Source: a virus
DNA: 64,000 nt
IMG/VR virus record: IMGVR_UViG_3300047319_000185
Location: 48,631-112,630 of that record
Strand: one strand, 5' to 3'
In this document: one piece after another, positions 1 through 64,000 of the stretch
Layout: every line of letters starts with the position of its first letter
Numbering within the stretch: the first letter of the stretch is position 1
Notes under the pieces: generated by a model
What the model was told of the DNA's origin: nothing
The model's input: only the letters and a program-made list of their open reading frames with translations
Database searches by the model: none
Translations under genes and position numbers: made by a program

Positions 1-391
1 ATACCTTTGTGTCATAGACGAATCTGTCCTTAAGGTAGTTAGCAGTATTGATATCCATCTTATTCAGACCCAGCTTCTTCAACTGGTCAAAGGATAATGT
101 GACATGCGCTCTGTCGTTGTAGTAGAAACCGTCTTCAGAATTATCGTTGTCTCCCTCAATATGGATAACATGGAGAGCTGGAACATTCATAGGACCAAAA
201 TAGATTCTACCCAAAGGAGAATCTGCTTCACCATAGACAGGATCAACACTGGACTGGTCGTAAGCAAATCTGAAATAGGCTACAGTATCTCCTGTCCATC
301 TCTGCCAATCACGAAGACCTCCATAGATAGAGGCAGTTTCAAAGTCGACAGAAAAGCGGCCACCCTTCCAGCCTGCTCGGTCAATCGCCAT
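1..391 (-). CDS. Putative virion-region protein, C-terminus cut by window edge
   Basis: An open frame starts at the ATG at 391 (first residues MAIDRAGWKGG) and runs off the left edge after about 130 codons. A purine-rich GGAAAGAG stretch precedes the start. No domain is recognised. It follows the connector candidate (425-1249) by 33 bp in the same direction, so a head or neck role is likely by position only. Further upstream in-frame ATGs are closed by a stop, which fixes this start. Confidence 0.7.
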   Translation of the reverse strand, partial: MAIDRAGWKGGRFSVDFETASIYGGLRDWQRWTGDTVAYFRFAYDQSSVDPVYGEADSPLGRIYFGPMNVPALHVIHIEGDNDNSEDGFYYNDRAHVTLSFDQLKKLGLNKMDINTANYLKDRFVYDTKV

Positions 392-424
392 ACTAGCTCT
401 CTTTCCATGGAGGTCTTCATTGGA

Positions 425-1249
425 CTACAATCCCCATAGGCCACCGAAGATAGGTGAACTTAGGTTGCTCTCGTCTTCTTCTCTTGCATCGATAGGAGGC
501 AACTGACGACGTGGCAATTCGTAATCGTCGTACTCTCTGTCCTCAAAGATAGGTACCAAACGATTGGTAGTTCTGGAAACTCTACGAATCTTGGACATCT
601 CTATTGCGTTTAGTCCTACGTTAAGCATAGCGCAAAGCTGGTTGTACCTTGCAGTCATACCATCGATCTGTTCACGGATCTGCTGGTATCTCTGACTACG
701 CGGAACAGTAGTTCCATCAGCGGAAGAGATATCGATATCGGTAGAAGCATCAGTAGCAAGTGCCCAAAGAGCATCAATGGATGCGCGGATAGCTACTAGA
801 GTTCCTTCAATCTCTGGGAGATTGGATAGATCCATTGGTACTCTGACGTACTTAAGGAATCCATTTGAATCCTTGTAGCGTGTCTTGGTTGTTCTACCAT
901 TGACGTGCTGAAGAGTCGCATCATTTATAAAATCTGTAAGCTCAGTATCGGAAAACATTCCACCAGCAAATCCTGATACTACAAGAGTATCTCCTTGAGG
1001 AAGTGGTGCTGAAGCTCCCTGTAGGAAGATGCGGCCTTCCTGACTATTGAAACTGTAGTCAGTATTGGCTACTAGAAGGATAGGTGCTTGATTATGAATC
1101 CATGTTACTGTCACGTTCCATACATTGAAATCTGTAAGATCATAGGTGGACACCATTCCCGTACCTAAGAAGGTATCTGAGAATGGTGCCCCTGTGTCCC
1201 CCAGCTCAGTGCGGACTCTACTGATAATGTCCTGAGTAGTGAAGCCCAT
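425..1249 (-). CDS. Probable head-tail connector/adaptor protein
   Basis: A 274-residue protein starting MGFTTQDIISRVR. The helix at the N-terminus that speaks of ELGD and 'RT', the central mixed region and a long helical segment (about 150-215) are typical of head-completion adaptors encoded just after the capsid gene. It contains the TDFINDATLQHVNGR segment, which resembles the D/E-rich helix of gp6/gp15-like connectors. This is a position-supported inference, not a firm domain match. It is transcribed in line with the Gp80-like gene (1263-1715), 13 bp apart. The C-terminus is acidic and ends in glycines. Confidence 0.6.
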   Translation of the reverse strand: MGFTTQDIISRVRTELGDTGAPFSDTFLGTGMVSTYDLTDFNVWNVTVTWIHNQAPILLVANTDYSFNSQEGRIFLQGASAPLPQGDTLVVSGFAGGMFSDTELTDFINDATLQHVNGRTTKTRYKDSNGFLKYVRVPMDLSNLPEIEGTLVAIRASIDALWALATDASTDIDISSADGTTVPRSQRYQQIREQIDGMTARYNQLCAMLNVGLNAIEMSKIRRVSRTTNRLVPIFEDREYDDYELPRRQLPPIDAREEDESNLSSPIFGGLWGL

Positions 1250-1262
1250 AGCTGGAACCTAC

Positions 1263-1715
1263 TTACTGTTGTGTGAGTGTGATATTAGCTATTGGAATAG
1301 TAATAGATTGATTCTGTGGAGCCAGCACTGGTATATCCCACTGCCAAGTAGCAATAACTTCCCCAGAAGTTCCGGATACAACATTGACCAGTGCCCCAAA
1401 TGTTGTAGTAGTTCCAGAGCCAGCAGCTCCTGTAAAGGGTCCGAATGTCAGAAGATTAGAATTCTGAATCTGACTGGTTCCATTATTAGGTGTAGATGCT
1501 GCTGTAAATGTAGCGACCTGTCGTGCATAACCTGTAGCCGCAAGTTCAGTAAGTTCTGATAGCTGCGGATTAGTTGGAACTGCTGAAGTAGTCGTAGGAT
1601 CTGCGGTCAGTAGCATAACGTATGCAGTTGTCGGAGGAGTCCAACCACCTAGTGAAGTACCTGTAATCCAGTCCAGCATGGCACGGTCTGTTGTGTCGGT
1701 GAAATTACCTGACAT
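1263..1715 (-). CDS. Gp80-like small virion protein
   Basis: A 150-residue protein rich in Ala, Thr and Val, expected to be nearly all beta. The order 'alpha-helix, PPTTAYVMLLTADPTT, ATGYARQVATF, then a beta sandwich' matches the Gp80-type tail-fibre or decoration family of actinobacteriophages, in which an A-x-YAR motif follows a YxxLLT strand. An AGGAAG ribosome site lies 6 nt before the ATG. Placed between a small acidic protein and the connector candidate, it is probably a capsid decoration or neck protein. The exact role is not known for the family. Confidence 0.6.
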   Translation of the reverse strand: MSGNFTDTTDRAMLDWITGTSLGGWTPPTTAYVMLLTADPTTTSAVPTNPQLSELTELAATGYARQVATFTAASTPNNGTSQIQNSNLLTFGPFTGAAGSGTTTTFGALVNVVSGTSGEVIATWQWDIPVLAPQNQSITIPIANITLTQQ

Positions 1716-1750
1716 ATTGACTTCCTATTTTGTCGAGACAAAAGCTTGTC

Positions 1751-2131
1751 TTAGCGGTAGCCACCGGTCCATAGGAGGCCCTTACTGTCTAGGTGTCTCG
1801 CCAAATCCAGCGGCACCGTATACTTGCGGCCCTCTTCAAAGTTATAGTGCTGTCCGGCACCAAAGGTTACAGACTCAAGAGTAGTATTCGGGATGATCGT
1901 ACGAGTCGGGGTTTCCAGCTCAATCTCTTCATCTCTTTGGTAAAGCTCATCCTCTACTACACGGGTAAGGGGACCATCTGAATAATCAATAGGAACTGCG
2001 TTCTCCTCGGCTTCAACCTCAGCCATCATAGAAATTTCCTGTGATCTCTTCTTGAGTTCAGCCTGGTTTTCCTTCTGAAGACGCTCAGTCTCAATACCTG
2101 TCAAGTCTCCTGCACGCTTACGTGGTGGCAT
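1751..2131 (-). CDS. Small acidic virion-region protein
   Basis: A 126-residue protein starting MPPRKRAGDL. This ATG is chosen over one 12 bp upstream because a GGAG lies 6 nt before it. A basic N-terminus is followed by a long charged helix (about residues 15-50) and a compact beta-type C-terminal part with FGAGQHYNFEEGRKYTVP, a pattern seen in small head proteins of actinophages. It is the first minus-strand gene downstream of the plus-strand endonuclease insert, so it would be cut off from the capsid gene unless transcription reads through or it has its own promoter. Confidence 0.65.
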   Translation of the reverse strand: MPPRKRAGDLTGIETERLQKENQAELKKRSQEISMMAEVEAEENAVPIDYSDGPLTRVVEDELYQRDEEIELETPTRTIIPNTTLESVTFGAGQHYNFEEGRKYTVPLDLARHLDSKGLLWTGGYR

Positions 2132-2260
2132 TCTATTCTCCAATTTAGTTTCTCAGTTAGTAGGATCTCTGATCCGTTATCTATATTGTAACGCTTTTGA
2201 TATGGGGTTTAGGGTTGGTACAGCTTTTGAGGACACTAGACACACTATGGGGACTGTGCT

Positions 2261-2599
2261 ATGATGATCTTATCATCCACTTCAACGAAAGGCTTTACTG
2301 TGAAGAACATTCTGCACTTCGACCTTAACGAGACTAAGTCTGCCAAGATTCTAGCAAACCAGGAAAACATCTGCCTAGTCTGCCAGCTACCTTTTGGCAA
2401 GGAGCACCCTAAGTATGACGTGTTTGCTCCTGCTGATGAGAACCACGGTTTTGAACCCTGCATGACTCAGGTCACTCTAAACTCTCCCTTGGGTATGCAC
2501 TTTATCCATATAGATTGTGATCTGGGAATGTACCTATTCGACTATAGTGCTGAGCTTATGCAGAGGGCCTATGCTTATGTCACTAAGGAGAATAATTAG
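2261..2599 (+). CDS. Hypothetical protein riding with the Endo VII gene
   Basis: A 112-residue protein of unknown function with a CLVCQ and two later Cys (CMTQ, DCD), perhaps metal-binding. It lies on the plus strand inside the minus-strand virion block. Its stop is 5 bp before the start of the endonuclease gene at 2604, whose ribosome site sits in its last codons, so the two are co-translated. The two ATGs in a row at 2261/2264 leave a 3-bp start ambiguity. Confidence 0.6.
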   Translation: MMILSSTSTKGFTVKNILHFDLNETKSAKILANQENICLVCQLPFGKEHPKYDVFAPADENHGFEPCMTQVTLNSPLGMHFIHIDCDLGMYLFDYSAELMQRAYAYVTKENN

Positions 2600-2603
2600 G
2601 CTA

Positions 2604-3377
2604 ATGGCTACCATTGAATGTTCAGTCGATGAGTGTATGACTAAGGTGCACTCAAAGGGTCTGTGTCAGAAGCACTATCGCAGGTTTAACCGGAATGGTA
2701 ATACTGATCTCCAGGGTACTCCTGAGATTAGCTGGGAGCTGATTCGTGCTAAGAGTGTTCAGTATAACGATTGTATTATCTGGCAGGGTTCTACTGATAA
2801 GGACGGATATCCTCGGGCTTACTCCCCTGCCCTTTATAAGGCAGGAAGCACCAATCCACTAATATATATTCGACGCTGGATTATGGAACAGCTAGGGGAG
2901 GATATAAAGTCTAATATTATAGAGAGTTCCTGCGGAGATAAGCTCTGTCTATCAAAGAAGCACCTTCAGAAGTCTACAGTTTCTGAAGGTCTATGGACTG
3001 CCGCAGGAATAAACTCTCGTAAAGAGTTCTGTCCTAGCGGCCACCCTATAGATTCAGAAACTAAGGACGGTAAGCGATACTGCCGAATTTGCACTAAGGG
3101 ATATCAGCTTAAGTATCTTTACGGAATTAATCTTGATGAGTATAACCAAATGCTTGTTGATCAGGATAATAAGTGTGTTGGTTGCGAGAAAACCTTTGGT
3201 CGTATTCCTGGGCCCTGGGGAGATCGTACAGAAGCATTTGTGGACCATTGTCATTACTCAGGGCTAGTTAGAGCGCTTCTCTGTATGAAGTGTAATAGTA
3301 TCCTAGGATTCGCTAAGGATAGTATAGCTACCCTTAAAAATCTTATTAAGCTATTAGAAGCTAATACTGTAGATTAA
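2604..3377 (+). CDS. Recombination endonuclease VII-like homing endonuclease
   Basis: A 257-residue protein. The N-terminus has zinc-type CSVDECMTKVHSKGLCQKHY. The middle resembles an HNH-associated segment (CGDKLCLSKKHL). The C-terminus (about 165-250) has the Endo VII pattern: YGINLDEYNQMLVDQDNKCVGC, then FVDHCHYSGLVRALLCMKCN and an FAKDS helix. Such enzymes cut DNA and are often mobile in phages. The start at 2604 is chosen because an AAGGAG precedes it; an in-frame ATG at 2517 lies inside the upstream gene. It stands in opposite orientation between the capsid gene and its partners, the classic look of a homing insertion. Confidence 0.85.
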   Translation: MATIECSVDECMTKVHSKGLCQKHYRRFNRNGNTDLQGTPEISWELIRAKSVQYNDCIIWQGSTDKDGYPRAYSPALYKAGSTNPLIYIRRWIMEQLGEDIKSNIIESSCGDKLCLSKKHLQKSTVSEGLWTAAGINSRKEFCPSGHPIDSETKDGKRYCRICTKGYQLKYLYGINLDEYNQMLVDQDNKCVGCEKTFGRIPGPWGDRTEAFVDHCHYSGLVRALLCMKCNSILGFAKDSIATLKNLIKLLEANTVD

Positions 3378-3379
3378 AT

Positions 3380-3420
3380 AATACCCTTCCTTTCTATAAA
3401 CTCTAGAAAGGAAGGGTATT
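3380..3420. terminator. Bidirectional intrinsic terminator
   Basis: A perfect 17-bp stem (3380-3396 with 3404-3420) with a 7-nt loop. T-rich tracts follow on both strands. It sits between the convergent ends of the endonuclease gene (ends 3377) and the major capsid gene (ends 3442) and can stop both transcripts. Confidence 0.85.
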
Positions 3421-3441
3421 TCTTTATGCTAAACTATGGTA

Positions 3442-4473
3442 TTAGTTAGTTGATGCAATTACTACGGAAATGTCTGTGATTAATCCCAATCCCCATATAG
3501 CATACCAAGCAAGTGCGTGCTCTCTTCCAAAATCTAGGATACCGCCATCGCGCAATTCAACAGGTAGAGAAATAGCGTGTCCGAATGCATTGTCTCCAAT
3601 GAAGATGGAATCATAACGGTTAGTTGCACCATTACCAGTTGTTACACCATTAGTTGTGGTATCAGTTGTCCAACCTGCTCCAGCTCCACCTACAACATTA
3701 CGAACCTGAGTAGTCTCGATAAACACTACGTCGTTGAGTCTACCTATCTCACCTAACATGAAATTACCTGGGGCAGCATACTTAGTCATTTCAATAAACT
3801 GTGGGTCATTTCTTAGCCAACGTGACTGGTGTGGGTGTACGAAACATACATATGTCTCACCAAGTCTTGGAACATTCTTTGTAGCCAAAGTTTCTACAGC
3901 GTCGAATACAACCTGGGAAGTAAGGTTGAAGTCACCAGTCATAGATACATTGGATGTTCCAGGAGTTCCTACATTGTAGAATACCTGGTTGTTGATTGCG
4001 CCAGAATCCTTCTGGTATCCGAATAGCTGAGAGGATGCCTGTAGAAGAGTGTTTCTTGCGGAGATGTCTAGGTAGGTAGCCATGTTACGACCTAGTAGAC
4101 GAGAAGCAGAAGCCATAACATCATCGAAGGATGCGTTAAGTAGAAGCTCGGAAACAGCAACAGCGAATCCCTGTTCTGCAACAGTAATAGAGAACTGAGA
4201 AGCTGTTAGTGGAGCAGTCTGCATACGAATACCTTCAACAAGCTGGGAAGCCTGTCCAAGGTTGTTGTATCTCATGAAATTAATTGTAAGACCAGGTGTA
4301 ACACCTAGCTCTGTCTTCTTTACTGCGAATTGCTCGAAACGCAGAATAGGCATTGCCTGGAATAGAATTTCTTTTGACCAGATGGTCTGAATTGCTGGGG
4401 AAAGAGCAGAGCTACTTCCATAGGAGGTTGGGGCTCCGGAAATATTCGGTGTGCCCGTAATTGCTGAGGCCAT
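3442..4473 (-). CDS. Major capsid protein, N4-gp56 family
   Basis: A 343-residue capsid subunit. The features of the N4-gp56-type HK97-fold capsid proteins are visible: an N-terminal IQTIWSKEILFQAMPILRFEQFA segment, then GLTINFMRYNNL, the SQFSITVAEQGFAVAVSELL strand and helix, ARNTLLQ, a FVHPHQSRWLRNDP motif, and GEIGRLNDVVFIETTQV near the C-terminus. It is the usual length for the family (about 340-400). An AAGGAC site precedes the ATG. It is the gene after the scaffold (4531-5343), with a terminator just past its stop, so it can be made in large amounts. Confidence 0.93.
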   Translation of the reverse strand: MASAITGTPNISGAPTSYGSSSALSPAIQTIWSKEILFQAMPILRFEQFAVKKTELGVTPGLTINFMRYNNLGQASQLVEGIRMQTAPLTASQFSITVAEQGFAVAVSELLLNASFDDVMASASRLLGRNMATYLDISARNTLLQASSQLFGYQKDSGAINNQVFYNVGTPGTSNVSMTGDFNLTSQVVFDAVETLATKNVPRLGETYVCFVHPHQSRWLRNDPQFIEMTKYAAPGNFMLGEIGRLNDVVFIETTQVRNVVGGAGAGWTTDTTTNGVTTGNGATNRYDSIFIGDNAFGHAISLPVELRDGGILDFGREHALAWYAIWGLGLITDISVVIASTN

Positions 4474-4530
4474 ATTTAGTCCTTATCGATTATATGGGTT
4501 CGGGCACTAGCCGTACCCAGTGTATTTAAC

Positions 4531-5343
4531 TTATCCAAAGAGGCCACGGTTAAGAGATGCATCCTTACCGGCCAGTCCAGATTCTTGACGGAACTTTGCA
4601 TACTCAGCCATAGACATGTTGTTTATATCCTGTGGTGTGTACGTCTTTGATCCCATAGATCCTTCAATTGGACCTAGTGGAGGATAACCTGTAGTAGATA
4701 CACCTCTTGGTTGTGCTACCTGCTGTTGTCTTGCCGCAGCCACTTCATCAACAATGGACTGAGTAGCAGCCTTTGCTTGTGCTATAGCGTTGTCAATCTG
4801 TTCCTTAGTCTCACCGGTAATGAAGTTATGGAACTGCGGAGCAATGTCTTCAGCATTTGCAGTAATAGCAGATGTTCTATAGTCTACAAGTTCATTATAT
4901 GCTCTTTCCTTGGCAAGAAGTGCACGCTCATTGTCACGCTCTTGTTGGAGTGTGCTAAAGCGATTCTCCCAAGTATCATTAGTCTCCTTCAGCTTGGCTT
5001 CAAGAAGCTGCTTTGCAGACATCTCTTCTTCCTTCTTAGCCTGAAGTGCTGAGTCCTTTTCCTGCTGCTTACGCGCGACTTCTGCAAGTTCCTGCGCTCT
5101 CTGCTCCTCAATGGTCTTAAGGGACTTCTGAGCTTCTGCCCACTGGTCCTTCAAAGACTTGATATCAGAGTAGAGCTTGTCCTTCTCTTCCTGTCTTACT
5201 CTTGCTAGGTCTGCTTCAGTGAATGTACGTTCACCTGTAGCTCCGTGTGCAAAAGAAGATGGGGAAGGGTTTGGACTCTGCGCACCATTATCGCTTGGAG
5301 ACTCAATTGTTGCCGCCAAACCTGGCTGTACTGGAACTGTCAT
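4531..5343 (-). CDS. Capsid scaffolding protein
   Basis: A 270-residue protein with a disordered Pro/Ser-rich N-terminus (to about 35), then a long charged coiled coil (about 45-150; many E, K, Q heptads, KSLKDQWAEAQKSLKTIEEQ), and a flexible C-terminus with GYPPLGP and a short basic and aromatic tail. This composition and the place between portal and capsid genes are diagnostic for tailed-phage scaffolds, which guide capsid assembly and are then lost. Ribosome site AGGAG. Confidence 0.9.
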   Translation of the reverse strand: MTVPVQPGLAATIESPSDNGAQSPNPSPSSFAHGATGERTFTEADLARVRQEEKDKLYSDIKSLKDQWAEAQKSLKTIEEQRAQELAEVARKQQEKDSALQAKKEEEMSAKQLLEAKLKETNDTWENRFSTLQQERDNERALLAKERAYNELVDYRTSAITANAEDIAPQFHNFITGETKEQIDNAIAQAKAATQSIVDEVAAARQQQVAQPRGVSTTGYPPLGPIEGSMGSKTYTPQDINNMSMAEYAKFRQESGLAGKDASLNRGLFG

Positions 5344-5412
5344 TTTTCTATCTCCTGAGTTTTAACTAGCCGTTTTCCGAATATGTCCCGAATTAATGTA
5401 CTTAACGTTATT

Positions 5413-7131
5413 CTAATTGTCGTCTGTAGGTAGCTGGCGTGAACCTAGCTTAGTACCGTATGCGTTGTTAACCATCTCTCTTAGAGCATTCATGGAACCT
5501 GCTCCATCCAAAGCCTGTAGATTAGGAGTCTGATCAATCTTATCCGGACCATTATCTGTTGGCTTAGGGTTTCCTTCTGCATCTGTAGCAGGAACTGCAT
5601 TAGGATCTGCAACAGACCCGTCTTCAGTTGGTAGAAGACCAGTAGACCCGAGAGCGATAGCATCTATCTGTGTTCTCAGCATACGTAGTGCACCATCACG
5701 AATTGCATCTTCATGTAGCTCATCATAGATTTCCTGAAGCTTGTCATCTGGGAACTGTTCTCCCAATTCCTTCAGTGCTCCTCTACGACTTTCAAGATCC
5801 ATGTTCATCATGGCTGCGATCTCATTCAGCTTTACAAGCTTGTCGATTGGAAGTGGTGAAGGCCAATCGATATCACTGAAGTAGACCAGTGGATCATTAG
5901 GATCAATCATCAATGGCTGACCCTCTTGTATAATCCCCTCTGTATCAGGATTATAAAGTAATGCTTCAGGCTCAAAAATGAATAGAGTTCTAAGAGCTAA
6001 CTCATTTATCTTTTGTAGTCCCTTACCATATTGTATCTTCTTTAGGTCAAACTTTTGCATTAGTGGCAAAAACTGCATTGCAAGAGCTACACCAGAAGTA
6101 TTTGAAATAGCCTGTGACTGTCCAAGAGCAGACTCTGGAACACCTGTCATCTCATGCATACCAATCTTGAGGGTATGCAAAACTTCAAGTGGCCACTGTA
6201 GATCCACACCATTTTCAAGGTTATGGATATCTACGTCCTTGCTACCAATAGACCAAACACGGTTGGTACCCTTCTCAAGTTGACTTGGCTTTGCGCCAAT
6301 AACAACTGTGATAGGAGCTGCATGATAGTTTACGATATCAGCAATGTCAGTAGCAGTTTCATTGTACTGACGGTTGAGAGTAATAATGTCCTGTACATCG
6401 CTCATTCCCCAAGGGGAACCTGATGCAGGATGATTGGCGATATGCACGATAGGAATAACACCTAGTGCATTTGGACGCTCATCAATAAGCTCATCATTTA
6501 CATACTCACGAATGACATCAGAACGAATCAATTCAGTATAAGTATATACGCTTCTTGTACCTTCTGTGTTTGTTCCCCAGAAACGGTACTTAAGTTTGAA
6601 CTCCAGAAGTCTGTCACGGTCGTGTGGATGCCAGGTTGGAAAGCAGTAGGCAGAGTTAAGGGGAAGGATACGGACTCTTCCAGGATGGAAGTTACCAGCA
6701 TCATCAGTCCACTCTGATTCGTAGGCTACCTTCAAAAAACAGTCTCCAGAGACACCGCCCTGTTGACCCATCTCCCAGGTAACGGCCTTCATATTATTAT
6801 CCTGCTGCCAAATTCTCTTCAGCAGAGCGGGAATAATGTGGTCATATTCCTTGATGGTATCAAAGGCGATGCCTCTGGAGAAACAGAAGTTATTTATATA
6901 GTCAGCGAATGACTTGATGTAATTGAAAGTAAGTTGAGGATCACCGAATTCACGTCTGGTTCCCCAGTGGTGTCCTAGATACCAAGCCCAGTACTCTGCA
7001 TATCTATTGAGTCTTGGCCCATGCATTTCAAATTCTTCATCGGAAAGCTCTACTAAACCTAGTGGTGATATTGCTATCGCTAGGTCTGATGCTGCTGCTC
7101 TCATTGACGGAGAAGCGAAACTCATTGACAT
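5413..7131 (-). CDS. Portal protein
   Basis: A 572-residue protein forming the dodecameric DNA gate at the capsid vertex. Portal signs are NRYAEYWAWYLGHHW with TFNYIKSFADYINNFCF at the N-terminus, a KVAYESEWTDD beta wing, the IPIVHIANHP and GMSDVQDIITLNRQYNETATDIADIVNYH stem helices, and GVPESALGQSQAISNTSGVAL followed by a long helical crown region with DSxx repeats. The length is usual. The ATG at 7131 has only a weak site; a second ATG two codons on may be used. It lies upstream of scaffold and capsid, as expected. Confidence 0.92.
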   Translation of the reverse strand: MSMSFASPSMRAAASDLAIAISPLGLVELSDEEFEMHGPRLNRYAEYWAWYLGHHWGTRREFGDPQLTFNYIKSFADYINNFCFSRGIAFDTIKEYDHIIPALLKRIWQQDNNMKAVTWEMGQQGGVSGDCFLKVAYESEWTDDAGNFHPGRVRILPLNSAYCFPTWHPHDRDRLLEFKLKYRFWGTNTEGTRSVYTYTELIRSDVIREYVNDELIDERPNALGVIPIVHIANHPASGSPWGMSDVQDIITLNRQYNETATDIADIVNYHAAPITVVIGAKPSQLEKGTNRVWSIGSKDVDIHNLENGVDLQWPLEVLHTLKIGMHEMTGVPESALGQSQAISNTSGVALAMQFLPLMQKFDLKKIQYGKGLQKINELALRTLFIFEPEALLYNPDTEGIIQEGQPLMIDPNDPLVYFSDIDWPSPLPIDKLVKLNEIAAMMNMDLESRRGALKELGEQFPDDKLQEIYDELHEDAIRDGALRMLRTQIDAIALGSTGLLPTEDGSVADPNAVPATDAEGNPKPTDNGPDKIDQTPNLQALDGAGSMNALREMVNNAYGTKLGSRQLPTDDN

Positions 7132-7197
7132 GGGCTATTCTCAATTCTTCGAATTAGTATCTCTTGATCTACAGATTACCACATATTACTTAAGAGA

Positions 7198-9438
7198 TTA
7201 TGCGGTATCAAATCTACCTGCTATTAAAATTGCTCCTTGTGAAGTGTTATTTAGAGAAGTAGCTGCCTTAGTAGCAGCAATATATCCAAGAAGACAAGCC
7301 TGACTTCCAATTAGATCCGGATTGGGTGTAAAAATTTCCTGACCAAATGCAGCAGTAGCCAGCGCTAGGGAACCGTAATCCACCTGCCCGTACTGAATAA
7401 CAATCTGAGACCCTGAGACTCCTGTAGGAACTTGCCATATTCTATGTATAGCAGCATGACCATTAGCGCTTAGTGCAGTAATAGTTCCGGCATTATCATA
7501 GTTAGCAACATCAATAGTTGTTCTAGTTGCTGATTGAGATGAAGAGTTCTGAGTCACGTATCTAAAAGTGGCTACAGTTTCAGCAGGATTGGTTACTAGA
7601 TTGGGAACAACGGTTCCACCTGTAGCAAAGTTTCGTCCTACAGCTACCTGAGTACCGGCTGCCTTATTAATATTTAGGTTAGCCCCATTGAAAGTAATCT
7701 GATTACCAGATACTGAGAAAGATCCTAAGTTAATAAATAAGCCAAATAGAGTGTCAGTAGAGTAGTCCAGAACTATTGGTGCACACATAATATTGTATAA
7801 GTTTCCAGTACCTGTAGCAGACCAAGTCACTCCTAGTTGCACATTAGATCTACGCTGGGAACCACTCAAAGCTGTAGTCTGAGAATGTATAACGCCACTG
7901 CTATCTGCATACCAATAGTTAACAACTTGTGGAGTCTGCAAACCACTAAGTGTAATGGTCTGAGCACTTATATTAACAAGTGTCACAGCTGGATTAGCCG
8001 GATCTGTTGTGTAGTCAGCGATATAACCAACGGCGGCAGTAATATCAAACGCATTAAGAATACCGCCATTCTGCGTCATTACTCCACCACTTATAGTTCC
8101 ACTACTAACAGTGACTGGGCGAATACCCCATGCCGCTGCTGATCCGGAAGAGGCTACTATACTCTTGCCAAAATTAGCTGTGCTAGAAACTGCTACACCA
8201 GTTATCTTGGATACGGTTGGATTAGGATATGTACCTGTTAAATCTCCCCCAGCACTTCCTGTTGGAGGAAGAACAGTAGGCAACTGACCAAATGCCATAG
8301 CGTCTGTAGCTAGTGTTGCATTAGCCAGAGATGTAATCTTATGGCTGTTCATAGATACGTTTGCTGCTGGTGCACTTACCAGATCAAGAGTAGGCATAGC
8401 ATGGACGTGACCAGCATCAGCTACTTGTCCAACTGCTCCTGCTGCTTGGGTTCCTAAAGGCGCTATATTGCCCGCTGTGACGTTTACATTGTCTTGGGCA
8501 GCAGAACCTAGCCCTAGGGCTGTACGGGCCGCAGATGACGTTGTAGAGGCTGTTCCACCCTGGTTAAGAGGAAGGGGTGAAGCAAGGTGAGTGCCTACTA
8601 CAGTAGGAAGCACATTAGTACCTGCTAAGTCTCCAGCAAGTTCAATAGTTCCTGTAGTAGAAGTAGTAGCCCCAGGAAGATTACTTGGATCAACAGGTAT
8701 TTCCAAACTTATAGTATTACCTACTTGGCGTAGGCCTAGACCTATATTTACCAGACCAGGAGAAGAAAACTGAGTCCAGCTAATAGCAGTGGTTCCTACT
8801 GTATACGGTGGAGTTCCTACTACTACCCAGCCTGATCCTTTATTAGCTGTTCCATTGTTGATAAACGCTGCTGCTGCATTAACTTCAGCAGACTGATCCA
8901 TATCAGTTGCACGAGTAAGAATATAAGGAATACCAACGGTTCCCAAAGTTGTCAGGGTGTAGATACCATTATTGGCTGAGGCCACTTCATTCTTTACCAT
9001 AACTCGATCGTTAAGAAGAACGGTATAGCCATCAATAACAAGAACGCCAACAGCAGTAGCTGTAAGAGTAGCTCCTACACCTAGTGTTCCGTTGACATAC
9101 ACATTAGTAGGCAGAGCTGAAAGCGTGCCTACTGCCACAGAATTCTTTACGGAGATACCTGCGGAGATACCATCAGCATATCCCTTGGAGGCAGCATCTA
9201 CTCCACTGATAGGAGAAGGTACGATGATTCGATCAGTAAAAGTCTTGGCTCCCGCAATATTCTGGTTAGTAGTAAGGTCCACATAGTTCTGGGTAATACT
9301 TCCAGTGCCTCCCTGGACAACAGGAAGAGGTGCACTTAGACTTGTGCTTTGTACTAATGGGTTGGGATAAGCTCCCATAAGGTCCCCACTGGCAGAGCCT
9401 GTAGGAGCACCTCCCCCGAAGCTTCCTCTAGATGCCAT
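7198..9438 (-). CDS. Tail fibre-like minor virion protein
   Basis: A 746-residue, glycine-, threonine- and alanine-rich protein with repeated fibre modules: GSASGDLMGAYPNPLV near residue 13 recurs as GSAGGDLTGTYPNPTV near 395 and as weaker copies (LAGDLAGTNVLPTVVG), each followed by an LPxxQGGTG element. The 'VQGGTGSITQNYVDLTTNQNIAGAKTFTD' type of stretch is common to phage tail-fibre shafts. The C-terminal 200 residues look like a beta-rich knob. Its start overlaps the stop of the gene at 9438-9737 (TAATG). Finding a fibre between terminase and portal is unusual but seen in large actinophages. Confidence 0.75.
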   Translation of the reverse strand: MASRGSFGGGAPTGSASGDLMGAYPNPLVQSTSLSAPLPVVQGGTGSITQNYVDLTTNQNIAGAKTFTDRIIVPSPISGVDAASKGYADGISAGISVKNSVAVGTLSALPTNVYVNGTLGVGATLTATAVGVLVIDGYTVLLNDRVMVKNEVASANNGIYTLTTLGTVGIPYILTRATDMDQSAEVNAAAAFINNGTANKGSGWVVVGTPPYTVGTTAISWTQFSSPGLVNIGLGLRQVGNTISLEIPVDPSNLPGATTSTTGTIELAGDLAGTNVLPTVVGTHLASPLPLNQGGTASTTSSAARTALGLGSAAQDNVNVTAGNIAPLGTQAAGAVGQVADAGHVHAMPTLDLVSAPAANVSMNSHKITSLANATLATDAMAFGQLPTVLPPTGSAGGDLTGTYPNPTVSKITGVAVSSTANFGKSIVASSGSAAAWGIRPVTVSSGTISGGVMTQNGGILNAFDITAAVGYIADYTTDPANPAVTLVNISAQTITLSGLQTPQVVNYWYADSSGVIHSQTTALSGSQRRSNVQLGVTWSATGTGNLYNIMCAPIVLDYSTDTLFGLFINLGSFSVSGNQITFNGANLNINKAAGTQVAVGRNFATGGTVVPNLVTNPAETVATFRYVTQNSSSQSATRTTIDVANYDNAGTITALSANGHAAIHRIWQVPTGVSGSQIVIQYGQVDYGSLALATAAFGQEIFTPNPDLIGSQACLLGYIAATKAATSLNNTSQGAILIAGRFDTA

Positions 9439-9737
9439 TAGACACCAGCTTGTACAGTGAACGCAGCATTTGCAGCAGTAATGATCTTTACTACTGTATT
9501 GGATGTTGTAGCTATTGCTGGCTCTGGTGGAAGCTTAGGATTTACAGCATCAAGAAAACTCTGTGTAGGTACGAAGAAACATTCGTCTCCAGCAATAGTA
9601 GGGTCTACTCCGTCAAAACGGACCCACATATCTCCAGAACTTCTGTTAATAACTTCTATGTTGTGATACCAGTTGGCAAATGTAACTGTTGTTACTGCTG
9701 CACCTACTGTAGTACCGCTTGTAATATGAATAGCCAT
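9438..9737 (-). CDS. Small beta-rich virion-region protein (paralogue A)
   Basis: A 99-residue protein. Its NIEVINRSSGDMWVRFDG segment matches NITVIHRGTTGTIWLRTDG in the gene at 9804-10127, so the two are paralogues. A strand-rich domain of this kind is typical of fibre-tip or decoration proteins. The stop overlaps the start of the fibre gene, suggesting coupled translation. A GGGAG precedes the ATG. No catalytic motif is visible. Confidence 0.65.
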   Translation of the reverse strand: MAIHITSGTTVGAAVTTVTFANWYHNIEVINRSSGDMWVRFDGVDPTIAGDECFFVPTQSFLDAVNPKLPPEPAIATTSNTVVKIITAANAAFTVQAGV

Positions 9738-9803
9738 TTGGCTCTCCCAGTATTTGAGGGATGGGTGAGGAGAGTCCGGGTAGTAGTATGGAGATATTAC
9801 TTA

Positions 9804-10127
9804 TTATGATGCGTATACAGTGAAAGGAATCGCTGTATCTGAGATTAGAAGAACGGATGTTCCGTTGACACTTCTGGTAATAGGTTCCTGGGACAGTATT
9901 CCATTAGGGAAGGTAACAGCCTGCCCAGGAAGAACAGGATAGTTGTCGTCAGAGTTACTTGGTGTCAGTGAAGCAAAGACAACTGGAGCTATACCGTCAG
10001 TTCTCAACCAGATAGTTCCAGTAGTTCCTCTGTGAATAACAGTGATATTGGCAAAGTACTGAGGAAAATTGACAGGATAAACCGTGTTAATTGTCAGAGT
10101 ATCTGAATGTGCTCTACTTGCAGCCAT
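9804..10127 (-). CDS. Small beta-rich virion-region protein (paralogue B)
   Basis: A 107-residue protein, beta-rich, with the same core (V/I-x-x-R-x-x-G-x-x-W-x-R-x-D-G) as the downstream gene at 9438-9737. Its ribosome site is AGGAAAC. The pair may form or decorate part of the fibre encoded next to them. Function unknown. Confidence 0.65.
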   Translation of the reverse strand: MAASRAHSDTLTINTVYPVNFPQYFANITVIHRGTTGTIWLRTDGIAPVVFASLTPSNSDDNYPVLPGQAVTFPNGILSQEPITRSVNGTSVLLISDTAIPFTVYAS

Positions 10128-10134
10128 TGGTTTC

Positions 10135-10359
10135 CTATCTCATATTTACCACAGAAGTGGTTTGGTCTACTGGATACTTTACTTGCACATCACTTCTAGA
10201 AGGTAACTCTCCTCCGCTGTACCCAAGTCTGTTTAGTAACTGGTTCCGCTCTTGAATATCGGCAGAGTTCTGACCGGGAATAGGAGTGAGCATATAGTCA
10301 CCACGATTCCCGGTCAGTTCTGAGTAAGCGTCGGTACGTCTGTCACGAAATACCGTCAT
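10135..10359 (-). CDS. Hypothetical small virion-region protein
   Basis: A 74-residue, polar protein (starts MTVFRDRRTDAYSEL) with no recognised domain. Strong AAGGA site 5 nt before the ATG, and 7 bp from the next gene. It is probably a virion-associated peptide because of its neighbours. Confidence 0.6.
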   Translation of the reverse strand: MTVFRDRRTDAYSELTGNRGDYMLTPIPGQNSADIQERNQLLNRLGYSGGELPSRSDVQVKYPVDQTTSVVNMR

Positions 10360-10367
10360 GTTAATCC

Positions 10368-10736
10368 TTAACCTAGAACTGGGGAAGTTCCAGCACTTAG
10401 CGCTAGAGTAAGAACAACATTTGCAGTTGAAGAAGTAGCAATGACACTGATAGGTGTGCTGGCGGCGCTGAACACTGGAACAGCAGACGGATCAGTAGCA
10501 AGAGGAGTTGTAGTTGTCAACTCCGGACGGGCAACACGGTTACGGATGTATGTTGTTGCGCCGATTGGGCAGGATACAGAATCAACACCTGTGGTTACAG
10601 CAGTTCCAGATGTTGATACGAATACAGGCACAGTAGCTGCTGCTGGAACAGTTACAGCAATAAAGGGTGCCCAGGAAGTAAGCGTTGTAGTAGCTGCGGA
10701 AGTTCCAGCAGTTACAATTGTTGAGTAAACAGCCAT
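10368..10736 (-). CDS. Small beta-rich virion-region protein (paralogue C)
   Basis: A 122-residue, Thr/Ala/Val/Ser-rich protein with almost no charged residues. It may be a third, distant relative of the genes at 9438 and 9804: the order of strands and the central VFVSTSGTAVTTGVDSV element correspond, but similarity is low. The TTGGAT site before the ATG is weak. Probable virion surface protein. Confidence 0.6.
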   Translation of the reverse strand: MAVYSTIVTAGTSAATTTLTSWAPFIAVTVPAAATVPVFVSTSGTAVTTGVDSVSCPIGATTYIRNRVARPELTTTTPLATDPSAVPVFSAASTPISVIATSSTANVVLTLALSAGTSPVLG

Positions 10737-10755
10737 TAGTTAATCCAATCGATAA

Positions 10756-11031
10756 TTACTTGGTGGCTGTCTTGTCCACTGCATCAGCAGCAGCATTAAC
10801 AACCTTGTCAGCTACGTTCACGTCAGAACGTAGAGTGTCAGCAACTGCCTCTACCTTTACAGCAGCGGCATGAATATCAGAAGCAACAGCAGTCTTTACA
10901 ATCTCCTCAACAGGAGCCTGATGAACATGCTCAAGGACAGACTGTAGATGAGTAAGAAGAACGTGTAGATCACCCTCCACCTTATTCTTCACATCGACTA
11001 GCTTTGCCTCTACGTCAGTAAATACACTCAT
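10756..11031 (-). CDS. Alpha-helical hypothetical protein
   Basis: A 91-residue protein starting MSVFTDVEAKLVDVKNK. The start is set by AAAGGAAA 6 nt upstream; a longer frame to 11145 has no site and runs through the neighbour. It is almost wholly helical with repeated V-x-x-A-A/V-x-K patterns (AAAVKVEAVADTL, VNAAADAVDKTATK), like amphipathic helices or an apolipoprotein-type bundle. Function unknown. Confidence 0.6.
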   Translation of the reverse strand: MSVFTDVEAKLVDVKNKVEGDLHVLLTHLQSVLEHVHQAPVEEIVKTAVASDIHAAAVKVEAVADTLRSDVNVADKVVNAAADAVDKTATK

Positions 11032-11042
11032 TTTATTTTCCT

Positions 11043-11249
11043 TTAGTTTCTTGCTACTGCCGCATTTGCGGAGTAGACAGCGCTTTCTAGGTGTGTGATG
11101 GCAAGAGACTTGTCTCTGCCTTCTGGTAACACGCTGTTCAACCATAGTGCATACTCTCTGGCCTTACCACGAATCTCTTCGTACAAGGCAGCAGTCTCAG
11201 GTGTGGAAGCGTGAAAAGTGAATCGGTTAGTTAGATCGTTGATATCCAT
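11043..11249 (-). CDS. Acb2/Tad1-type cyclic-nucleotide sponge candidate (anti-CBASS/anti-Thoeris)
   Basis: A 68-residue, all-helical protein. It reads N-R-F-T-F-H-A at residues 9-15, then a YEEIRGKAREYALWL helix, P-E-G-R-D-K-S-L-A-I-T-H-L-E-S-A-V and ends A-N-A-A-V-A-R-N. That is the signature of the Acb2/Tad1 hairpin domain (formerly DUF7681): 'NRFTYHxP ... SREKSLAxTxLExAVMWANAAIARN'. Acb2 binds cyclic oligonucleotides of CBASS and Tad1 binds the Thoeris signal, blocking host defence. The start at 11249 has AAGGAA 7 nt upstream. It lies between virion genes, which is odd for an early anti-defence gene, though such proteins may be made late or carried. Which signal it binds cannot be read from the sequence. 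Confidence 0.78.
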   Translation of the reverse strand: MDINDLTNRFTFHASTPETAALYEEIRGKAREYALWLNSVLPEGRDKSLAITHLESAVYSANAAVARN

Positions 11250-11271
11250 ATAGTATTCCTTATAAAGTTTC

Positions 11272-11709
11272 TTAATTTGAGACGATTGCTGAGTGCAATC
11301 TTTCGTATCTTCCGCCAGAACGGGTAACCTCTTCAAAGCGGCGAGTAGCATTGGTGTCAACGTTTACTCCATGCATGAACTCTCCGGTCATACCAACAGA
11401 GTCAATCCAAGCAGCAGAACCTACGTGAGCACGTGCGCGCATTGTCTCAGCGGCAGGCTTCTCGAATACATTCATATTGTGGTTAGGGCGACCAGGAGCG
11501 GTACGGTAACCCTGCATAGCACCTAGCTGGAAATCACTAGGAACATCGGTATCAGTAGCAATACCTTCCTCAAAACGCAGCGGTCCACGACGCTCAGGAT
11601 TAGAAGCACCCTTTGCCTCATAGTTGACTGCCCCACGGTCTCTTTCTGGGAATCTAGGAGCAGGGGCTAGCTGAACAGCACGTCCTGCTTCCTGGTACAT
11701 TTCTGCCAT
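11272..11709 (-). CDS. Hypothetical protein next to large terminase
   Basis: A 145-residue, arginine-rich, probably partly disordered protein (PERDRGAVNYEAKGASNPERRGPLRFEEG). No domain recognised. AAGGAA ribosome site. It is the gene after the large terminase and could be a head or packaging accessory protein by position. Confidence 0.6.
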   Translation of the reverse strand: MAEMYQEAGRAVQLAPAPRFPERDRGAVNYEAKGASNPERRGPLRFEEGIATDTDVPSDFQLGAMQGYRTAPGRPNHNMNVFEKPAAETMRARAHVGSAAWIDSVGMTGEFMHGVNVDTNATRRFEEVTRSGGRYERLHSAIVSN

Positions 11710-11761
11710 ATTATTTCCTTAAGTTTATAGACGTCTATTACATATAATACCCTATAATCGG

Positions 11762-13336
11762 CTAACTACGTCTTCTATCATAGAATACATTGTTGCTGAT
11801 CTCTATCTCCTCAGAAACAGACTCTGGAATAACGCTCAGGGCAATAGCCAAAGAGTCACAGTAATCATCATGAGCGTTGGCTTCCTTAGGTGCTTCAGCC
11901 AGCATATAGGGTCCTTCAAACTTCACCTGAAGGTCAGACATCTGCTGAACAAAGTTTCTATATGTACGAAGACTTCTGGTCTTAGCATGGGCTGGCCAAC
12001 CGATCTTTCCACGATCTATCATCTCTCGCAGATACTTCCAGCGATCTGACTGTGCAGGACGCATAGAGGATACATCGATAATATCTATATGAGGCAATAA
12101 TACTCTTAATCTGGAAATGAATAGATCACCCATACCACCAGAGTCCACACCGATAGCCCACACATTGTATTTGGATACGAATTCCACAATACGATGATAC
12201 TGTGCTTCCCAGTCCTGTCCCTGTAAGTCAAGCCAGTTCAGTACTCTTGCATTGAAGTATCCGAATTCATCACGTCTTTCCCAGTCCACGAAGACAGCAG
12301 TAACAATAGTGCTGTCAATCTTTCGTGCAGGATCAATTCCAATAATGACTGGAGTAGTGTAATAAGCCTTAACAGTCTCCATAGACTTGTCCCCCAGTTC
12401 CTCCAATCTCTCGGAGGTGGTGAACATTCCCTGGGAAAGAAGCCACATGAGACGATAGGACAACTTGAACTCGTCTGAGTCGTAACCCATACGAAGCATG
12501 TCACCGGCTACGTGCTTCTCATACTTACTGTTCCACTTTCCTACTTCTCTGAAGTCTGCTTCAAAATGATTCATTCTGGCAGCACGCTTCACACCGTTGC
12601 GCTTGTTCATAGAGATTTCTCTATAGAAGACACCCTTCTCATAAGTAGGTGTGCCTGTCATAACAAAGGTTCCACGAGTAGACGCCAGCATAGGACGAAT
12701 AGACTTGTCCACAACCTTCTGATCAGCTACCTGCGCCTCATCAAGCAGAGCAATGTGATAAGTCTTTCCTTCAATAGAAGCTCTTGGGTGAGCAGTCTGG
12801 CGACGTACAAGAGAGCCGCACTTCTCTAACTTAATCTCAGCACCACGACCCTTTATCTGTTCTCCCAGATCATTGAGAATACCTTGTGCTCTTTCAGAGG
12901 TAAGCATGGAGACTATTCGAGAGAACAAGGTCTTGGCCATGTCATCAACTGGTGCGAATGCTCCTACCCAGACTCCTTCCTTGAAGGAATCCAGCAGGGT
13001 GTTGAAAGGGTCTACCTTGGCCAGTCTGGGAAGCATGATCATAAGAGTAGCAATTGTTGCTGATACTGTTTCCGTCTTACCGCTCTGTCTACTGAATAGA
13101 GCAGTGATAGTAGCTCCATCATTGATAATTACTGATTCCATGAGGCGCGCAGCAAAAGGTCTTTGATAGCCATATAGCGGGTGCCCGGATAGTTGATCAG
13201 CAAACACCATAAGACGTTCTACTACTGCATCCACAAATGCTTGGGATTGAGGGTCCAGCTCTATCTTGGTAGCTTCTAGCGCTTCTCGTTCTTCTTTACT
13301 CAGTTCATCCAAGTACTCTTCTTGCAGAATAGTCAT
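11762..13336 (-). CDS. terL: Terminase large subunit
   Basis: A 524-residue packaging motor. The ATPase domain has a Walker A-like motif FSRQSGKTET (about residues 84-93), Walker B IALLDEAQ (about 194) and a coupling TGTP motif (about 222-225). The C-terminal RNase H-like nuclease has IIGIDPARKIDSTIV (first Asp), GVDSGGMGD and a final HDDYCDSLAIAL (acidic residues). Length is normal. It cuts concatemeric DNA and pumps it into the prohead through the portal. CAGGAG site. No small terminase was recognised next to it. Confidence 0.95.
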   Translation of the reverse strand: MTILQEEYLDELSKEEREALEATKIELDPQSQAFVDAVVERLMVFADQLSGHPLYGYQRPFAARLMESVIINDGATITALFSRQSGKTETVSATIATLMIMLPRLAKVDPFNTLLDSFKEGVWVGAFAPVDDMAKTLFSRIVSMLTSERAQGILNDLGEQIKGRGAEIKLEKCGSLVRRQTAHPRASIEGKTYHIALLDEAQVADQKVVDKSIRPMLASTRGTFVMTGTPTYEKGVFYREISMNKRNGVKRAARMNHFEADFREVGKWNSKYEKHVAGDMLRMGYDSDEFKLSYRLMWLLSQGMFTTSERLEELGDKSMETVKAYYTTPVIIGIDPARKIDSTIVTAVFVDWERRDEFGYFNARVLNWLDLQGQDWEAQYHRIVEFVSKYNVWAIGVDSGGMGDLFISRLRVLLPHIDIIDVSSMRPAQSDRWKYLREMIDRGKIGWPAHAKTRSLRTYRNFVQQMSDLQVKFEGPYMLAEAPKEANAHDDYCDSLAIALSVIPESVSEEIEISNNVFYDRRRS

Positions 13337-13379
13337 ATAGTTCTCCTGATTAGTTTCTCGTAATTACATTTTACCTGAG

Positions 13380-13409
13380 TTGACAAACCAAGAGGTACGG
13401 ATGTAGAGT
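13380..13409 (+). promoter_or_regulatory. Sigma-70-type promoter
   Basis: TTGACA (13380-13385), an 18-bp spacer and TAGAGT (13404-13409). It faces the plus-strand gene at 13440. Similar TAGAGT -10 boxes recur upstream of other plus-strand genes here, such as at 31028. Confidence 0.7.
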
Positions 13410-13439
13410 TTGAGTACCACACCAACTAAGGAGATACTG

Positions 13440-13697
13440 ATGGAAGATCCGAACGTGTTTGACCAGATGAGTCATCACGGAAGCCACTTTGAAGAGTTTG
13501 TCCGTCCAGCCGTCGCGGCAGGTGTAGGATACTGGATTGGACACAAGCTCTCTCAGACACGTCTTGGCCAGAGGTTTGAGAACAGTACCTTTGTAGGATA
13601 TGTTCTTTCTCTGGCACTGATCGGAATCGGTGGATATGTTCTGTACTGTGCTGGTGTGTTTGTATGGATGCTTCTTAAGATTCTTGTTGCGGGTTAA
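13440..13697 (+). CDS. Single plus-strand membrane protein
   Basis: An 85-residue protein with a soluble acidic N-terminus (MEDPNVFDQMSHHG) and two predicted membrane segments (about 26-40, weak; about 52-80, strong, LSLALIGIGGYVLYCAGVFVWMLLKIL). AAGGAG 6 nt before the ATG and a strong promoter at 13380 support it. It is the only plus-strand gene in this part of the block, and its 3' end overlaps the convergent gene at 13675. It could be an early, independently expressed membrane factor, or a holin-like protein. The role is unknown. Confidence 0.7.
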   Translation: MEDPNVFDQMSHHGSHFEEFVRPAVAAGVGYWIGHKLSQTRLGQRFENSTFVGYVLSLALIGIGGYVLYCAGVFVWMLLKILVAG

Positions 13698-13950
13698 TTC
13701 TCTCTTCCAGTGCTTGCATAGCAGCAAGAAGAGATACTGCTCCAAGACGGATATCTTCAATGTAGATATGAGCCTGATCCTTGCTTGTTGAGGACAGGCT
13801 CTTTCTCATTTCCGAAACATCCCTGCCAATACCTGTATGGATATTGTCTATCCAGCGAATGAGTTCCTGGTCTCCAGTATTTCTCAGCCTGTTGAGTACT
13901 CTCCCACGTACCTTTGGGTCAGGCTGCTTTACCCTTCTGAATAATGTCAT
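13675..13950 (-). CDS. Hypothetical helical protein
   Basis: A 91-residue, charged, helical protein (MTLFRRVKQPDPKVRGRVLNRLR). Its start overlaps the stop of the gene at 13947-14300 (ATGA). The last 23 bp run antisense to the end of the plus-strand membrane gene. Function unknown. Confidence 0.6.
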   Translation of the reverse strand: MTLFRRVKQPDPKVRGRVLNRLRNTGDQELIRWIDNIHTGIGRDVSEMRKSLSSTSKDQAHIYIEDIRLGAVSLLAAMQALEERINPQQES

Positions 13951-14300
13951 AGGTCCAATACTTCCACGAGTAGTTGTTGTTGCTCTGCCGAGAACTGCTT
14001 CTTTATAAGGTTCCTGCGAATGTGTGTCTTCTCCGCCTCAGAGAACTCTTCATGGTCCATCTTACGGCCCTCCATGGCATCTATAAGAGCCTGTTCCTCT
14101 GTGCGCCCAGTATTCCTCCACCAGCCTACTGTAAGGCCCTTAGAAGACCCCGGGAGCCGAAGGATGACAGAGTTGGACCATCTGTAGGGTTCGTCTACTT
14201 CATGCGTCGGATATCTGTGTATCAGCGAAGACTTCTTCTTCAAAGAAATGCTATGAAAGAACAGTCTCCATATTTCGTGTGTTTCTACATTAATTGACAC
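13947..14300 (-). CDS. Hypothetical protein, GTG start
   Basis: A 117-residue protein from a GTG at 14300, with a weak AGAGG about 12 nt upstream. It is basic with a helical C-terminus (FSEAEKTHIRRNLIKKQFSAEQQQLLVEVLDL). It lies between the KTSC gene and the 13675 gene in one operon. No recognised function. Confidence 0.55.
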   Translation of the reverse strand: MSINVETHEIWRLFFHSISLKKKSSLIHRYPTHEVDEPYRWSNSVILRLPGSSKGLTVGWWRNTGRTEEQALIDAMEGRKMDHEEFSEAEKTHIRRNLIKKQFSAEQQQLLVEVLDL

Positions 14301-14302
14301 TT

Positions 14303-14785
14303 CTACGTAATACCTCTTGAGTAGGGGAATGAGTTAAGTCTTGAGTTTATAAATCTACCAGGTGACTGGGCACGCTGGAACTGCCACCATACAGAAGGTG
14401 GAACATTGTAATAAGTGTAGTATTCTCCATTACGGAATTTGATACGCAGAGCCTGACTTCTCTCATCATATCCAGCAGCCAGAGTTCTTGGTCTACCCGG
14501 ATCAATAGTAGGCGTAGGCTGATACGGCAGCAGAGCTTCATCGTCACCATTGATAGCCATGATAATCTCACTGGCTAATGTCTGGTCCACCAGTTTACCT
14601 GCTTGTGAGCGAACCTGGTTTATATCCAGAACAGAGCGCGGAGAATTAACTCCTGGTACAGGGCCGATACTACCACGTGGATTATATCTGTTCTGTCCCA
14701 GGAACTCTTCATCCCATGCGTTTCTACGGGTACTGGTTGTTCTTATTATTGGCTGTATTCTAGCAGCCGCTTTACGTCTCACCAT
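14303..14785 (-). CDS. KTSC-domain protein
   Basis: A 160-residue protein. The first 100 residues are Arg/Pro-rich and probably disordered. The last 60 show a KTSC domain: GYDERSQALRIKFRNGEYYTYYNVPPSVWWQFQRAQSPGRFINSRL, where 'L-x-I-x-F-x-N-G-x-x-Y-x-Y-x-x-V-P' and a final small helix are diagnostic. KTSC modules occur fused to nucleases and RNA-binding or portal-associated proteins, and their molecular role is not clear. AGGAGAAATA site. Confidence 0.75.
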   Translation of the reverse strand: MVRRKAAARIQPIIRTTSTRRNAWDEEFLGQNRYNPRGSIGPVPGVNSPRSVLDINQVRSQAGKLVDQTLASEIIMAINGDDEALLPYQPTPTIDPGRPRTLAAGYDERSQALRIKFRNGEYYTYYNVPPSVWWQFQRAQSPGRFINSRLNSFPYSRGIT

Positions 14786-14803
14786 TATTTCTCCTAAACA
14801 CAG

Positions 14804-14841
14804 AAAGACCCTTCAAGTATAAGGATACCTGAAGGGTCTTT
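14804..14841 (-). terminator. Intrinsic terminator
   Basis: A stem of about 16 bp (14804-14820 with 14825-14841, one G-U pair) with a 4-nt loop just after the stop of the gene at 14851-15147. The minus-strand RNA ends in TCTTTC. It separates the accessory genes from the packaging genes. Confidence 0.7.
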
Positions 14842-14850
14842 ATTATGGAA

Positions 14851-15147
14851 TTATTCGCTATCCGGATCCGCATAGTAACTACGGAATGACTCATGTGTCA
14901 TATTGGAAGCAAGTACCTGTGCAGGAGTAAGACCTGATCTGGTGCCTCTGAACTGTGGAGGTTCATTATCGGATTCCTCTACCCACAGACCGTGCTGACT
15001 ACGATACTGCTCAGGATCAATTCCAGCAAGACGCTGGATATTGGGATCAGGAAGCTGGTCCTCAGTAAAGGTATTACCTGGAACACCTTCTGATTCAGTC
15101 CATCCGTGCTGTGACTGTGCTGTCCAGCCATGGTTATGATCTGTCAT
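14851..15147 (-). CDS. Hypothetical protein with HGWT repeats
   Basis: A 98-residue, acidic protein with two 'HGWTxxxxQ' elements at the N-terminus (NHGWTAQSQHGWTESEG). The next gene upstream (15150-15368) ends in a similar PGWTVQQRG, so these two may have come from a duplication. GAGGATAACA site. Unknown function. Confidence 0.6.
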   Translation of the reverse strand: MTDHNHGWTAQSQHGWTESEGVPGNTFTEDQLPDPNIQRLAGIDPEQYRSQHGLWVEESDNEPPQFRGTRSGLTPAQVLASNMTHESFRSYYADPDSE

Positions 15148-15149
15148 TG

Positions 15150-15368
15150 TTATCCTCTTTGTTGAACTGTCCAGCCAGGATCGAAATCCTCTGGTCGGTC
15201 ATGGGGACAGTCAGGACCCGCATAGACATGCTTCCCATCGACATAGACACAACGGTCTACCTCCATAGGAAGATGCCAGGGAGCAGTCTGTCCTCCGTGG
15301 GCTGTCCAGCTTTCTTCCTGCCAGACCGCACCTTCATCATACACTGGGTGATTAAACTCTATGCTCAT
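15150..15368 (-). CDS. Hypothetical small protein
   Basis: A 72-residue protein with Trp- and His-rich sequence (EESWTAHGG, CVYVDGKHVYAGPDCPHD). Two Cys and several His could bind metal, but there is no known motif. Its start lies inside the last codons of the MazG-like gene (17-bp overlap), so translation is coupled. Confidence 0.6.
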   Translation of the reverse strand: MSIEFNHPVYDEGAVWQEESWTAHGGQTAPWHLPMEVDRCVYVDGKHVYAGPDCPHDRPEDFDPGWTVQQRG

Positions 15369-15804
15369 GGATAAAACTCAAATCTGGTGGGGAGTAGGTG
15401 TCCGGTTTAAGTACTTTACCTATTTCATTGTAATGCACAGTTCCGTCAGACCATACCTTGCCCATGTTTGACTTATGCACTTCTTCAAATACCTCTTGTA
15501 GTGGAATACCAAGTTCCTCAGCAGTTCCATAGACTACATACAGTAGATCAGCAAGTTCCTTAGCCAGGTGCTCTTTACTATCTGAGAGTGTCTTGTCAAA
15601 TGCTGGAGCCATATCCCAGTACAGCTTACGAAGCAGATACTTACTGTAAATCTCTAGAGCCTCTATGGTCTCCTTGTATTCTTCGCGAATTAGCTTCACA
15701 CGCTTCTCACCTAAGGAAACAGAAAAAGATCGGTCTCGTCTAGCCTCTCCGTCCTTGTCGAACTTGTCGTGGAACTCCTTCAGAGACTTCATAGGGTTAT
15801 ACAT
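15352..15804 (-). CDS. MazG-like/PRA-PH-fold nucleotide pyrophosphohydrolase
   Basis: A 150-residue all-alpha protein. The core EEYKETIEALEIY and later LAKELADLLYVVYGTAEELGIPLQEVFEEVHKSNMGK matches the MazG-type EExxE...ExxD metal motif and the following helices. Such enzymes hydrolyse NTPs or dNTPs to NMPs, and phage versions may lower ppGpp or adjust nucleotide pools. The start at 15804 overlaps the stop of the phosphoesterase gene (TGATG), implying coupled translation. Substrate cannot be told from sequence. Confidence 0.82.
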   Translation of the reverse strand: MYNPMKSLKEFHDKFDKDGEARRDRSFSVSLGEKRVKLIREEYKETIEALEIYSKYLLRKLYWDMAPAFDKTLSDSKEHLAKELADLLYVVYGTAEELGIPLQEVFEEVHKSNMGKVWSDGTVHYNEIGKVLKPDTYSPPDLSFIHEHRV

Positions 15805-16934
15805 CAGTACTGAACTCCGTCTACGCTGAAACAACCATCCTGAACAGTGACAAGACGAGGATACACACGCTGTCCGTAAACCTCCAGGATTCCGAATGCC
15901 TGCTGCCAGTTAGCTGCAACACCCTTCTTCTTAAGATAGTCAGCCTTAGTAAGATCCATGAAGTGACCAACCTCAAGACCAGTAAGAGTATTGCGAATCT
16001 GGCCATTGTATCCAGTGGACTCAGAAGTCATACCAGCACGGTGCGTGTGACCACAGACAGTGGAGACTCCAAACTTGTTCTTGGCCAGACCGAATGCTGT
16101 CTTACCAGCAGAAGGACTGAGAGAACCTTCATCACCATGAGCCATAACCCAACCTGGTGCAAGCTCTACAACCTCATCACGGATAAACTCTACGTCGTAC
16201 TTATTGAAATGCATAAGAGTTTCAAGACTGAGTTCATCATCCATAAAGGATGCCAGACCTGGTGCACAGTTCTCAATGTACAGTTCCAAGCGGTCATCAT
16301 GGTTGGAACGCACAATACGGAACCGACCATCGAAAACCTCACGAATGTCTGCAAGAATTCCTCTGGCAGTCTTAAATCCTCCACTGAGATCACCAGCAAA
16401 CTCTGGCTTCTTTCCGCGAACCCAGCGACTGATCTCAGTAGAATCAGTGAAGTCACCGACCTGTGCAATCTCAGTAGGATGAAAGTCCTTGATGAACTGA
16501 ATGAACTTGTCCACCAGAGCTACATCATGGAGAGGAGCCTGAACATCCGGCATGACCACAATGGTCTTAGGCTTTTCCTTGTAAGGAAGGAAAGTAACAG
16601 TGGAACCTGCTGGCTTGGTGTCAGGAGTAGCAAAGGTAGGGAACGGCTTTACCTTAGGCTCAAATGGATTAGAAAGGTCAATATAGTTCCGTACGGGAGG
16701 CTCTAGATATCCTACTGAATTCAGGGGAACTTCCATACCTTCTGGATACGTCTTAGCTGCCTGCATGTACTCACGGTAACTACGAACCAAACTATCAGAC
16801 ACTATGTATTCCGTCTGTGCGAATATCTGCTTTACTGCATTCCTGCGGCCCAGTAGGGTATCCTCTAGAATTTCCCTGACTGTGTCATCCTCATCCGCAA
16901 GATCCCGAAGCACTGCCAAACTCTTGATCTGCAT
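15804..16934 (-). CDS. Calcineurin-like metallophosphoesterase
   Basis: A 376-residue protein. The N-terminus (1-100) is helical and unassigned. From about 125 the five metallophosphoesterase motifs follow in order: VVMPDVQAPLHD, QVGDFTDST, RSNHDDR, MAHGDE and CGHTHR, giving a two-metal site. The closest phage forms may act on nucleic acid ends or phosphate monoesters. It heads an operon with the MazG-like gene. Strong AGGAGG site. Confidence 0.9.
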   Translation of the reverse strand: MQIKSLAVLRDLADEDDTVREILEDTLLGRRNAVKQIFAQTEYIVSDSLVRSYREYMQAAKTYPEGMEVPLNSVGYLEPPVRNYIDLSNPFEPKVKPFPTFATPDTKPAGSTVTFLPYKEKPKTIVVMPDVQAPLHDVALVDKFIQFIKDFHPTEIAQVGDFTDSTEISRWVRGKKPEFAGDLSGGFKTARGILADIREVFDGRFRIVRSNHDDRLELYIENCAPGLASFMDDELSLETLMHFNKYDVEFIRDEVVELAPGWVMAHGDEGSLSPSAGKTAFGLAKNKFGVSTVCGHTHRAGMTSESTGYNGQIRNTLTGLEVGHFMDLTKADYLKKKGVAANWQQAFGILEVYGQRVYPRLVTVQDGCFSVDGVQY

Positions 16935-16954
16935 ACTGCCTCCTTATAGAAAAA

Positions 16955-17001
16955 GATCCATGTGGTATGGACGTTGAGGTACATCCTACACCACATGGAT
17001 C
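16955..17001 (-). terminator. Intrinsic terminator with T-tract
   Basis: A 12-bp outer stem (16955-16966 with 16990-17001) with further internal pairing, followed on the minus strand by TTTTTC. It ends the transcript of the gene at 17009. Confidence 0.85.
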
Positions 17002-17008
17002 AATACGT

Positions 17009-17410
17009 CTACTTCTTTGGTACCAGCAACTCCACCAAAGCTATTCCCAGAGGGATCATAACCATAGAGACCAGCCATCTGAACTGTGATTTCTTGGCGT
17101 CAATGTATTCCTTGATAGATCTGTTACGTTCGTCTGTCTCTCTTGTAAGAGCAGTCTGTACTTCGTGTTTTAGTGTGGCAAAGGACTCACGCAGTTCTCT
17201 GTGAATAGTTTGCAGATCTGTTTCGTTGTCGTCAATCTTTTCAGACAAATTGGCGAACTTCAGATCATCAACTCTTCTATCAGCGTGATATTCGGTTAAG
17301 GTCAGTAGCTTGTCCAGGCGGTTGGAGAAGTCGTTGAATCGAGTTTGCACGCCATCAAGCTCTCTCGTAACCGCCCCGGACCAAGCTTGTGGTTCTGGCT
17401 GTGTAGTCAT
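17009..17410 (-). CDS. Coiled-coil protein with C-terminal membrane anchor
   Basis: A 133-residue protein if started at MTTQPEP. The main part (about 20-110) is a coiled coil with heptads (LDGVQTRFNDFSNRLDKLL). The last 22 residues are a membrane segment (WLVSMVMIPLGIALVELLV) ending in PKK. This looks like the DUF2746 or XhlA-type phage proteins that are often found near lysis genes. An ATG at 17461 gives 17 more residues, and neither start has a strong site. It could be a holin accessory or membrane scaffold. Confidence 0.65.
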   Translation of the reverse strand: MTTQPEPQAWSGAVTRELDGVQTRFNDFSNRLDKLLTLTEYHADRRVDDLKFANLSEKIDDNETDLQTIHRELRESFATLKHEVQTALTRETDERNRSIKEYIDAKKSQFRWLVSMVMIPLGIALVELLVPKK

Positions 17411-17502
17411 AGTCAACTCACTTGGGGCTCGTATGGATATGTAAAGATGTTCCAGCCACATTATCCGTTAATTCTACGAGTATTGCCCCAAAGTGTACAA
17501 CA

Positions 17503-17545
17503 AGTGGTCTAGTATCATCTCAGTTAAGGATAACACTAGACCACT
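17503..17545. terminator. Stem-loop after the RNA ligase gene
   Basis: An 11-bp perfect stem (17503-17513 with 17535-17545) with a 21-nt loop, 22 bp past the ligase stop. The following tract is only weakly T-rich on the minus strand, so it may be a partial terminator or a 3'-end stabiliser. Confidence 0.5.
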
Positions 17546-17567
17546 CCTGTTTGTAGACTACCTACAG

Positions 17568-18620
17568 TTACTCTGCTTCTGGGCGTACTAAATCCCATAC
17601 CTTATTGGCAATATCCTTGTTATCCAATAATGCGAACAAAAGACCTGCATTAGCGCTGTCCTTCACATAAAGAGCAAACTCCTTACGCGTGGCAACCCCT
17701 TGAAAGTAAAGCTCTACCGCATGAAACTCTGCACTGATTGTAGTATAGGTATCCCAATAGGCATCAAAGATTACCTGGTAAGTAGAGCGTAACCACTCAT
17801 GCCATTCATCAGGAACGATACTGCATAGTTCCTCTAAGGTCTTGCCTTCCTTCATATTCTCCCAGATCCGACGCTTTGTCAAACCTGTCACGATCTTGTG
17901 TAAAAGTACATAGTCCTCTTGCTTCAGCTTGATCCTGTAGTCCAGATCGGGGAAGTAGATTACGTAGCCTTCTGCATTAGGCCTAGGAACGGCTTCTATG
18001 GCCTCTCTGAGCGTCTTGTAGGGGAAGGTAGTAGTCTTGGGACCATACCACTCTTCTACGTCCTTAGCGGGGCGTACAGAGCCTGTTATGGCGTTACGTG
18101 CAGCCAAGAGGACCAAGTCTTCCTGATCCCCATAATTCAGAACGATACGGTTACCTGGATAGATGATCTCTACCAGATAGGTCTCCTCATGCCACAGATC
18201 AAGCTTGTAACCCTTGTGTGCAGTATTCAAAAACTTGGTTGCCCATATTGCCTGATCTGAAACAAAGGAACCACGAGTAGCTACATACCAATTATTATGG
18301 TACTCAAAGATGATACCTAATGAACCGTCCATCTTGTCGGTTACTTCAACTCGGTAGCTATCCAGTAGACAGTGGTCATCAGTCTCTTGTCCGTAATTCA
18401 GGAACTTGTCAAAAGGTCGGGCAATAACATTCAACTTATCATCAATAATGAGACCACGACACTGTCTGGTTACTTTATTCCACTCGTTGTCAAACTGAGC
18501 CTTCTCTGTATAGTTCACGATACTAAGAGGTAAAGTGGGGTGCTTATTAACCCTAATATACTTGTCAATTAGCATCTTCCGATAGAGACTCATCGGCATC
18601 AATCCTGAAAGCTTCGTCAT
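17568..18620 (-). CDS. RNA ligase, T4 Rnl1-like
   Basis: A 350-residue ATP-dependent RNA ligase. Motif I KMDGS (about residues 95-99) carries the adenylated lysine. Downstream are VATRGSFVSDQ (motif Ia or III-like), YLVEIIYPGNRIV (motif III/IIIa), EGYVIYF (motif IV) and RIKLKQEDY (motif V). An N-terminal TRQCRGLIID element is also typical of Rnl1. Its best-known role is to seal tRNAs cut by host anticodon nucleases. Starting at 18620 it overlaps the preceding gene by 56 bp, with a GGAGAAGGAG site. A start at MPMSLYRK (18599) is possible. The tRNA array lies just upstream. Confidence 0.9.
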   Translation of the reverse strand: MTKLSGLMPMSLYRKMLIDKYIRVNKHPTLPLSIVNYTEKAQFDNEWNKVTRQCRGLIIDDKLNVIARPFDKFLNYGQETDDHCLLDSYRVEVTDKMDGSLGIIFEYHNNWYVATRGSFVSDQAIWATKFLNTAHKGYKLDLWHEETYLVEIIYPGNRIVLNYGDQEDLVLLAARNAITGSVRPAKDVEEWYGPKTTTFPYKTLREAIEAVPRPNAEGYVIYFPDLDYRIKLKQEDYVLLHKIVTGLTKRRIWENMKEGKTLEELCSIVPDEWHEWLRSTYQVIFDAYWDTYTTISAEFHAVELYFQGVATRKEFALYVKDSANAGLLFALLDNKDIANKVWDLVRPEAE

Positions 18621-18795
18621 ACTCCTTCTCCAGGTCTATTACAGCCTCACAATTGCATCCACACTGTCCATCAGGAAGTGGTGGAGTATATTCAGGATGA
18701 CCTTCCCACTCATCATCACTATCCCACCATACGTGAGGCTCAAGATTGTGATGACCAAATTTGCAGCCCCAACAAGTTGAGTAGCAGATTATCAT
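18565..18795 (-). CDS. Small Cys-rich protein
   Basis: A 76-residue protein with CWGCKFG near the N-terminus and CGCNC in the middle, suggesting one zinc site, and an acidic C-terminus. The start overlaps the stop of the 39-residue gene (ATGA) and GGAGGAGG precedes it. The 3' end overlaps the RNA ligase gene. Function unknown. Confidence 0.65.
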   Translation of the reverse strand: MIICYSTCWGCKFGHHNLEPHVWWDSDDEWEGHPEYTPPLPDGQCGCNCEAVIDLEKEYDEAFRIDADESLSEDAN

Positions 18796-18911
18796 TCCTC
18801 CTCCTTCATTGCGTTGATCAACTTTTTAGCCTGCTTAAAGTCGTGTCGAGTGAGCAGACGGTTCAGCAGGTTCAATAGCTCCTCACGTGGAGGAAGCTTC
18901 GTTGTCTTCAT
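18792..18911 (-). CDS. 39-residue helical peptide gene
   Basis: A short protein (MKTTKLPPREELLNLLNRLL...) with two basic helices. AGGA lies 8 nt before the ATG, and the stop overlaps the start of the next gene. It is the first gene after the tRNA-array terminator. A start at 18920 (three more residues) is also possible. Confidence 0.6.
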   Translation of the reverse strand: MKTTKLPPREELLNLLNRLLTRHDFKQAKKLINAMKEEE

Positions 18912-18933
18912 GTGGTACATCCTAGGGTATAAA

Positions 18934-18969
18934 AAATGCTCTGTCAAGCCGAAGCTAAACAGAGCATTT
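18934..18969 (-). terminator. Intrinsic terminator at the end of the tRNA array
   Basis: An 11-bp stem (18934-18944 with 18959-18969) with a 14-nt loop, followed on the minus strand by TTTTTT. It lies 8-40 bp past the last tRNA (Tyr) and closes the array transcript that starts near 29730. Confidence 0.85.
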
Positions 18970-18975
18970 AGTGGA

Positions 18976-19061
18976 GTGGATGCCGAGGGACTTGAACCCC
19001 CAGAGTCCGAAGACGATCGGGTTACAGCCGATGGCGCTGCCAATTACGCTTTAGACATCCA
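18976..19061 (-). tRNA. tRNA-Tyr(GTA)
   Basis: The anticodon arm is ATCGG-CTGTAAC-CCGAT. It has a long variable arm, as expected for bacterial tRNA-Tyr, a good T-arm (GGGGGTTCAAGTCCC) and acceptor pairing. It is the last tRNA of the array. No encoded CCA. Confidence 0.93.
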
Positions 19062-19164
19062 TTGGTACCCGAGCCAGTCCCTGTCCTTCCTCATTATATA
19101 GAGGCGACTAGGGCATCGAATACATTCTCTACGAGGTGGATTTTTATTTACGTAGGACCTTTTG

Positions 19165-19238
19165 TCCAGCCGACGGGATTCGAACCCGCGTCACTCGGGT
19201 CACAGCCAAGTATGATAACCAACTACACTACGGCGGGG
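19165..19238 (-). tRNA. tRNA-His(GTG)
   Basis: The anticodon arm is CTTGG-CTGTGAC-CCGAG and the T-arm is GCGGGTTCGAATCCCGT. The acceptor stem has one mismatch (third pair), and an extra 5' C may take the place of the usual G-1. Confidence 0.9.
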
Positions 19239-19251
19239 ATTATTTACAACG

Positions 19252-19323
19252 TACGAGTACCAAGAGTTGAACTTGGGACTAGATTTTATCAGAATCTCGT
19301 GATAACCGTTTCACCACACTCGC
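19252..19323 (-). tRNA. tRNA-Ile(GAT)
   Basis: The anticodon arm is AGATT-CTGATAA-AATCT. Acceptor and T-arm pair well with some G-U pairs. It ends 1 bp from the thioredoxin gene. Confidence 0.9.
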
Positions 19324-19324
19324 A

Positions 19325-19633
19325 TTATTCAAGACCAGATATGATTTCCTTTATGAATGCCTTAGGCTTAGCACCTACGACATACTTAATGATACTGCCC
19401 TTGTGGAACAAAAGCATAGTGGGTATAGATGAGATATCGTATCTCTTTGTCAGTTCTGGATTCTCATCCGCATTGACCTTTACTACATCTAGCCAGTCGT
19501 TCTCTTCTGCTATTGATTCTAGCACAGGAGCCATCATCTTGCAAGGGTTGCACCAGGTGGCCCAGAACTCTACAAAAACTGGCTTCTCAGATTCAAGTAC
19601 CTCTGAGAATGTATCAGTAGTAATATCTCTCAC
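19325..19633 (-). CDS. Thioredoxin-like protein
   Basis: A 102-residue thioredoxin fold. The active site is WATWCNPCK (CxxC = C-N-P-C rather than the classical CGPC), with the cis-proline at SSIPTMLLF and GAKPKAFIKEII at the C-terminus. The start is a GTG with GAGGGAATA upstream. CNPC may shift redox potential. Phage thioredoxins can support ribonucleotide reductase or, as in T7, a DNA polymerase. Neither partner is visible here. It lies inside the tRNA array and would be co-transcribed. Confidence 0.92.
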   Translation of the reverse strand: MRDITTDTFSEVLESEKPVFVEFWATWCNPCKMMAPVLESIAEENDWLDVVKVNADENPELTKRYDISSIPTMLLFHKGSIIKYVVGAKPKAFIKEIISGLE

Positions 19634-19657
19634 TATTCCCTCTTTCTTTTATTCACG

Positions 19658-19732
19658 TATCCCAGGCAGGGCTCGAACCTGCATATCTCCTGTATATAAG
19701 ACAGGGGCCGTCACCAATTTGGCTACTGGGAC
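19658..19732 (-). tRNA. tRNA-Ile(TAT)
   Basis: The anticodon arm is CCTGT-CTTATAT-ACAGG, so the anticodon is TAT and reads AUA directly. Acceptor GTCCCAG/CTGGGAT and T-arm GCAGG-TTCGAGC-CCTGC are sound. Most bacteria use a CAT tRNA with lysidine for AUA, so this is a rare type. Confidence 0.88.
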
Positions 19733-19746
19733 ATTACATGCATTTA

Positions 19747-19800
19747 GTTGGCAGCCATTTCCCACTACAGGCGGTACTGTGTTGCTATCCCTTAGCCAAC
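19747..19800 (-). ncRNA. Unexplained 54-nt stem-closed element (A)
   Basis: A GTTGGC/GCCAAC terminal stem closes 54 nt that also can form an inner ACAG/CTGT hairpin. No T-arm or anticodon arm was found. Similar 53-54-nt elements occur at 23776, 23943 and 25781. Strand is assumed from the array. Confidence 0.35.
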
Positions 19801-19822
19801 GGGGTTATGCATGAACCATACG

Positions 19823-19905
19823 TGGAAGATAAAGGAATCGAACCCTCAGGCTTTCACACCTGGCACGGTTTTCAAGGCCGTTTCGCACCCTGTGCGCTAT
19901 CTTCC
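19823..19905 (-). tRNA. tRNA-Ser(TGA)
   Basis: The anticodon loop is CTTGAAA. Class II with a long variable arm. Acceptor GGAAGAT/ATCTTCC is perfect and the T-arm is GAGGGTTCGATTCC. Confidence 0.93.
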
Positions 19906-19917
19906 GTTATTGGATAG

Positions 19918-20014
19918 CTGATAAAACACTAGGGGAATCGAACCCCAGACTCTATCCGTAGTCCCCAGGACAACATTCCTGGCGCTGGTGCCTCCAGCTT
20001 TAGCTTAATATCAG
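19918..20014 (-). other. Degenerate tRNA-like RNA with 8-nt anticodon loop
   Basis: A good T-loop (GGGGTTCGATTCCCC) and a class-II-like variable arm (GACT...AGTC) follow an anticodon stem CCAGG/CCTGG that closes an 8-nt loop AATGTTGT, with GTT as the likely anticodon. A CTGATA/TATCAG stem closes the ends, but with unpaired stretches next to it, so the acceptor is not normal. It may be a decayed or atypical tRNA. Confidence 0.5.
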
Positions 20015-20017
20015 GAG

Positions 20018-20104
20018 CGGAAGATAGGAGATTCGAACTCCTGAGGGGATGGATACCCTGCTGCCTTTCCAAGACAGTGCACTAGACCGCTATGCGAATC
20101 TTCC
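20018..20104 (-). tRNA. tRNA-Ser(GGA)
   Basis: Anticodon loop TTGGAAA, class II variable arm, acceptor GGAAGAT/ATCTTCC and T-arm AGGAGTTCGAATCTCCT. Confidence 0.93.
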
Positions 20105-20107
20105 AAG

Positions 20108-20187
20108 CGGAAGGCAGAGTACTCGAAACTCCAGCCGTTAAACTGAACGGATTAGCAATCCGTCTGCCCACCTCGGGCTTACCTTCC
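20108..20187 (-). tRNA. tRNA-Ser(GCT)
   Basis: The anticodon arm is ACGGA-TTGCTAA-TCCGT. Class II variable arm, acceptor GGAAGGT/GCCTTCC. It is the third serine isoacceptor in 370 bp. Confidence 0.93.
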
Positions 20188-20191
20188 AGAG

Positions 20192-20268
20192 AGCGTATAG
20201 GGAGAGTCGAACTCCTAAGTAGCAGTTTTGCAGACTGCCCCCGCGCCCTGCGAGTTAACTCTACGCGC
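20192..20268 (-). tRNA. tRNA-Cys(GCA)
   Basis: The anticodon arm is GCAGT-CTGCAAA-ACTGC. The discriminator is U73, the main identity base of tRNA-Cys. Acceptor GCGCGTA/TATACGC with one mismatch. Confidence 0.9.
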
Positions 20269-20269
20269 A

Positions 20270-20443
20270 TTAATCAATAATCACAACTTCACTGTAGCTA
20301 AGACGATATGTCTTAATCTTATCCCCATCCATCTTGGCAGTACACCAAGTTGACTCACTTCGGATAATTCTGCCTTCTTTACCGAATGCGTTACTACGAG
20401 GGTTCGTAACCTTGATCCTAGTACCTTCTTTGTTCTTACCCAC
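20270..20443 (-). CDS. 57-residue KOW-like mini-protein, GTG start
   Basis: A GTG start has GGAGG 6 nt upstream. The protein (V/MGKNKEGTRIKVTNPRSNAFGKEGRIIRS...) has the KOW pattern: a beta strand, Gly, then an insert and 'G-K-E-G-R-I-I'. It lies 16 bp from a second, clearer KOW-like gene. KOW modules bind RNA or the ribosome. Function unknown. Confidence 0.6.
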   Translation of the reverse strand: MGKNKEGTRIKVTNPRSNAFGKEGRIIRSESTWCTAKMDGDKIKTYRLSYSEVVIID

Positions 20444-20458
20444 AGTTTGCCTCCGTGT

Positions 20459-20602
20459 TTAAAGAAACTCTACTTCGGACTTCTTGTAGTAAAGCGTATC
20501 CTTGCCTATCTTAACAAGAACTTGGTCATCCAGCAAATGGACAACTACGCCTCTCTTGCCCGCATTCTTACCCACAAGAATAAGGACATGTCTGTCAGCC
20601 AC
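20459..20602 (-). CDS. 47-residue KOW-motif mini-protein, GTG start
   Basis: Starts at GTG with AAGGAG upstream. The sequence VLILVGKNAGKRGVVV followed by a 'LVKIGKDTLYYKKSEVEFL' type tail is a single, nearly complete KOW domain, like that of ribosomal L24/NusG (V-x-I/V-x-x-G-K-x-x-G-x-x-G-x-V). A free-standing KOW domain inside a tRNA array suggests an RNA or ribosome partner (inference). Confidence 0.72.
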   Translation of the reverse strand: MADRHVLILVGKNAGKRGVVVHLLDDQVLVKIGKDTLYYKKSEVEFL

Positions 20603-20624
20603 TATATTTCTCCTTGTTTGAAAG

Positions 20625-20703
20625 TGGAGATAGGGGGAGTCGAACCCCCGCTCCTAGCTATTCCGCGTGCGGTTTCAAAGCTAGTCGAATCCAGATAATC
20701 CCC
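20625..20703 (-). ncRNA. tmRNA-like mini RNA (tRNA-like domain without tag region)
   Basis: The 5' end reads GGGGATTATCTGGATTCGAC, matching the highly conserved tmRNA 5' motif (GGGG...TCTGGATTCGAC). The 3' end has a T-arm GGGGG-TTCGACT-CCCCC and acceptor TATCTCC. Between them is a CTAGCT/AGCTAG stem capped by CCG-CACG-CGG instead of an anticodon arm and mRNA-like part. At 79 nt it lacks any peptide-tag frame. It could be a shrunken tmRNA, a decoy, or a tRNA that looks like one. Confidence 0.5.
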
Positions 20704-20784
20704 ATAAATGCACAGGCACCAAGCCTCTGTGCTCCCAGGTCCACGAATAACATAACCATCTCCTAAGAGACCCTGGCCCTTACG

Positions 20785-20855
20785 TACCCAATGACGGAGC
20801 TGCCCCGCCTACTGCTCTTTGTAAGAGAGCTATGATCCTGTTTCACCAATCGGGC
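20785..20855 (-). tRNA. tRNA-Val(TAC) with unusual T-loop
   Basis: The anticodon arm is GCTCT-CTTACAA-AGAGC and acceptor GCCCGAT/ATTGGGT pairs with wobbles. The T-arm is GGCGG-GGCAGCT-CCGTC, so the loop lacks the TTCRANN consensus. It may be functional but atypical or decaying. Confidence 0.6.
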
Positions 20856-20888
20856 AAACACCCTTTCGGGCGATATTACTACTATATC

Positions 20889-21092
20889 TTAAAACAACTT
20901 AGTTGGAGTAAACATATCAGCAGGAAGAGTTTCAGACTTCACATGGTTTCCTGCCCAGGTAATATCTACTACTAGGTTACCATGGTCGTCTATATACTCG
21001 TCACTATTTGCATGAGCCTTACTATTACGTGGACCCCACAGAGAATCTCCTGCTTGAATCTCGTTGCGTTTCTTTCCGAACAAGAATCCCAT
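20889..21092 (-). CDS. Hypothetical protein between tRNAs
   Basis: A 67-residue protein (MGFLFGKKRNEIQAG). AAAGGAGG precedes two ATGs in a row; the second gives better spacing. A longer frame would run into the tRNA-Arg(TCT) gene. Its MGFLFGKKRN start resembles the (V/M)SLFGKKEPE start of the gene at 23058, hinting at a shared N-terminal tag. Function unknown. Confidence 0.6.
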   Translation of the reverse strand: MGFLFGKKRNEIQAGDSLWGPRNSKAHANSDEYIDDHGNLVVDITWAGNHVKSETLPADMFTPTKLF

Positions 21093-21110
21093 CATTGCCT
21101 CCTTTTGGCG

Positions 21111-21183
21111 TGCGCCTGGAGGGACTCGAACCCCCAACCTAACGGGTAGAAACCGTTTGCTCTATCCTTTGAGCTACAGGCGC
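21111..21183 (-). tRNA. tRNA-Arg(TCT)
   Basis: The anticodon arm is AACGG-TTTCTAC-CCGTT. Acceptor GCGCCTG/CAGGCGC is perfect, discriminator A. It reads AGA/AGG, rare in GC-rich actinobacteria. Confidence 0.95.
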
Positions 21184-21206
21184 AGTGCCCTTTCGGGCGG
21201 TACTAC

Positions 21207-21677
21207 CTAATCCCACCAACCGTACCAAACATACTTGGAGTCAGTGTAGATGTCAATCTCATCCCAGTCCAAATCGCTGATCAGAGCTGTGTGAAGCTGT
21301 TGCTTAACCTTACCGCGAACTGCACTGTTGGTCAAGCGCTTGTAACTCTTGTGACTGTTCCAGTTTTCTGGGTAGTACTGAAGGTATGTGTAGCAGTTCT
21401 TGTCAGCAAGCTTACCCTCATTAGTATCCGGGCGAGGATAACGAAGACGCCAACTGGAAGGAGTTGTTTCAGGTACTTCAAGAGTACACTCTACAGTCTC
21501 ACTCCAACGACGGTACAAGGGTCTGATACGGGTAGTTCCCTTAGCCCAGTAGGGTTCGTACTCCTCTTCCCCGATCTGTTCCTTGAGAACTACGTTGTGG
21601 TTGTGTGTGACCCTTACAGGCCCTCTGGGATCATTGTTCTGAACCCATGTAGGACGAGTATTATAAGTGCGAGACAT
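21207..21677 (-). CDS. Hypothetical protein in the tRNA array
   Basis: A 156-residue, Trp- and Arg-rich protein (MSRTYNTRPTWVQNND) with GGAGG 5 nt before its ATG. A basic middle part (TTRIRPLYRRW, SSWRLRYPRP) suggests nucleic acid contact, but no domain is recognised. A GCCC-GAAA-GGGC hairpin follows the stop at 21187. Confidence 0.6.
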   Translation of the reverse strand: MSRTYNTRPTWVQNNDPRGPVRVTHNHNVVLKEQIGEEEYEPYWAKGTTRIRPLYRRWSETVECTLEVPETTPSSWRLRYPRPDTNEGKLADKNCYTYLQYYPENWNSHKSYKRLTNSAVRGKVKQQLHTALISDLDWDEIDIYTDSKYVWYGWWD

Positions 21678-21785
21678 ACCAACCTCCGATAGTGCTAGAA
21701 GTTAAGCCAGTATATCGTTACTGACGGAACGTCGATGTCCACCATTTTGTGGGGAGAAATAGTCATCGAATTTATGCAACTCCCG

Positions 21786-21857
21786 TACGGCTAGAGGGAT
21801 TCGAACCCCCGACAACGGCTTCGTAGGCCGGTATGTTATCCTCTACACCATAGCCGT
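21786..21857 (-). tRNA. tRNA-Arg(ACG)
   Basis: Anticodon loop CTACGAA. Acceptor ACGGCTA/TAGCCGT is perfect and the T-arm is GGGGG-TTCGAAT-CCCTC. A34 would normally be made inosine by host TadA to read CGN. Its 5' end overlaps the last codons of the HNH gene by 15 bp. Confidence 0.93.
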
Positions 21858-22280
21858 AGGACCAGTCCACCAGCCAAACTGCTCAAAGGTTTTTATCCTA
21901 TGGCATTTTACGCACAGTACCTGGCATTTATCTATCTCAGCTTGAACAACCGTAATCTTAGAGGTGTGTTTAGCTGCATCACTAATGTTAAACAATTTGG
22001 TAGAAGGATCAAGATGATCAAACTCTAGCACACGTGGGTCAATTTCTCCACATTGTACACAAGGATTATTAAGTAGGTATCTCCAGATGTATTCTCGCAT
22101 GATCTGTAGATATTTTAGATCATTCTTCCTAGCCTTGTCAATGTAGTATTGCTTATTAGACGTATAGTGCTCCCTGTTGTATTGATTGTGGCAGGGCTTA
22201 CACATTGAACTTCTAGAAGCAAACTCACTTAAGGACTTTTCTATGTTGCACTTTCTGCATGTCTTCATGCTATTAATCAT
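21843..22280 (-). CDS. HNH endonuclease
   Basis: A 145-residue protein with two N-terminal CxxC pairs (CRKCN, CKPCHNQYNREHY) and an HNH core: NNPCVQCGEIDPRVLEFDHLDP, then KCQVLCVKCHRIKT. This is the frequent phage free-standing HNH type, usually a homing enzyme. The 3' end runs 15 bp into tRNA-Arg(ACG). An ATG 12 bp in (MKTCRKCN) is an equal start candidate. Confidence 0.85.
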   Translation of the reverse strand: MINSMKTCRKCNIEKSLSEFASRSSMCKPCHNQYNREHYTSNKQYYIDKARKNDLKYLQIMREYIWRYLLNNPCVQCGEIDPRVLEFDHLDPSTKLFNISDAAKHTSKITVVQAEIDKCQVLCVKCHRIKTFEQFGWWTGPTAMV

Positions 22281-22295
22281 AGCATAGGTTCGTAG

Positions 22296-22808
22296 CTACT
22301 TCTTCAATCCTAGCAGATACTTTCTCAACTTACCAGGTGTAACCAGGTATGGTTCCCTGTCTGTCAAAGTATAACCCACTTCATCATAGTCCTCAGAAAC
22401 TAGCTGAGAACAGATAAGGTGCTTTGAATCAAGGACTCTCTTGGTAACTCCTGGAGCCTTGATGTGAAAACGATACATCGAAATCGCCAGGTAGTCAAGG
22501 AAGCTGTACTTTACTCCTACTTGCCCGACTGCTCTGTTAACTATAGTAGTACGCTGGTCATCTGTCAACTGAACCAGACCTGTTGACCAGAGGATACTGC
22601 GTCCATCATACTCACTCAGTTGGGATATACAAGCCCCACCAGGTTCAGCCTCTACGATCTGACCGTTACCGATATAGATAAAGGCATGTTCATAGTTGGA
22701 GAACCCATCTCCATTCAACCACTGTCCGAAGCGTATTAACGCTCCTACACCACCAGCAATGGATACAAGTCCGAAGTCTCCTGGTAACGGAGTTACACTA
22801 TCAATCAT
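22296..22808 (-). CDS. YiiX/NlpC-like permuted papain-fold hydrolase
   Basis: A 170-residue protein. The pattern PLPGDFGLVSIAGGVGALIRFGQWLNGDGFSNYEHAFIYIGNGQIVEAEPGG places the His (EHAFIYIG) before the Cys (HLICSQLVSEDY), as in circularly permuted NlpC/P60 enzymes of the YiiX type. It might cut peptidoglycan or other amide bonds. There is no signal peptide. The start at 22808 has GGAG 7 nt upstream. Its presence in the tRNA array is unexpected. Confidence 0.75.
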   Translation of the reverse strand: MIDSVTPLPGDFGLVSIAGGVGALIRFGQWLNGDGFSNYEHAFIYIGNGQIVEAEPGGACISQLSEYDGRSILWSTGLVQLTDDQRTTIVNRAVGQVGVKYSFLDYLAISMYRFHIKAPGVTKRVLDSKHLICSQLVSEDYDEVGYTLTDREPYLVTPGKLRKYLLGLKK

Positions 22809-22938
22809 CACACTTCTCCACATGAACTCTCAAAGCCACATTAGCATCATGCTCAGTGGGAAATGGACCTTCTACATGCTTACGTTTGTCACTACACTGA
22901 TGGGAGTATGCCCAACCTCTATTAGCCTTATATACCAT
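22801..22938 (-). CDS. 45-residue protein with C2H-type residues
   Basis: Sequence MVYKANRGWAYSHQCSDKRKH...HDANVALRVHVEKCDD. The pattern C-x5-H ... H-x4-C could bind zinc. AAGGAG precedes the ATG. The stop overlaps the upstream part of the next gene. Confidence 0.6.
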   Translation of the reverse strand: MVYKANRGWAYSHQCSDKRKHVEGPFPTEHDANVALRVHVEKCDD

Positions 22939-22958
22939 TTTATTCTCCTTATTATACG

Positions 22959-23030
22959 TACCCCCCGTGGGAATCGAACCCACTACTCGACGTTTAAAAG
23001 ACGCCTTGTCAACCGGAGACACTGAGGGGC
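22959..23030 (-). tRNA. tRNA-Lys(TTT)
   Basis: The anticodon arm is GGCGT-CTTTTAA-ACGTC, acceptor GCCCCTC/GGGGGGT with two wobbles, T-arm GTGGG-TTCGATT-CCCAC. Confidence 0.92.
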
Positions 23031-23057
23031 ATAAGGCCATTTCTGGCCCGTTTTACT

Positions 23058-23354
23058 TTAATCAATCTGCCAGCTAGTCTGACAGTCAGCGCAAGTACCA
23101 TAATGGCCTCTAGCGCCACGAGAGACCGGTAGAATAGTTCCAAGACCACCAATAATCTTGCCTGTGAAAAGATTGGTGTTATGGTCTCCACGTCTATCTC
23201 TTGGACAGTCAACAAGTTCCCCTGTTGACCCACCAGGAGAATTCCTGGTAAGATTACGCTTTTCCTGACCATTCTTCTTGTAGTAACGCGCAGCATGGTC
23301 ATTAACATCAAACGGCTTACGAGGTTCTGGCTCTTTCTTACCAAACAAACTCAC
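23058..23354 (-). CDS. Cys-pair protein, GTG start (paralogue of 23351 gene)
   Basis: A 98-residue protein. GTG start overlapping the stop of the preceding gene (GTGA). The C-terminus PRDRRGDHNTNLFTGKIIGGLGT...SRGARGHYGTCADCQTSWQ matches the adjacent gene (RDHNTHLFTGMIT...SRGDKGTYMTCNDCGCAWQ), so they arose by tandem duplication. A CxxC and a further C suggest a zinc ribbon. Function unknown. Confidence 0.65.
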   Translation of the reverse strand: MSLFGKKEPEPRKPFDVNDHAARYYKKNGQEKRNLTRNSPGGSTGELVDCPRDRRGDHNTNLFTGKIIGGLGTILPVSRGARGHYGTCADCQTSWQID

Positions 23355-23620
23355 GATGCAGGATTTCCCTTCTTATCAGTAAGCTGCCATGCACAGCCGC
23401 AGTCGTTACAGGTCATATACGTACCCTTGTCTCCACGAGATGTACAGAGAAGTGGGTATACCTTTGTTCCATCAGACTGCTGCTTATAACCACAAGTTAT
23501 CATACCTGTGAAGAGATGGGTATTATGGTCTCGTTTGCCACTAGGACAAGGAGGACTGGAATTGAATACCGATCCACCCTTATATACAAACGCCTTAATG
23601 GTATCACCTAGAAAACTGAT
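23351..23620 (-). CDS. Paralogue of 23058 gene with apparent ATC start
   Basis: An 89-residue frame (I/MSFLGDTIKAFVYKGG...) that has a GGAGG ribosome site 6 nt before an ATC and no ATG, GTG or TTG in a sensible place. Its C-terminal half is closely alike to the downstream gene and has CNDCGCAW. Either AUC is used as a start, or an ATG was mutated and the gene is decaying. No stop codon or frameshift interrupts it. Confidence 0.55.
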   Translation of the reverse strand: MSFLGDTIKAFVYKGGSVFNSSPPCPSGKRDHNTHLFTGMITCGYKQQSDGTKVYPLLCTSRGDKGTYMTCNDCGCAWQLTDKKGNPAS

Positions 23621-23649
23621 AGTTTGCCTCCTATAGTTTTTATATAACG

Positions 23650-23722
23650 AGCCTTATCAGGGAGTCGAACCCTGTCTCTCTCCGTACCAAGGAGAAGTGC
23701 TAACCATAGTCACTAATAAGGC
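23650..23722 (-). tRNA. tRNA-Thr(GGT)
   Basis: The anticodon arm is TCTCC-TTGGTAC-GGAGA. Acceptor GCCTTAT/ATAAGGC is perfect, T-arm CAGGG-TTCGACT-CCCTG. Confidence 0.95.
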
Positions 23723-23775
23723 ATAACAGATTGAGTCTCTAGAGTTCCGTTTAACGGTGCCCTCTCTCTGCTTTC

Positions 23776-23829
23776 TTGTATGAAATCCAGCCCTGTGCTC
23801 CGGACGCTCTTTGCCCTTCATTCATACAA
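23776..23829 (-). ncRNA. Unexplained 54-nt stem-closed element (B)
   Basis: TTGTATGAA pairs with TTCATACAA to close 54 nt. The inside can form GTCC/GGGC-type hairpins. A GGAGCACAG(A)GGCT(T)GG stretch is shared with the minus strand near 20725. No tRNA arms were found. Confidence 0.4.
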
Positions 23830-23833
23830 TACG

Positions 23834-23904
23834 TACTCCGCCAGGGACTCGAACCCTGATCCCCAGATTAAGAGTCTGGTGCATCACCTTAATGCTTGCA
23901 GAGC
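23834..23904 (-). tRNA. tRNA-Lys(CTT)
   Basis: The anticodon arm is CCAGA-CTCTTAA-TCTGG, acceptor GCTCTGC/GCGGAGT with wobbles, T-arm CAGGG-TTCGAGT-CCCTG. Confidence 0.92.
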
Positions 23905-23942
23905 ATGTGAGTAGTTCTCGTAACACTACACCGTAGACGTTT

Positions 23943-23995
23943 ACTGAAGCCGATATCTATGGTTCATGTTAATTATTGGACTCAAAGTCTTCAGT
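23943..23995 (-). ncRNA. Unexplained 53-nt stem-closed element (F)
   Basis: ACTGAAG pairs with CTTCAGT. The inside holds a GACT-TTG-AGTC hairpin. It has the same size and plan as the elements at 19747, 23776 and 25781. Confidence 0.35.
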
Positions 23996-24031
23996 TACCG
24001 GAAATCCGTGACTCCTACTCAAAGCCATTGT

Positions 24032-24102
24032 GGAGCTACGGGGATTCGAACCCCGAATTCCTGCTTGCAAAACAGGCGTGTTGCCACTAACACTATAGCC
24101 CC
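24032..24102 (-). tRNA. tRNA-Ala(TGC)
   Basis: The anticodon loop is TTTGCAA. Acceptor GGGGCTA/TAGCTCC with a G-U pair, as is usual for Ala though not at the canonical G3-U70 check position. T-arm CGGGG-TTCGAAT-CCCCG. Confidence 0.93.
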
Positions 24103-24271
24103 AATGTGCCGTAAGGAGACCCCACTATCTCTGCGTGAGGTCACCAGGATGAGCCTTAGCCGAGAGATATTACGCATATCTCATCCCAGTAGGTTCCCTT
24201 ACTTGCGCGCCTTACCCTTAGCGTTTGCGCTTCCCTGATGTAGTCTAGCTTAGCAGATCAGGCTCTAAGAG
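24103..24271. other. 169-bp interval without gene; nested hairpins
   Basis: On the minus strand GTAAGGGAACC can pair with GGTCTCCTTAC, enclosing GGATGAG/CTCATCC and a perfect GAGATAT-GCGTA-ATATCTC hairpin; CCTGAT/ATCAGG and GCG-CAAA-CGC hairpins lie beside it. It may be a structured RNA or processing signal. No tRNA seen. Confidence 0.4.
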
Positions 24272-24673
24272 TCAATCTCGCCAGACCCAGCCAGATCGGT
24301 GTACTTCAGCATCACGTTCATGCTTCTCGATCTCATCTGCTGGAATTACCAGAATGTCATCCTGTAGCAGATACTGCTCCAACGTAGTATACGTATAGGT
24401 ATAGCTTCCGAATATGCGTGCAGATTCGATATACTCGTTACCTTCATAGCCGCACCCACGCTCATAAGCAGTAGCTTCTCTCAAGGAGTCGCTTTGAGTA
24501 ATGGAATAGTCTTCACCACAGCAAGAACACGTTACGTTATTCGGGTCATGGCCAAAACGGCTGTAGAAGACAGAGGTAGCTTGATTCTCTGGAGCCTCAA
24601 TGTAGATGTACTGATATGGAGACTCCTTGGTTCCACCACCAGAATGCATATCCATAAACTGTGTCCACACCAT
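24272..24673 (-). CDS. Hypothetical protein with CxCC zinc-type motif
   Basis: A 133-residue acidic protein starting MVWTQFMDMHSGGG; the start is set by AGGAGG five bases upstream. Contains TCSCCGEDYSIT, resembling half of a zinc knuckle, and Tyr-rich SYTYTYTTLEQYLL. Function unknown; expressed within the tRNA array. Confidence 0.6.
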   Translation of the reverse strand: MVWTQFMDMHSGGGTKESPYQYIYIEAPENQATSVFYSRFGHDPNNVTCSCCGEDYSITQSDSLREATAYERGCGYEGNEYIESARIFGSYTYTYTTLEQYLLQDDILVIPADEIEKHERDAEVHRSGWVWRD

Positions 24674-24760
24674 ATTGCCTCCTATATCGTGGTACGTCAT
24701 TAGGTAAAAATAAACTCCACCAGTATTTCTACGGTGGAGAGGATTAAGTTAATGATAGAT

Positions 24761-24832
24761 CGTAGCATACCGGACTCGAACCGGTGCGACGGACCAGTAA
24801 CGATCCGTACTCTACCTCTGAGTTAATACTAC
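24761..24832 (-). tRNA. tRNA with 8-nt anticodon loop, probably Val(TAC)-like
   Basis: Acceptor GTAGTAT/ATGCTAC, D-arm and T-arm (ACCGG-TTCGAGT-CCGGT) are all sound. The anticodon stem ACGGAT/GTCCGT closes an 8-nt loop CGTTACTG. With U33 before it the likely anticodon is TAC. Expanded loops of this kind are known from +1 frameshift suppressor tRNAs. Confidence 0.7.
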
Positions 24833-24863
24833 GAGACTGAATTGACTGTCTCGACCTATCAAG

Positions 24864-24939
24864 CTCTCACGACTGGAATCGAACCAGTAGGGGGACGGTT
24901 TAACAGACCGTTGCAACTGCCAATAGCTGCCCCGTGAGA
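24864..24939 (-). tRNA. tRNA-Asn(GTT)
   Basis: The anticodon arm is ACGGT-CTGTTAA-ACCGT. Acceptor TCTCACG/CGTGAGA perfect, discriminator G, T-arm ACTGG-TTCGATT-CCAGT. Confidence 0.94.
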
Positions 24940-25016
24940 ATAAACCCTAACCACAAGGGGAAGGGTGTGTTATCAGCTCAACAAGAGTATCAGGTACCTC
25001 TTCTCTCGTCAAGCAG

Positions 25017-25084
25017 CAGGGTATGTAGGGATTGAACCTACCAAGAAAGCTTTTGGAGAGCGATCTCCTCCCAGAGGATACCCT
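25017..25084 (-). tRNA. tRNA-Trp(CCA)
   Basis: Anticodon loop CTCCAAA, acceptor AGGGTAT/ATACCCT with discriminator G, T-arm GTAGG-TTCAATC-CCTAC. Two mismatches lie at the base of the anticodon stem. Confidence 0.88.
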
Positions 25085-25131
25085 ATCGCGGTTCCGTTGT
25101 GTAATCGGACAACGGTTTCCTAAAACCTGCG

Positions 25132-25215
25132 TAGCCCTTATCGGATTCGAACCGATACGTCACAAGGACACTGGTTCCTAAGACCAGCGCGTCTGCCAGA
25201 TTCCGCCAAAAGGCC
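25132..25215 (-). tRNA. tRNA-Leu(TAG)
   Basis: The anticodon arm is CTGGT-CTTAGGA-ACCAG. Class II with a long variable arm. Acceptor GGCCTTT/AAGGGCT, T-arm ATCGG-TTCGAAT-CCGAT. Confidence 0.94.
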
Positions 25216-25220
25216 ATACG

Positions 25221-25646
25221 TTAGCTTATTAAGTTATGGACATAATGAGAAGCTTCATAGTCTGAAGCAGAGGCATTATGTATTCCGCCATGTCCTCTAT
25301 GATGCTTACTGCACAAGAACATGAAGTTCTCGTCAGATTCTACCCAAGCCCCGATTTCATCAGGATTTGAGATACCGGGAAAGTCTCTTTCAAGGTAGGT
25401 TAAGTCTACACCCTGCTGCATACTGAATTCAACATGTGCGTGGTGAAGTTCTAGTCCTCCGACACATTCTGCTGTATCCCCGCCACGTCTCAGCGCGAAA
25501 TCACAAACTGCTGTGTCTACATGAGTCTTGCGGTAATGGTTAAAATCCTTGTAATGCGGATCATCTGTACGAGCTGGGTGAGCAGGAAACGCTACAGTGT
25601 AGTGCTTAGTCTCTGCTTGACTGTGTGCGTTTACTATCTTACCCAT
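25221..25646 (-). CDS. HNH-type endonuclease
   Basis: A 141-residue protein. A histidine pair LELHHAHVEF and a later FLCSKHHRGHGGIHNAS form an HNH/McrA-like nuclease site; a single Cys (VCDFALRRGG) stands upstream. AAGGAG precedes the ATG. It is placed between tRNA-Leu genes, like other homing endonucleases here. Confidence 0.75.
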   Translation of the reverse strand: MGKIVNAHSQAETKHYTVAFPAHPARTDDPHYKDFNHYRKTHVDTAVCDFALRRGGDTAECVGGLELHHAHVEFSMQQGVDLTYLERDFPGISNPDEIGAWVESDENFMFLCSKHHRGHGGIHNASASDYEASHYVHNLIS

Positions 25647-25666
25647 GTTGCTCCTTGTATGTCAAG

Positions 25667-25739
25667 TAGTCCTTGTCGGATTCGAACCGACACTGCGCAG
25701 GACTTAAATCTGCTGCCTCTACCATTGGGCTAAAGGACC
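25667..25739 (-). tRNA. tRNA-Leu(TAA), class I
   Basis: Anticodon loop TTTAAGT gives TAA, reading UUA. It has a short variable region, unlike cellular class II leucine tRNAs. Acceptor GGTCCTT/AAGGACT, T-arm GTCGG-TTCGAAT-CCGAC. One mismatch closes the anticodon loop. Confidence 0.82.
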
Positions 25740-25780
25740 ATTCGCACAATCCATCTTTTCAGGGTTCAGGCTTTGTGCTG

Positions 25781-25834
25781 TGCTAAGTCGGGCTGCCCCT
25801 CCATTGCCCTGACTGTGGCTTGCGTTACTTAGCA
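25781..25834 (-). ncRNA. Unexplained 54-nt stem-closed element (C)
   Basis: TGCTAAGT pairs with ACTTAGCA to close 54 nt, with an inner GGGC/GCCC stem. It lies between the two class I leucine tRNAs. No anticodon or T-arm. Confidence 0.4.
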
Positions 25835-25837
25835 GTG

Positions 25838-25910
25838 TACTCCAGGTCGGATTCGAACCGACAACTCTTCGTTTTTGAGACGAAGTCCTCTACCATTGGG
25901 ATACTGGAGC
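25838..25910 (-). tRNA. tRNA-Leu(CAA), class I
   Basis: The anticodon arm is TTCGT-CTCAAAA-ACGAA. Short variable region and a D-arm nearly identical to the Leu(TAA) gene (CCCAATGGTAGAGG), so the two probably come from a duplication. Acceptor GCTCCAG/CTGGAGT. Confidence 0.88.
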
Positions 25911-26100
25911 ATAAGTGACGATTCCGGATTAGCATCCGGGAGCCACTACACAGGTCTTTAGCTTTTAGTCGGTTCAATGCTGTACAAGTAGTGTACCCCG
26001 GAAGTACCTTTGTTGTAAAGCTGTCCGTGCCAGGAGTTACTGTGCAGAACCTAAAGATGGGTTTGGTAACTTATTAGTCCCATCCAACCCATCTAGTTGC
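25911..26100. other. 190-bp interval without gene; hairpins
   Basis: No tRNA or clear coding frame. A hairpin AGTGGC-CCGGAT/ATCCGG-GTCACT is formed near 25918-25955, a CACTAC/GTAGTG pair spans about 50 nt beside it, and AGATGGGTT/AACCCATCT (26055-26094) lies directly after the 29-residue gene and may end its transcript. Confidence 0.4.
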
Positions 26101-26190
26101 TTACTTTTGCTCAGTTGCCTTGTACAACTTTACTAAAGCTGTTACAAATAACACAACTGCTGTCGCCTGGTTAAGCTGCTTTGTGGTCAT
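26101..26190 (-). CDS. 29-residue membrane micro-protein
   Basis: MTTKQLNQ followed by a hydrophobic ATAVVLFVTALVKLY segment and a polar tail. AAAGGAG lies 8 nt before the ATG. It is a plausible single-span membrane peptide; function unknown. Confidence 0.55.
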   Translation of the reverse strand: MTTKQLNQATAVVLFVTALVKLYKATEQK

Positions 26191-26211
26191 GAAGCATACT
26201 CCTTTCGTTAT

Positions 26212-26742
26212 CTAGTAGGATATACCTGCTGCGTAACGAAGTCTACGAGCATGTCTTCCTTTCCCTTTGTTCTTACTTTTGTAAGTATCTAGTTGACTGT
26301 CACAGTTAGGACAGACAAGACGAAGATTGCTCCGCCAATTATTTTCTGAATTACCGTCAATATGGTCTAACACGAAGACTATAGGAAGTTCATTCCACAT
26401 AGTTCCATTTAAGCAGATACAGCATTTACTATGCTGCTCAGCAAGGATATATAGACGTATTGGATCATTCTGACTAGTACCTGGAGCTACTGAACCCTCT
26501 GCCAACCACTGATCTAACCTAGTTTTAACTCTATGCGCATTTGCACAGCTAGTAGAGCAATATTTTACTTGGATGTCATTTAACTCTTTAGTACAGTAAA
26601 AACAGCTATCGTAACGAATTTTAGTACCTAAAATCTGATTTCTTCTCACGCCTTGATTATTAACTGTTGCTGCACAAGAACGTGAACAAAATTTAGGATT
26701 TTTAGTTTGGTTTAAACATGATGGATTCTTACAAGTATTCAT
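26212..26742 (-). CDS. HNH endonuclease with N-terminal zinc fingers
   Basis: A 176-residue protein. Two zinc modules (CKNPSC...FCSRSCA and CFYCTKE...KYCSTSCANAH) precede an HNH core: SKCCICL, then FVLDHIDGNSENNWRSNLRLVCPNCDSQ. This is the common phage HNH group with the 'DHxDGxxxNN...NLRxxCPNC' motif. It has a weak ribosome site. Likely a homing endonuclease. Confidence 0.92.
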   Translation of the reverse strand: MNTCKNPSCLNQTKNPKFCSRSCAATVNNQGVRRNQILGTKIRYDSCFYCTKELNDIQVKYCSTSCANAHRVKTRLDQWLAEGSVAPGTSQNDPIRLYILAEQHSKCCICLNGTMWNELPIVFVLDHIDGNSENNWRSNLRLVCPNCDSQLDTYKSKNKGKGRHARRLRYAAGISY

Positions 26743-26770
26743 AGTGTAAGCATACCATATTCGAACCTAG

Positions 26771-26844
26771 AGCCGGTAGGGGGAATCGAACCCAACCTAA
26801 ATCCGCTTTACAAGAGCGGTGCATCGCCATTATGCTTTACCGGC
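26771..26844 (-). tRNA. tRNA-Thr(TGT)
   Basis: The anticodon arm is CCGCT-CTTGTAA-AGCGG. Acceptor GCCGGTA/TACCGGC perfect. The T-stem has mismatches (TTGGG-TTCGATT-CCCCC). Confidence 0.9.
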
Positions 26845-26916
26845 AAGTGCTACTATATCAGGTTAGTAGCCAACCTGTCAAACAACAGCGGAAGGAGGAA
26901 CACTGTTGTCTAACTA

Positions 26917-27204
26917 TTAGGAAGTTCCGGAAGCCGTAACAACCCAGTCTGTGATTGCATTAAGAGTAAAGTCAATAGGCTTTGCAAAAGCGTTTCCGCT
27001 TAGGTACACAGTCCAAAGACCATCTGTTCCACCAGCGCCAGGAGCTACAGGAGCCTGAACAACAGATGTAACTGTTGGATAGCCAAGACCAGTAGCTGGA
27101 ACAGGCTGCACGTAGCAGTGACCGTCAGCAGCAGCTACGAAAGCAACAGCGGTTCCGACAGTCAGAGCATTTACTCTAGTTGGTGCGTTATAAGTGATTG
27201 CCAT
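26917..27204 (-). CDS. Beta-rich small protein, virion-like composition
   Basis: A 95-residue protein (MAITYNAPTRVNALTVGTAV) rich in Ala, Thr, Val and Gly with one Cys. The composition recalls the small virion proteins at 9438-10736, but it lies in the tRNA array. GAAAGG is 7 nt before the ATG. An AT-rich stretch with GATAAT (about 27255) upstream could be its own -10 box. Confidence 0.6.
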   Translation of the reverse strand: MAITYNAPTRVNALTVGTAVAFVAAADGHCYVQPVPATGLGYPTVTSVVQAPVAPGAGGTDGLWTVYLSGNAFAKPIDFTLNAITDWVVTASGTS

Positions 27205-27286
27205 TTTTGAGCCTTTCATGAAAGAACTATATTTAGTTCGCTATAGCCCTATTATCGTATCATGAAAGGTCATTTAATTCTTAACG

Positions 27287-27358
27287 TACCCCCGGAGGGA
27301 ATTGAACCCTCTCTTCAGGCTTGAAAGGCCAGTGTACTAACCAATATACTACGGGGAC
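27287..27358 (-). tRNA. tRNA-Glu(TTC)
   Basis: Anticodon loop CTTTCAA, acceptor GTCCCCG/CGGGGGT, T-arm GAGGG-TTCAATT-CCCTC. One T-T mismatch in the anticodon stem. Confidence 0.92.
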
Positions 27359-27361
27359 AAA

Positions 27362-27595
27362 AACCCTACCAGTCCCGGAGAACGGTAGGGAACAATCTCG
27401 GCAAGGGAACAGTAGTGCCTGCTTCGAATCAGGGACTGTTGGTGCCTTGCTGAGTATAAATAGTCCTTAGGGTTACCCATCCCTTAACTACACTGAATGG
27501 TTGATCACAGGCAGCTTATCTCATTTCAGCTAGCGAGACCGGATGTGGCTTCAGCTCATCCCGCAATCTCTTGAGACCTGTGAGGGTAACAAACG
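27362..27595. other. 234-bp interval with several long hairpins
   Basis: CCCTACC/GGTAGGG (27365-27391) is followed by a 60-nt near-perfect hairpin (27397-27456: GAG, GCAAGG, AACAGT and CCTG blocks each pair with their partners around a TTCGAA-containing loop). A CACAGG/CCTGTG pair closes a further multi-hairpin segment (about 27507-27585). No canonical tRNA. Confidence 0.45.
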
Positions 27596-27669
27596 TACTC
27601 CGTACGGGGCTCGAACCCGTAATCTCTTCCTTGAGAGGGAAGTGACTTAACCACTTTGTCCAACGGAGC
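27596..27669 (-). tRNA. tRNA-Glu(CTC)
   Basis: The anticodon arm is CTTCC-CTCTCAA-GGAAG. Acceptor GCTCCGT/ACGGAGT, T-arm ACGGG-TTCGAGC-CCCGT. Confidence 0.93.
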
Positions 27670-27672
27670 ATA

Positions 27673-27825
27673 TTACTTATTTCTTAGACTGTCTACTACT
27701 TTGCGCTGATCCCTGATCTTTGTGGTCAAGGCCTGTCGTTGTGCACTCTGCTTCACAGTACGCAATTCTTGCATCATCTCATGAAGTTTGTCAAGTGCGT
27801 CCTTGTATTCCTGACTGAAGCCCAT
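27673..27825 (-). CDS. 50-residue helical protein
   Basis: MGFSQEYKDALDKLHEMMQELR... an uninterrupted charged helix, probably a coiled coil. GAGGAG is 12 nt before the ATG inside the previous gene, whose stop is 1 bp away. Function unknown. Confidence 0.55.
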   Translation of the reverse strand: MGFSQEYKDALDKLHEMMQELRTVKQSAQRQALTTKIRDQRKVVDSLRNK

Positions 27826-27826
27826 A

Positions 27827-27985
27827 TTACTTGTGTCTCCTCAGAAGTTCAGTATTGATCTGATCGATTTCTCGTTCAATGAACTTCTTACGTTGTTTTG
27901 ACAGTCCACCCTGCTTGATGATGTCCTGTCTTAGTTTTAGATAGCCTTTTAACTGTTCACTTGTTTTAGACTCTAAGTGTTCCAT
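27827..27985 (-). CDS. 52-residue helical protein starting at a tRNA 3' end
   Basis: MEHLESKTSEQLKGYLKLRQ... is charged and helical like its neighbour, and both may form a pair of coiled coils. The ATG lies 1 bp past the discriminator base of tRNA-Asp, with no room for a ribosome site, so 3' processing of the tRNA would create an almost leaderless mRNA. Confidence 0.5.
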   Translation of the reverse strand: MEHLESKTSEQLKGYLKLRQDIIKQGGLSKQRKKFIEREIDQINTELLRRHK

Positions 27986-27986
27986 G

Positions 27987-28058
27987 CGCCCACGACGGTA
28001 TTCGAAACCGCCCTTGCAGCTTGACAGGCTACCGTGCTAACCACTACACTACGCGAGC
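27987..28058 (-). tRNA. tRNA-Asp(GTC)
   Basis: The anticodon arm is GTAGC-CTGTCAA-GCTGC, acceptor GCTCGCG/CGTGGGC with wobbles, discriminator G as expected for Asp. T-arm GGCGG-TTTCGAAT-ACCGT has a slightly enlarged loop. Confidence 0.88.
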
Positions 28059-28083
28059 AAAGTTGCTTTCGCAACCGATTAAG

Positions 28084-28392
28084 TTATTCTGGCCAGCTAA
28101 TATTGGGATACTGCTCAACTGCTGTGCCATCTCGTACTATTACCCTTGACATGTCTGGAGATTCTTCTCCATGTCTCAGGACTATCAAGAAGTTGTTAGG
28201 ATAAGCATATGCTAACTGCTGTAGGTCTGTCAACCAGTCATACCACTTAGCACAGTCATATCCGCTTACTTGGCCCTCATAATCTTCCCAACCAGGAGAT
28301 CCCCAGCCATACTGCTTATCAGCGTTGTTGAGAACATCCTTGATATCAGGAATATCTGTATCTACTACTTCGAAAGTAGAGTAATAACCCAT
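28084..28392 (-). CDS. Hypothetical acidic protein in the tRNA array
   Basis: A 102-residue protein starting MGYYSTFEVVDTDIPD; the start is chosen for the GGAGG 6 nt upstream. Trp- and Tyr-rich (KQYGWGSPGWEDYEG, DCAKWYDWLTDLQQLAY). It resembles small 'yhhW-like' acidic phage proteins in composition only. No function assigned. Confidence 0.6.
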   Translation of the reverse strand: MGYYSTFEVVDTDIPDIKDVLNNADKQYGWGSPGWEDYEGQVSGYDCAKWYDWLTDLQQLAYAYPNNFLIVLRHGEESPDMSRVIVRDGTAVEQYPNISWPE

Positions 28393-28416
28393 AGTTGCCT
28401 CCATAGATTGTAAAAG

Positions 28417-28487
28417 CTCCCCCACCAGGGCTCGAACCTAGACTCCGAGAGCCAAAGGCTCGTGTGCTGCCATTACACTAAAGGGGA
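28417..28487 (-). tRNA. tRNA-Gln(TTG)
   Basis: Anticodon loop CTTTGGC, acceptor TCCCCTT/TGGGGGA with one mismatch, T-arm CTAGG-TTCGAGC-CCTGG, discriminator G. Confidence 0.88.
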
Positions 28488-28491
28488 AAAG

Positions 28492-28562
28492 CTCTCCAAC
28501 CTGGATTCGAACCAAGTCCAGCGAATTCAGAGTCCGCGATGCTGCCGTTACACCATTGGAGA
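28492..28562 (-). tRNA. tRNA-Gln(CTG)
   Basis: The anticodon arm is GCGGA-CTCTGAA-TTCGC. Acceptor TCTCCAA/TTGGAGA perfect, discriminator G. Only 4 bp from tRNA-Gln(TTG). Confidence 0.93.
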
Positions 28563-28568
28563 ATAAGA

Positions 28569-28631
28569 GGGTCGCGTATTGGGACAATTCAAACCCAAGA
28601 ACCAATACCACCTACTCTAGGCGGGAAACCC
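28569..28631 (-). other. tRNA remnant or tRNA-like RNA
   Basis: GGGT...ACCC ends enclose a perfect CCGCCTA-GAG-TAGGTGG-type hairpin (one mismatch) and an ATTGG/CCAAT stem over a GGGTTTGAATTGTCCC T-arm-like part. There is no anticodon arm, so it is probably a decayed tRNA. Confidence 0.4.
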
Positions 28632-28637
28632 AGCAAG

Positions 28638-28710
28638 TACCGTATAGGAGACTCGAACTCCTTCGTTCACTTTGGAAGAGTGACATGCTGCCATTGAACA
28701 TCAATACGGC
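28638..28710 (-). tRNA. tRNA-Gly(TCC)
   Basis: The anticodon arm is TCACT-CTTCCAA-AGTGA. Acceptor GCCGTAT/ATACGGT, T-arm AGGAG-TTCGAGT-CTCCT. Confidence 0.94.
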
Positions 28711-28726
28711 ATTATTTAATTGTTGG

Positions 28727-28796
28727 TGGCGGAGCTTCGGAATCGCACCGAATTAACCCAGCTTATGAGACTGGTCGAGATAACTAACCTCCCGCC
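28727..28796 (-). tRNA. tRNA(CAT), Met- or Ile2-type, unusual T-loop
   Basis: The anticodon arm is CCAGT-CTCATAA-GCTGG. The T-arm is TTCGG-TGCGATT-CCGAA, with G in place of the second T. The acceptor GGCGGGA/CTCCGCC has a mismatch at its base. It lacks initiator features; lysidine-modified Ile2 is possible. Confidence 0.75.
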
Positions 28797-28801
28797 CGCA
28801 G

Positions 28802-28872
28802 TAGCTGATGACAGAATTGAACTGTCGTTGACGGCTTATGAAACCGTTGTTCTGCCATTGAACTAATCAGCC
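28802..28872 (-). tRNA. tRNA-Met(CAT), elongator-like
   Basis: The anticodon arm is ACGGT-TTCATAA-GCCGT, acceptor GGCTGAT/ATCAGCT, T-arm GACAG-TTCAATT-CTGTC. The first pair is G-U, not the C-A mismatch of an initiator. Confidence 0.88.
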
Positions 28873-28895
28873 ATCGGCTTATTCAGCCATAAAAC

Positions 28896-28994
28896 TTATA
28901 CTGAGGAGCCGAACTGCGCTACCTCAATCTTCTTACCATCAATAAGCTTCTCTACCTTAGCAGAGGCCTTAACGGTATTCAAAGGCTTACGCAT
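28896..28994 (-). CDS. 32-residue peptide gene
   Basis: MRKPLNTVKASAKVEKLIDGKKIEVAQFGSSV in short form; basic first half. AAGGAG lies 5 nt before the ATG. The longer frame upstream overlaps tRNA-Phe and is not used. Function unknown. Confidence 0.5.
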   Translation of the reverse strand: MRKPLNTVKASAKVEKLIDGKKIEVAQFGSSV

Positions 28995-29020
28995 ATCGTC
29001 TCCTTCTAGTTGTTGTAAAG

Positions 29021-29093
29021 TGTCCCCGACCGGGTTCGAACCGATGACCTGCGCAGCTTCAATGCGCCGCTCTACCAACTGAGCTACAGGGAC
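29021..29093 (-). tRNA. tRNA-Phe(GAA)
   Basis: The anticodon arm is GCGCA-TTGAAGC-TGCGC, acceptor GTCCCTG/CGGGGAC with a wobble, T-arm ATCGG-TTCGAAC-CCGGT. Confidence 0.93.
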
Positions 29094-29159
29094 AAACGAG
29101 TTACTTACTTGTATTTAGCATCGTATCTATTATGTGATTTGGTGATGTCTATACGTTGA

Positions 29160-29495
29160 TCATAACTCTAGTTTGCGTATGTGCGTTCGTGTCGCATGAC
29201 AGTTTGCACATACAAGATCACATTTAGCAACTTCTTCAAGAAGCGCCTTGATAGTACTTATCTTACCTGTTTCGGACACATTGACAAGTTTAATCTCGTC
29301 AGGTCGGTGATCGAACTGCATTACCCAATAAGGATATGCTACAGAGCAATCTAAACAGGGTTGCATATCCTTTAGCTCAAGAGTGATTCTGCGCATCTCA
29401 AGCTTTAAAGCTCTAGACCTTGCATAATACTTCTCTTTGTTAGCTTGGTAATGCTTCTTAGTGTACTCGCGTTGTTTTTCTTTAGAAAGTGTCAT
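29160..29495 (-). CDS. HNH endonuclease
   Basis: A 111-residue protein. A basic helical N-terminus (KEKQREYTKKHYQANKEKYY) leads to PCLDC, VMQFDHRP and LVCANCHATRTH, the HNH type also seen at 21843. It lies between tRNA-Phe and tRNA-Pro and is probably mobile. The ribosome site is weak. Confidence 0.87.
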   Translation of the reverse strand: MTLSKEKQREYTKKHYQANKEKYYARSRALKLEMRRITLELKDMQPCLDCSVAYPYWVMQFDHRPDEIKLVNVSETGKISTIKALLEEVAKCDLVCANCHATRTHIRKLEL

Positions 29496-29533
29496 ACTTC
29501 ATTGTATCAAATCTTTGTTAGAGATTTGAACCG

Positions 29534-29607
29534 TCTAGATGGCAGGATTTGAACCTGCGACCGCCCGAATCCAAGTCGGGTACGCTACCAAACTGCGCTA
29601 CATCTAG
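29534..29607 (-). tRNA. tRNA-Pro(TGG), copy 1
   Basis: The anticodon arm is CCCGA-CTTGGAT-TCGGG. Acceptor CTAGATG/CATCTAG perfect, T-arm GCAGG-TTCAAAT-CCTGC. Base 37 is A rather than the usual G of Pro tRNAs. Confidence 0.88.
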
Positions 29608-29619
29608 ATTAATACTACG

Positions 29620-29691
29620 TCGGGCACCCGAGAATCGAACTCGGTTTATCCTGTTCCCAAAACAGGCGGATTACCATCTTCCTCGTGCCCG
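29620..29691 (-). tRNA. tRNA-Pro(TGG), copy 2
   Basis: The anticodon arm is CCTGT-TTTGGGA-ACAGG with G37, acceptor CGGGCAC/GTGCCCG. This is the canonical proline form. It is the first tRNA of the array. Confidence 0.93.
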
Positions 29692-29696
29692 ATAGA

Positions 29697-29716
29697 GAGC
29701 TGACGTTAATCAGCTC
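29697..29716 (-). other. Leader hairpin before the tRNA array
   Basis: GAGCTGA/TCAGCTC with a 6-nt loop, between the promoter and the first tRNA. It may be a processing signal. Confidence 0.5.
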
Positions 29717-29737
29717 CCGTTGAAAGGAGGCAAGATC

Positions 29738-29766
29738 AGTATAACATCCTGCTGTCCCTAAGTCAA
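29738..29766 (-). promoter_or_regulatory. Promoter of the tRNA array
   Basis: On the minus strand TTGACT (29766-29761), a 17-bp spacer and TATACT (29743-29738). It is the best sigma-70 match in the area, placed 40 bp before the first tRNA. Confidence 0.85.
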
Positions 29767-29916
29767 TTACTTCTTTTCCGCGCTAGTACTATACTGATTT
29801 CCATGTTTCTGGCACAAGTATCTGACTACTCCCTTAACTGGAGCGCGCATACACGCACGTCTCTGACATCCTTTGAACCAGCACTGATCTATCAAAGGTA
29901 CGTATTCATTAGTCAT
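29767..29916 (-). CDS. 49-residue zinc-finger-like protein
   Basis: Residues C12, C17, C22, C35 and H39 (QCWFKGCQRRACMR..., YLCQKHGNQY) form a compact metal-binding pattern like that of small phage 'CxxxxC...CxxxH' proteins. The start overlaps the preceding stop (TAATG). The stop touches the -35 box of the tRNA promoter. Confidence 0.6.
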   Translation of the reverse strand: MTNEYVPLIDQCWFKGCQRRACMRAPVKGVVRYLCQKHGNQYSTSAEKK

Positions 29917-30143
29917 TACAGTACCACGGTTACTTCGTTGATGTCAACCCTACCGATAAGAAGTTCACCAGAACGAAGAGACGCTGTATGGATGCTTACC
30001 TGGTCCCTGACTGGCTCTGTGTGATCCCAGACTATGTTGTAGTGGCCCATGTTGTCAAGCAGTTGTTCTGTGACCTCCATGTGACCGCCCATGTGGTGAA
30101 GGGCTACAACAAGGAGTCTAGCCAGAAGCTGTTCCTGTGTCAA
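29916..30143 (-). CDS. Hypothetical protein, TTG start
   Basis: A 75-residue protein from a TTG with GGAG 8 nt upstream. The first half is helical (QEQLLARLLVVALHHMGGHMEVTEQLL), the second beta-rich. It is the third gene of a four-gene operon. Function unknown. Confidence 0.6.
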   Translation of the reverse strand: MTQEQLLARLLVVALHHMGGHMEVTEQLLDNMGHYNIVWDHTEPVRDQVSIHTASLRSGELLIGRVDINEVTVVL

Positions 30144-30145
30144 GG

Positions 30146-30343
30146 TCAGCTCTCCTTTGAAAGACGGGAGATGGTTTCCTTGAGGTGACCGTTGGCTTCC
30201 AGTAGCTCCTGTACGTGATTCTTTGCCACCTCTGAGGCTACTAGAGCTATCTCATCGACAAACCGTTCACTGTCAGCATCATCGGGTCTTATACGGGCAA
30301 CCAGAGCTTCGTAGATATCATCGTAAATTAGATTTCTTTGCAT
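30146..30343 (-). CDS. Helical hypothetical protein
   Basis: A 65-residue acidic helical protein (MQRNLIYDDIYEALVARIRPDD...). GGAGATTTAA precedes the ATG, within the end of the RHH-like gene. Unknown function. Confidence 0.6.
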   Translation of the reverse strand: MQRNLIYDDIYEALVARIRPDDADSERFVDEIALVASEVAKNHVQELLEANGHLKETISRLSKES

Positions 30344-30553
30344 TTAAATCTCCGGGTAATGTGCATCTTCACCAAAGGGTGCCATAACTACAAGAGCATT
30401 TTGGTTAATGTTATCGACCAGAGCCTCTAGTACTGAACGAATGTAGACGGTGATTCCCAGACCCTTCTTATCTGCTTCCTTCTTCAGTACCGCAAGAGTA
30501 TCCTTGTGAAGCCGTAGGCTTCTGGATACCATCGCTGTGCTTGTGTTCTCCAT
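30344..30553 (-). CDS. Ribbon-helix-helix-like protein
   Basis: A 69-residue protein. A strand-like TAMVSRSLRLHKDTLAVLKKEADKKGLGITVYIRSVLEALV resembles the RHH fold (strand, then two helices with G between) found in small phage repressors and antitoxin-like factors. It heads the operon 30553-29767 just upstream of the tRNA promoter, so it could regulate it (inference). AAGGAG site. Confidence 0.65.
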   Translation of the reverse strand: MENTSTAMVSRSLRLHKDTLAVLKKEADKKGLGITVYIRSVLEALVDNINQNALVVMAPFGEDAHYPEI

Positions 30554-30610
30554 ATGGTTCTCCTTATTGTAAAGTTCTGTAAAAAGTAGTGTATCACAGA
30601 CTTTTACCAA

Positions 30611-31004
30611 AGGAAACCAACAAGATCATCCTGGAACAACTACTACCAGAAGAGAAAAAGACATAAAGATCACCAGATGGATTAGTTTATTACCGGATGA
30701 TAGTAACAGAAGAGTTTTATTCTACTAGTTCTATTCTTTTAGTACTAGTCTCTTCTGGTAAGTTATTTTATTCTCTTAGTAGATTAGTTTTATACTAGTA
30801 ATCTTCTAGTTATTTTCTTATAGAAGTTCTTTACTATAAGATTCTATTCTCTTGGTAACTTTTTCTTCTACTAGACTTTTACTCTTCTAGTCTGTAAGCT
30901 TTTAGTCCGAAGGACTTATATACAGACTATGTCTTGTCTTTGTGTCCTGCTCGCTCCTGTCCAGCTTACCATACGGTTCCAAATCTGTAAAGTCACTTGG
31001 TAGG
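30611..31004. other. AT-rich non-coding tract with ACTAGT-type repeats
   Basis: About 390 bp with no gene. It holds many TACTAGT, CTTCTAGT and TTCTATTCT words, two AGAAGAG/CTCTTCT sets, and a 9-bp inverted repeat TAGTCTGTA/TACAGACTA (30888-30929) enclosing AGTCC-GAA-GGACT. It separates divergent operons, so it may hold operators or a replication start site. Confidence 0.5.
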
Positions 31005-31033
31005 TTGTCATGGGGTACGTTCTCTGGTAGAGT
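31005..31033 (+). promoter_or_regulatory. Promoter of the 31-35 kb plus-strand operon
   Basis: TTGTCA (31005-31010), a 17-bp spacer, TAGAGT (31028-31033). The first gene starts at 31086. Confidence 0.7.
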
Positions 31034-31085
31034 ATCCTTTAAGGGAGAACTGGTGGGGGTAACCAGCAAATAGAGAAGGTCACGT

Positions 31086-31256
31086 ATGAAGAACTACAGC
31101 ATAGCAAACATGGATATCGGTAAGAAGGGTCCATGCATGGTTCCTGGTCATCCTAAAGAGCATGTACTGGACATGGCCTGTTGGTCAACCATGCGCAGAT
31201 TCCTGCACGACAATTCATTCCAGGCTTTCCTGGATGAGGTAAACAGAAAGAAGTAA
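31086..31256 (+). CDS. 56-residue hypothetical protein
   Basis: MKNYSIANMDIGKKGPCMVPGHPKEHV... with a GPCMVPGH and an ACWSTMRRFLHD helix. First gene of the operon, AGAAGG ribosome site. Two Cys and three His, but no known motif. Confidence 0.6.
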   Translation: MKNYSIANMDIGKKGPCMVPGHPKEHVLDMACWSTMRRFLHDNSFQAFLDEVNRKK

Positions 31257-31260
31257 GGAT

Positions 31261-31671
31261 ATGGGACGAAAGAATCAGAGTTCCTACTATTCCAAACCTA
31301 TTGCACGGATACATGCTGACTTCGGTGGTATCTGTGCATTGTGCGGAAATTTTGTAGAACTCTCTGATGCGTCCCGCGACCATATAATCCCCCGCTCAAA
31401 AGGCGGGGGTAATGGCCGGGACAATATACAGCTTACTCATAAGAGCTGTAACAACCTCAAGGGTGATATAAGTTACCCTGTCGACTGGCAAGAGCAGCTT
31501 AAGCGGGATATGGTAATACCAAAGGGCTATCAATGCCGTTACTGCTCACAGGAGATAAACAAGCAGCACAAGGACTACCAGTATGTGGCAAAGGTGATCG
31601 TACAAGGAAAGATCGTAGCCCTTCATACCTGGTGCAATGAGGAGAGGATAAAATATGGAAAGCAGCTATAG
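31261..31671 (+). CDS. HNH endonuclease
   Basis: A 136-residue McrA/HNH nuclease: ICALCGNF, SRDHIIPRSKGGGNGRDNIQLTHKSCNNLKGD form the canonical site, followed by a second zinc pair CRYCSQEI. Starts 4 bp after the previous gene. It could be a homing enzyme, or a functional nuclease for packaging or recombination, as HNH proteins often are. Confidence 0.9.
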   Translation: MGRKNQSSYYSKPIARIHADFGGICALCGNFVELSDASRDHIIPRSKGGGNGRDNIQLTHKSCNNLKGDISYPVDWQEQLKRDMVIPKGYQCRYCSQEINKQHKDYQYVAKVIVQGKIVALHTWCNEERIKYGKQL

Positions 31672-31683
31672 ACGGAGAACCTT

Positions 31684-31860
31684 ATGAAGAAGACTAATAG
31701 AAGACCTCGTATTAAAGATCCGCTTATTCTTAACAACCCTGATGTACTTGGTTATATATGCGCCAAGTGTCAGGGAGGAATGCACAAGTTCTGTAGTGCC
31801 AAGGGTGGTAAGACTAAATTAGGCTGTGTATGTCCTGACAAGAGCCATGAGAGAAAATAA
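31684..31860 (+). CDS. 58-residue zinc-ribbon-like protein
   Basis: Pattern YICAKCQGGMHKFC...GCVCPDKSHER: C-x2-C, C and C-x-C. The genes at 34669 and 34882 share the plan (CEHC...C...CLC; CQNC...C...CYC), so this is a small family. Its stop overlaps the next start (TAATGA). Confidence 0.6.
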   Translation: MKKTNRRPRIKDPLILNNPDVLGYICAKCQGGMHKFCSAKGGKTKLGCVCPDKSHERK

Positions 31861-32273
31861 TGACAGGATTCTGGGAAGACGGAAATTACGGTATGGATTT
31901 TCTGGCTGCACGAAATAAAGCAGATGCCAAGAAGGCAGAAGCGGCCAGAAAGACCAAATGGGAGATAGAAGAGGAACAGCGCAATAAGCTAGCCGCTGCT
32001 CTCTGGAAGAACGAGATGCATCCTGGCAGAGACCACTGTAGTAGCTGTTTTGGTGAGTTTGAATACGGCAGTGGCGTAATGATGGATGGCTACTGCTGTT
32101 GCAAGGACAACGGAATTACCGGAGTCGTTCAGCCACTTGACGATTATGACTATCGTGTCAAATATCCACCAGTAAATGGAAAGGTCCCCGAAATATTCGA
32201 AAAGTGGGGACCAAGAACACAGGAACGATACCTGAAGAGATTCGAAGGAGAACTAAATGAGCTGGGTAAGTAA
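31860..32273 (+). CDS. Hypothetical protein with CxxC and CCC motifs
   Basis: A 137-residue protein with a charged helical first half (ARNKADAKKAEAARKTKWEIEEE) and a Cys-rich middle (HCSSCFGEFEYGSGVMMDGYCCCKD) that may hold zinc. Overlaps the neighbour on each side by a few bases. Unknown function. Confidence 0.6.
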   Translation: MTGFWEDGNYGMDFLAARNKADAKKAEAARKTKWEIEEEQRNKLAAALWKNEMHPGRDHCSSCFGEFEYGSGVMMDGYCCCKDNGITGVVQPLDDYDYRVKYPPVNGKVPEIFEKWGPRTQERYLKRFEGELNELGK

Positions 32274-32589
32274 CGCTGTCGTCTTTATTCCCTGCGGGGA
32301 AAAGGACAAGGACAGGCTTGATGAAGTAAATGCCGCTCTGGTAGGACAGGGTAAATACAATCAGGAATTCATAGCATCCACTGATCTGTCTGTAGGTACA
32401 GAATGGTACGGCGGGCATAAGTGTATGGAAATGGATATGTGGGCCGCAGCATTCAACTACATAGGTCTGGAAAGAGTACTGGAAGCCCTGGAAGCGGCTG
32501 ACTGGAAGTACCCACAAGGAGTTGTACTGATGTGGGCCGACCAGGAAGACACATTCTGGTCCGTACATAAGCTAGGAGAGATCAGATAA
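32257..32589 (+). CDS. Hypothetical protein
   Basis: A 110-residue protein (MSWVSNAVVFIPCGEKDKDRLDEVN) with alternating strands and helices and Trp-rich C-terminus. AAGGAG site inside the preceding gene. Similar acidic proteins are common in Streptomyces phages, function not known. Confidence 0.6.
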   Translation: MSWVSNAVVFIPCGEKDKDRLDEVNAALVGQGKYNQEFIASTDLSVGTEWYGGHKCMEMDMWAAAFNYIGLERVLEALEAADWKYPQGVVLMWADQEDTFWSVHKLGEIR

Positions 32590-32933
32590 TGTGCGGGATG
32601 TGCAGTGATGTCGTTGACGGATGTGACCAGGTAGAGTGCGGAGCACTACCAAGAATCAGGGAAGACGGAACTCGTAGAAACCACTATATGCGCTGGTTCA
32701 CCTTTGATGATGTCTTCTGCAAGCACAAAGAAGAGAAATACGGAACCACTAATCCCAGTCTTGCCAGCCATGTTGAAATAGAGCACGACTGGGATACCGA
32801 AGACATAGATTATTCAGAGGCAGTAGGTAATCCTCTTATCTGTGATGACTTGTGCATTATGAACGGATGGTACAAGGTAATAGAAGTAAAGAATGTTGTC
32901 GAAGCACTGAGAAGGAGCAATAATGGAGCCTAA
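32589..32933 (+). CDS. Cys-rich hypothetical protein
   Basis: A 114-residue protein with six Cys in the N-terminal third (MCGMCSDVVDGCDQVECG...FCKHKEE) and two near the end. Metal binding is likely. It overlaps the next gene by 11 bp. Confidence 0.6.
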   Translation: MCGMCSDVVDGCDQVECGALPRIREDGTRRNHYMRWFTFDDVFCKHKEEKYGTTNPSLASHVEIEHDWDTEDIDYSEAVGNPLICDDLCIMNGWYKVIEVKNVVEALRRSNNGA

Positions 32934-33456
32934 TCCGATACTGCTACTGGACGTTGACGGGCCATTAAATCCATTCGCGGCCAAGGCTACACAGAGACCA
33001 GATGGCTATGAGACCCACAGAATGCGCCCTAATGGCTTTCTTATGCAGAATGCACTTAGAGTATGGCTTAATCCTCTGCACGGTGAGAAGCTCCTGAACC
33101 TCGGCTACGACCTTGTATGGGCAACCATGTGGGAAGACGAAGCCAATGAGTGGATCGCGCCGCATATAGGCCTTCCTGAGCTTCCTTTCATCAGTTTCAA
33201 GCACGCCAGCTGGTACGACAGGGACGGTCTGTACGTCAAGACGAAGACTATTGCCAGTTTCATGAACGAAGAGTATGCTGGGGTACCGTTCATCTGGGTT
33301 GATGACGAGACAACTGCTGCTGATACCAACTATCTGAGGCAGAACTGTCCTGTAAGGTCAAAGATTTTCACTATCAACCCGAGAATTGGGCTAATGGACC
33401 GAGATTTTGATGAAATCCGAGTATACAAGGCAAAACTAATGAGATGGAGCAGCTAA
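32923..33456 (+). CDS. HAD-superfamily phosphatase
   Basis: A 177-residue protein. Motif I is LLLDVDGPLNP with both aspartates; motif II WATMWEDEANE; the conserved K lies in VKTKTIASF; motif IV FIWVDDETTAADTNYL. This is a C0-type, soluble HAD. It could be a nucleotidase or a 3'/5' polynucleotide phosphatase that works with RNA ligase; the sequence alone does not decide. GGAG site. Confidence 0.85.
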   Translation: MEPNPILLLDVDGPLNPFAAKATQRPDGYETHRMRPNGFLMQNALRVWLNPLHGEKLLNLGYDLVWATMWEDEANEWIAPHIGLPELPFISFKHASWYDRDGLYVKTKTIASFMNEEYAGVPFIWVDDETTAADTNYLRQNCPVRSKIFTINPRIGLMDRDFDEIRVYKAKLMRWSS

Positions 33457-33457
33457 A

Positions 33458-33637
33458 ATGAAGTTTTTCAAGTCAAAAGACGAGTGTCCACCCGGTTATA
33501 CGATTCTATGTGTGGACAATCCCGTTGCCAATACAACCAGATACCAGATTCTCTTCAAGGGAAAAGATACAGGATGGTCTGGTACTGATGTGAATGCTGC
33601 TTTGCGTGAGGCTAAGAAGATGGCAAGAAATAAGTAA
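33458..33637 (+). CDS. CPPGY-family small protein, copy 1
   Basis: A 59-residue protein. The core ECPPGYTILCVDN...RYQILFKGKDTGWSG matches the next gene (ACPPGYEIKYLANDS...YRIFFKGKDTGWAG). It has a beta-meander followed by a helix (ALREAKKMARNK). Tandem duplicate; function unknown. Confidence 0.65.
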   Translation: MKFFKSKDECPPGYTILCVDNPVANTTRYQILFKGKDTGWSGTDVNAALREAKKMARNK

Positions 33638-33665
33638 CTAACAGACTAGATAAGGAGAGCCAAAA

Positions 33666-33863
33666 ATGGGATTCAACAACTGGCTCAAGACAAGAGGAGC
33701 CTGTCCACCAGGTTATGAGATAAAATACCTGGCCAACGACAGTGCAGGAAGGACCGAATACCGTATCTTCTTCAAGGGGAAAGACACAGGCTGGGCAGGA
33801 TTGGATGAAAAGGTAGCTATTCGTGCTATGAAGGACATGGCAAGAAACAACAAGTTCAAGTAA
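33666..33863 (+). CDS. CPPGY-family small protein, copy 2
   Basis: A 65-residue paralogue of the preceding gene with the same FKGKDTGW core and C-terminal AMKDMARNNKFK helix. Ribosome site AAGGAG. The small beta-beta-beta-alpha plan is like dsRNA- or ligand-binding mini-domains. Confidence 0.65.
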   Translation: MGFNNWLKTRGACPPGYEIKYLANDSAGRTEYRIFFKGKDTGWAGLDEKVAIRAMKDMARNNKFK

Positions 33864-33865
33864 TC

Positions 33866-34033
33866 ATGGCCAAAGAGAACCTGGACATGGCGTATAAGGG
33901 CTACCGTATCTACTACGGTGGTCCTATATACGGAATCTGTGTAAATAATCCCCAAGGTATCCGCGTAGTCATCGATACCAATGTAAGAACTGCCAAGATA
34001 CTCATCAAGGCCTTTATAAAGGAGGGTAAATGA
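33866..34033 (+). CDS. 55-residue hypothetical protein, possible third relative
   Basis: MAKENLDMAYKGYRIYYGGPIYGICV... begins with GYRIYYGG like the strand in the two previous genes, then a C-terminal helix (TAKILIKAFIKEG). It may be a distant third copy lacking the CPPGY start. Its stop is 16 bp before the exonuclease gene. Confidence 0.55.
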   Translation: MAKENLDMAYKGYRIYYGGPIYGICVNNPQGIRVVIDTNVRTAKILIKAFIKEGK

Positions 34034-34049
34034 CTGGGGAATCTGCGAT

Positions 34050-34655
34050 ATGAGATATACGTACGACACAGAATTCATTGACGATGGTGAGCGTATTGAA
34101 TTACTGAGTATCGGTATTGTCGCTGAAGACGGTAGAGAATACTATGCTGTAACCAGTGATCCAAAAGTTATTGATAGAGCATGGCGTACCCTGAGCGGAG
34201 GAGAGTACTGGTTGAGAAAGAATGTACTGAACAGTTTTCCGATCAAGCAGGGACCAATTACCTTTACGCAGAACAATTGGGCACCGAACGACTCCCATCC
34301 CGACTGGGATAAAAGACGTACCCGAGAAGAAATGGCCAGAGAAGTCACCACCTTCCTCAGATATGAGACAGACATTGAACTTTGGGCATGGTATGCAGCA
34401 TATGACCACGTTGCTTTTTCCCAGTTGTTCGGGAAGATGATTGACCTTCCTCTCGGCTTTCCCATGTACACCAATGACATAAAGCAGGAGCACAGAAGAC
34501 TGGGCTATCCAAGAATTCCAGAACAGGCTCAGGGGGCACACAACGCCCTGGAAGACGCCAGATGGAACATGGATACCCTGCACTACCTAGAGGCCCTAGA
34601 AAGCCCCAAAGAATCGGTTCTAGCGGCAAATCCTAAGAGAACGAGAGTCTGGTAG
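34050..34655 (+). CDS. DEDDh 3'-5' exonuclease, Rv2179c-like
   Basis: A 201-residue protein. Exo I is YDTEFIDDGERIELLSIGIV; Exo II AWYAAYDHVAF; Exo III GAHNALEDARW with the His. The arrangement fits the Rv2179c-type RNase family, which trims 3' ends of RNA. It could process tRNAs from the array. GGGGA site. Confidence 0.88.
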   Translation: MRYTYDTEFIDDGERIELLSIGIVAEDGREYYAVTSDPKVIDRAWRTLSGGEYWLRKNVLNSFPIKQGPITFTQNNWAPNDSHPDWDKRRTREEMAREVTTFLRYETDIELWAWYAAYDHVAFSQLFGKMIDLPLGFPMYTNDIKQEHRRLGYPRIPEQAQGAHNALEDARWNMDTLHYLEALESPKESVLAANPKRTRVW

Positions 34656-34668
34656 ATGGAGGATATCT

Positions 34669-34845
34669 ATGGCTAAAGACGGACACAGACCAAAACGTAT
34701 GAAGAGCAACGCAGGTACCGACAACGTCAAGACAACATGTGAGCACTGCATCAATGGTGACCACCACAGGTGTACCAGCACTTCCACAAGGGGAATGGTG
34801 AAATGCCTGTGTGCCAATTTCTACCACAAGCTGTATGAGGAGTAG
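34669..34845 (+). CDS. 58-residue zinc-ribbon-like protein
   Basis: Basic N-terminus (MAKDGHRPKRMK), then CEHCINGDHHRC...CLCANFY. Same plan as 31684 and 34882. GGAGG is 6 nt before the ATG. Confidence 0.6.
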   Translation: MAKDGHRPKRMKSNAGTDNVKTTCEHCINGDHHRCTSTSTRGMVKCLCANFYHKLYEE

Positions 34846-34881
34846 CCATGGAGGAAGCTGCGCTATGAAGGAGACTTCATC

Positions 34882-35034
34882 GTGAAAGGCAAGAAGCACA
34901 ATCCTTCCAATACAGTAAAAGACATATGGAGATGCCAGAACTGTCTTAAGGAAAAGCACCAGCACTGTCTGCGCTATGACAAAGGCTTCCCCTGTTACTG
35001 CATGGTCAACAATCATCTACTGGCCCATAAATAA
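34882..35034 (+). CDS. 50-residue zinc-ribbon-like protein, GTG start
   Basis: GTG start with AAGGAG 8 nt upstream; no ATG is available in this frame after the previous stop. CQNCLKEKHQHC...CYCM is closely alike to the preceding gene. Third member of the family. Confidence 0.55.
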   Translation: MKGKKHNPSNTVKDIWRCQNCLKEKHQHCLRYDKGFPCYCMVNNHLLAHK

Positions 35035-35050
35035 ACGGAGGAGGTATTAT

Positions 35051-35245
35051 ATGGCTCCATTCAAAAAAGGTCAGATACAGGTGGAGTCATTCGAGACCTC
35101 CGACAAAGCCTGGAGAGCCCTTACCAAGAAATATGCAGAACTACTCAATACTCCTAGATACAAGGATGCAAAAGCAGCCGGATATACATTGGGAGTAATA
35201 AAGTCAAAAGGACTCTACTGGGTCGTGGTTAATCCACCTAGGTAG
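35051..35245 (+). CDS. Hypothetical basic protein
   Basis: A 64-residue protein (MAPFKKGQIQVESFETSDKA) with an excellent GGAGGAGG site. A helix (AWRALTKKYAELLNT) is followed by a beta-rich end. Last gene of the operon. Function unknown. Confidence 0.65.
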   Translation: MAPFKKGQIQVESFETSDKAWRALTKKYAELLNTPRYKDAKAAGYTLGVIKSKGLYWVVVNPPR

Positions 35246-35246
35246 A

Positions 35247-35293
35247 AAGAAGCTCTCTTTCCTTATACAAGGATTGAGGGCTTCTTTTATTTC
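35247..35293 (+). terminator. Intrinsic terminator
   Basis: AAGAAGC ... GCTTCTT with inner CCTT/AAGG and TCTC/GAGG pairs, then TTTTATTT. It closes the 31-35 kb operon. Confidence 0.85.
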
Positions 35294-36021
35294 AGATACT
35301 ACCTTATATTCAGGATACTATTTCGTTCCTTCGTCACGAAAATAGATACTATATAGATTTTATAGATACTGTACTACATAGGAGTCCCTAATCATAATCG
35401 GAAAACAGATACTACCCCTTATTTCAGATACTTACCTTGTACAGATCACCATTTCATAATCGGGAAACCAGGCAGGTACCCATTCTGCCCACTAACTTTT
35501 AAAGGTGGGGGTACGAATTCATTACATTCATTGGTCGAACTATGTCATATTATTACGCTGAGTAATGGCATTCACAACTTATTCACATCTATTTGATTCA
35601 AACACGGGTTATTAGGGGTAACATGAACAACAGGTGAACAGAATTATATACAGAGAGTAATAATTAGCCCTATGGATAACCATTTATAGCCCTTGAATGG
35701 CCATAATCAGGGGATACTAGGGTGAATTGGTTGACAAAGGGAGAGGGGTGTGTCCTGGTATTGGGTACCAGAGGGTTTGTCAATAGTTGGTGCTGTACTG
35801 TTTAGTCACATCACGCTGTGTTATTCGGACATAAGGTGTGGTTTGGTGTCTATGGGATATGTGCAGATGCATTGATCAGACCATCGCAGGTGAGAGTATG
35901 TGCCAGTAGTGGTCTAGTCCTCATAGGTACATTGGTCTAGTCATCTACGCACAGTGAAAATCGTCTGTACAGCCCTGTGAGAGGTGAGCTGGATAGAGAG
36001 GACGTTGAGTACCAAAGGATC
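35294..36021. repeat. Non-coding tract with iteron-like GATACT repeats
   Basis: No gene is seen in about 730 bp. (A/G)GATACT occurs at about 35294, 35313, 35344, 35364, 35407 and 35426, and again near 35711. TCATAATCGG(A/G)AAAC occurs twice (about 35392 and 35455). A TTTCGT/ACGAAA hairpin is near 35330. Such repeats could be a replication origin or operator cluster. Several TTGACA/TTGTCA -35-like boxes lie at its right end (35732, 35778). Confidence 0.55.
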
Positions 36022-36216
36022 ATGTTAGAGGGGCCAAAGAATGGATTCATGGCCATACTTGTGAGTACTCTTGTCTCTCTATGTATCTATGGTGTATATC
36101 GCTACGCTCTCCTGCGCTTCGCTTGGCCCCGAAATTTCCTGAGGGGAGTGTGTTGGGTCACAGGTGTGCATCGGCATAACGGACATACAGGGATAGTATG
36201 GGCGCGTAGCCACTAG
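36022..36216 (+). CDS. Possible small membrane protein
   Basis: A 64-residue frame with AAAGG 4 nt before its ATG and a hydrophobic FMAILVSTLVSLCIYGVYRYALL segment. A GTG start 45 bp upstream is possible. Codon choice is not clearly phage-like, so it may be chance. Confidence 0.35.
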   Translation: MLEGPKNGFMAILVSTLVSLCIYGVYRYALLRFAWPRNFLRGVCWVTGVHRHNGHTGIVWARSH

Positions 36217-36535
36217 CTTTGGTATCGAGTTGGTAACATCCTGGGATGAGGCTTTGACACGCTTCCCTACGTAGACAAGTGTGTGTCTCGCAAGGCAGCG
36301 GGGCGAACGGGAGACAGGCTGTAGCGGCCGGTTGAACGGATCGCACGACCCGCTGAGAGTCGCCAACTGAATAGCTCGCCATTCCTCACCGAACGGGCAG
36401 GGGCCGGATTAGCGACCGGTCAGCCCTTAGTAGGTCCCCGTGGTGAGTGGAGATCAAATGCTTAGTTCGATGCAACTTCCCGCATATGATGCGCGTCATT
36501 GTGTGTGGGTTGTTGGACCTAGCTAGGGAGAGACC
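36217..36535. other. 319-bp GC-rich interval without gene
   Basis: This stretch marks the change to the more GC-rich block. It has several CCGGTTGAAC/GACCGGT-type partial repeats but no convincing frame, tRNA or promoter. It may be a leader region or structured RNA. Confidence 0.35.
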
Positions 36536-36793
36536 ATGAGCAACAAAGCAGAGCGCAAGGCAATCGAGCGGCAGATCATCAACAATTACAAGGACATGAA
36601 GCTGATCCTCAAAGAGGCAGGCATGTCGCTTGACACCGACTGGAGTTACTGGCCGTTGGGTGCAAAGTGCGTTCACGCTGCCTATGCGGCACTGGGAATC
36701 GGTGTGGCATACAACCTGGGCATGGGTCAGTACAGCTATGACAGGTGCGAGCGTGTCATCAACGGACTCCAATACAGTACGGAGCTGATCTGA
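36536..36793 (+). CDS. Hypothetical protein
   Basis: An 85-residue protein. Charged helix (KAERKAIERQIINNYKDMKLILKEAG), then hydrophobic CVHAAYAALGIGVAYNLGMG. GGGAGAG site. First confident gene of the GC-rich plus-strand block. Confidence 0.65.
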   Translation: MSNKAERKAIERQIINNYKDMKLILKEAGMSLDTDWSYWPLGAKCVHAAYAALGIGVAYNLGMGQYSYDRCERVINGLQYSTELI

Positions 36794-36795
36794 TC

Positions 36796-36960
36796 ATGAT
36801 CCTTGTTGAACTGACCAGGGAACAGCGCAAGTTCATCGCAGAGGCCACTCAGACCCGTATGGATGCCATTCTGGCGAAGGACAGCAACGCATGGACCACA
36901 AGCGAGTATGCGGAGCTGGAAAGCCTTATGACGCAGTTGTATGTGGACTGCGCCGAATAG
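36796..36960 (+). CDS. 54-residue helical protein
   Basis: MILVELTREQRKFIAEATQTRMDAI... starts 2 bp after the previous stop. An earlier in-frame start would overlap that gene. Two amphipathic helices. Unknown function. Confidence 0.55.
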   Translation: MILVELTREQRKFIAEATQTRMDAILAKDSNAWTTSEYAELESLMTQLYVDCAE

Positions 36961-36978
36961 TACTGACCTAGACCCGAA

Positions 36979-37034
36979 ACGCTCTGTATGGAGCGTCTAG
37001 CCCTAGTGGAGGGCTACTGACGATGGGTCGTCAG
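36979..37034 (+). other. Three adjacent hairpins in a leader
   Basis: ACGCTC/GAGCGT (36979-36996), AGCCCT/AGGGCT (36999-37015) and CTGACGA/TCGTCAG (37017-37034) follow each other before the gene at 37054. They could be a regulatory leader or RNA-binding protein site. Confidence 0.5.
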
Positions 37035-37053
37035 GGAACAGAGGAGACAGACC

Positions 37054-37872
37054 ATGATCTACACCAGCAAGCACATCGGCGACAATGGCAGCAAGTCCAA
37101 GGTTCACGCGATGCCCGATGACAGTGTTGACGGGCACAAGGCGAAGTGCGGTCGCAAGGTGCAGTGGCTCAACAATGGTCTGTATGGCACTGACCATGAG
37201 ATCACCTGTCTCCCCTGCATCAAGGTCATGGAGCGTGAGGAGCGTAAGGCGAACACTGACAAGTTCATCGCCGAGTCGGATGCCCGCTTGGCTGCTGCGG
37301 GTATTAGCACTGAGGGAGAGAACATGCGCATTGTCGGCATTCAGAACTACAGCGGTGAGAACGTGTTCACCTGTACCAACTGTGTTGCCAGTAGCTCATG
37401 GGCACGGGATGTGTTCATGGGTGAGGATGTCGTGTGCTGCACATGTGGTGAGATGCTCGGTTATGCGGCTGATTTCAGCGCCGCGATTCGGGAGGACAAG
37501 GGTCGCAAGCTTGTTGCTGAAGAGGACCGTTGGTACATGCTGGACAAGGCTCATGGAGAGGCACTGAAGATGAACAGTGATCTGTACATGCTGGCGCTGG
37601 CAGAGCGTCATGAGACCATCACGGACAACCGGCTTTACCACACTCCGCTGAATCGCTGGGAATACCACATTCGCGGCCTGTACGTCTCTCTGCAAGCCAT
37701 TCCGGTTATCGACTGGGTTTGCTACAGGGTGACTAAGTCGGGCAATCCCAGTAAGTCATACGAGACATACGACCTTGTGGACGCCATTGCCACGTATGAG
37801 GCCATGATCGGTGAGCACATGCACTGGCTTGAGGTCGACAGGCTTGACCGTGAGTGGCACTACTCGCACTAG
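37054..37872 (+). CDS. Zinc-ribbon hypothetical protein
   Basis: A 272-residue protein. N-terminal part has a CGRKVQWLNNG...ITCLPCIKVMERE pattern like that at the start of the 38907 gene. A second ribbon FTCTNC...VVCCTCGEML lies at about 115-140. The C-terminal half is helical. GAGGAG site. Probably binds nucleic acid (inference). Confidence 0.65.
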   Translation: MIYTSKHIGDNGSKSKVHAMPDDSVDGHKAKCGRKVQWLNNGLYGTDHEITCLPCIKVMEREERKANTDKFIAESDARLAAAGISTEGENMRIVGIQNYSGENVFTCTNCVASSSWARDVFMGEDVVCCTCGEMLGYAADFSAAIREDKGRKLVAEEDRWYMLDKAHGEALKMNSDLYMLALAERHETITDNRLYHTPLNRWEYHIRGLYVSLQAIPVIDWVCYRVTKSGNPSKSYETYDLVDAIATYEAMIGEHMHWLEVDRLDREWHYSH

Positions 37873-37977
37873 ACAGACTTACCCCTTCCCTGCCTCTGAG
37901 CGGCGTTCTGAGCGCTTCTCAGGGGATGGGTGGGAGTATGTCCCAACTGTGTTGTTCGATCTTGTTAGGAGACAACT

Positions 37978-38451
37978 GTGTCCCTCTACACTGTCCGCTC
38001 GCGTGTCAGCCTCACTGGTAAGCCCATTCTGTCCAGCAAAATGGATGAGCAGGACCCTGCCAACATGCCCGTGCCGCTCGAATTCAAGAGTGCGATGGAA
38101 ATGCTGCACTGGTCACTAGCTAATGGTGTATTCGGTCGTGAGTTCTACGCCAATCGCTCTCCCCGCACTCCTGAGGAGATCCGTCTCCGTGATGGAGGGG
38201 ACGAATGGCGTGCCTATCGGGTAAGCGGTGACTGGCCTAAGTGGGAGCTGACCAACGAGAACTATGACGCCATGGTGAGTGCTGCCAAGCGTTACCGTGC
38301 GATCCTCCACTACTTCCGCGAGATTGAGCCTGAGTGGACGTACGTGGAAACCATTCACTACGCGGACAACAGCACCATGGTTTACGAGATCAATCGCAAT
38401 GGACAGATGCGCTCGCACATGACTGTCTCTCCGCACGGTGACATCTGCTAG
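37978..38451 (+). CDS. Hypothetical protein, GTG start
   Basis: A 157-residue protein from a GTG with AGGAG 6 nt upstream. Acidic and aromatic (WSLANGVFGREFYANRSPRTPEEIR). The word GATCTTGT(T/C)AG lies before it and also before the 40396 gene. Unknown. Confidence 0.65.
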   Translation: MSLYTVRSRVSLTGKPILSSKMDEQDPANMPVPLEFKSAMEMLHWSLANGVFGREFYANRSPRTPEEIRLRDGGDEWRAYRVSGDWPKWELTNENYDAMVSAAKRYRAILHYFREIEPEWTYVETIHYADNSTMVYEINRNGQMRSHMTVSPHGDIC

Positions 38452-38547
38452 TAACAGAACTCTTTGGGCATTCTCAGACTCTCTGAGTGTGTCCATGGGG
38501 GATTGTTGCCCCGACCCTGTTTCAACGTCGCAGAGGAGCACACAGCC

Positions 38548-38847
38548 ATGAACAACGCTGCCGCATTCCGCATGCTTGAGGGACGTCTCTCCGCACATGT
38601 CCAGCGGTTCAACGGCTATGACGTGAGCGCCAATGACTCCGATGAGCAGTATTTCCTTACCACGGAGAAACTGGCACTTGCCAAGGCTGCATTGGAGAGT
38701 GCCCCGGCATTCAAGGTCACGACGCTTGCCCGTTCGTTGGGTGATATCTACCGGACTGTCAAGCACAGCATGAGCGCTGCTGACCTCAAGCGCTGGAATG
38801 AGATCAATGAGACGTTGGAAGCTCTCTCGGACAAGTACGAGGGATAG
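38548..38847 (+). CDS. Helical hypothetical protein
   Basis: A 99-residue helical protein (MNNAAAFRMLEGRLSAHVQRF). The start follows GAGGAG; a longer frame from 38464 lacks a site. Unknown. Confidence 0.6.
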   Translation: MNNAAAFRMLEGRLSAHVQRFNGYDVSANDSDEQYFLTTEKLALAKAALESAPAFKVTTLARSLGDIYRTVKHSMSAADLKRWNEINETLEALSDKYEG

Positions 38848-38906
38848 CAGCGGAAACGTCAGCCAAGACAGCACAACAACACACAGCCGTCATGAAAGGA
38901 CACCTC

Positions 38907-40304
38907 ATGTCTGTCACCACGCTCGCTGCCGAGGAACTCACCGCCATGCTGTCCAGGATGACCTATTCCATGATCGGCAAGGGAAAGGCTATCCACCTGT
39001 CCAAGGCAGGAACCACCATGTGTGGCAAGTCTGTGGACCTGTACACAGTGAATCCGGCAGACTACCCCGCTTATGACATCTGCAAGCGGTGCATGGTCAC
39101 TGCTGAGAAGAACTACCGCATGGAGCGCAAGATTTCCTACGGTGTCATGCGTGACCAGGAATTGGACCGTATGACCTACGGTGGAAAGCCTTTCACTAAG
39201 GCTGAAGAGAACGCTGCAATTGAGGACGCGATGCAGTATGCGGGAAGGACTACGAATGCAAATATCGCCATTCTCACCGCAGACGGATTCGTTGAGTGCA
39301 CTCCCGAAATTCTGGAGAGCGCGCTGAATGGGCTTGTCACACCTAAGCGTGCCTGCGAGTGCTGCGGTACGGAGACAGAAGACTTCGGCGCTCCTGAGGT
39401 ACTCATGTGTGAGCCGTGTGAGGAGCGCCACTGTGAGGCTGATGGACAGTGCTCCTCCGGTGATGCTGATTGGGACCCTGAGATTCAGGTGATGCGTCAG
39501 TTGTTCCCTGAGTATTCCGATGAGCAGATTCGGGAGATTCTCGACCGTCCCGAATTCTCTTACCCGAATGAGAACGACTATGAGGATGCAGATGCATTCG
39601 AGTCGGGAATTCGGAATGCGAATGACACAGCGCGGGAAGAGGGATTCGCTATCTCTTCCCCTGAGTGGCTGGACTGCTTTCAGCGTTCCTATGAGTCCAT
39701 GCACATTGAGAATGAGGACCGACGCATCAATGCCGCATTTGAGGCAGAACAAGATGCCGAATTGACTGCACTTGACGCTGAGTACGACCGTCAGCAGCAC
39801 AACCCCATGGATGAGCGGCACGAGGAATATCTTGTGACCTATCCCTACATGGTTGGGGAGAATCTCGTGTACGCGTGCTGTGAGTCCGAAATCGGTCCTG
39901 TCTGTGAGCATCTGCGTGATGTGTCTGAGGAGTGGCACGTATTCGCCATGGGTGAATGGCACTCCATGATGTACGAGGGTTACGCGCCGATCTGCATTCT
40001 CATTGACGGTATTTACCAGGATGTTGATTATCGTCATCACGCTGGCGATTGCAACAACATGTGTGTCCTGGGTGATGAGACTCCGATGGAAGACACCATG
40101 AATGCTCCCGAAATGGTGGAGGCGCGTCTGTCCATTGAGGTTGACGGAATCACGGTTGATCTCGGATTCCACACATTCGAGATTCCCCCGCTGTGTGAGA
40201 AGTCCATTGCGACTCTCTACGGAGAGAAGTATGGGGAATGGAAGCGTCCCGGCATCGTTGAGTGGGATGACGTGCTGACTGTCACAGAGCAGTACGCACT
40301 TTAG
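38907..40304 (+). CDS. Large acidic zinc-ribbon protein
   Basis: A 465-residue protein, the largest of the GC-rich block. N-terminal (10-60) IHLSKAGTTMCGKSV...DICKRCM resembles the start of the 37054 gene. A CECCGTETEDFGAPEVLMCEPC ribbon lies near 155. The middle is very acidic (NEDRRINAAFEAEQDAELTALDAEYDRQQ), the C-terminus a beta-rich part. AAAGGA precedes the ATG. A long antisense frame is a shadow. Unknown function. Confidence 0.7.
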   Translation: MSVTTLAAEELTAMLSRMTYSMIGKGKAIHLSKAGTTMCGKSVDLYTVNPADYPAYDICKRCMVTAEKNYRMERKISYGVMRDQELDRMTYGGKPFTKAEENAAIEDAMQYAGRTTNANIAILTADGFVECTPEILESALNGLVTPKRACECCGTETEDFGAPEVLMCEPCEERHCEADGQCSSGDADWDPEIQVMRQLFPEYSDEQIREILDRPEFSYPNENDYEDADAFESGIRNANDTAREEGFAISSPEWLDCFQRSYESMHIENEDRRINAAFEAEQDAELTALDAEYDRQQHNPMDERHEEYLVTYPYMVGENLVYACCESEIGPVCEHLRDVSEEWHVFAMGEWHSMMYEGYAPICILIDGIYQDVDYRHHAGDCNNMCVLGDETPMEDTMNAPEMVEARLSIEVDGITVDLGFHTFEIPPLCEKSIATLYGEKYGEWKRPGIVEWDDVLTVTEQYAL

Positions 40305-40318
40305 AACGCCCGTAACAG

Positions 40319-40348
40319 CCCCTCTGCCGCTTGTACAGGGTGGAGGGG
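40319..40348 (+). terminator. Hairpin after the large acidic gene
   Basis: CCCCTC/GAGGGG (about 40318-40348) without a T-run. It may stabilise or partially end the transcript. Confidence 0.4.
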
Positions 40349-40395
40349 TCCCGTTGGTCCAACCACACAGTTTGATCTTGTCAGAGAGGCATACA

Positions 40396-40767
40396 ATGCA
40401 GTTCATCGTTACGGCACACCCTGAGGCATTCACTGATGTTGATGCCGCGCAGCAGTTCGCCGCGAATTTGGTCCGGGACACAGGAGAGACTCTCTATGTC
40501 CTTCCTGTCGGTAATCGGATGCCAGGTTTCAAGGTTGAGAACGTCGGAATCATGGTGACGTTGGAAGAGGGAGAGGAGACTGAGCAGACAGAGCAGGAAT
40601 GGCAAAAGGAATTCGCCTCTGCTCTGGCAGTCGATATGAAGTTTGGTGGTGTGCCCAAGGCACGTGCTGTCAGGCTTTACCGTGATGCATTCCATTGCAG
40701 CCTTGCAGAGTCGCTTATGGCGATTGACATTGCAATCGGGGAACTGAATGCAGGAGAGGACATCTGA
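40396..40767 (+). CDS. Hypothetical protein
   Basis: A 123-residue protein starting MQFIVTAHPEAFTDV. Beta-alpha first half, acidic linker (LEEGEETEQTEQEW), helical second half. GAGAGG site. Stop overlaps the next start (TGATG). Confidence 0.65.
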   Translation: MQFIVTAHPEAFTDVDAAQQFAANLVRDTGETLYVLPVGNRMPGFKVENVGIMVTLEEGEETEQTEQEWQKEFASALAVDMKFGGVPKARAVRLYRDAFHCSLAESLMAIDIAIGELNAGEDI

Positions 40768-40943
40768 TGGATGAACAGGACTATTGGGACAGCGTCCATG
40801 CCGAACAGGACGATAACGATTATTGGGGTGAGATGGACGCTGAAGCGGTATACGCAGAGGAAATGGAAATGCTGAATCGTCACGTTGCCAATTGCACAAA
40901 GGCAGAACGTGACGAATACTGCAAGATCTGCATGGAGTACTGA
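40767..40943 (+). CDS. 58-residue acidic protein with CxxC-type end
   Basis: MDEQDYWDSVHAEQDDND... very acidic, then HVANC...EYCKICMEY. The overlapped start suggests coupled translation. An acidic small protein may mimic DNA or bind basic partners, but there is no proof. Confidence 0.55.
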   Translation: MDEQDYWDSVHAEQDDNDYWGEMDAEAVYAEEMEMLNRHVANCTKAERDEYCKICMEY

Positions 40944-40944
40944 C

Positions 40945-41091
40945 ATGTGGAATATGTGTACATGTAGGTCTCGCCGAATTCGTGGGTGGCGAAGTGTCCG
41001 TTGCTCCTACTTGGCTGACCATGTCCAGAGAAGCAAGTGGCACTGCGACAACACAAATACTGGCTACATTTGGCTAGTGCGAAAGAGATAG
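40945..41091 (+). CDS. 48-residue basic Cys-rich protein
   Basis: MWNMCTCRSRRIRGWRSVRC... starts 1 bp past the previous stop. It is as basic as its neighbour is acidic. Possible nucleic-acid binding. Confidence 0.5.
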   Translation: MWNMCTCRSRRIRGWRSVRCSYLADHVQRSKWHCDNTNTGYIWLVRKR

Positions 41092-41200
41092 AACAGATCT
41101 GTATGCCTTTAGGGGTGCTGTAGGGCTTTCTGAGAGCCTCGCAGCATCTCTATGGACAGACAGTCCAGCCATAGCCTGAAACAGCCTGAGAGGGGCCGTT

Positions 41201-41284
41201 GTGTTCGTTCTGATGTTCATCTCGTCATTCAGCTTGGCCAGTGCTTACTACATCGGCCGTAACCACGGAAGGCAGGGGAAATGA
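41201..41284 (+). CDS. 27-residue membrane peptide, GTG start
   Basis: FVLMFISSFSLASAYYIGRNHGR: one membrane span plus a basic tail. GAGAGG upstream. Its stop overlaps the next ATG (ATGA). Confidence 0.45.
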   Translation: MFVLMFISSFSLASAYYIGRNHGRQGK

Positions 41285-41385
41285 ATCCAGTACTGGAGTC
41301 TGTCCTGTATTACCTGGGCGCATGTGCAGTGACAGCGATCCTGTGGATTATCGGTGTGGCTCTGATCAAGAGGAGCGGGAAATGA
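41281..41385 (+). CDS. 34-residue membrane peptide
   Basis: MNPVLESVLYYLGACAVTAILWIIGVALIKRSGK in short: one span, basic tail. Start and stop both overlap neighbours, and the three genes 41201-41621 are translationally coupled. Confidence 0.5.
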   Translation: MNPVLESVLYYLGACAVTAILWIIGVALIKRSGK

Positions 41386-41621
41386 ATGCGTGGATTTACG
41401 ACGGATTCAAAGACCAGTATTTCTATGTGTGGGAGGGATTCACTGGCTACGTACGTGAGAACCCTGATCACACGTGGTCTGCCTGTGTGTGGTTGGGTGA
41501 CGAGAAGATCAGCCTCAGCCATCCCAAAGAGTCCATGACAGAGGCCATGGTGTACGCTGGTGATGCCATGTGGGATTGGCAGAGCCAGTCTGAGAGGATG
41601 ATGTCTCGGCTGTACGTCTGA
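41382..41621 (+). CDS. Hypothetical protein
   Basis: A 79-residue protein (MNAWIYDGFKDQYFYVWEGF), Trp-rich, probably a compact beta domain. GGAGCGGG lies 5 nt upstream in the previous gene. Confidence 0.6.
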   Translation: MNAWIYDGFKDQYFYVWEGFTGYVRENPDHTWSACVWLGDEKISLSHPKESMTEAMVYAGDAMWDWQSQSERMMSRLYV

Positions 41622-41630
41622 CCAGCAGAG

Positions 41631-41659
41631 TTGACCAGAAGATGAAAGTTTGGTAGTCT
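41631..41659 (+). promoter_or_regulatory. Promoter giving a leaderless transcript
   Basis: TTGACC (41631-41636), 17-bp spacer, TAGTCT (41654-41659). The ATG of a 12-codon frame lies only 5 nt past the -10 box. Confidence 0.7.
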
Positions 41660-41664
41660 CTGGT

Positions 41665-41703
41665 ATGTCGAAGCATTACCGTCGAAAAGCAGTTAAGTAC
41701 TAA
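41665..41703 (+). CDS. 12-residue leader peptide, leaderless
   Basis: MSKHYRRKAVKY, rich in Lys, Arg and Tyr. The transcript would begin at or next to its ATG. Two hairpins follow before the gene at 41827, as in attenuator leaders. Confidence 0.45.
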   Translation: MSKHYRRKAVKY

Positions 41704-41712
41704 AAAACAAGA

Positions 41713-41751
41713 TAGAGAGTTAGGGTTAAATGACTAAACCTTAACTCTCTA
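41713..41751 (+). terminator. Attenuator-like hairpin
   Basis: TAGAGAGTTA/TAACTCTCTA extended by GGTT/AACC, then TTTCTGTTT. It could end the leader transcript. Confidence 0.6.
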
Positions 41752-41770
41752 TTTCTGTTTATCTTTTCTT

Positions 41771-41799
41771 TTAAATTAAGAGAAAAACTCTTAATTTAA
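41771..41799 (+). other. Perfect 12-bp inverted repeat
   Basis: TTAAATTAAGAG and CTCTTAATTTAA with a 5-nt loop, 30 bp before the ATG at 41827. It could be a second stem of an attenuator or an operator. Confidence 0.55.
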
Positions 41800-41826
41800 A
41801 TCAGAGGGTAAATAGGAGGAGAAAAG

Positions 41827-42024
41827 ATGTATTCCTGTTACATTCATTACGATAGTGGAAGAACCTCTAAACTGACTGAAATTGACAAGTTGGATGTTGA
41901 TAAGATTATCTACAGTAAAGAGAACACTCAAATCATCACACAGCATTCTCCCAATGGAGATATAACTGTTATTGATATGAGTAAGGTTTACCTGATTGAA
42001 TTTCTCTGGGAGGAAAAGAAGTAG
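41827..42024 (+). CDS. AT-rich cassette protein 1
   Basis: A 65-residue protein. The end 'MSKVYLIEFLWEE' matches 'LANVCLIEFSEVVE' in the next gene, so both belong to one small family (beta domain). AGGAGG site. AT-rich codon use differs from the neighbours. Confidence 0.65.
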   Translation: MYSCYIHYDSGRTSKLTEIDKLDVDKIIYSKENTQIITQHSPNGDITVIDMSKVYLIEFLWEEKK

Positions 42025-42260
42025 TGAAAAACTATAAGGTAAAGATTTATCTTAGTGATTTCTCTTTTACCATAACAGCAACCCTTAGTACAGAAGGAAT
42101 AAGCCAACTACTTGATGCCATTTACAGTAACAGGACTAGTAAATGGAGAAAGAAGACAACCTTTACTGTTACATCCTCTGGTAGTGATCCCAGTTTTTCA
42201 TTTCCTCTGGCAAATGTTTGTCTGATTGAGTTCTCTGAAGTTGTTGAAGGAGAGAAGTAA
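42024..42260 (+). CDS. AT-rich cassette protein 2, GTG start
   Basis: A 78-residue protein from a GTG that overlaps the previous stop. MKNYKVKIYLSDFSFTITATLS then a helix (EGISQLLDAIYSN) and a strand ending CLIEFSE. Paralogue of the gene before it. Confidence 0.65.
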   Translation: MKNYKVKIYLSDFSFTITATLSTEGISQLLDAIYSNRTSKWRKKTTFTVTSSGSDPSFSFPLANVCLIEFSEVVEGEK

Positions 42261-42469
42261 TGAGTACTGAAATTCCTGAGATTCCGTCATTTCCTCTGGA
42301 TTTGAACGAATTCGAGATAGCAACTCTGTTGGATGCTCTTATTGAGTATCGCAATAAGGTTGGTTATGAGGAAGAGAGCAAGTACAACTACCGGGTACTC
42401 AGGCTATACACTAAGGTTCGTAAGTTCCGTCGACTGACTCGTGAAATGGAAACTAATGAAAATGGGTGA
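42260..42469 (+). CDS. AT-rich cassette protein 3
   Basis: A 69-residue protein: FPLDLNEFEIATLLDALIEYRNKVGYEEESKYNYRVLRLYTKV. The 'L-x-x-x-E-I-x-x-L-L-D-A-L' helix recalls that of the next gene (LTRDQIRLIRGALFVI). Overlaps the preceding stop. Confidence 0.65.
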   Translation: MSTEIPEIPSFPLDLNEFEIATLLDALIEYRNKVGYEEESKYNYRVLRLYTKVRKFRRLTREMETNENG

Positions 42470-42689
42470 CATTCCTGTTCCTCTGGTTCTCACAAGGGAT
42501 CAGATCAGGTTGATCCGTGGTGCTCTGTTTGTCATCAATGACTCCTGCTTTAATTGGACCGTTGATATTGTCAAGGACATTGCAGAGGTTGTTGAACTGA
42601 TCGATCATGCCGAAGACAGGGCAACAATCAACAACGCCAAGTTGGTAAAGCCTACACTCTGGCAAGAGATCATTGACTCACTCGCTTAG
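42456..42689 (+). CDS. Hypothetical protein
   Basis: A 77-residue protein (MKMGDIPVPLVLTRDQIRLIRGALFVIND). Start uncertain (GTG 42441, ATG 42456 or 42462). Helical; distant relative of the previous gene by its 'VPLVLTRDQIRLIRGAL' segment. Overlaps it by 14 bp. Confidence 0.55.
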   Translation: MKMGDIPVPLVLTRDQIRLIRGALFVINDSCFNWTVDIVKDIAEVVELIDHAEDRATINNAKLVKPTLWQEIIDSLA

Positions 42690-42706
42690 CCCTACCGCTA
42701 GACCCT

Positions 42707-42750
42707 AAAGACCCTCTAGAACGGCTAGAAATGGCCTCTAGAGGGTCTTT
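42707..42750 (+). terminator. Terminator hairpin
   Basis: A perfect 14-bp stem (42707-42720 with 42737-42750), last four bases TTTT in the stem. It ends the cassette operon. Confidence 0.75.
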
Positions 42751-42829
42751 GGCGTTACGGGTGGACTCCAGGACCAACTGAGGTCTGTGAGGCTCTCAGA
42801 GAGGCCGTAGAATCAGTTTGGTTCAGGAC

Positions 42830-42858
42830 TTGACCTCCCTGCGGTCGGCAGGTAGTGT
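42830..42858 (+). promoter_or_regulatory. Promoter
   Basis: TTGACC (42830-42835), 17-bp spacer, TAGTGT (42853-42858). It gives a leader of about 125 nt before the gene at 42991, with a long hairpin. Confidence 0.7.
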
Positions 42859-42922
42859 TCTGGTTGTAGGGAAGAACACGGCGGGACAGAGAGTCTAGTA
42901 ACACTTTGTTCTAGTGGCTGCT

Positions 42923-42967
42923 TACCTTCTACAGGGACTGGCTAAATACCTCTCTGTAGCGGGTAAG
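42923..42967 (+). other. Long leader hairpin
   Basis: CTTACC and CTACAG pair with CTGTAG and GGTAAG in two stacked stems. It lies 24 bp before the ATG, close to the GGAGGAG site, and may regulate translation. Confidence 0.5.
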
Positions 42968-42990
42968 GAACTACTAGTGGAGGAGTAGTA

Positions 42991-43293
42991 ATGCAGATTG
43001 TCTATCGCAACAAGGTTGACCACGTCTCGCATGATGTGGTTGACTCTCAGGTATGGCACTGGGAAGAGGGTGGAGAGATCATCTCTGACGCTGTTGCTCA
43101 GACTATTGCGTCATGGTGGCACTATCCAAGCTCTCCGAACAGCACTGCACTCAGTACGATGGGTGCTGTGACTGTGGACATGCACATCAGGGATTTTGCT
43201 GATGTAGGTGAGTATCTGTCGGCAGGCGAAGCGGACGCTCTTGAACTTGACGCGCTTGAGGCATACATTGTCTCAAAGCAGGATGACGAGTAA
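42991..43293 (+). CDS. Acidic hypothetical protein
   Basis: A 100-residue protein (MQIVYRNKVDHVSHDVVDSQVWHW), acidic C-terminus (AGEADALELDALEAYIV). GGAGGAG site. Unknown function. Confidence 0.65.
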   Translation: MQIVYRNKVDHVSHDVVDSQVWHWEEGGEIISDAVAQTIASWWHYPSSPNSTALSTMGAVTVDMHIRDFADVGEYLSAGEADALELDALEAYIVSKQDDE

Positions 43294-43306
43294 TTCGGTT
43301 GAATTT

Positions 43307-43339
43307 CCTATTAGGGATATCTTAGGAATTCCTAATAGG
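43307..43339 (+). other. Inverted repeat CCTATTAGG/CCTAATAGG
   Basis: A perfect 9-bp pair with a 15-nt loop between two genes. AT-rich surroundings with TTCGGTTGAATT and TTCGGTGAATT direct copies on either side suggest a protein-binding site or transcription pause. Confidence 0.5.
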
Positions 43340-43377
43340 TTATTCGGTGAATTACCGACAAAGATATGAGGAGAATT

Positions 43378-44034
43378 ATGTCTTACGAAAGTGCATCTGT
43401 CATTAGTGCTGCTGAGTATCTTGACGAGTACTGCGAATTCGGTAACTGGCGCGATAAGGTCAACCTCAAGACTCTGCGTATGTCTAGTATGACTGACTGC
43501 ATTCTGGGCCAGGTTTACGGTGACTACAACGTGGCTGAGGCTGTTCTTAATCGGGCCTCTAGTGATGACGAGTGGGACAACGTTTCGGAGGCTTTCGAGT
43601 CTTTCCAGGATGCATGGATTGAGTATCTGAAGCCTTTCCAGAAGGATTACCTTGTCACGGGTTCTGAGTGGATTTATCAGAACATCAATGGACAGAATCC
43701 TGTTCGGCTGCATCACACTGTCATGCTTGGAACTGTTAATTATGTAGTGTTCTCGCATGTGGGCCAGGAAATGCAGATTAGGACTGAGGCTGCTTTCCGC
43801 AAGACTTTCAAGCCTAAGCCTGAGATTGTCTACGTTGAGGGACAGCTTTATATTGGTAAGGACAAGGCTGTGCTTATGTATGGTGCCAAGATTTACTATG
43901 GCAAGCCAGGATTCTACTACCTCAATGACACTCTCTACGGTAGTCTAGAGTACTTTGAGAAGGAGCATGGTCCTCTTAAGCCCATTGAGGCAGTGAAGAA
44001 TGACGGTAAGCCTGTTATTGCCAAGATTGGTTAA
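43378..44034 (+). CDS. Hypothetical protein
   Basis: A 218-residue protein. N-terminal half helical and acidic (DDEWDNVSEAFESFQDAWIEYL), C-terminal half beta-rich with KPKPEIVYVEGQLYIGKDKAVLMYGAKIYYGKPGFYY repeats. GAGGAG site. Unknown. Confidence 0.7.
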   Translation: MSYESASVISAAEYLDEYCEFGNWRDKVNLKTLRMSSMTDCILGQVYGDYNVAEAVLNRASSDDEWDNVSEAFESFQDAWIEYLKPFQKDYLVTGSEWIYQNINGQNPVRLHHTVMLGTVNYVVFSHVGQEMQIRTEAAFRKTFKPKPEIVYVEGQLYIGKDKAVLMYGAKIYYGKPGFYYLNDTLYGSLEYFEKEHGPLKPIEAVKNDGKPVIAKIG

Positions 44035-44047
44035 TTGCACCTGAGTT

Positions 44048-44088
44048 GTCATAGGAAATCACTTCGTTGTGCGGAGTGTGTTCCTATG
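44048..44088 (+). terminator. Terminator hairpin
   Basis: TCATAGGAA/TTCCTATGA (9 bp) followed by TTTCTCT. Confidence 0.65.
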
Positions 44089-44119
44089 ATTTCTCTGGCC
44101 CAATTAATCAGGGAGAATA

Positions 44120-44458
44120 ATGAGAATCAGCATGGAAATTCCCGATACCCTTGTTACTGTGGCAGATGTCACGAATCACAAGGGAAATCCTGAGAGCATC
44201 ATTGCAGTACTGGGTATTCCTCTCCTGTATTTCAATGGTGCTGGAGAGCGTAAGTACAACGAGGCAAATCCTGAGTATGACTGGCGCAGGGATAACAGTG
44301 ATTGGGAGGAGCACGTGAAGTATGTGCTTGCCCGAACCATCACAAAGCTTTTGTTGGCAGATGAGACTATAGCTGATAACTTTCAGCTTGAACCCGTATG
44401 CGGTCGGGAGATCAGCTACAATCCGTCGATTGAGTATGTTCGAGAGGACAACAACTGA
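44120..44458 (+). CDS. Hypothetical protein
   Basis: A 112-residue protein (MRISMEIPDTLVTVADVTNHKGN). Mixed alpha/beta, acidic. Stop overlaps next start (TGATG). Confidence 0.6.
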   Translation: MRISMEIPDTLVTVADVTNHKGNPESIIAVLGIPLLYFNGAGERKYNEANPEYDWRRDNSDWEEHVKYVLARTITKLLLADETIADNFQLEPVCGREISYNPSIEYVREDNN

Positions 44459-44859
44459 TGTACAAGTTCACTGCTCAGGACATGGATCAGCTTTGCTCCA
44501 ATGGCGCGAATTGGGGAGAATGGGCACGCGTTCAGCAGGATGAGGATGGACGCTGGGATGTCATGGGAGAGACTGGTGAGGAAATCAACTACGATTTCAA
44601 GCACGCTCACTGGCTTGAGGACAATTGGGCGAATGTTGTGCTTGCCAAGATGTTTCTTGATCAGGAGGGTTACACCTATCAAGTTCTCTACGACAATGCA
44701 GACAACACTTCGGGGTGGTGGTTTGAGAGGCTGCACCACGTCTCAGAGCGCATCTCAGCCACTGCGGAGGGTCGGGTGGCACTCTTGGAGCTTGCAGAGA
44801 TGCTGAGGCGTCAGAACACCGGTTACGTGATTCTGACGGACTTCTCTCGCATCCGTTGA
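44458..44859 (+). CDS. Hypothetical protein
   Basis: A 133-residue, Trp- and Asp-rich protein (MYKFTAQDMDQLCSNGANWGEWARV), helical C-terminus. Coupled to the preceding gene. Unknown. Confidence 0.6.
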   Translation: MYKFTAQDMDQLCSNGANWGEWARVQQDEDGRWDVMGETGEEINYDFKHAHWLEDNWANVVLAKMFLDQEGYTYQVLYDNADNTSGWWFERLHHVSERISATAEGRVALLELAEMLRRQNTGYVILTDFSRIR

Positions 44860-44890
44860 CAACGGACTAGGAACCAGCTAGGTTGAGGTT

Positions 44891-45193
44891 ATGGAAGAGA
44901 TCGCAGTACGTGAGTACAGGATTTGGCTTGAGACTGGTGACCTCATGGGTTGCGCCAGTATCTATAAGCGTCGTGCATGGTGGACTGTAGAACTTGATCC
45001 GTTCTTGCATACTGAGAAAGTCAGGACTAAGGGCTTCCGCAGTGAGTCCGAAGCTGATAGCTTTGCACAGGAAACAGCCGAGAGGTACATGGCTGAGGCT
45101 ATCGAGTGGGAGCGTGAGCACTGCAAGGAAATGGACTGTGAAGATGACCATGACTATGCAGAGTCCTACAGTATTCAGATAGTTGAGAGCTAG
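44891..45193 (+). CDS. Hypothetical acidic protein
   Basis: A 100-residue protein. REYRIWLETGDLMGCASIYKRRAWWTVEL (beta), then a glutamate-rich helix. GAGG site. Unknown. Confidence 0.6.
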   Translation: MEEIAVREYRIWLETGDLMGCASIYKRRAWWTVELDPFLHTEKVRTKGFRSESEADSFAQETAERYMAEAIEWEREHCKEMDCEDDHDYAESYSIQIVES

Positions 45194-45274
45194 AAAGCTT
45201 TACTGATTCAGGGCTTGAAATCCTTGGATCGGTATGGTTTCCTAGACACAGGAAACAGACCAGAGGGAGTTAAG

Positions 45275-45535
45275 ATGACTGAGCTTGAAATGATGACGCG
45301 CGTTGCTGTTCACCCGCTTGTCGTTAAGTACCGTGGCATGGTTGATGCCTATCGGAAGCGCATGGTTGAGCAGTACGGTGAGGGTTTCGATGGAGAGTGG
45401 ACTGACGTGCATACTCCGGACAACCGTGGATTCACTGTCATGACTGAGGCACAGCGTGCTGAGTACAACAGTCTCCATGAGCGCACTGCGCGTGTCCGCG
45501 CCTCTGTCCGTCGCACTCTGTTCCCCACTTCCTAA
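45275..45535 (+). CDS. Helical hypothetical protein
   Basis: An 86-residue protein starting MTELEMMTRVAVHPLVVKYRGMVDA. The start follows GAGGGAG. Helical and basic at the end. Unknown. Confidence 0.6.
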   Translation: MTELEMMTRVAVHPLVVKYRGMVDAYRKRMVEQYGEGFDGEWTDVHTPDNRGFTVMTEAQRAEYNSLHERTARVRASVRRTLFPTS

Positions 45536-45558
45536 TAACGTCTTAGAAAGGCATTCTC

Positions 45559-45768
45559 ATGGATTTCACTACCTTTCCCCGATCTGACTCTGCCTACTCC
45601 GTTGTCATTAAGCGGGGAGAGCTTGAGTATGTGAGCTTCGGAAGTGTCTTCAATCTGACTAAGCGTGCGGCTGGACAGTTGACCCGTTCGCTTGCTAAGG
45701 TGGACACGCGGTACAAGAGCGCAAGGGTTCTCAAGAACACTACGGTTCGAAAGGCTGGTTTGCTCTAA
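45559..45768 (+). CDS. Small basic protein
   Basis: A 69-residue protein (MDFTTFPRSDSAYSVVIKRGE) with a basic second half. AAAGG site. Stop overlaps next start (TAATG). Confidence 0.6.
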   Translation: MDFTTFPRSDSAYSVVIKRGELEYVSFGSVFNLTKRAAGQLTRSLAKVDTRYKSARVLKNTTVRKAGLL

Positions 45769-45935
45769 TGCGTGGCAAGTATCAGAGTGTAAAGAAGCGC
45801 AAGGCAAAGCTTTACCAGGGTCGGCAGCACGACTTTGACAAGGAGTATCGCCAGACCGGAAGGCGACGCTTCGTGGACCCTAAGTACGTTCACATGACGC
45901 ACAGTGACTTGGAAAGTGTAGACCTTACTAGTTGA
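45768..45935 (+). CDS. 55-residue very basic protein
   Basis: MRGKYQSVKKRKAKLYQGRQHDFDKEYRQTGRRRF... Lys/Arg-rich, likely nucleic-acid binding. Coupled to the gene before. The stop codon lies inside the -35 box of the next promoter. Confidence 0.55.
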   Translation: MRGKYQSVKKRKAKLYQGRQHDFDKEYRQTGRRRFVDPKYVHMTHSDLESVDLTS

Positions 45936-45959
45936 CTTTTCTCCGACACAGGCTATAGG
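45932..45959 (+). promoter_or_regulatory. Promoter
   Basis: TTGACT (45932-45937), 16-bp spacer, TATAGG (45954-45959), upstream of the gene at 46006. Confidence 0.65.
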
Positions 45960-46005
45960 TTGGTCTGTGTCAGGGGATGGAACACCTAGTCAGAAGGAGC
46001 AAGGA

Positions 46006-46332
46006 ATGTCCCACAAGTTTGAGAACGAGTTTGCTGAGGCTCTGTATGAGCGAAGCCTCAACGGTTTTCATGATGACAGTCTCGGTGACTGTGTCGACTT
46101 CGGTTGGTACGGTCTGTTCCTCAAGGACCACGCGATTCTCAGCGAGAACAACCACGGTTTTGTCACTGTCTCCCGCTTTGACAGTGCTGAGGCAACCGAG
46201 GACGCGTGGGATGAGCTGACCGGAGAGTATGAAGAGTTTGAGGATGAAGCGGAAGAGTCCTTTTATGAGGGTTACGGTCAGTATGATGATGACACTTACG
46301 ACAATGACTCTGATCTGATGAATGAGTACTGA
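46006..46332 (+). CDS. Strongly acidic hypothetical protein
   Basis: A 108-residue protein. The C-terminus (ELTGEYEEFEDEAEESFYEG...) is almost all D, E, Y and G. GGAGCAAGG precedes the ATG. Such tails can mimic DNA, but this is only a suggestion. Confidence 0.6.
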   Translation: MSHKFENEFAEALYERSLNGFHDDSLGDCVDFGWYGLFLKDHAILSENNHGFVTVSRFDSAEATEDAWDELTGEYEEFEDEAEESFYEGYGQYDDDTYDNDSDLMNEY

Positions 46333-46368
46333 GAACTAGTGGCTTGACGCACAAAGTGCTCTAGTGGC

Positions 46369-46397
46369 TTGACAGGGTCAGCCTGCCTGTGTAGGTT
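46369..46397 (+). promoter_or_regulatory. Promoter
   Basis: TTGACA (46369-46374), 17-bp spacer, TAGGTT (46392-46397), before the gene at 46449. Confidence 0.7.
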
Positions 46398-46448
46398 GGT
46401 CCTATCAGGTTCCTAGCTAAGTAGGAGCCAAGACAGAGAGGCAAGACT

Positions 46449-47105
46449 ATGGCTGCACGCAAGGCTGTTTCTGCTCCCACGCTTGACACTGACGTTCTGG
46501 TCAAGCTCTTTCAGATCGTTGAGTCCTTTGACTCGACTGAGGAGAATCCCACTGGCACGACTGAGATTGCAGAGGAGAATGGCACGACTCCGACTGACAC
46601 GTTCAACCTGCTGGGTATGCTGGCAGATGCGGAATTGATTGACTCTGTTGGTCGTGGTCTGACTGCTGAGTGGTTCATCAGTGTCCCTGATGTCTCTACT
46701 GAGAATGCTGAGAGTGTGGCACGAGAGGCTCTGACCAACTTCACTCCTGAGACTCCGAAGCCTGCCACTAAGGCCATTCCTAAGCCTGAGAAGGCTATCG
46801 AGTCTGTGACTGGCCTTACTCGTGAGCAGGTGGCTGAGGAGGTCAAGACTGTTCAGGTCGAGATTCCTCAGAATGATGTGAACTTCCCTACTCTCATCAG
46901 TGAGCTTCGCAAGGTACGTGAGAATGCTACGAATGACCCGACTGGCTATGTTGTGCCCGATGAGGTTATTCTTCCGCCGCTTCCCAGTGGTGTGAATGAG
47001 AATACGTGGGATCTCGCCCACAATGCATTCAGCACCAATGCACGTGACACGTTTACTGCCCGACTGTTTTGGATGGAGCGGGCACGGGATCAGTTCGTTG
47101 CCTAG
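46449..47105 (+). CDS. Hypothetical protein with possible winged-helix N-terminus
   Basis: A 218-residue protein. Residues 15-75 (VLVKLFQIVESFDST...TEIAEENGTTPTDTFNLLGMLADAELIDSVGRGLTAEWF) look like a winged helix-turn-helix: helix, helix, then a LIDSVGRGLTAEWF wing. A Pro/Lys linker leads to a helical C-terminal domain. Could be a regulator. It has its own promoter. Confidence 0.6.
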   Translation: MAARKAVSAPTLDTDVLVKLFQIVESFDSTEENPTGTTEIAEENGTTPTDTFNLLGMLADAELIDSVGRGLTAEWFISVPDVSTENAESVAREALTNFTPETPKPATKAIPKPEKAIESVTGLTREQVAEEVKTVQVEIPQNDVNFPTLISELRKVRENATNDPTGYVVPDEVILPPLPSGVNENTWDLAHNAFSTNARDTFTARLFWMERARDQFVA

Positions 47106-47117
47106 TCAGCTTTAATC

Positions 47118-47139
47118 GTCTACCGGAAACGGTAGGCGG
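47118..47139 (+). other. GNRA hairpin
   Basis: CG-CTACCG-GAAA-CGGTAG-CG between two genes; a stable stem without a T-run. Confidence 0.5.
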
Positions 47140-47166
47140 TTATGGCCTACTAGTTGGAGGAAGTAA

Positions 47167-47376
47167 ATGCGTTCTGGTGATGGTTTCGCTCTTGGTTTTC
47201 TCGCACTATTCCTTATCGTAATGACTGGTCTCATTTCTGGTGAGGTGACTCATGAGAATGACCAGCACACAGCATTCAAGCTGAAGTGTGGTCAGTCGAA
47301 TGGAACAGTGACAGAGACTCGCAACACTGATTTCTGTTTCAATGGCAATGTCCTTCTGTTCAAGATGGACTACTGA
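47167..47376 (+). CDS. Membrane-anchored two-Cys protein 1
   Basis: A 69-residue protein: N-terminal membrane segment (FALGFLALFLIVMTGLI), then an outward domain KCGQSNGTVTETRNTDFCFNG. The C...G...C-x2-(N)G pattern is shared with the next two genes. GGAGG site. Confidence 0.65.
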   Translation: MRSGDGFALGFLALFLIVMTGLISGEVTHENDQHTAFKLKCGQSNGTVTETRNTDFCFNGNVLLFKMDY

Positions 47377-47384
47377 GGAGAGAA

Positions 47385-47672
47385 ATGCGTAAGTGGACTT
47401 TTGGTGACTGGGTAGTATTTGCAGGATTACCTTCGTTAGTAGCAGCCTTTATTGTCCTATGTGTGTATTCGGCTATCACGGATACACATGCATTGGATAA
47501 GCAGTATAAGCAGCAACAGAAGCAAGAGCAGCAGTTCGCCAATACCTTCTATCAGCAGTGTATGAAGGCACATGGTGTCTATGATGTTGGCAGCAATGGT
47601 TACATCTGCTTTGGGGACGGTTCGATTCTATTCCAGAGCGGTTTCTCACAGGATTTGAGTCCGAAGGGATAG
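47385..47672 (+). CDS. Membrane-anchored two-Cys protein 2
   Basis: A 95-residue protein: membrane segment VVFAGLPSLVAAFIVLCVYSAI, a Gln/Lys helix (DKQYKQQQKQEQQF), then QCMKAHGVYDVGSNGYICFGDGSILF. GAGGAG site. Confidence 0.65.
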   Translation: MRKWTFGDWVVFAGLPSLVAAFIVLCVYSAITDTHALDKQYKQQQKQEQQFANTFYQQCMKAHGVYDVGSNGYICFGDGSILFQSGFSQDLSPKG

Positions 47673-47674
47673 AA

Positions 47675-47878
47675 ATGATTAAAACGCTAGGTGTAAACTT
47701 TTGGGTGTACATTCTCATTGCGATTGCTGCCATAACAGGGATATCGAATGAGGCCCTAAATGTTATTACTACGAATGAGCAGTACTCAGTAATGCACAAG
47801 GCTTGTGACATGGTTCATGGAACAGTCATTGAGGACCATATGTGCGTGCTGAATGGTAAGCCAATCTTCGTCAACTGA
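47675..47878 (+). CDS. Membrane-anchored two-Cys protein 3
   Basis: A 67-residue protein: membrane segment FWVYILIAIAAITGISNEAL, then KACDMVHGTVIEDHMCVLNGKPIF. Third in a row with the same plan, 2 bp from the previous stop. Confidence 0.65.
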   Translation: MIKTLGVNFWVYILIAIAAITGISNEALNVITTNEQYSVMHKACDMVHGTVIEDHMCVLNGKPIFVN

Positions 47879-47885
47879 AACAAAG

Positions 47886-47925
47886 AATCCCCTCATTACT
47901 CTTTAACCGGAGTTGTGAGGGGATT
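47886..47925. terminator. Terminator
   Basis: AATCCCCTCA/TGAGGGGATT, 10 bp with a 20-nt loop, then TTCTGT. It separates the plus block from the convergent minus genes. Confidence 0.75.
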
Positions 47926-48029
47926 TCTGTGTGTCATGGTGGAAGCTCTGAGAGGCTGTGTATGGCTGTGGGATATCAGGGTCAGTCTCCTTGTCCAGTG
48001 AGGTGACGAGAGGCTGTGAGAGGTGCCTT

Positions 48030-48194
48030 CTAGCCCTTTCCTGCCCCATGGTTGAACTCATGGGTGTGTATGGCTATCGCTTGGATCTGCTTACGGGCAG
48101 TCTCCTTGCTCTGAGGATGCTTACTGAATGTCTTGTCGGTTCCCTTATGGGCCGCCTTGTATCCTCCGGAAACCTTACGAATTTCGTATGGCAT
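48030..48194 (-). CDS. 54-residue basic protein
   Basis: MPYEIRKVSGGYKAAHKGTDKTFSKHPQSKETARKQ... AAAGGA lies 8 nt before the ATG. It resembles small phage and bacterial proteins with a 'hydrophobic-K-x-x-G-G-Y' start, possibly for nucleic-acid binding. Confidence 0.6.
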   Translation of the reverse strand: MPYEIRKVSGGYKAAHKGTDKTFSKHPQSKETARKQIQAIAIHTHEFNHGAGKG

Positions 48195-48199
48195 TCGGA

Positions 48200-48388
48200 C
48201 TATCCTTTCTGACAATTGGCTGTTGAACCCGTTGTAGGGCTCTGTGAGACGCTGTTAGAGGTCGGTTGGGGTGTTGTGTCCAACTGGCCACGAAAGGCAC
48301 TCACAGACAGCGTTATGGCCACTGCTGCGACTATGGAGAGACCAGCGCTAGTGCATGTGCGCTTGTCCCAAATACGTTGAGGGGGCAT
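48200..48388 (-). CDS. Small membrane protein
   Basis: A 62-residue protein. A basic N-terminus (MPPQRIWDKRTC) leads to one span (GLSIVAAVAITLSVSAF) and a Ser/Thr/Pro-rich outside part. AGGAG site. Confidence 0.6.
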   Translation of the reverse strand: MPPQRIWDKRTCTSAGLSIVAAVAITLSVSAFRGQLDTTPQPTSNSVSQSPTTGSTANCQKG

Positions 48389-48411
48389 TTAAATTCTCCT
48401 GTAAACGACAA

Positions 48412-48449
48412 TAAGGCTACTCACCATTTTACTCTGGTGAGTAGCCTTA
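48412..48449 (-). terminator. Terminator
   Basis: A perfect 15-bp stem (48412-48426 with 48435-48449) past the gene at 48463. Confidence 0.75.
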
Positions 48450-48462
48450 CCGTTATATTGAG

Positions 48463-48675
48463 TTACAGGTACTCAGGAAGCTCATCAAAAGTGATGGTAA
48501 CCTTATCTCCCTCAGTGTAAGTACGGTACCGGTTACTGTCGTCAAGAACATTGATTGCGCCCCACTGGTCAGGAGCATAAGCGTCGGACTCCGCAGTATA
48601 AGTTCCCTTGGAATCCTGCACAGTGTCACCCTTGCGAATATCAGTGGGAGACTGACCGGTATACGTGGAAAGCAT
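48463..48675 (-). CDS. Hypothetical SH3-like protein
   Basis: A 70-residue beta-rich protein: DIRKGDTVQDSKGTYTAESDAYAPDQWGAINVLDD...EGDKVTITFDELPEYL. The turns suggest a KOW/SH3 barrel. AAAGG site. Confidence 0.6.
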   Translation of the reverse strand: MLSTYTGQSPTDIRKGDTVQDSKGTYTAESDAYAPDQWGAINVLDDSNRYRTYTEGDKVTITFDELPEYL

Positions 48676-48763
48676 TGTAAAACCTTTCGTAATGGAGACC
48701 AGCCACTCAGCCAGCCATACCTACCGCCCGATTTCTCGGGAGATAAGTAAAGCTATCTGAATA

Positions 48764-49327
48764 CTAGCTGAACATGTACCATGTGCCATTGAGGTAGGTC
48801 ACAGACATTCCCTCATTCGCCTGAATGTTGTCCAGCGTGGCATCCCAGTCAATCTGAAGAATGGAAGGAAGGGACTCCAGACGACGAAACTCAGACTGGC
48901 CGAAGTACTTACCCGGAACCTCTTCATACAGGTTGGTAAGTTCCATTATCTCAAAGTACTCTTGCGCAATCTCAGCCTTGCTGTCACCCTCATAGCGAAT
49001 GGCGTCTTCCCAGTCACTGAGGTTCCTGAGCCCGTTTTCCTGAACAAAGGCCAGGATAGAACCTGTCTGGTGATCCTCTGCACAGAGAATTTCGAACAAC
49101 TCCAGAGCATCATCAAACGTGACACTACCGGAAACAACCTCATGCTGCCAAAAGTCGTCATAGTGGACGACAATGGAGACAATTTCCCAACCTGCCCGCT
49201 CAGCAGTAGCAGAGATACCCTCAAGAACGAAGGTGGTATCGTGCTCCTCATACAGGTCAACAGAGTGAAAGATCGGACCGTCAAAGTCAGTCTTGCAAAC
49301 AGTGACAGAAATGTGGTCGAAAGACAT
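48764..49327 (-). CDS. Hypothetical protein
   Basis: A 187-residue protein (MSFDHISVTVCKTDFDGP), acidic. A start two codons earlier is too near the GGGAG site. Contains an 'ALELFEILCAEDHQTGSILAFVQENGL' helical part as in ArdA-like antirestriction proteins (acidic, 'FVQENG...L.D..DAIxxYEG'). The last part (RNLSDWEDAIRYEGDSKAEIAQEYFE) fits an ArdA-type domain fairly well, so a DNA-mimic antirestriction role is possible. Confidence 0.6.
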   Translation of the reverse strand: MSFDHISVTVCKTDFDGPIFHSVDLYEEHDTTFVLEGISATAERAGWEIVSIVVHYDDFWQHEVVSGSVTFDDALELFEILCAEDHQTGSILAFVQENGLRNLSDWEDAIRYEGDSKAEIAQEYFEIMELTNLYEEVPGKYFGQSEFRRLESLPSILQIDWDATLDNIQANEGMSVTYLNGTWYMFS

Positions 49328-49413
49328 TTTCATTCTCCCTTTTGCTTCCCCTTTAGGAAGCTAACACCACTCTCCCACAGTGTGAAGAATGATGCAAGCC
49401 CACTACAGTGTTA

Positions 49414-49710
49414 CTAGTCGGTCAGAACGAGAGTCGGGAAGTAGAAGATGGTATCGAATCCCATACTGTCAGTACTGACAGTGTCTGCAATCTCAGCGGC
49501 TGCCTGAGTGGTGTAGATAGGGTCATTCTCCTCATCCTGAACTCGCACAGCCTCATCAAAAGCCAGCAGGAACAGAGCAAACTGAGACAGACTACCGATC
49601 ACTCCAGGACAACTCTTGCCGTACATTCCCCGACCGCTGTAGTCCTCACGAACATCCATGTAGGACTCTTCAGCAACCTCAAGAAACAACTGCCGGTCAA
49701 TCTCGATCAT
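49414..49710 (-). CDS. Hypothetical protein
   Basis: A 98-residue protein (MIEIDRQLFLEVAEESYMDVREDY), acidic. GAGAGGG site. Unknown. Confidence 0.6.
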   Translation of the reverse strand: MIEIDRQLFLEVAEESYMDVREDYSGRGMYGKSCPGVIGSLSQFALFLLAFDEAVRVQDEENDPIYTTQAAAEIADTVSTDSMGFDTIFYFPTLVLTD

Positions 49711-49746
49711 TCTGTTTCCCTCTCGTTCGGTGCGATGAGTAGAACT

Positions 49747-50016
49747 CTAGTTGCTCCGACCGGAGCTGTCAAGTCTGCGGAAGTTGTCATCTCTTGATGT
49801 CTCTGCACACTGCCTACCATCAGGCTTTTTGTGCCAGTGCGGAGAGACGTTATGATTACCGCAGTACTGACATTCATCAAGTAGCGGCAAAGCCTTCTGG
49901 CCACCCCTGTATACATAGGCACTTGTCGGTGCACCATAACTGGACAGTCCAGAGCTTGCCCGCGAACCTCCAGAACGGGCCATGCTCTGATAACTTGTTC
50001 GCTTCGTATAATCCAT
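49747..50016 (-). CDS. Zinc-finger-like protein, leaderless
   Basis: An 89-residue protein starting MDYTKRTSYQSMARSGGS. The basic first half is disordered; the end has ECQYCGNHNVSPHWHKK...QCAET, a C-x2-C...H-x-H...C site. There is no ribosome site, but a promoter lies so close that the mRNA would begin at the ATG. Confidence 0.6.
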   Translation of the reverse strand: MDYTKRTSYQSMARSGGSRASSGLSSYGAPTSAYVYRGGQKALPLLDECQYCGNHNVSPHWHKKPDGRQCAETSRDDNFRRLDSSGRSN

Positions 50017-50021
50017 GTCTG

Positions 50022-50051
50022 TATCTAAGCATGGACAGAGCACAGCGTCAA
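50022..50051 (-). promoter_or_regulatory. Promoter for a leaderless gene
   Basis: Minus strand: TTGACG (50051-50046), 18-bp spacer, TAGATA (50027-50022). The ATG is 5 nt beyond. Confidence 0.6.
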
Positions 50052-50060
50052 GCGGTACTT

Positions 50061-50339
50061 CTAAGGTGTGTACTTGGCTGTTGCACCTATACTGGCACCG
50101 AAGTTCATGACGTGCTTGGAAGGGGCTAGATAGGCGGTCTGACGTGTGCTGAATGCTGTTGCGTGGGTTGCTGCCTGTGCGGCTCCCGGAGTGCTTGCCA
50201 GAGCTGTCTGAAGCTTCGTAGTGGCGTCTGCTACACTGACGCAGGCAATGATCTGAGGATCGCCGTATTCCTGATGGGAGGCGTAGCCAGTAGTGGACTG
50301 CGCAGTAACGCGAGTGTTGTAGATCGTTAGAGTAGGCAT
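50061..50339 (-). CDS. Hypothetical protein
   Basis: A 92-residue protein (MPTLTIYNTRVTAQSTTGYASHQEYGDPQI). Beta-strand start then Ala/Thr-rich helix. AGGAAG site. Unknown. Confidence 0.6.
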   Translation of the reverse strand: MPTLTIYNTRVTAQSTTGYASHQEYGDPQIIACVSVADATTKLQTALASTPGAAQAATHATAFSTRQTAYLAPSKHVMNFGASIGATAKYTP

Positions 50340-50492
50340 GAATCTTCCTGTCGTTGAGGTTGACTTGTGCTTACTAGTGTACTAGAGTCTGTACCAGCAA
50401 GACGTCAGCGTGTCCCTCCGCTTCTGAGGTGACAAGATGTTGTAAACCAAGCCTGCAATTTTTTAGTTGTCCTATTTGTCTGAAATGAGAAA

Positions 50493-50723
50493 ATGATGTA
50501 TGACATTGTAATGTTCTCAGCAGTTATGGCAGCAGCGGACAGGTTCCGGGAAACTTATGGATATGTGGATTTTCTGGGCCTGTTCAAAGAAGATCAGCAT
50601 GAGTCAATAACAGACATCCTGTATGAGTTTGGTTATGTGGAACATTACTGGACTACACGAATGGATTCTAACCATACGGGTAATCCCAGTATAAAATGGA
50701 CAGACAGAATAAAAGAAAACTGA
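50493..50723 (+). CDS. Hypothetical protein on the plus strand
   Basis: A 76-residue protein (MMYDIVMFSAVMAAADRFRETYG), alone on the plus strand, AT-rich, with a good terminator behind it. No clear ribosome site; may be leaderless. Confidence 0.55.
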   Translation: MMYDIVMFSAVMAAADRFRETYGYVDFLGLFKEDQHESITDILYEFGYVEHYWTTRMDSNHTGNPSIKWTDRIKEN

Positions 50724-50727
50724 ATAG

Positions 50728-50768
50728 AAAAAGCCAACCATTATCACTAAGATTCTGGTTGGCTTTTT
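50728..50768. terminator. Bidirectional terminator
   Basis: AAAAAGCCAACC/GGTTGGCTTTTT, 12-bp stem, between convergent genes. Confidence 0.88.
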
Positions 50769-50782
50769 CGTTATATTATGGG

Positions 50783-51037
50783 CTAATTTCCGATTAAGAG
50801 TTCGTCCCAATTAATGTTTCCGAGGTTCTGTCTTGCAACGAATACAGCTTCAAGAATCAGGTGAAGAGTATCGATCTCTTCTCCGCCGAGAATAATATCC
50901 ACAATAGCGTCGTCATCCTCGTAGGATATCGATACAGTTTCCATATCTGCTGAGAGTGTGATTCCTGAATCAAAATCGGCTACCAGAGTATCACCAGTAG
51001 TAATCTGCTCAACCATGTCATCAAAGATATCTAGCAC
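50783..51037 (-). CDS. Acidic hypothetical protein, GTG start
   Basis: An 84-residue protein from a GTG (GGAAGG upstream) that overlaps the stop of the preceding gene. Beta-rich then a helix (DTLHLILEAVFVARQNL). Unknown. Confidence 0.55.
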   Translation of the reverse strand: MLDIFDDMVEQITTGDTLVADFDSGITLSADMETVSISYEDDDAIVDIILGGEEIDTLHLILEAVFVARQNLGNINWDELLIGN

Positions 51038-51246
51038 AGGAAACCTTCCCCGAAACATACCATGCAATCCGCATCCTCATACTTGTCCATTCCTGTTCCA
51101 TAACAGCTCTGGCACTTCTGCCCCTCTTCTGTGTCGTACCAATCGGCAGACCAGTTGTCATAATCGCTGATGTCGTAGTCAAAGACTTTCTCTTCCTCGG
51201 ACTCTTTACGTCGTGCGACTACTTCTCTAAGAATTTTGATACTCAT
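51031..51246 (-). CDS. DnaJ-type zinc-finger mini-protein
   Basis: A 71-residue protein. Two CxxCxGxG motifs (CQSCYGTG and CMVCFGEG) form one DnaJ-like zinc centre without a J domain. The N-terminus is basic. Such stand-alone fingers may bind partner proteins. Weak ribosome site. Confidence 0.72.
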   Translation of the reverse strand: MSIKILREVVARRKESEEEKVFDYDISDYDNWSADWYDTEEGQKCQSCYGTGMDKYEDADCMVCFGEGFLC

Positions 51247-51257
51247 AGTTACTACTC

Positions 51258-52760
51258 TTACCTGTCTTCCCAAACAACGGCGTCAATAACATTCTCGTCA
51301 AAACCTAGCTGCTTAGCCGCATCCTCTACAGGAACAGCCGCAGGAAGCTCACCAAAGGAGTACTTCGTCATATCCCCGAACAGCGCGTCAAGACTATTGG
51401 CCTTACCCTGCTGCTTGGCAGTGATAGTGAGGGAATAGCCTTCCTGTTCCAGATTGTGCTTCTTTTCTATAAGCTTTCCAAGTCTGTCGATTTCCCCGGA
51501 AAGAATAGGATCTGCACCCTGTCCTTCCATATCTTCTGCGATTTTCATAAAGAAAACACGCTGAGTCTGCATAGATACCAAGGAATTCATAAGAGCTTCC
51601 ACTTGTTCCCTGGTCTCTATCTGAATAGGGATGTCATAGGCACAAGTACTGTTCTCTTCAAACATAGGACACTTGGAGGCAAGGAAGCAAGTATCGCAGA
51701 CACGCATACTCTCACTGCGGATCTTTACCTTGGGGACAAGCACATCTTCCAGTTCACCAGTAACCTTATTTTTTATCTTGTCCGTGGAATAGTCGAAATC
51801 AAGCACTGGAATAACGAGTTTTCTAGAAGGATCTCTAGGTATAGTAGTTGGTGCTCTATTCGGCACCCTTTCTACGACACCACCAACATCGTCATAGTCA
51901 TTTTCCGTAAACTCCTCATCGGAGGTTTGCATTGGTACAGTTACTCCTCTAGTGTTTTTGGCATTAATACTGTTAACCAGTTGTGACCAGGACCACAGAG
52001 ACAGTCTCAGTAACTCTTTAGGGTCCTTGTTCTGAAGCTTGTCATGGTCGAATCCGGCAGCCAGAATAACTGACCGTTCCTTCTTCAGAGCCTGGTCTCT
52101 CATACTACTGGGATATCTCTTCAACTGCTTGTGGGACCAGACGATTGTATCACCATATTTTTGAGGAGTAATCCAAGAAGTGGATGATACAGACTCCCAT
52201 TTTACTGTTTGCATAATATCAGGCTTGGTCATACTCAGTCCATGGAGACCTATTCCTGAGTTTGCCATACGGTTAAGGAGAGGGACGAGATCCCTCCCGT
52301 TGAGATCAGTTTGAAGAACTCCGACACGTCCAAAACGTTCTCCAAGTTCATGGAGACTATCCAGTCCTGTGTCTCCGTGCCAGATCGGTAATACTTTGTC
52401 GAATAACTGATCTCTCCAGCTATCCCTGTTCGACTCAATATATCCAGCACCGAGTTGATATGAGTCGAACTCTGAGAAGTATTCAATTCGATCGATATTT
52501 GAAGAAACCCACTGATAATACTGATTTCCGAGTGCTCTGACGTCATCGTTGCTGTATTTGCCTTCCTTGGCATTGTTAAGTGTCTGGCACCCTGAATCAA
52601 CGAATATATTCAGGGTGCTGTCGAATTTTTTGTCAAGTTGCCAGAGATTTTTAACTCTCTGATGCATACCCATGAAATTAAGGGAGACATCTTTCACATT
52701 CATTTCCAGCATCAGATTACTATATGTCGGAAGGTGCAATCCCTGGTAGTACAGCTTCAT
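51258..52760 (-). CDS. TGT/DpdA-like transglycosylase with Cys-rich C-terminus
   Basis: A 500-residue protein. The N-terminal 220 residues look like the TIM barrel of tRNA-guanine transglycosylases: IFVDSGCQTLNN parallels the catalytic DSGGFQ loop, followed by HGDTGLDSLHELGERFG, VGVLQTDLNGRDLV and SGIGLHGLSMTKPDI. Phage DpdA members put 7-deazaguanines into DNA. The C-terminal part (about 345-400) has CDTCFLASKCPMFEENSTCAYDIP, a four-Cys site, then a helical tail; this is not part of classical TGT. A nucleotide partner pathway (queC, folE) is not in the window. Confidence 0.65.
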   Translation of the reverse strand: MKLYYQGLHLPTYSNLMLEMNVKDVSLNFMGMHQRVKNLWQLDKKFDSTLNIFVDSGCQTLNNAKEGKYSNDDVRALGNQYYQWVSSNIDRIEYFSEFDSYQLGAGYIESNRDSWRDQLFDKVLPIWHGDTGLDSLHELGERFGRVGVLQTDLNGRDLVPLLNRMANSGIGLHGLSMTKPDIMQTVKWESVSSTSWITPQKYGDTIVWSHKQLKRYPSSMRDQALKKERSVILAAGFDHDKLQNKDPKELLRLSLWSWSQLVNSINAKNTRGVTVPMQTSDEEFTENDYDDVGGVVERVPNRAPTTIPRDPSRKLVIPVLDFDYSTDKIKNKVTGELEDVLVPKVKIRSESMRVCDTCFLASKCPMFEENSTCAYDIPIQIETREQVEALMNSLVSMQTQRVFFMKIAEDMEGQGADPILSGEIDRLGKLIEKKHNLEQEGYSLTITAKQQGKANSLDALFGDMTKYSFGELPAAVPVEDAAKQLGFDENVIDAVVWEDR

Positions 52761-53594
52761 TTACTGGCCTCTTGCTCTGTTTCTCATTTCCATAGCAGAC
52801 TGCTCAAGCATTGATCCCATTGCCCCGATTCCTGATCCCTTTACGTTACGAGATCCTACAGTGAATTCATTGGGTCTGCCAGGTGTGCTGTTGGATGCCG
52901 TTAGATGGGGCAGAATGGCACTACTGGAGCCCGCAGGATGGCTGTGGGTAGGAAAGGGACTGTTGTCCTTTGTAGACGTGTCAGAGAACTGTAGAGAGCT
53001 TCTGGCAGGAGCAGTATGAACAGGTGCAGAAGGTGAATTCTCAATACGATTTACCTGAAATGGATTCGTAGACGGCTTAGGTGCAGATGTAGGCGTATTC
53101 GGTACTTCTGAAACAGAGGAGAACTTAGGTGATGCGTGTGTCTCAGAAGAACGGAACATATTAGCGGGTGGGGAAGTATGTGTCTCTGCACTACTGAATT
53201 GTGGTGAAAGATGCACATTAGGACTATTAGTAGGCATAGCCGGTGCAAATGGATGAGCACCAGAAGCCTGTGAAGTTCTAGGACCAGCAAAAGGAGTCTT
53301 TCCGGATGCCTGAGTTGTTCTGGTAGTAGGGGTTTCTCCAGCAGCTCTCGCCTGACGTCTTGCTCTACCTGCCGCAGCAGCATTCTCACCTAGTGGTCCA
53401 GTTCCAGGAGGAGCTGAGGACATGGTTCTAGGGAACTGAGTAGGCTGTCCTGGATTTGTCGGAGCATTCTGCTTTGCCTTTACTGCTCTTCTAGTCTGTG
53501 CCTGTAGCTTCTTGGCACCACCAGCGAATACATTGTGGCTGAACTGGGAACCGACAACGTGGATAGCATGAAGATTGGGAATAACGTTAACCAT
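52761..53594 (-). CDS. Low-complexity Pro/Ser/Thr-rich protein
   Basis: A 277-residue, disordered protein with internal repeats (FSSAETHTSPPANMFRSSETHASPKFSS). Basic N-terminus (KKLQAQTRRAVKAKQ). Such proteins are often virion-associated or bind DNA. Starts right after the next gene in the operon. Confidence 0.6.
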   Translation of the reverse strand: MVNVIPNLHAIHVVGSQFSHNVFAGGAKKLQAQTRRAVKAKQNAPTNPGQPTQFPRTMSSAPPGTGPLGENAAAAGRARRQARAAGETPTTRTTQASGKTPFAGPRTSQASGAHPFAPAMPTNSPNVHLSPQFSSAETHTSPPANMFRSSETHASPKFSSVSEVPNTPTSAPKPSTNPFQVNRIENSPSAPVHTAPARSSLQFSDTSTKDNSPFPTHSHPAGSSSAILPHLTASNSTPGRPNEFTVGSRNVKGSGIGAMGSMLEQSAMEMRNRARGQ

Positions 53595-53602
53595 AGTTCT
53601 CC

Positions 53603-54103
53603 TTAGAAGATTTCTTTCAGTCTAGTGTCCGTTGCTCTTGCCTCTTGCTGTCTGACCTTTTCAGTCAGTAGTTCACTCCAAGGAGTTGGTTCACTAGAGA
53701 ATCCTGGTCTGTGCTCAGGATGCATATATTGTGGATGGATGAACAGGAATGATGGAATTCCTGCCTTCAGCAGAGCAGCAGCAACCTCTGTATTGGACTC
53801 GAATACCAGAGTAAGAGGACCGTTCTTTCTCAGTCTGCCAATCTGGGCTAGTCTTCGGGAAGGAGTATCCTCAGGATCAGCTACATCCCAGTAGATTTCA
53901 TTGACATGATCAGTGAGACTATTTGTGAGAAGCCAGTACTGTACCTTCTCCTTTGCCGCGCTGTCTATAATCAAGGATACTCTGTGGTCCTTGACAAGTG
54001 ACTTGTATAGTAGAAGGCCAGGGATAATCAAAGACTGGTCATTCGGCTGTCTCAGTACTCCTTCCACTACTATGGCTACGTGGTTACTCCATGTCTCAGC
54101 CAT
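53603..54103 (-). CDS. Rossmann/HAD-like hypothetical protein
   Basis: A 166-residue alpha/beta protein: HVAIVVEGVL, RVSLIIDSAAKEKVQYWL, LTLVFESNTEVAAALLKAGIPSFLFIHPQY. The order suggests a HAD-like fold with motif I Asp replaced by Glu, so it may be non-catalytic. Overlaps the neighbouring gene by 1 bp. Confidence 0.55.
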   Translation of the reverse strand: MAETWSNHVAIVVEGVLRQPNDQSLIIPGLLLYKSLVKDHRVSLIIDSAAKEKVQYWLLTNSLTDHVNEIYWDVADPEDTPSRRLAQIGRLRKNGPLTLVFESNTEVAAALLKAGIPSFLFIHPQYMHPEHRPGFSSEPTPWSELLTEKVRQQEARATDTRLKEIF

Positions 54104-54309
54104 TATTCTTCTTCCACTAGCATATAATTTAGCCTATATATAGGCAAATCATAGAAAATAATAATAATGTGAGAATTGCCCCCATGTGTATTAACCTCTT
54201 TTATTTCATGTACAGTTCCTTTTACTGGCCCATCTGTACCTTCCATCCAGATAGTATCTCCGACTGAAACATTAGCTTTTTCTCTTGCAGTTGCGGGTCT
54301 ATAGTTCAT
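54103..54309 (-). CDS. SH3/KOW-like small protein
   Basis: A 68-residue protein: ANVSVGDTIWMEGTDGPVKGTVHEIKEV...IIIIFYDLPIYRL. The beta pattern fits an SH3-like barrel. GGAG 6 nt before the ATG. Confidence 0.6.
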   Translation of the reverse strand: MNYRPATAREKANVSVGDTIWMEGTDGPVKGTVHEIKEVNTHGGNSHIIIIFYDLPIYRLNYMLVEEE

Positions 54310-54310
54310 A

Positions 54311-55159
54311 TTATGCTCCATTTATTATCTCGTTAAGTGTTGTTATTAATCCATCTGCCTTGGATTTTTGCCACTGATAGTTATAGAAGTCGCTATAACC
54401 TCCACCATTGGACTGGAAAGCAGCCTTACGGCCAGTATGAATACTATCGTATAAGGACTGTGCCTCAGCCTTTATGTGGTTAACATGAGTCTGCGCGTTA
54501 ATGTATCTAGGACTGTTAGGCATAGACATAGATCTATCGCTGTTAATAGAGTTGTATCTATCGGATAAAGTCTTGACCAGCAGTTTGTTATCGTTAGCCT
54601 GTCTCTCGAACTCCTCCGGAAAATTAGTCTCAGGAGTCTTAGGAGGCTTAGTGGTCCATTCATCAAGGGTTATATTATAAGCAGCATAAGGTCTTATGTT
54701 AGTTATACCGTTAGCTCTGTTATCAACCATAGGATTAAGGAAGAAGGTAACTTCATAAGCCTGGTAGGAATAATACTCATCGCTGAACTCTATATGAGAG
54801 GTCTTAGGCCATAAGCTTATTCTAAGGTCGTTATCTATACACTCAGCTATCTCTTCCCTTGACATATAAGAGTAGTTAGGATTAGATTCAAGGAACTTGT
54901 CGTAGTCTATCCCGAACAGGACATCAAGATCCCCGTTACCACGATCTGCGCTCCATTGATAAGAGATTCCAGAGCCAGCCAGCCATACCATAGTCCAAGA
55001 CTCAGCATTATGGTAGTGATAATCAAGATAGTCCAGTAGAAGAAGGTTGAGGCGTGTGCGTACATCAGGCTTTAGGTGCTCTCCATCAAAGAGGTGTGGG
55101 TCAAGGGTCTGGGAAGGCTTGCTGAAATATCCGGATTGGCCCGGCGAAATATTTATCAT
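54311..55159 (-). CDS. Nucleotidyltransferase-fold protein
   Basis: A 282-residue protein. WLAGSGISYQWSADRGNGDLDVLFGID has the G-S...D-x-D signature of pol-beta-type nucleotidyltransferases, and a third acidic residue is in IEFSDEYYSYQAYEVTFFLNP. A helical C-terminal part follows (KAEAQSLYDSIHTGRKAAFQ). It could modify nucleotides or RNA, or be part of a defence or toxin-like system. Confidence 0.75.
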   Translation of the reverse strand: MINISPGQSGYFSKPSQTLDPHLFDGEHLKPDVRTRLNLLLLDYLDYHYHNAESWTMVWLAGSGISYQWSADRGNGDLDVLFGIDYDKFLESNPNYSYMSREEIAECIDNDLRISLWPKTSHIEFSDEYYSYQAYEVTFFLNPMVDNRANGITNIRPYAAYNITLDEWTTKPPKTPETNFPEEFERQANDNKLLVKTLSDRYNSINSDRSMSMPNSPRYINAQTHVNHIKAEAQSLYDSIHTGRKAAFQSNGGGYSDFYNYQWQKSKADGLITTLNEIINGA

Positions 55160-55183
55160 AGTCGTATAGTATCCTAAAAACTA

Positions 55184-55232
55184 AAGGAAGGGAATCCCTG
55201 CTGCTTAAAGCATACTAGGGATTCCCTTCCTT
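55184..55232 (-). terminator. Terminator after the endolysin
   Basis: A 16-bp perfect stem (55184-55199 with 55217-55232), followed on the minus strand by TTTAGTTTTT. Confidence 0.85.
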
Positions 55233-55242
55233 ATTGTATTAC

Positions 55243-56154
55243 TTAGACCTTTGCAGGAACAGCCTTCAGAGCAGTTTCTACAGCGGCCACAATCTGTGCA
55301 ACTACTGCTGGGTCCAGCTTGTCAAGAATAGACTTCAGCTCAGTCTGTAGAGAGTTGACTACGGACTGCATATTACCTGTTCCAGGGAGCGGCACAAAGC
55401 TGAATACCTTCTGTAGTAAGTAGAAGTCAGCAAAAGCTAATCCGTCGCGTACTGGCTGAGATGTCATTCCCTTGAGAACTCCATCAATAATGTCCTGCTT
55501 GTCCTGTGGGGTCACAATATCCTCCGGAGGTATGATAACGGGTGGTATAACAACTGGCGGGGTAACTACTGGTGCAAAAGACGCTACCCATGTCTTGAGT
55601 GCTGCTGCATTTGCGAAGTTACCGTAGTCCTTGTCAACTCCGCCTGCTCCATACTGGTGGAACTTCCATGCTGCCTTGATTCCTGGGGAACCAGCAGGTA
55701 GACCAGCAGTAGCAATCCACAGGAAGTCACCTGTGTGTCCTGTAGTGTCTACGTTGTACCAGTAATCAGTATTACAGTACATACCTACTGGATTGTGAGG
55801 AAGCTTTGTCTTGAGGTATCTCAGGAACTCTTCCTTGTATGCTAACTGCTCAGCCTTTGATACAGAAGTATTGTTGGCATCGTAGCCTTCCCAGTCAAGG
55901 ACGACCATTTCACCTGGCTTAATCTTTGCCTGTGAAAGGAAGTAGTCTACCTCAGCATCAGCATTGTTGTGCATATGCGGATAGTGGTACTTTCCTAATA
56001 CAGCTCCAGCAGATAATGCATCAGTAGCCTGTGATTCCCAGTAAGGATTTACATAGGACTCACCTTCAGTAATCTTAATAAAGACAAAAGCCATTCCTTT
56101 TGCAGCGGGCCAGGAGCCTTGATAGCTCGCCCAATCGACCCCATATATTCCCAT
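55243..56154 (-). CDS. Endolysin, GH25 muramidase
   Basis: A 303-residue lysin. GH25 domain (1-190): GIYGVDWASYQGSW (first Asp), FVFIKITEGESYVNP, GKYHYPHMHNNADAEVDYF, VVLDWEGY (catalytic Asp/Glu) and WKFHQYGA. A proline linker (VVTPPVVIPPVIIPPED) leads to a helical C-terminal part (205-300), likely a wall-binding or oligomer domain. No signal peptide, so a holin is needed. AAGGAG site. Confidence 0.93.
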   Translation of the reverse strand: MGIYGVDWASYQGSWPAAKGMAFVFIKITEGESYVNPYWESQATDALSAGAVLGKYHYPHMHNNADAEVDYFLSQAKIKPGEMVVLDWEGYDANNTSVSKAEQLAYKEEFLRYLKTKLPHNPVGMYCNTDYWYNVDTTGHTGDFLWIATAGLPAGSPGIKAAWKFHQYGAGGVDKDYGNFANAAALKTWVASFAPVVTPPVVIPPVIIPPEDIVTPQDKQDIIDGVLKGMTSQPVRDGLAFADFYLLQKVFSFVPLPGTGNMQSVVNSLQTELKSILDKLDPAVVAQIVAAVETALKAVPAKV

Positions 56155-56162
56155 GTGTCTCC

Positions 56163-56513
56163 TTAGTTGTTACGTAGCTTGGCCGGATCAATAACAGACA
56201 TCAGCTTCTGATTCTCGGCAGCAGCTCTCATCTGCTGTGCCTGCTGATTCATGGCCATAACAGTATGGAATGCTGCCTGCTGTGCTGTACAACCACTCAT
56301 CACTGCGGCACTTCCACCGAGGATGTCATCCAAAGTAGCGGCTCTCTCAGGGATAAGGTTGTGCTGGTCGAAATCATGTAGTGCCAGCCATTGTCCAGAT
56401 GTGTCCTGTACTACTAGAAATGCGGTAGTAACAGACTTTCCTTCAGCTTCGTTCTGAGCCTGTAGTTCCTCAAAAGCCTTCTGCTGACGAAGTTCTTCCA
56501 GATCAATTGTCAT
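56163..56513 (-). CDS. Hypothetical protein beside the lysis genes
   Basis: A 116-residue protein with helices at both ends (LEELRQQKAFEELQAQ; MNQQAQQMRAAAENQKL). Overlaps the holin candidate's end by 11 bp. Unknown. Confidence 0.6.
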   Translation of the reverse strand: MTIDLEELRQQKAFEELQAQNEAEGKSVTTAFLVVQDTSGQWLALHDFDQHNLIPERAATLDDILGGSAAVMSGCTAQQAAFHTVMAMNQQAQQMRAAAENQKLMSVIDPAKLRNN

Positions 56514-56709
56514 TTATGTTCTCCGTATTAATTGTCTTGTTTATCTTGCGGTGCATGAGTATGTGACTTGCTGCCATTGGGTACGCCCAGATGAATGATG
56601 CTTCCAGATTTGCGAATACATTACTGGTCTGGTAGATAAGTATCCACAATACCACAGCAGCATAGGCTATGTCTATAACCATTCCGAATGGTGAGAAGTA
56701 TTTCTTCAT
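56503..56709 (-). CDS. Probable holin
   Basis: A 68-residue protein with two membrane segments (about 10-28, MVIDIAYAAVVLWILIYQ, and 36-50, FIWAYPMAASHILM), and a charged tail. Small size and the place by the endolysin make it the best holin candidate. AGGAAAG site. Confidence 0.65.
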   Translation of the reverse strand: MKKYFSPFGMVIDIAYAAVVLWILIYQTSNVFANLEASFIWAYPMAASHILMHRKINKTINTENINDN

Positions 56710-57269
56710 TACTTTCCTAGTTCATTTTTGACACTGATGTGGTACGGGCAATATTCACACGCGAAAACTCGCTTCACCTTCGTGTCATCGTATGTAGGAA
56801 GACCTGCCTTGTTTCTCTCACGAGAAGTGTTGGGCTTGATCTCCTTGGAAGAACTCAAGTAGTCATTGCACTTAGGCTGGGTATTTGACTTGTATGCAGG
56901 CTGGTTGTGTCTGTTCCAGCACTCCAGAGCATCCTGCTTGAACTGGTTCTGTACATCGTAGAATTCCTGGTCGAATCCAGTCTTGCCCATTCCCTCAAGA
57001 AGCTTTGCTCTAATACCCTTGTTGTATTCAGGGTCCTTCCAGTGACGAGTTGGAGCAAAGGCAAGTCCACACCACTCAAGAACGAATCTGTCCTCAAAAG
57101 AAGGGTGGCGACGAAGGTGTGTCTCTAATACATGCCCAATTCGTGGATCATTGTCTGCGTCATCCGGATCATAGTTAGGGATTTCGTCAATAGTCTGACA
57201 CACATGGCAAAAAACAAGACCAGTCTTATTAACGTTCTTATCCTTGTAGGGATCAAACGTATCAGTCAT
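56709..57269 (-). CDS. Zinc-binding hypothetical protein
   Basis: A 186-residue protein with two CxxC pairs, VFCHVC at the start and FACEYC at the end, plus several His. Acidic centre. Sits between the two lysis-gene groups. Function unknown. Confidence 0.6.
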   Translation of the reverse strand: MTDTFDPYKDKNVNKTGLVFCHVCQTIDEIPNYDPDDADNDPRIGHVLETHLRRHPSFEDRFVLEWCGLAFAPTRHWKDPEYNKGIRAKLLEGMGKTGFDQEFYDVQNQFKQDALECWNRHNQPAYKSNTQPKCNDYLSSSKEIKPNTSRERNKAGLPTYDDTKVKRVFACEYCPYHISVKNELGK

Positions 57270-57317
57270 ATAGTTCTCCAGTTAGTAGTTCCTGTAACTT
57301 ATTCATGGTAACAGAAA

Positions 57318-57351
57318 ATAGCCCCCTAAGCCAACTGGCTCAAGAGGCTAT
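57318..57351 (-). terminator. Terminator
   Basis: ATAGCC/GGCTAT with inner AGCCA-ACT-GGCT; minus strand continues TATTTTC. It ends the peptidoglycan-hydrolase pair. Confidence 0.7.
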
Positions 57352-57361
57352 CCCTATTGTA

Positions 57362-58488
<1,127 letters not shown>

Positions 58489-58511
58489 GAATAGTCCGAT
58501 CGGTAGACAAT

Positions 58512-58567
58512 AGGGACCGCCATTACAGACGAACAATTAATGTCCGGATTCTGTAACAACGGTCCCT
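58512..58567 (-). promoter_or_regulatory. Leader hairpin, possible regulatory RNA
   Basis: AGGGACCG/CGGTCCCT and TTACAGA/TCTGTAA stack into a 56-nt hairpin 24 nt before the ATG. A loop TCCGG could pair with the CGGA near the start codon. Streptomyces cell-wall genes of this type are often riboswitch-controlled, but no known class is recognised. Confidence 0.45.
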
Positions 58568-58619
58568 AGACTAGCAGTGCTTCAGACGCTGTGTCAACTG
58601 CCGTACTGTGGTACCTGTA

Positions 58620-58895
58620 CTACCAAGTCTCACCGAGTATAGAGGAATCTTCCAATCTCTCCAACTTATTAGGCTGTGACCATGGCTTTGGTGTGTAGGA
58701 ATTCTGTCCTGGTACCTCAAGCATTCTAGGCTCTCCAATACCGTAGTACGGTAGGCTGAGAGCTTGTCTTGTGATGTAGGTTGACTCTGAATTCATAGGT
58801 GAGCCCTCGGAATCAGGGCGAATCTTCTTGTACTTACCATCTGTGGCCCCCTCTATAAGAGAGCCATTCATACTTCTTAGTTGAGGATATGCCAT
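58620..58895 (-). CDS. Hypothetical virion-associated protein
   Basis: A 91-residue Pro/Ser/Tyr-rich protein (MAYPQLRSMNGSLIEGATDG) without a domain. Start overlaps the H1-like gene's stop. Probably a minor virion protein. Confidence 0.55.
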   Translation of the reverse strand: MAYPQLRSMNGSLIEGATDGKYKKIRPDSEGSPMNSESTYITRQALSLPYYGIGEPRMLEVPGQNSYTPKPWSQPNKLERLEDSSILGETW

Positions 58896-59089
58896 TATTG
58901 TGCCTTCTTAGGTCGACCGGCTGATTTCTTATTCAGGGTATTAGGTACCACAGGTGGCTTGTATGCCTTTGGTGCAGCTACCTTTTTTGGATTTGTAGGT
59001 GTGCCGACAGTTCTCTTGTCTGTGGACTTTCTTGTTGCTGCTACAGCTCTCTTTACGGGCATCTTCGCAGCAGTTTTCTTTTCTGCCAT
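58895..59089 (-). CDS. Histone H1-like basic protein
   Basis: A 64-residue Lys/Ala/Pro-rich protein (KKTAAKMPVKRAVAATRKSTDKRTV) with AAPK and PKK repeats like H1 tails or actinobacterial Lsr2/HupS tails. It may bind DNA inside the head or host nucleoid. No site of enzymatic activity. Confidence 0.65.
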   Translation of the reverse strand: MAEKKTAAKMPVKRAVAATRKSTDKRTVGTPTNPKKVAAPKAYKPPVVPNTLNKKSAGRPKKAQ

Positions 59090-59100
59090 TATTTCTCCGA

Positions 59101-59427
59101 TTATAGTTGAGCCAATGAAGGATAGCTGGAACCAGCATAGCCGCTCTCAGTACCTGAGAAGTCACCGAACTGGGCTGAGAAGGAGTCATCCACTACAAGA
59201 ATGTCAGCTATTCCCGGTGGAGTTCTGTCATACCCGAATCTATTGGGTGTCTTACCTATATTCGGAATAGGAGGTCTTCTATTTGCTGCTTCCGCTGTAG
59301 CGTTGTCCAGTAGCTGCTGACTTACAAGTTGTTCCTGCATGGACTGGAAAGGACGAGTCCAGTTGTAGATGGTCTCGTTGTCCTGCTGACGCTTATCAGG
59401 GTTATAGTTGGTATTCTGTCTTTCCAT
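59101..59427 (-). CDS. Hypothetical virion-associated protein
   Basis: A 108-residue polar protein (MERQNTNYNPDKRQQDNETI), Gln/Asn-rich. Start just after the previous stop (TAGTTATG). Unknown. Confidence 0.55.
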   Translation of the reverse strand: MERQNTNYNPDKRQQDNETIYNWTRPFQSMQEQLVSQQLLDNATAEAANRRPPIPNIGKTPNRFGYDRTPPGIADILVVDDSFSAQFGDFSGTESGYAGSSYPSLAQL

Positions 59428-59429
59428 AA

Positions 59430-59996
59430 CTAAACTGACCTTCCTGATCCGGATGCTGACCAACCTGGGAGATTGACTGCTGCGTGGTACTGTCTTAGCT
59501 CTGGGCTTACGATTTTCATCTGAGGATCATGGGTAATATTCAGCTCTCTTGCCAATTCAGCAGCCTTCTCACTAGTAATGAACTTACCTCCATGAGCAAG
59601 ACGTTCCAGAGGATTACCCTCTTGTGCGAATCTCTTCGTATCGCCGTGTAAGCGCTTCTCCAGCGTTGTGAACGGAGTCAGGTCGTCAGGCCAGAAGTAG
59701 TCCTGTGCGCCGATTCTAGAGCCCTTGTGGACCCCTCTGGTGTAGCTTCTGGCGTTGTTGCGGACTGTCTGAAGGAGCTTGTCCTGTCTGCGGTCAATAA
59801 CAGAACCCAGATAACCGTCAGGATATTGTGCTTCAGGAGTCTTACCTGTAGCTGCGGAAATACGGGCATCCTGAATGGAGCGGAATCCTGAGATAGGGTA
59901 TCCTCCACCTCCACCATACTGAGTAACAGAACCCTGCTGCCCTACTGGCGGATTGTACATTGTGTTGTTATTGCCTACATTAGGGTTCTGTGCCAT
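59430..59996 (-). CDS. Hypothetical protein
   Basis: A 188-residue protein with a Gly/Asn-rich N-terminus and a helical second half (DKLLQTVRNNARSYTRGV...SEKAAELARELNITHDP). Directly follows the DUF1003 gene. Unknown, perhaps virion. Confidence 0.6.
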   Translation of the reverse strand: MAQNPNVGNNNTMYNPPVGQQGSVTQYGGGGGYPISGFRSIQDARISAATGKTPEAQYPDGYLGSVIDRRQDKLLQTVRNNARSYTRGVHKGSRIGAQDYFWPDDLTPFTTLEKRLHGDTKRFAQEGNPLERLAHGGKFITSEKAAELARELNITHDPQMKIVSPELRQYHAAVNLPGWSASGSGRSV

Positions 59997-60341
59997 TTAA
60001 TCCTCCAGTGGGATTTCTAGCTTGAGAGCTATCTTTTCCAGCATTCTTTCTGACTTGAGATCAGCTTCCAGATCCAGTTCAAACTTCTCACGGTCCAGCT
60101 TCGCCTGTCTGTTCTGTGAGAACAGAATAATCGGCGCAGCATAGGAAGCCTGTAGTGAAAGCAGAAGAGTCATGAAGATAAACGGGTACTTGTCGAATTC
60201 CATGCTACTAGGAGCAAAGATATTCCACATGAACCATCCGACTATGAATACTGACATCCCACCGATGAACTTCAATGATCCGAAGAAGACAGCGAATCTG
60301 TCAGCATATGTATTTATCTTGCTATCAGTGGGATCAGTCAT
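59997..60341 (-). CDS. DUF1003 membrane protein
   Basis: A 114-residue protein: ADRFAVFFGSLKFIGGMSVFIVGWFMWN, then YPFIFMTLLLSLQASYAAPIILFSQNRQAKLDREK, which is the DUF1003 signature (two spans and the 'APIILxSQNRQ' motif). Function of the family is unknown. It could be a membrane or holin-related protein. ATGA overlap with the next gene. Confidence 0.85.
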   Translation of the reverse strand: MTDPTDSKINTYADRFAVFFGSLKFIGGMSVFIVGWFMWNIFAPSSMEFDKYPFIFMTLLLSLQASYAAPIILFSQNRQAKLDREKFELDLEADLKSERMLEKIALKLEIPLED

Positions 60342-60673
60342 TAGCTGAGTGTTCTCCCATAAGTAGACTTTGCACGGAAGTTGTCTGTCCAGGAGCCACG
60401 GGAAGGCATCTGTAGAACATGCTTCTGTCCCTCAGTCGCACTAGCAGCATTTGCCTCGTACAGAGTAGCTGTTGGATGCAGGGAAGCACCCATTCTTTCA
60501 TAGGAAGCTCCACGGTTCTTCTTGTCTCCTGTTCCAGGAATATCAGATCCGCCCTTACCACCTGTTCCACGTGGACGCTCTCTCCCACGTTCTGGTCTTC
60601 CGACCATCTTCAATTCTGCGGCAGAGGTTCCCATTGTTGGAAATGCCCCAGTGCTCGGTTCTGTTGATGTCAT
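60341..60673 (-). CDS. Disordered hypothetical protein
   Basis: A 110-residue Gly/Arg/Ser-rich protein (GRPERGRERPRGTGGKGGSD). Coupled to the DUF1003 gene. Unknown. Confidence 0.55.
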   Translation of the reverse strand: MTSTEPSTGAFPTMGTSAAELKMVGRPERGRERPRGTGGKGGSDIPGTGDKKNRGASYERMGASLHPTATLYEANAASATEGQKHVLQMPSRGSWTDNFRAKSTYGRTLS

Positions 60674-60681
60674 GTTATCTC

Positions 60682-60930
60682 CTAAGCGCCTCTGTTGTAT
60701 GCAAGGCTTCTGTTTGCGGTATAAGTACTAGGGCTCTGTCCATTGATACTTCCTACAGAGGAAAGAACAGAGGATGGGGTATACCCACTAGGTGAAGAAG
60801 AAGTAGTTGTGGGATTGAAGTTCTGCTTTATATTATATGAGGAAGCGGCCCCTGTTATTCCCATTCCAGTAGCGAATTCCGCAGTTCTGGAAGAGTATCC
60901 GGAGCCGTTTCGATAGTCTGTTCCAGCCAT
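60682..60930 (-). CDS. Ser/Tyr/Gly-rich hypothetical protein
   Basis: An 82-residue low-complexity protein (SYNIKQNFNPTTTSSSPSGY). No domain. Similar in style to the other virion-associated genes here. Confidence 0.55.
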   Translation of the reverse strand: MAGTDYRNGSGYSSRTAEFATGMGITGAASSYNIKQNFNPTTTSSSPSGYTPSSVLSSVGSINGQSPSTYTANRSLAYNRGA

Positions 60931-60939
60931 GCGGAACTC

Positions 60940-61218
60940 CTAGTCTACGAGTATCTTAAATGTAAGTGCGCTGATCTCGAATCCGTCAGCCATGATGACA
61001 GTAGTGAAACCAGGTCGGCAGGACAGTACTCTTCCACGGGGACCCACATAGCTCTGCGCAATGGCAATAGCCTTCATGGACTGGTTTACTGCTGCGGCAC
61101 CTACAGCGCGCAAAGTAATGTCCTTATTGTCGTAAACGTTATTGGCAATAGCAGCAGCCAGGTTAGCGGCAGATGAAGCAGACTTCACCTTAAGAAGAAC
61201 GTCATTATTTTCTACCAT
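60940..61218 (-). CDS. SpoVS-family protein
   Basis: A 92-residue protein. VLLKVKSASSAANLAAAIANNVYDNKDITLRAVGAAAVNQSMKAIAIAQSYVGPRGRVLSCRPGFTTV aligns with SpoVS along its whole length: the 'S-x-P/A-x-x-A-x-A-I' start, 'A-x-G-A-x-A-V-N-Q-x-x-K-A-I-A-I-A' core and 'F-x-A/G-P' turn. SpoVS is an Alba-like, nucleic-acid-binding protein required for sporulation control in Bacillus. In a phage it may alter host development or bind RNA/DNA. GGAG site. Confidence 0.88.
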   Translation of the reverse strand: MVENNDVLLKVKSASSAANLAAAIANNVYDNKDITLRAVGAAAVNQSMKAIAIAQSYVGPRGRVLSCRPGFTTVIMADGFEISALTFKILVD

Positions 61219-61278
61219 GTTTTTCTCCAAGTTTTTATTACGATATGTATTTCTTTTGATTATACAGGGCAAAACAAA

Positions 61279-61313
61279 AGAGCCCACCTCCTATATTATA
61301 GGGGATGGGCTCT
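61279..61313 (-). terminator. Terminator
   Basis: AGAGCCCA/TGGGCTCT with inner CCTC/GGGG pairs, then TTTTGTTTT on the minus strand. It ends the RuvC-like operon. Confidence 0.85.
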
Positions 61314-61325
61314 GTACTACGATTA

Positions 61326-61832
61326 CTAGGAAGAATATAGCATATGGGCTAATCCATATGCGTCTGCAAGGTTGTTGTCGGTTATATCTGGGTCCCACTT
61401 CTGTACCGCTGCCACCATCTCATCCTTACTGGCTCTACCAGATCCGGTAACGTACTGCTTGAGAGTCGTTGGTGGTATTGATAGGGGCTCTGAGTGGAGG
61501 ACCAATTGTGTCGTGAGCTTAACGATTCCTCCCAGTTCACCAAGCTTCTCGCGATTGAGTCTGGCTCCATAAGCGTATCCTTCCATAGCAACGGTTATTT
61601 CTGCGCCAGACGATTGGTGCATAGAAAAGAACATAAGCAGATCGTCATATATCTTTACCAGTCTCTCCGATTCTGACTTGTACTTGTTGAGAGGGTACTT
61701 CTTAAGGGTCTTCTGATGACAGTGACCTGTCTCGTCCAACACTACAAGCCCAAAACCTGAATACGACTGGTCAATGCCAATCATAAGGGCTTTGGGCTGT
61801 AATGGATTACTTTTGGGGGAACGGGATATCAT
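61326..61832 (-). CDS. RuvC-like Holliday junction resolvase
   Basis: A 168-residue RNase H-fold nuclease: IGIDQSYSGFGLVVLD (first Asp), VAMEGYAYG (Glu), a Lys-rich PPTTLKQYVTGSGRASKDEM and DNNLADAYGLAHML (Asp pair). Resolves branched DNA before packaging. Overlaps the upstream small gene by 26 bp; the start may be the internal MIGID. Confidence 0.88.
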   Translation of the reverse strand: MISRSPKSNPLQPKALMIGIDQSYSGFGLVVLDETGHCHQKTLKKYPLNKYKSESERLVKIYDDLLMFFSMHQSSGAEITVAMEGYAYGARLNREKLGELGGIVKLTTQLVLHSEPLSIPPTTLKQYVTGSGRASKDEMVAAVQKWDPDITDNNLADAYGLAHMLYSS

Positions 61833-61950
61833 TCTTGCGGATCTTCGCCATTTCTGCTGCTAGTTTTGCTAACTGTTCTGTTTCGGACTTCTTGTGCTTA
61901 TTATATTCTCTTTTAGCTTCTGCTAATAGCTTATCGGATTCTTCACTCAT
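61807..61950 (-). CDS. 47-residue helical protein
   Basis: MSEESDKLLAEAKREYNKHKK... a single charged helix. ATGA overlap with the gene before, and 3' overlap with the RuvC-like gene. Unknown. Confidence 0.55.
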   Translation of the reverse strand: MSEESDKLLAEAKREYNKHKKSETEQLAKLAAEMAKIRKNDIPFPQK

Positions 61951-62207
61951 ACTATGGACCATTCTGTATTCACTCGCACACCATTTGTGGATGCCTCAAG
62001 CTTTTCCCGAACACCTGGCATGATAGGCCACTTGAATGGAACTCCTATAGGAGATGATCCACCAGAAGGGTTCCAGTTGTCCTCAATGAACTTCTGCACA
62101 TCTGCTTTCTTTAGATGGACACTGTAACCATCTCGTCCCAGTGCCCTTCCTCTCTCTATTCTCTCCCACGTCTGTGCCCAGACTTCCTCTTGCACTACTG
62201 CCCCCAA
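61947..62207 (-). CDS. Hypothetical protein, TTG or GTG start
   Basis: An 86-residue protein: VWAQTWERIERGRALGRDGYSVHLKKADVQKFIEDNWN. Start unclear (TTG 62207 or GTG 62195). Contains a helix-strand-helix part. Unknown. Confidence 0.55.
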   Translation of the reverse strand: MGAVVQEEVWAQTWERIERGRALGRDGYSVHLKKADVQKFIEDNWNPSGGSSPIGVPFKWPIMPGVREKLEASTNGVRVNTEWSIV

Positions 62208-62407
62208 ATTCCCCTTACGGAGTCACAGATTCGATTGTATACCTCTGAGTCTACTACAGCCTGTCTCGGCTGTCCAATGCGTGATGCGCCTGAATTCCTC
62301 GTGTTGTAGAAACGGGAGAATTCAACAACATCATCACGATTTCTGTGTAGAGAAGTGGCGCTGCTTGCATTAAGAAGTAGCCAGTCCTGCTTCCAAATTC
62401 TTGCCAT
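62195..62407 (-). CDS. Hypothetical basic protein
   Basis: A 70-residue protein (MARIWKQDWLLLNASSATSLHRNRDDVVEFSRF). Overlaps neighbours on both sides by a few bases. Unknown. Confidence 0.6.
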   Translation of the reverse strand: MARIWKQDWLLLNASSATSLHRNRDDVVEFSRFYNTRNSGASRIGQPRQAVVDSEVYNRICDSVRGIWGQ

Positions 62408-62661
62408 CAGTACTCCATGGGTTCGTGTTCACAACAAGTGCACCTACAAGGAATTCGGACACCCCGATTGCGGAATGCCTGAATAATCTCAGGATGGTCC
62501 ATGAACAGCTCTACTGACTCGTCCTCTGTATCCCAGTCACCCTCCTGAAGTTCCCAGATCAGCTTCCCGGCAATCTGTGTAAGGGCGTCTCCTGTTACAC
62601 CTACACGAATAGCTGTACTGATAACCTCATCAAAAATAGGATTAGCACTACTCCAGCCCAT
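62407..62661 (-). CDS. Hypothetical protein with C-terminal CRCTCC
   Basis: An 84-residue protein ending IPCRCTCCEHEPMEY, four close Cys and a His. Helical before that. TAATG overlap with the next gene upstream. Confidence 0.6.
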   Translation of the reverse strand: MGWSSANPIFDEVISTAIRVGVTGDALTQIAGKLIWELQEGDWDTEDESVELFMDHPEIIQAFRNRGVRIPCRCTCCEHEPMEY

Positions 62662-62819
62662 TACTTACCAGCCTTTCCTATAAGGAAATTCATTGCTGAC
62701 TTCTCATTGTCGAATTCCGCGACAACCTCTGCCTTCTGATTGTAAACTACATGTTTACCACCAGGCTTGTGTATGATCTTCCACCCTTTGAGATAGTGCG
62801 TGTATCCATAATCCGGCAT
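62661..62819 (-). CDS. 52-residue hypothetical protein
   Basis: MPDYGYTHYLKGWKIIHKPGGKHVVYNQKAEVV... beta-rich. Start overlaps the stop of the zinc mini-gene (TAATG). Confidence 0.55.
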   Translation of the reverse strand: MPDYGYTHYLKGWKIIHKPGGKHVVYNQKAEVVAEFDNEKSAMNFLIGKAGK

Positions 62820-62911
62820 TACTTATTCCCCTTAGCCCAGAAATCCTTACAAATCTTGGAACAGTAAGGAAACCACTTAGTGACAACAGGGTTTCCACAT
62901 AGACATATCAT
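62819..62911 (-). CDS. 30-residue zinc-knuckle peptide
   Basis: MICLCGNPVVTKWFPYCSKICKDFWAKGNK in short: C-x-C...C-x3-C binds one zinc. ATGA overlap with the next gene. Confidence 0.55.
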   Translation of the reverse strand: MICLCGNPVVTKWFPYCSKICKDFWAKGNK

Positions 62912-63015
62912 CGGCCGATTAGCTTTCCACAAGCCTTATTCGGGCACTGAACAGCTGTTCCTGCCTTGGTTCCACAACTGGCACACCTTTTCGGCAGGAT
63001 CTTAATAAAACTCAT
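62908..63015 (-). CDS. 35-residue zinc-ribbon peptide
   Basis: KRCASCGTKAGTAVQCPNKACGK: C-x2-C...C-x4-C. Overlaps the SLOG gene's end. Second mini-finger in a row. Confidence 0.55.
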   Translation of the reverse strand: MSFIKILPKRCASCGTKAGTAVQCPNKACGKLIGR

Positions 63016-63392
63016 TCCCATATCTCCTCTACATATAGTTTCTTTCGGACAGCCATGTCCACAGTCATTTTCGTACCTCGGTTTCCCGCTCCGTGTAGAA
63101 AGAAGGCTAGCACCAGATCCGGCATCTCGTCAACCATGGCTTGGTTCCTGATCGCGTAGTCCTTAGGGTAAAGCTCTGTACGCCCATCTGAGGGCCTAGG
63201 AGGGAAGGCACGTACATTCCATCCAGCACCATGCCCGTAGGCCGCACAATAGGCATCCACGCCCCCTACAGGGCACTCTCCGTGCAGCAGCTCAACCTTT
63301 AAACCTGCATCTCTGAATTTATCCAGATAAAAGAAAATAGCCTGCATCTTTGATGCAGGCCAGTCTCTAGATCCGGTTATTAGGATCTTCAC
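63012..63392 (-). CDS. YspA/SLOG-family protein, GTG start
   Basis: A 126-residue Rossmann-like protein. KILITGSRDWP (first strand and loop) and VELLHGECPVGGVDAYCAAYG (nucleotide-binding GxxGxD), then DLVLAFFLHGAGNRGT. This is the YspA/SLOG type found in phages, which may sense or process nucleotide-derived signals. GTGA overlap with the next gene. Confidence 0.85.
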   Translation of the reverse strand: MKILITGSRDWPASKMQAIFFYLDKFRDAGLKVELLHGECPVGGVDAYCAAYGHGAGWNVRAFPPRPSDGRTELYPKDYAIRNQAMVDEMPDLVLAFFLHGAGNRGTKMTVDMAVRKKLYVEEIWE

Positions 63393-63547
63393 TTCTTTTT
63401 CTTATGCCTTCCCTTGACAGGAATAATCTTTCCACCCATACCATCAATAGTACGAATGTTTATCTCCAACTGTATCTCTTCATCAGTAGGAATTCGACCC
63501 AGTCGCTGAGTAAGTTCCTTTACTACTTCTTCTCTGTCAGTTGTCAT
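63389..63547 (-). CDS. 52-residue hypothetical protein
   Basis: MTTDREEVVKELTQRLGRIPTDEEIQ... helical, basic end (GRHKKKK). Coupled to the SLOG gene. Confidence 0.55.
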   Translation of the reverse strand: MTTDREEVVKELTQRLGRIPTDEEIQLEINIRTIDGMGGKIIPVKGRHKKKK

Positions 63548-63719
63548 GCTGCCTCTTTATTTCAATGGCCGCATGGTGGGGACAAAGGACCATACCCTTC
63601 TGCCTTGTCTTTGGATTGACAGCATAAGATATGAACTCAAGGTCGGTACCAGTGTTCTTACATCTAGGGTACTCACAGGCTTCGGTACCCTTATTGTCTC
63701 TTGCACGTCGTCCAGCCAT
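63537..63719 (-). CDS. Zinc-finger-like protein
   Basis: A 60-residue protein: EACEYPRCKNTGTD...MVLCPHHAAIE. C-x4-C...C-x2-H-H. Very basic N-terminus (MAGRRARDNK). Confidence 0.6.
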   Translation of the reverse strand: MAGRRARDNKGTEACEYPRCKNTGTDLEFISYAVNPKTRQKGMVLCPHHAAIEIKRQHDN

Positions 63720-63955
63720 TACCAGACCTCCAAGACCATAAAGGTTTCTTGACCCGTCTCCTTGAGGTACTCCAGTTCTTCTGTATCATCTTCTCCTATA
63801 CAGGCAAGCTCTCCATCGATATTCTCGTACATGGTCTGAATAGCTGCACCATGTGCGTAATGAAGATCATTTACTTCGTCATCAGGAGAGATGGTTACCA
63901 GAGTTTCAGGAGAGAGCTTTGATAGGATTTCCATAAGTTCTGCAACAGTCATCAT
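63719..63955 (-). CDS. Hypothetical acidic protein
   Basis: A 78-residue protein (MMTVAELMEILSKLSPETLVTISPDDEVNDLHYAHGA), strand-helix then acidic. The start is uncertain (63955, 63952 or a TTG at 63964). This N-terminal motif 'M-T-V-x-E-L-x-x-x-L-x-x-x-x-x-D-x-x-V' is common in phage proteins of unknown role. Confidence 0.6.
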   Translation of the reverse strand: MMTVAELMEILSKLSPETLVTISPDDEVNDLHYAHGAAIQTMYENIDGELACIGEDDTEELEYLKETGQETFMVLEVW

Positions 63956-63957
63956 TT

Positions 63958-64000
63958 CTACCAATTCACCTCTACAAGGTACCTTCCAGCAGGAATCTTT
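63958..64000 (-). CDS. 3' end of a gene cut by the window edge
   Basis: The last 13 codons read KIPAGRYLVEVNW before a TAG that overlaps the region of the next start. They look like a real C-terminus, but too little is visible to say more. Confidence 0.4.
   Translation of the reverse strand, partial: KIPAGRYLVEVNW

Follow-up and report, generated by a model that had tools for sequence, protein, structure and literature searches.

The window analysed here is a 64,000-nucleotide stretch (positions 48,631 to 112,630) of virus record IMGVR_UViG_3300047319_000185, a 112,630-base virus that encodes a terminase and an SPP1-type portal. Its minus strand carries, from 20703 down to 20625, a 79-nt gene (GGGGATTATCTGGATTCGACTAGCTTTGAAACCGCACGCGGAATAGCTAGGAGCGGGGGTTCGACTCCCCCTATCTCCA) whose flanking tRNA genes are also on the minus strand. 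A preliminary description of this DNA had reported a tmRNA-like RNA without a tag-peptide region here; its coordinates and length are correct, and the strand, which it left unstated, is minus. The Rfam tmRNA model (RF00023, curated cut-off 47 bits), searched against the whole window, matches 20622-20703 on the minus strand with a score of 54.8 bits (E = 9.1e-19), and the alignment runs end to end, spanning model positions 1-374 of 374, with ~300 of those positions deleted between the two strands of P2 (Table 1). ARAGORN called 30 tRNA genes in the window, this gene not among them, and the ordinary tRNA model (RF00005) made no call on it in competition with the tmRNA model. The RNA is therefore scored as a tmRNA and not as a tRNA, and the absence of a tag region, also claimed at the outset, is borne out. 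No full-length tmRNA was found elsewhere in the 112,630-base record, which may be a fragment.

Table 1. Positions in the window of the 79-nt RNA gene (mini-tmRNA) and its parts, with the basis for each assignment
Feature	Position	Strand	Basis
Gene assigned as CDS-less tmRNA, from G1 (20703) to discriminator A (20625)	20625..20703	-	RF00023; copy in sister contig L001; syntenic isolates
Acceptor 5' strand GGGGATT, including G3 of G3-U70	20697..20703	-	sequence; cluster counts
tmRNA D-loop signature TCTGGATTCGAC	20684..20695	-	alignment to RF00023 consensus
P2 5' strand CTAGCT	20679..20684	-	fold; covariation in 45 homologues; shuffle control
Distal mini-hairpin CCGCACGCGG	20663..20672	-	fold; replaces the mRNA-like region
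P2 3' strand AGCTAG	20654..20659	-	fold; covariation
T-arm GGGGG-TTCGACT-CCCCC	20633..20649	-	sequence; RF00023 match
Acceptor 3' strand TATCTCC with U70, then discriminator A73	20625..20632	-	sequence; relatives

The tRNA-like domain is complete, comprising G3-U70, discriminator A, the GGNTTCGAC D-loop, the T-arm and P2, and the tmRNA motif, T-arm and acceptor noticed on first inspection are all real. The acceptor strands form six pairs, the third of which is G-U; at the seventh position T faces T (nucleotide 7 with nucleotide 72). CCA is not encoded by the gene. In known tmRNAs the region of the D-loop signature contacts SmpB. The CTAGCT/AGCTAG stem, previously taken to stand in for the mRNA-like part, corresponds to P2, inside which lies a further small hairpin that had gone unmentioned (CCG-CACG-CGG), preceded by an A-rich internal loop (TTGAAA). 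Only 19 nt separate the P2 strands; the tag reading frame, resume codon and stop are absent, as are pseudoknots PK1-PK4. A tag-like frame in the hairpin (GCA followed by a stop in some relatives) was considered and rejected as inconsistent across sequences, and an open reading frame (MVMLFVDLG...) that enters the gene from upstream and continues through it was put down to chance, since the isolates show no conservation of the upstream region.

We consider it almost certain that this phage gene specifies a CDS-less tmRNA, a tRNA-like domain closed by a short P2 hairpin; since the tag frame and the pseudoknots are missing, we file it under that class and not as a tmRNA proper. Folded as a single sequence, the RNA shows no unusual stability (z = -1.0), and the argument is therefore carried by the covariance model and by comparative data. 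A permuted two-piece tmRNA is ruled out, as the corresponding model (RF04321) scores 15.2 bits, below its cut-off of 47, and the 5' half of the gene precedes the 3' half. It is also very improbable that the gene is an attachment-site copy of the 3' end of a host tmRNA, or an ordinary tRNA: tmRNA genes are common integration sites, but the gene has the tRNA-like domain in both its halves, and we rejected an attachment-site origin on finding that P2 and the T-stem differ from those of three Streptomyces tmRNAs, whereas the ordinary tRNA is ruled out by the lack of a match with either the tRNA model or ARAGORN.

The nearest isolates are the Streptomyces phages BRock, GiJojo, pSt2308, Alone3 and LuckySocke, from which we infer a Streptomyces-type host for the window phage. 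Gene order around the site matches in the isolates, running tRNA-Arg(tct), a small CDS, tRNA-Val(tac), the site of interest, tRNA-Ser(gct) and tRNA-Ser(gga), and an intact mini-tmRNA lies between tRNA-Val and tRNA-Ser in BRock, GiJojo, pSt2308 and LuckySocke. The tmRNA-like motif is thus kept at the same locus in related phages, with Rfam scores at the site of 57.4 bits in GiJojo, 61.0 in pSt2308 and 64.5 in BRock; the LuckySocke copy is identical to that of GiJojo. At acceptor pair 4-69, GiJojo, LuckySocke and BRock have U-A instead of G-C, and G3-U70 is unchanged. None of the five isolates has the gene annotated as an RNA, and the GiJojo record has a hypothetical protein annotated over it. 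In sister contig L001 the mini-tmRNA is identical to that of the window at 79 of 79 positions, the region 75-500 nt upstream matches at 383 of 430 (~11% different), and the adjoining tRNA-Val is strongly diverged. The identical copy in L001 beside a diverged upstream region and the occurrence at the same place in related isolates exclude a chance match. No full tmRNA was found at the site in near relatives of the window phage, and a search for related loci that used a neighbouring protein as query returned no matches.

The fifth isolate, Alone3, differs. Its copy (18155-18232 of L180) departs from that of LuckySocke (17977-18055 of L181) at 16 of 80 aligned positions (80% identity), although the 500-nt flanks of the two are ~99% identical, and there is mispairing in its T-stem (GCGGG/CCCAG). 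This pattern looks like a sharply localised allele exchange by recombination with another allele, and the mispairing suggests that the Alone3 copy is damaged. A mispaired copy amid ~99% identical flanks indicates that the mini-tmRNA is not strictly essential, and it is probably dispensable in Alone3. Just upstream of the mini-tmRNA, both phages have a tRNA-like sequence (~18020-18160 in Alone3, ~17841-17980 in LuckySocke) that seems to contain a long insertion near the anticodon arm.

To look for the RNA beyond these relatives, we scanned for the pattern GGGGN{5,9}GGNTTCGACN{15,45}GGTTCRANTCC, which returned at least 119 matches in viral contigs and 40 in genome contigs, the latter not all mini-tmRNAs. 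A structural parser, for which acceptor pairing, a T-stem and P2 were obligatory, counted at least 109 distinct mini-tmRNAs in viral and genome contigs together, mostly viral, and these fall into at least 80 clusters below 85% identity. The pattern itself fixes the 5' GGGG, GGNTTCGAC and the T-loop, so conservation there proves nothing, but it leaves free the 3' acceptor strand, including U70, and A73. Acceptor pairs were counted by the parser because the MAFFT alignment misregisters the acceptor. Among the matches listed, pair 3-70 is G-U in 80 of 80 clusters, G-C is invariable at pairs 1 and 2 and occurs at pair 4 in 73 of 80 clusters, and the discriminator is A73 in 109 of 109 distinct mini-tmRNAs. 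Positions 1-6 of P2 are canonically paired in 91% of cases, versus 44% (maximum 52%) when the strands are shuffled between sequences, and RNAalifold, run on 45 homologues, predicts both P2 and the T-stem, with two-sided compensatory changes in nine of 12 pairs. The distal hairpin is less constant: among the matches listed, the exact CCGCAYGCGG is found in 17 of 80 clusters, a CC..GG element related to it in 32 of 80, and the hairpin is missing from the shortest forms (e.g. L024). Genes for terminase, portal, major head or tape measure lie on several of the contigs, which indicates, for the part of the loci that was checked, that many carriers are tailed phages. All 50 viral records examined have the short form, and one of them, G006 (123,582 bases), also has a 392-nt full tmRNA (L185 and L186, ~31 kb apart). 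SmpB was found neither in the 50 phage records nor in the window genome, all of which may be fragments, so SmpB would have to come from the host.

These comparisons bear on the suggestion, made in the preliminary description, that the RNA is a remnant of a full phage tmRNA. Full tmRNAs are indeed found in Streptomyces phages of a different family (Stanwilliamsviridae), where the 3' end and the trailer (TCTCCACTTTCAA) are similar, and the mispaired Alone3 copy is what decay might look like. However, the short form is common to five related isolates and intact in four of them, the L001 copy has stayed identical beside a diverged tRNA-Val, and, among the matches listed, P2 covaries and G3-U70 is invariant over 80 clusters; the covariation in particular largely refutes a functionless remnant. 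We therefore regard a decaying relic of a full-length tmRNA that lost its middle as improbable, and keep the suggestion as one about distant origin only. The mini-tmRNA looks instead like something retained for interfering with the rescue of ribosomes, as the same unannotated gene stands at the same spot in isolates and is found in dozens of other phages.

RNAs of this kind are already known, and the window gene is an added member. A 2025 tmRNA database lists nine standard-order sequences without a CDS among 97,179 (PMC11915505). Mycobacteriophage DS6A has a tmRNA that, according to accounts of Mao et al. 2009 in PMC4131195 and PMC11915505, consists of the tRNA-like domain only; compared by that description, it resembles the window RNA in being phage-borne with little beyond this domain, and it differs in coming from a single mycobacteriophage, whereas the window RNA belongs to a Streptomyces-type phage. 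The window RNA is likewise a tRNA-like domain only, in standard order, in a phage genome, as in a CDS-less phage tmRNA. The two CDS-less tmRNA genes of Mallomonadaceae plastids (~65 bp; PMC11915505) are similarly the size of the tRNA-like domain and lack a tag frame, but are organellar and have no phage context. Mitochondrial tmRNAs without an mRNA-like region (jakobids, oomycetes; RF02544) have also lost the tag frame, in organisms that retain the partner SmpB, but their genes are usually permuted, in contrast to the standard order here. Full tmRNAs of Streptomyces phages such as Bartholomune (Samistivirus) also sit beside a tRNA array and have a similar acceptor, 3' end and trailer; they are ~267 nt long with the tag peptide ANSKFAFALAA, whereas an mRNA-like region is missing from the window gene. 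What is new is the number and spread of such genes, the evidence from covariation and alanine identity, and their presence in cultured Streptomyces phages.

The tRNA-like domain of tmRNA is where SmpB binds, and SmpB also promotes aminoacylation; a G-U at the third acceptor pair is the determinant for AlaRS and directs alanylation (PMC3985003); a truncated tmRNA has been crystallised with SmpB and EF-Tu on the ribosome (PMC8363625). Given its universal G3-U70 and A73, the window RNA is probably alanylated. The reading that we prefer, at little better than even confidence, is that the mini-tmRNA, alanylated by the host and in complex with SmpB of the host, gains access to stalled ribosomes, where it blocks or bypasses tagging. 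The RNA would be transcribed together with the tRNA array, after which host tRNA enzymes would trim it and add CCA, host AlaRS would load it with alanine, and SmpB and EF-Tu of the host would bind it. It would then enter ribosomes stalled at mRNA ends and accept the nascent chain, offering neither a resume codon nor a tag. By holding SmpB and stalled A sites, it would outcompete host tmRNA, and tagging of non-stop products would be suppressed during infection. The earlier proposal of a decoy for SmpB or stalled ribosomes is, by analogy, plausible: in E. coli, an RNA like that of DS6A inhibits the endogenous tmRNA (PMC4131195), and RNAs consisting of the tRNA-like domain only are described as strong inhibitors whether or not they can be charged (PMC4131195, PMC11915505), perhaps, in the account of the former, by titrating SmpB. 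If inhibition needs no charging, a pure SmpB sponge leaves the strict alanine identity unexplained; the strictness of G3-U70 argues that charging matters in nature and points to an effect within the ribosome more than to a passive sponge. The T-T mismatch at pair 7-72 of the window copy and the mispaired copy of Alone3 count against our preferred explanation.

Two other functions have to be weighed against inhibition from within the ribosome. The mini-tmRNA could serve as a decoy or supply RNA for AlaRS, EF-Tu, RNase P or a tRNA-targeting host defence nuclease, being a fold without an anticodon; its place in a large tRNA array and the missing anticodon arm fit such a role, to which we nevertheless assign only a small chance, as the tmRNA-specific D-loop motif, which neither AlaRS nor EF-Tu needs, is kept, and the BRock copy, found by synteny and not by motif, retains most of it (GGTTTTGAC). 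A stronger, if still unlikely, candidate is tag-less rescue, in which the alanylated RNA and SmpB would free stalled ribosomes without marking the product for proteolysis: the peptide would be accepted, the broken mRNA ejected, and the peptidyl-RNA would drop off or be hydrolysed. Such rescue has been considered before for mitochondrial tmRNAs without a tag frame, which persist together with SmpB (PMC11915505), and it would fit both the strictly kept charging determinants and the coexistence of a full tmRNA and a mini-tmRNA in G006. However, the RNA offers no stop codon for release-factor recruitment, and the published test of an RNA with the tRNA-like domain only, as reported in PMC4131195 and PMC11915505, gave inhibition and not rescue. 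A broader proposal, that tagless, alanine-charged tmRNAs are a widespread phage family selected for tag-free rescue, with a parallel chromosomal form in Poribacteria that coexists with a full tmRNA, is doubtful.

Tagless tmRNAs have so far been curiosities, and a single pattern scan yields at least 109 distinct ones, mostly on viral contigs. Their conserved alanine identity points to the key question, charging versus mere titration of SmpB, and with four culturable Streptomyces phages that carry an intact, unannotated copy, what a phage gains from interfering with ribosome rescue is directly testable in Streptomyces.

An 86-nt mini-tmRNA is also present on the chromosome in eight Candidatus Poribacteria MAGs (L137, L139, L147, L148, L153, L157, L165 and L167), mostly beside a gene for a pyridoxal-dependent decarboxylase-like protein; six of the eight also have a full-length tmRNA next to smpB, and about one-sixth of 59 sampled genomes of the phylum carry the mini-tmRNA.

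Three neighbours of the window gene also deserve mention. A tRNA-Val(UAC)-like gene (20783-20857, minus strand) is called by neither ARAGORN nor Rfam; its acceptor, D- and anticodon arms look intact, but in its T-loop GGCAGCT takes the place of TTCRANT. An unannotated homologue in phage Coruscant (89% over 73 nt) has the T-loop GGCAGAA, and L001 has a normal tRNA-Val at this position. A tRNA-Cys(GCA)-like sequence at 20193-20268 (minus strand), which has an unusual D-arm, received no ARAGORN call. Starting 22 nt after the mini-tmRNA is a gene for a 47-residue KOW-motif protein (PF00467, E = 2e-6; 20459-20602, minus strand), in place of which the isolates have different small CDSs.
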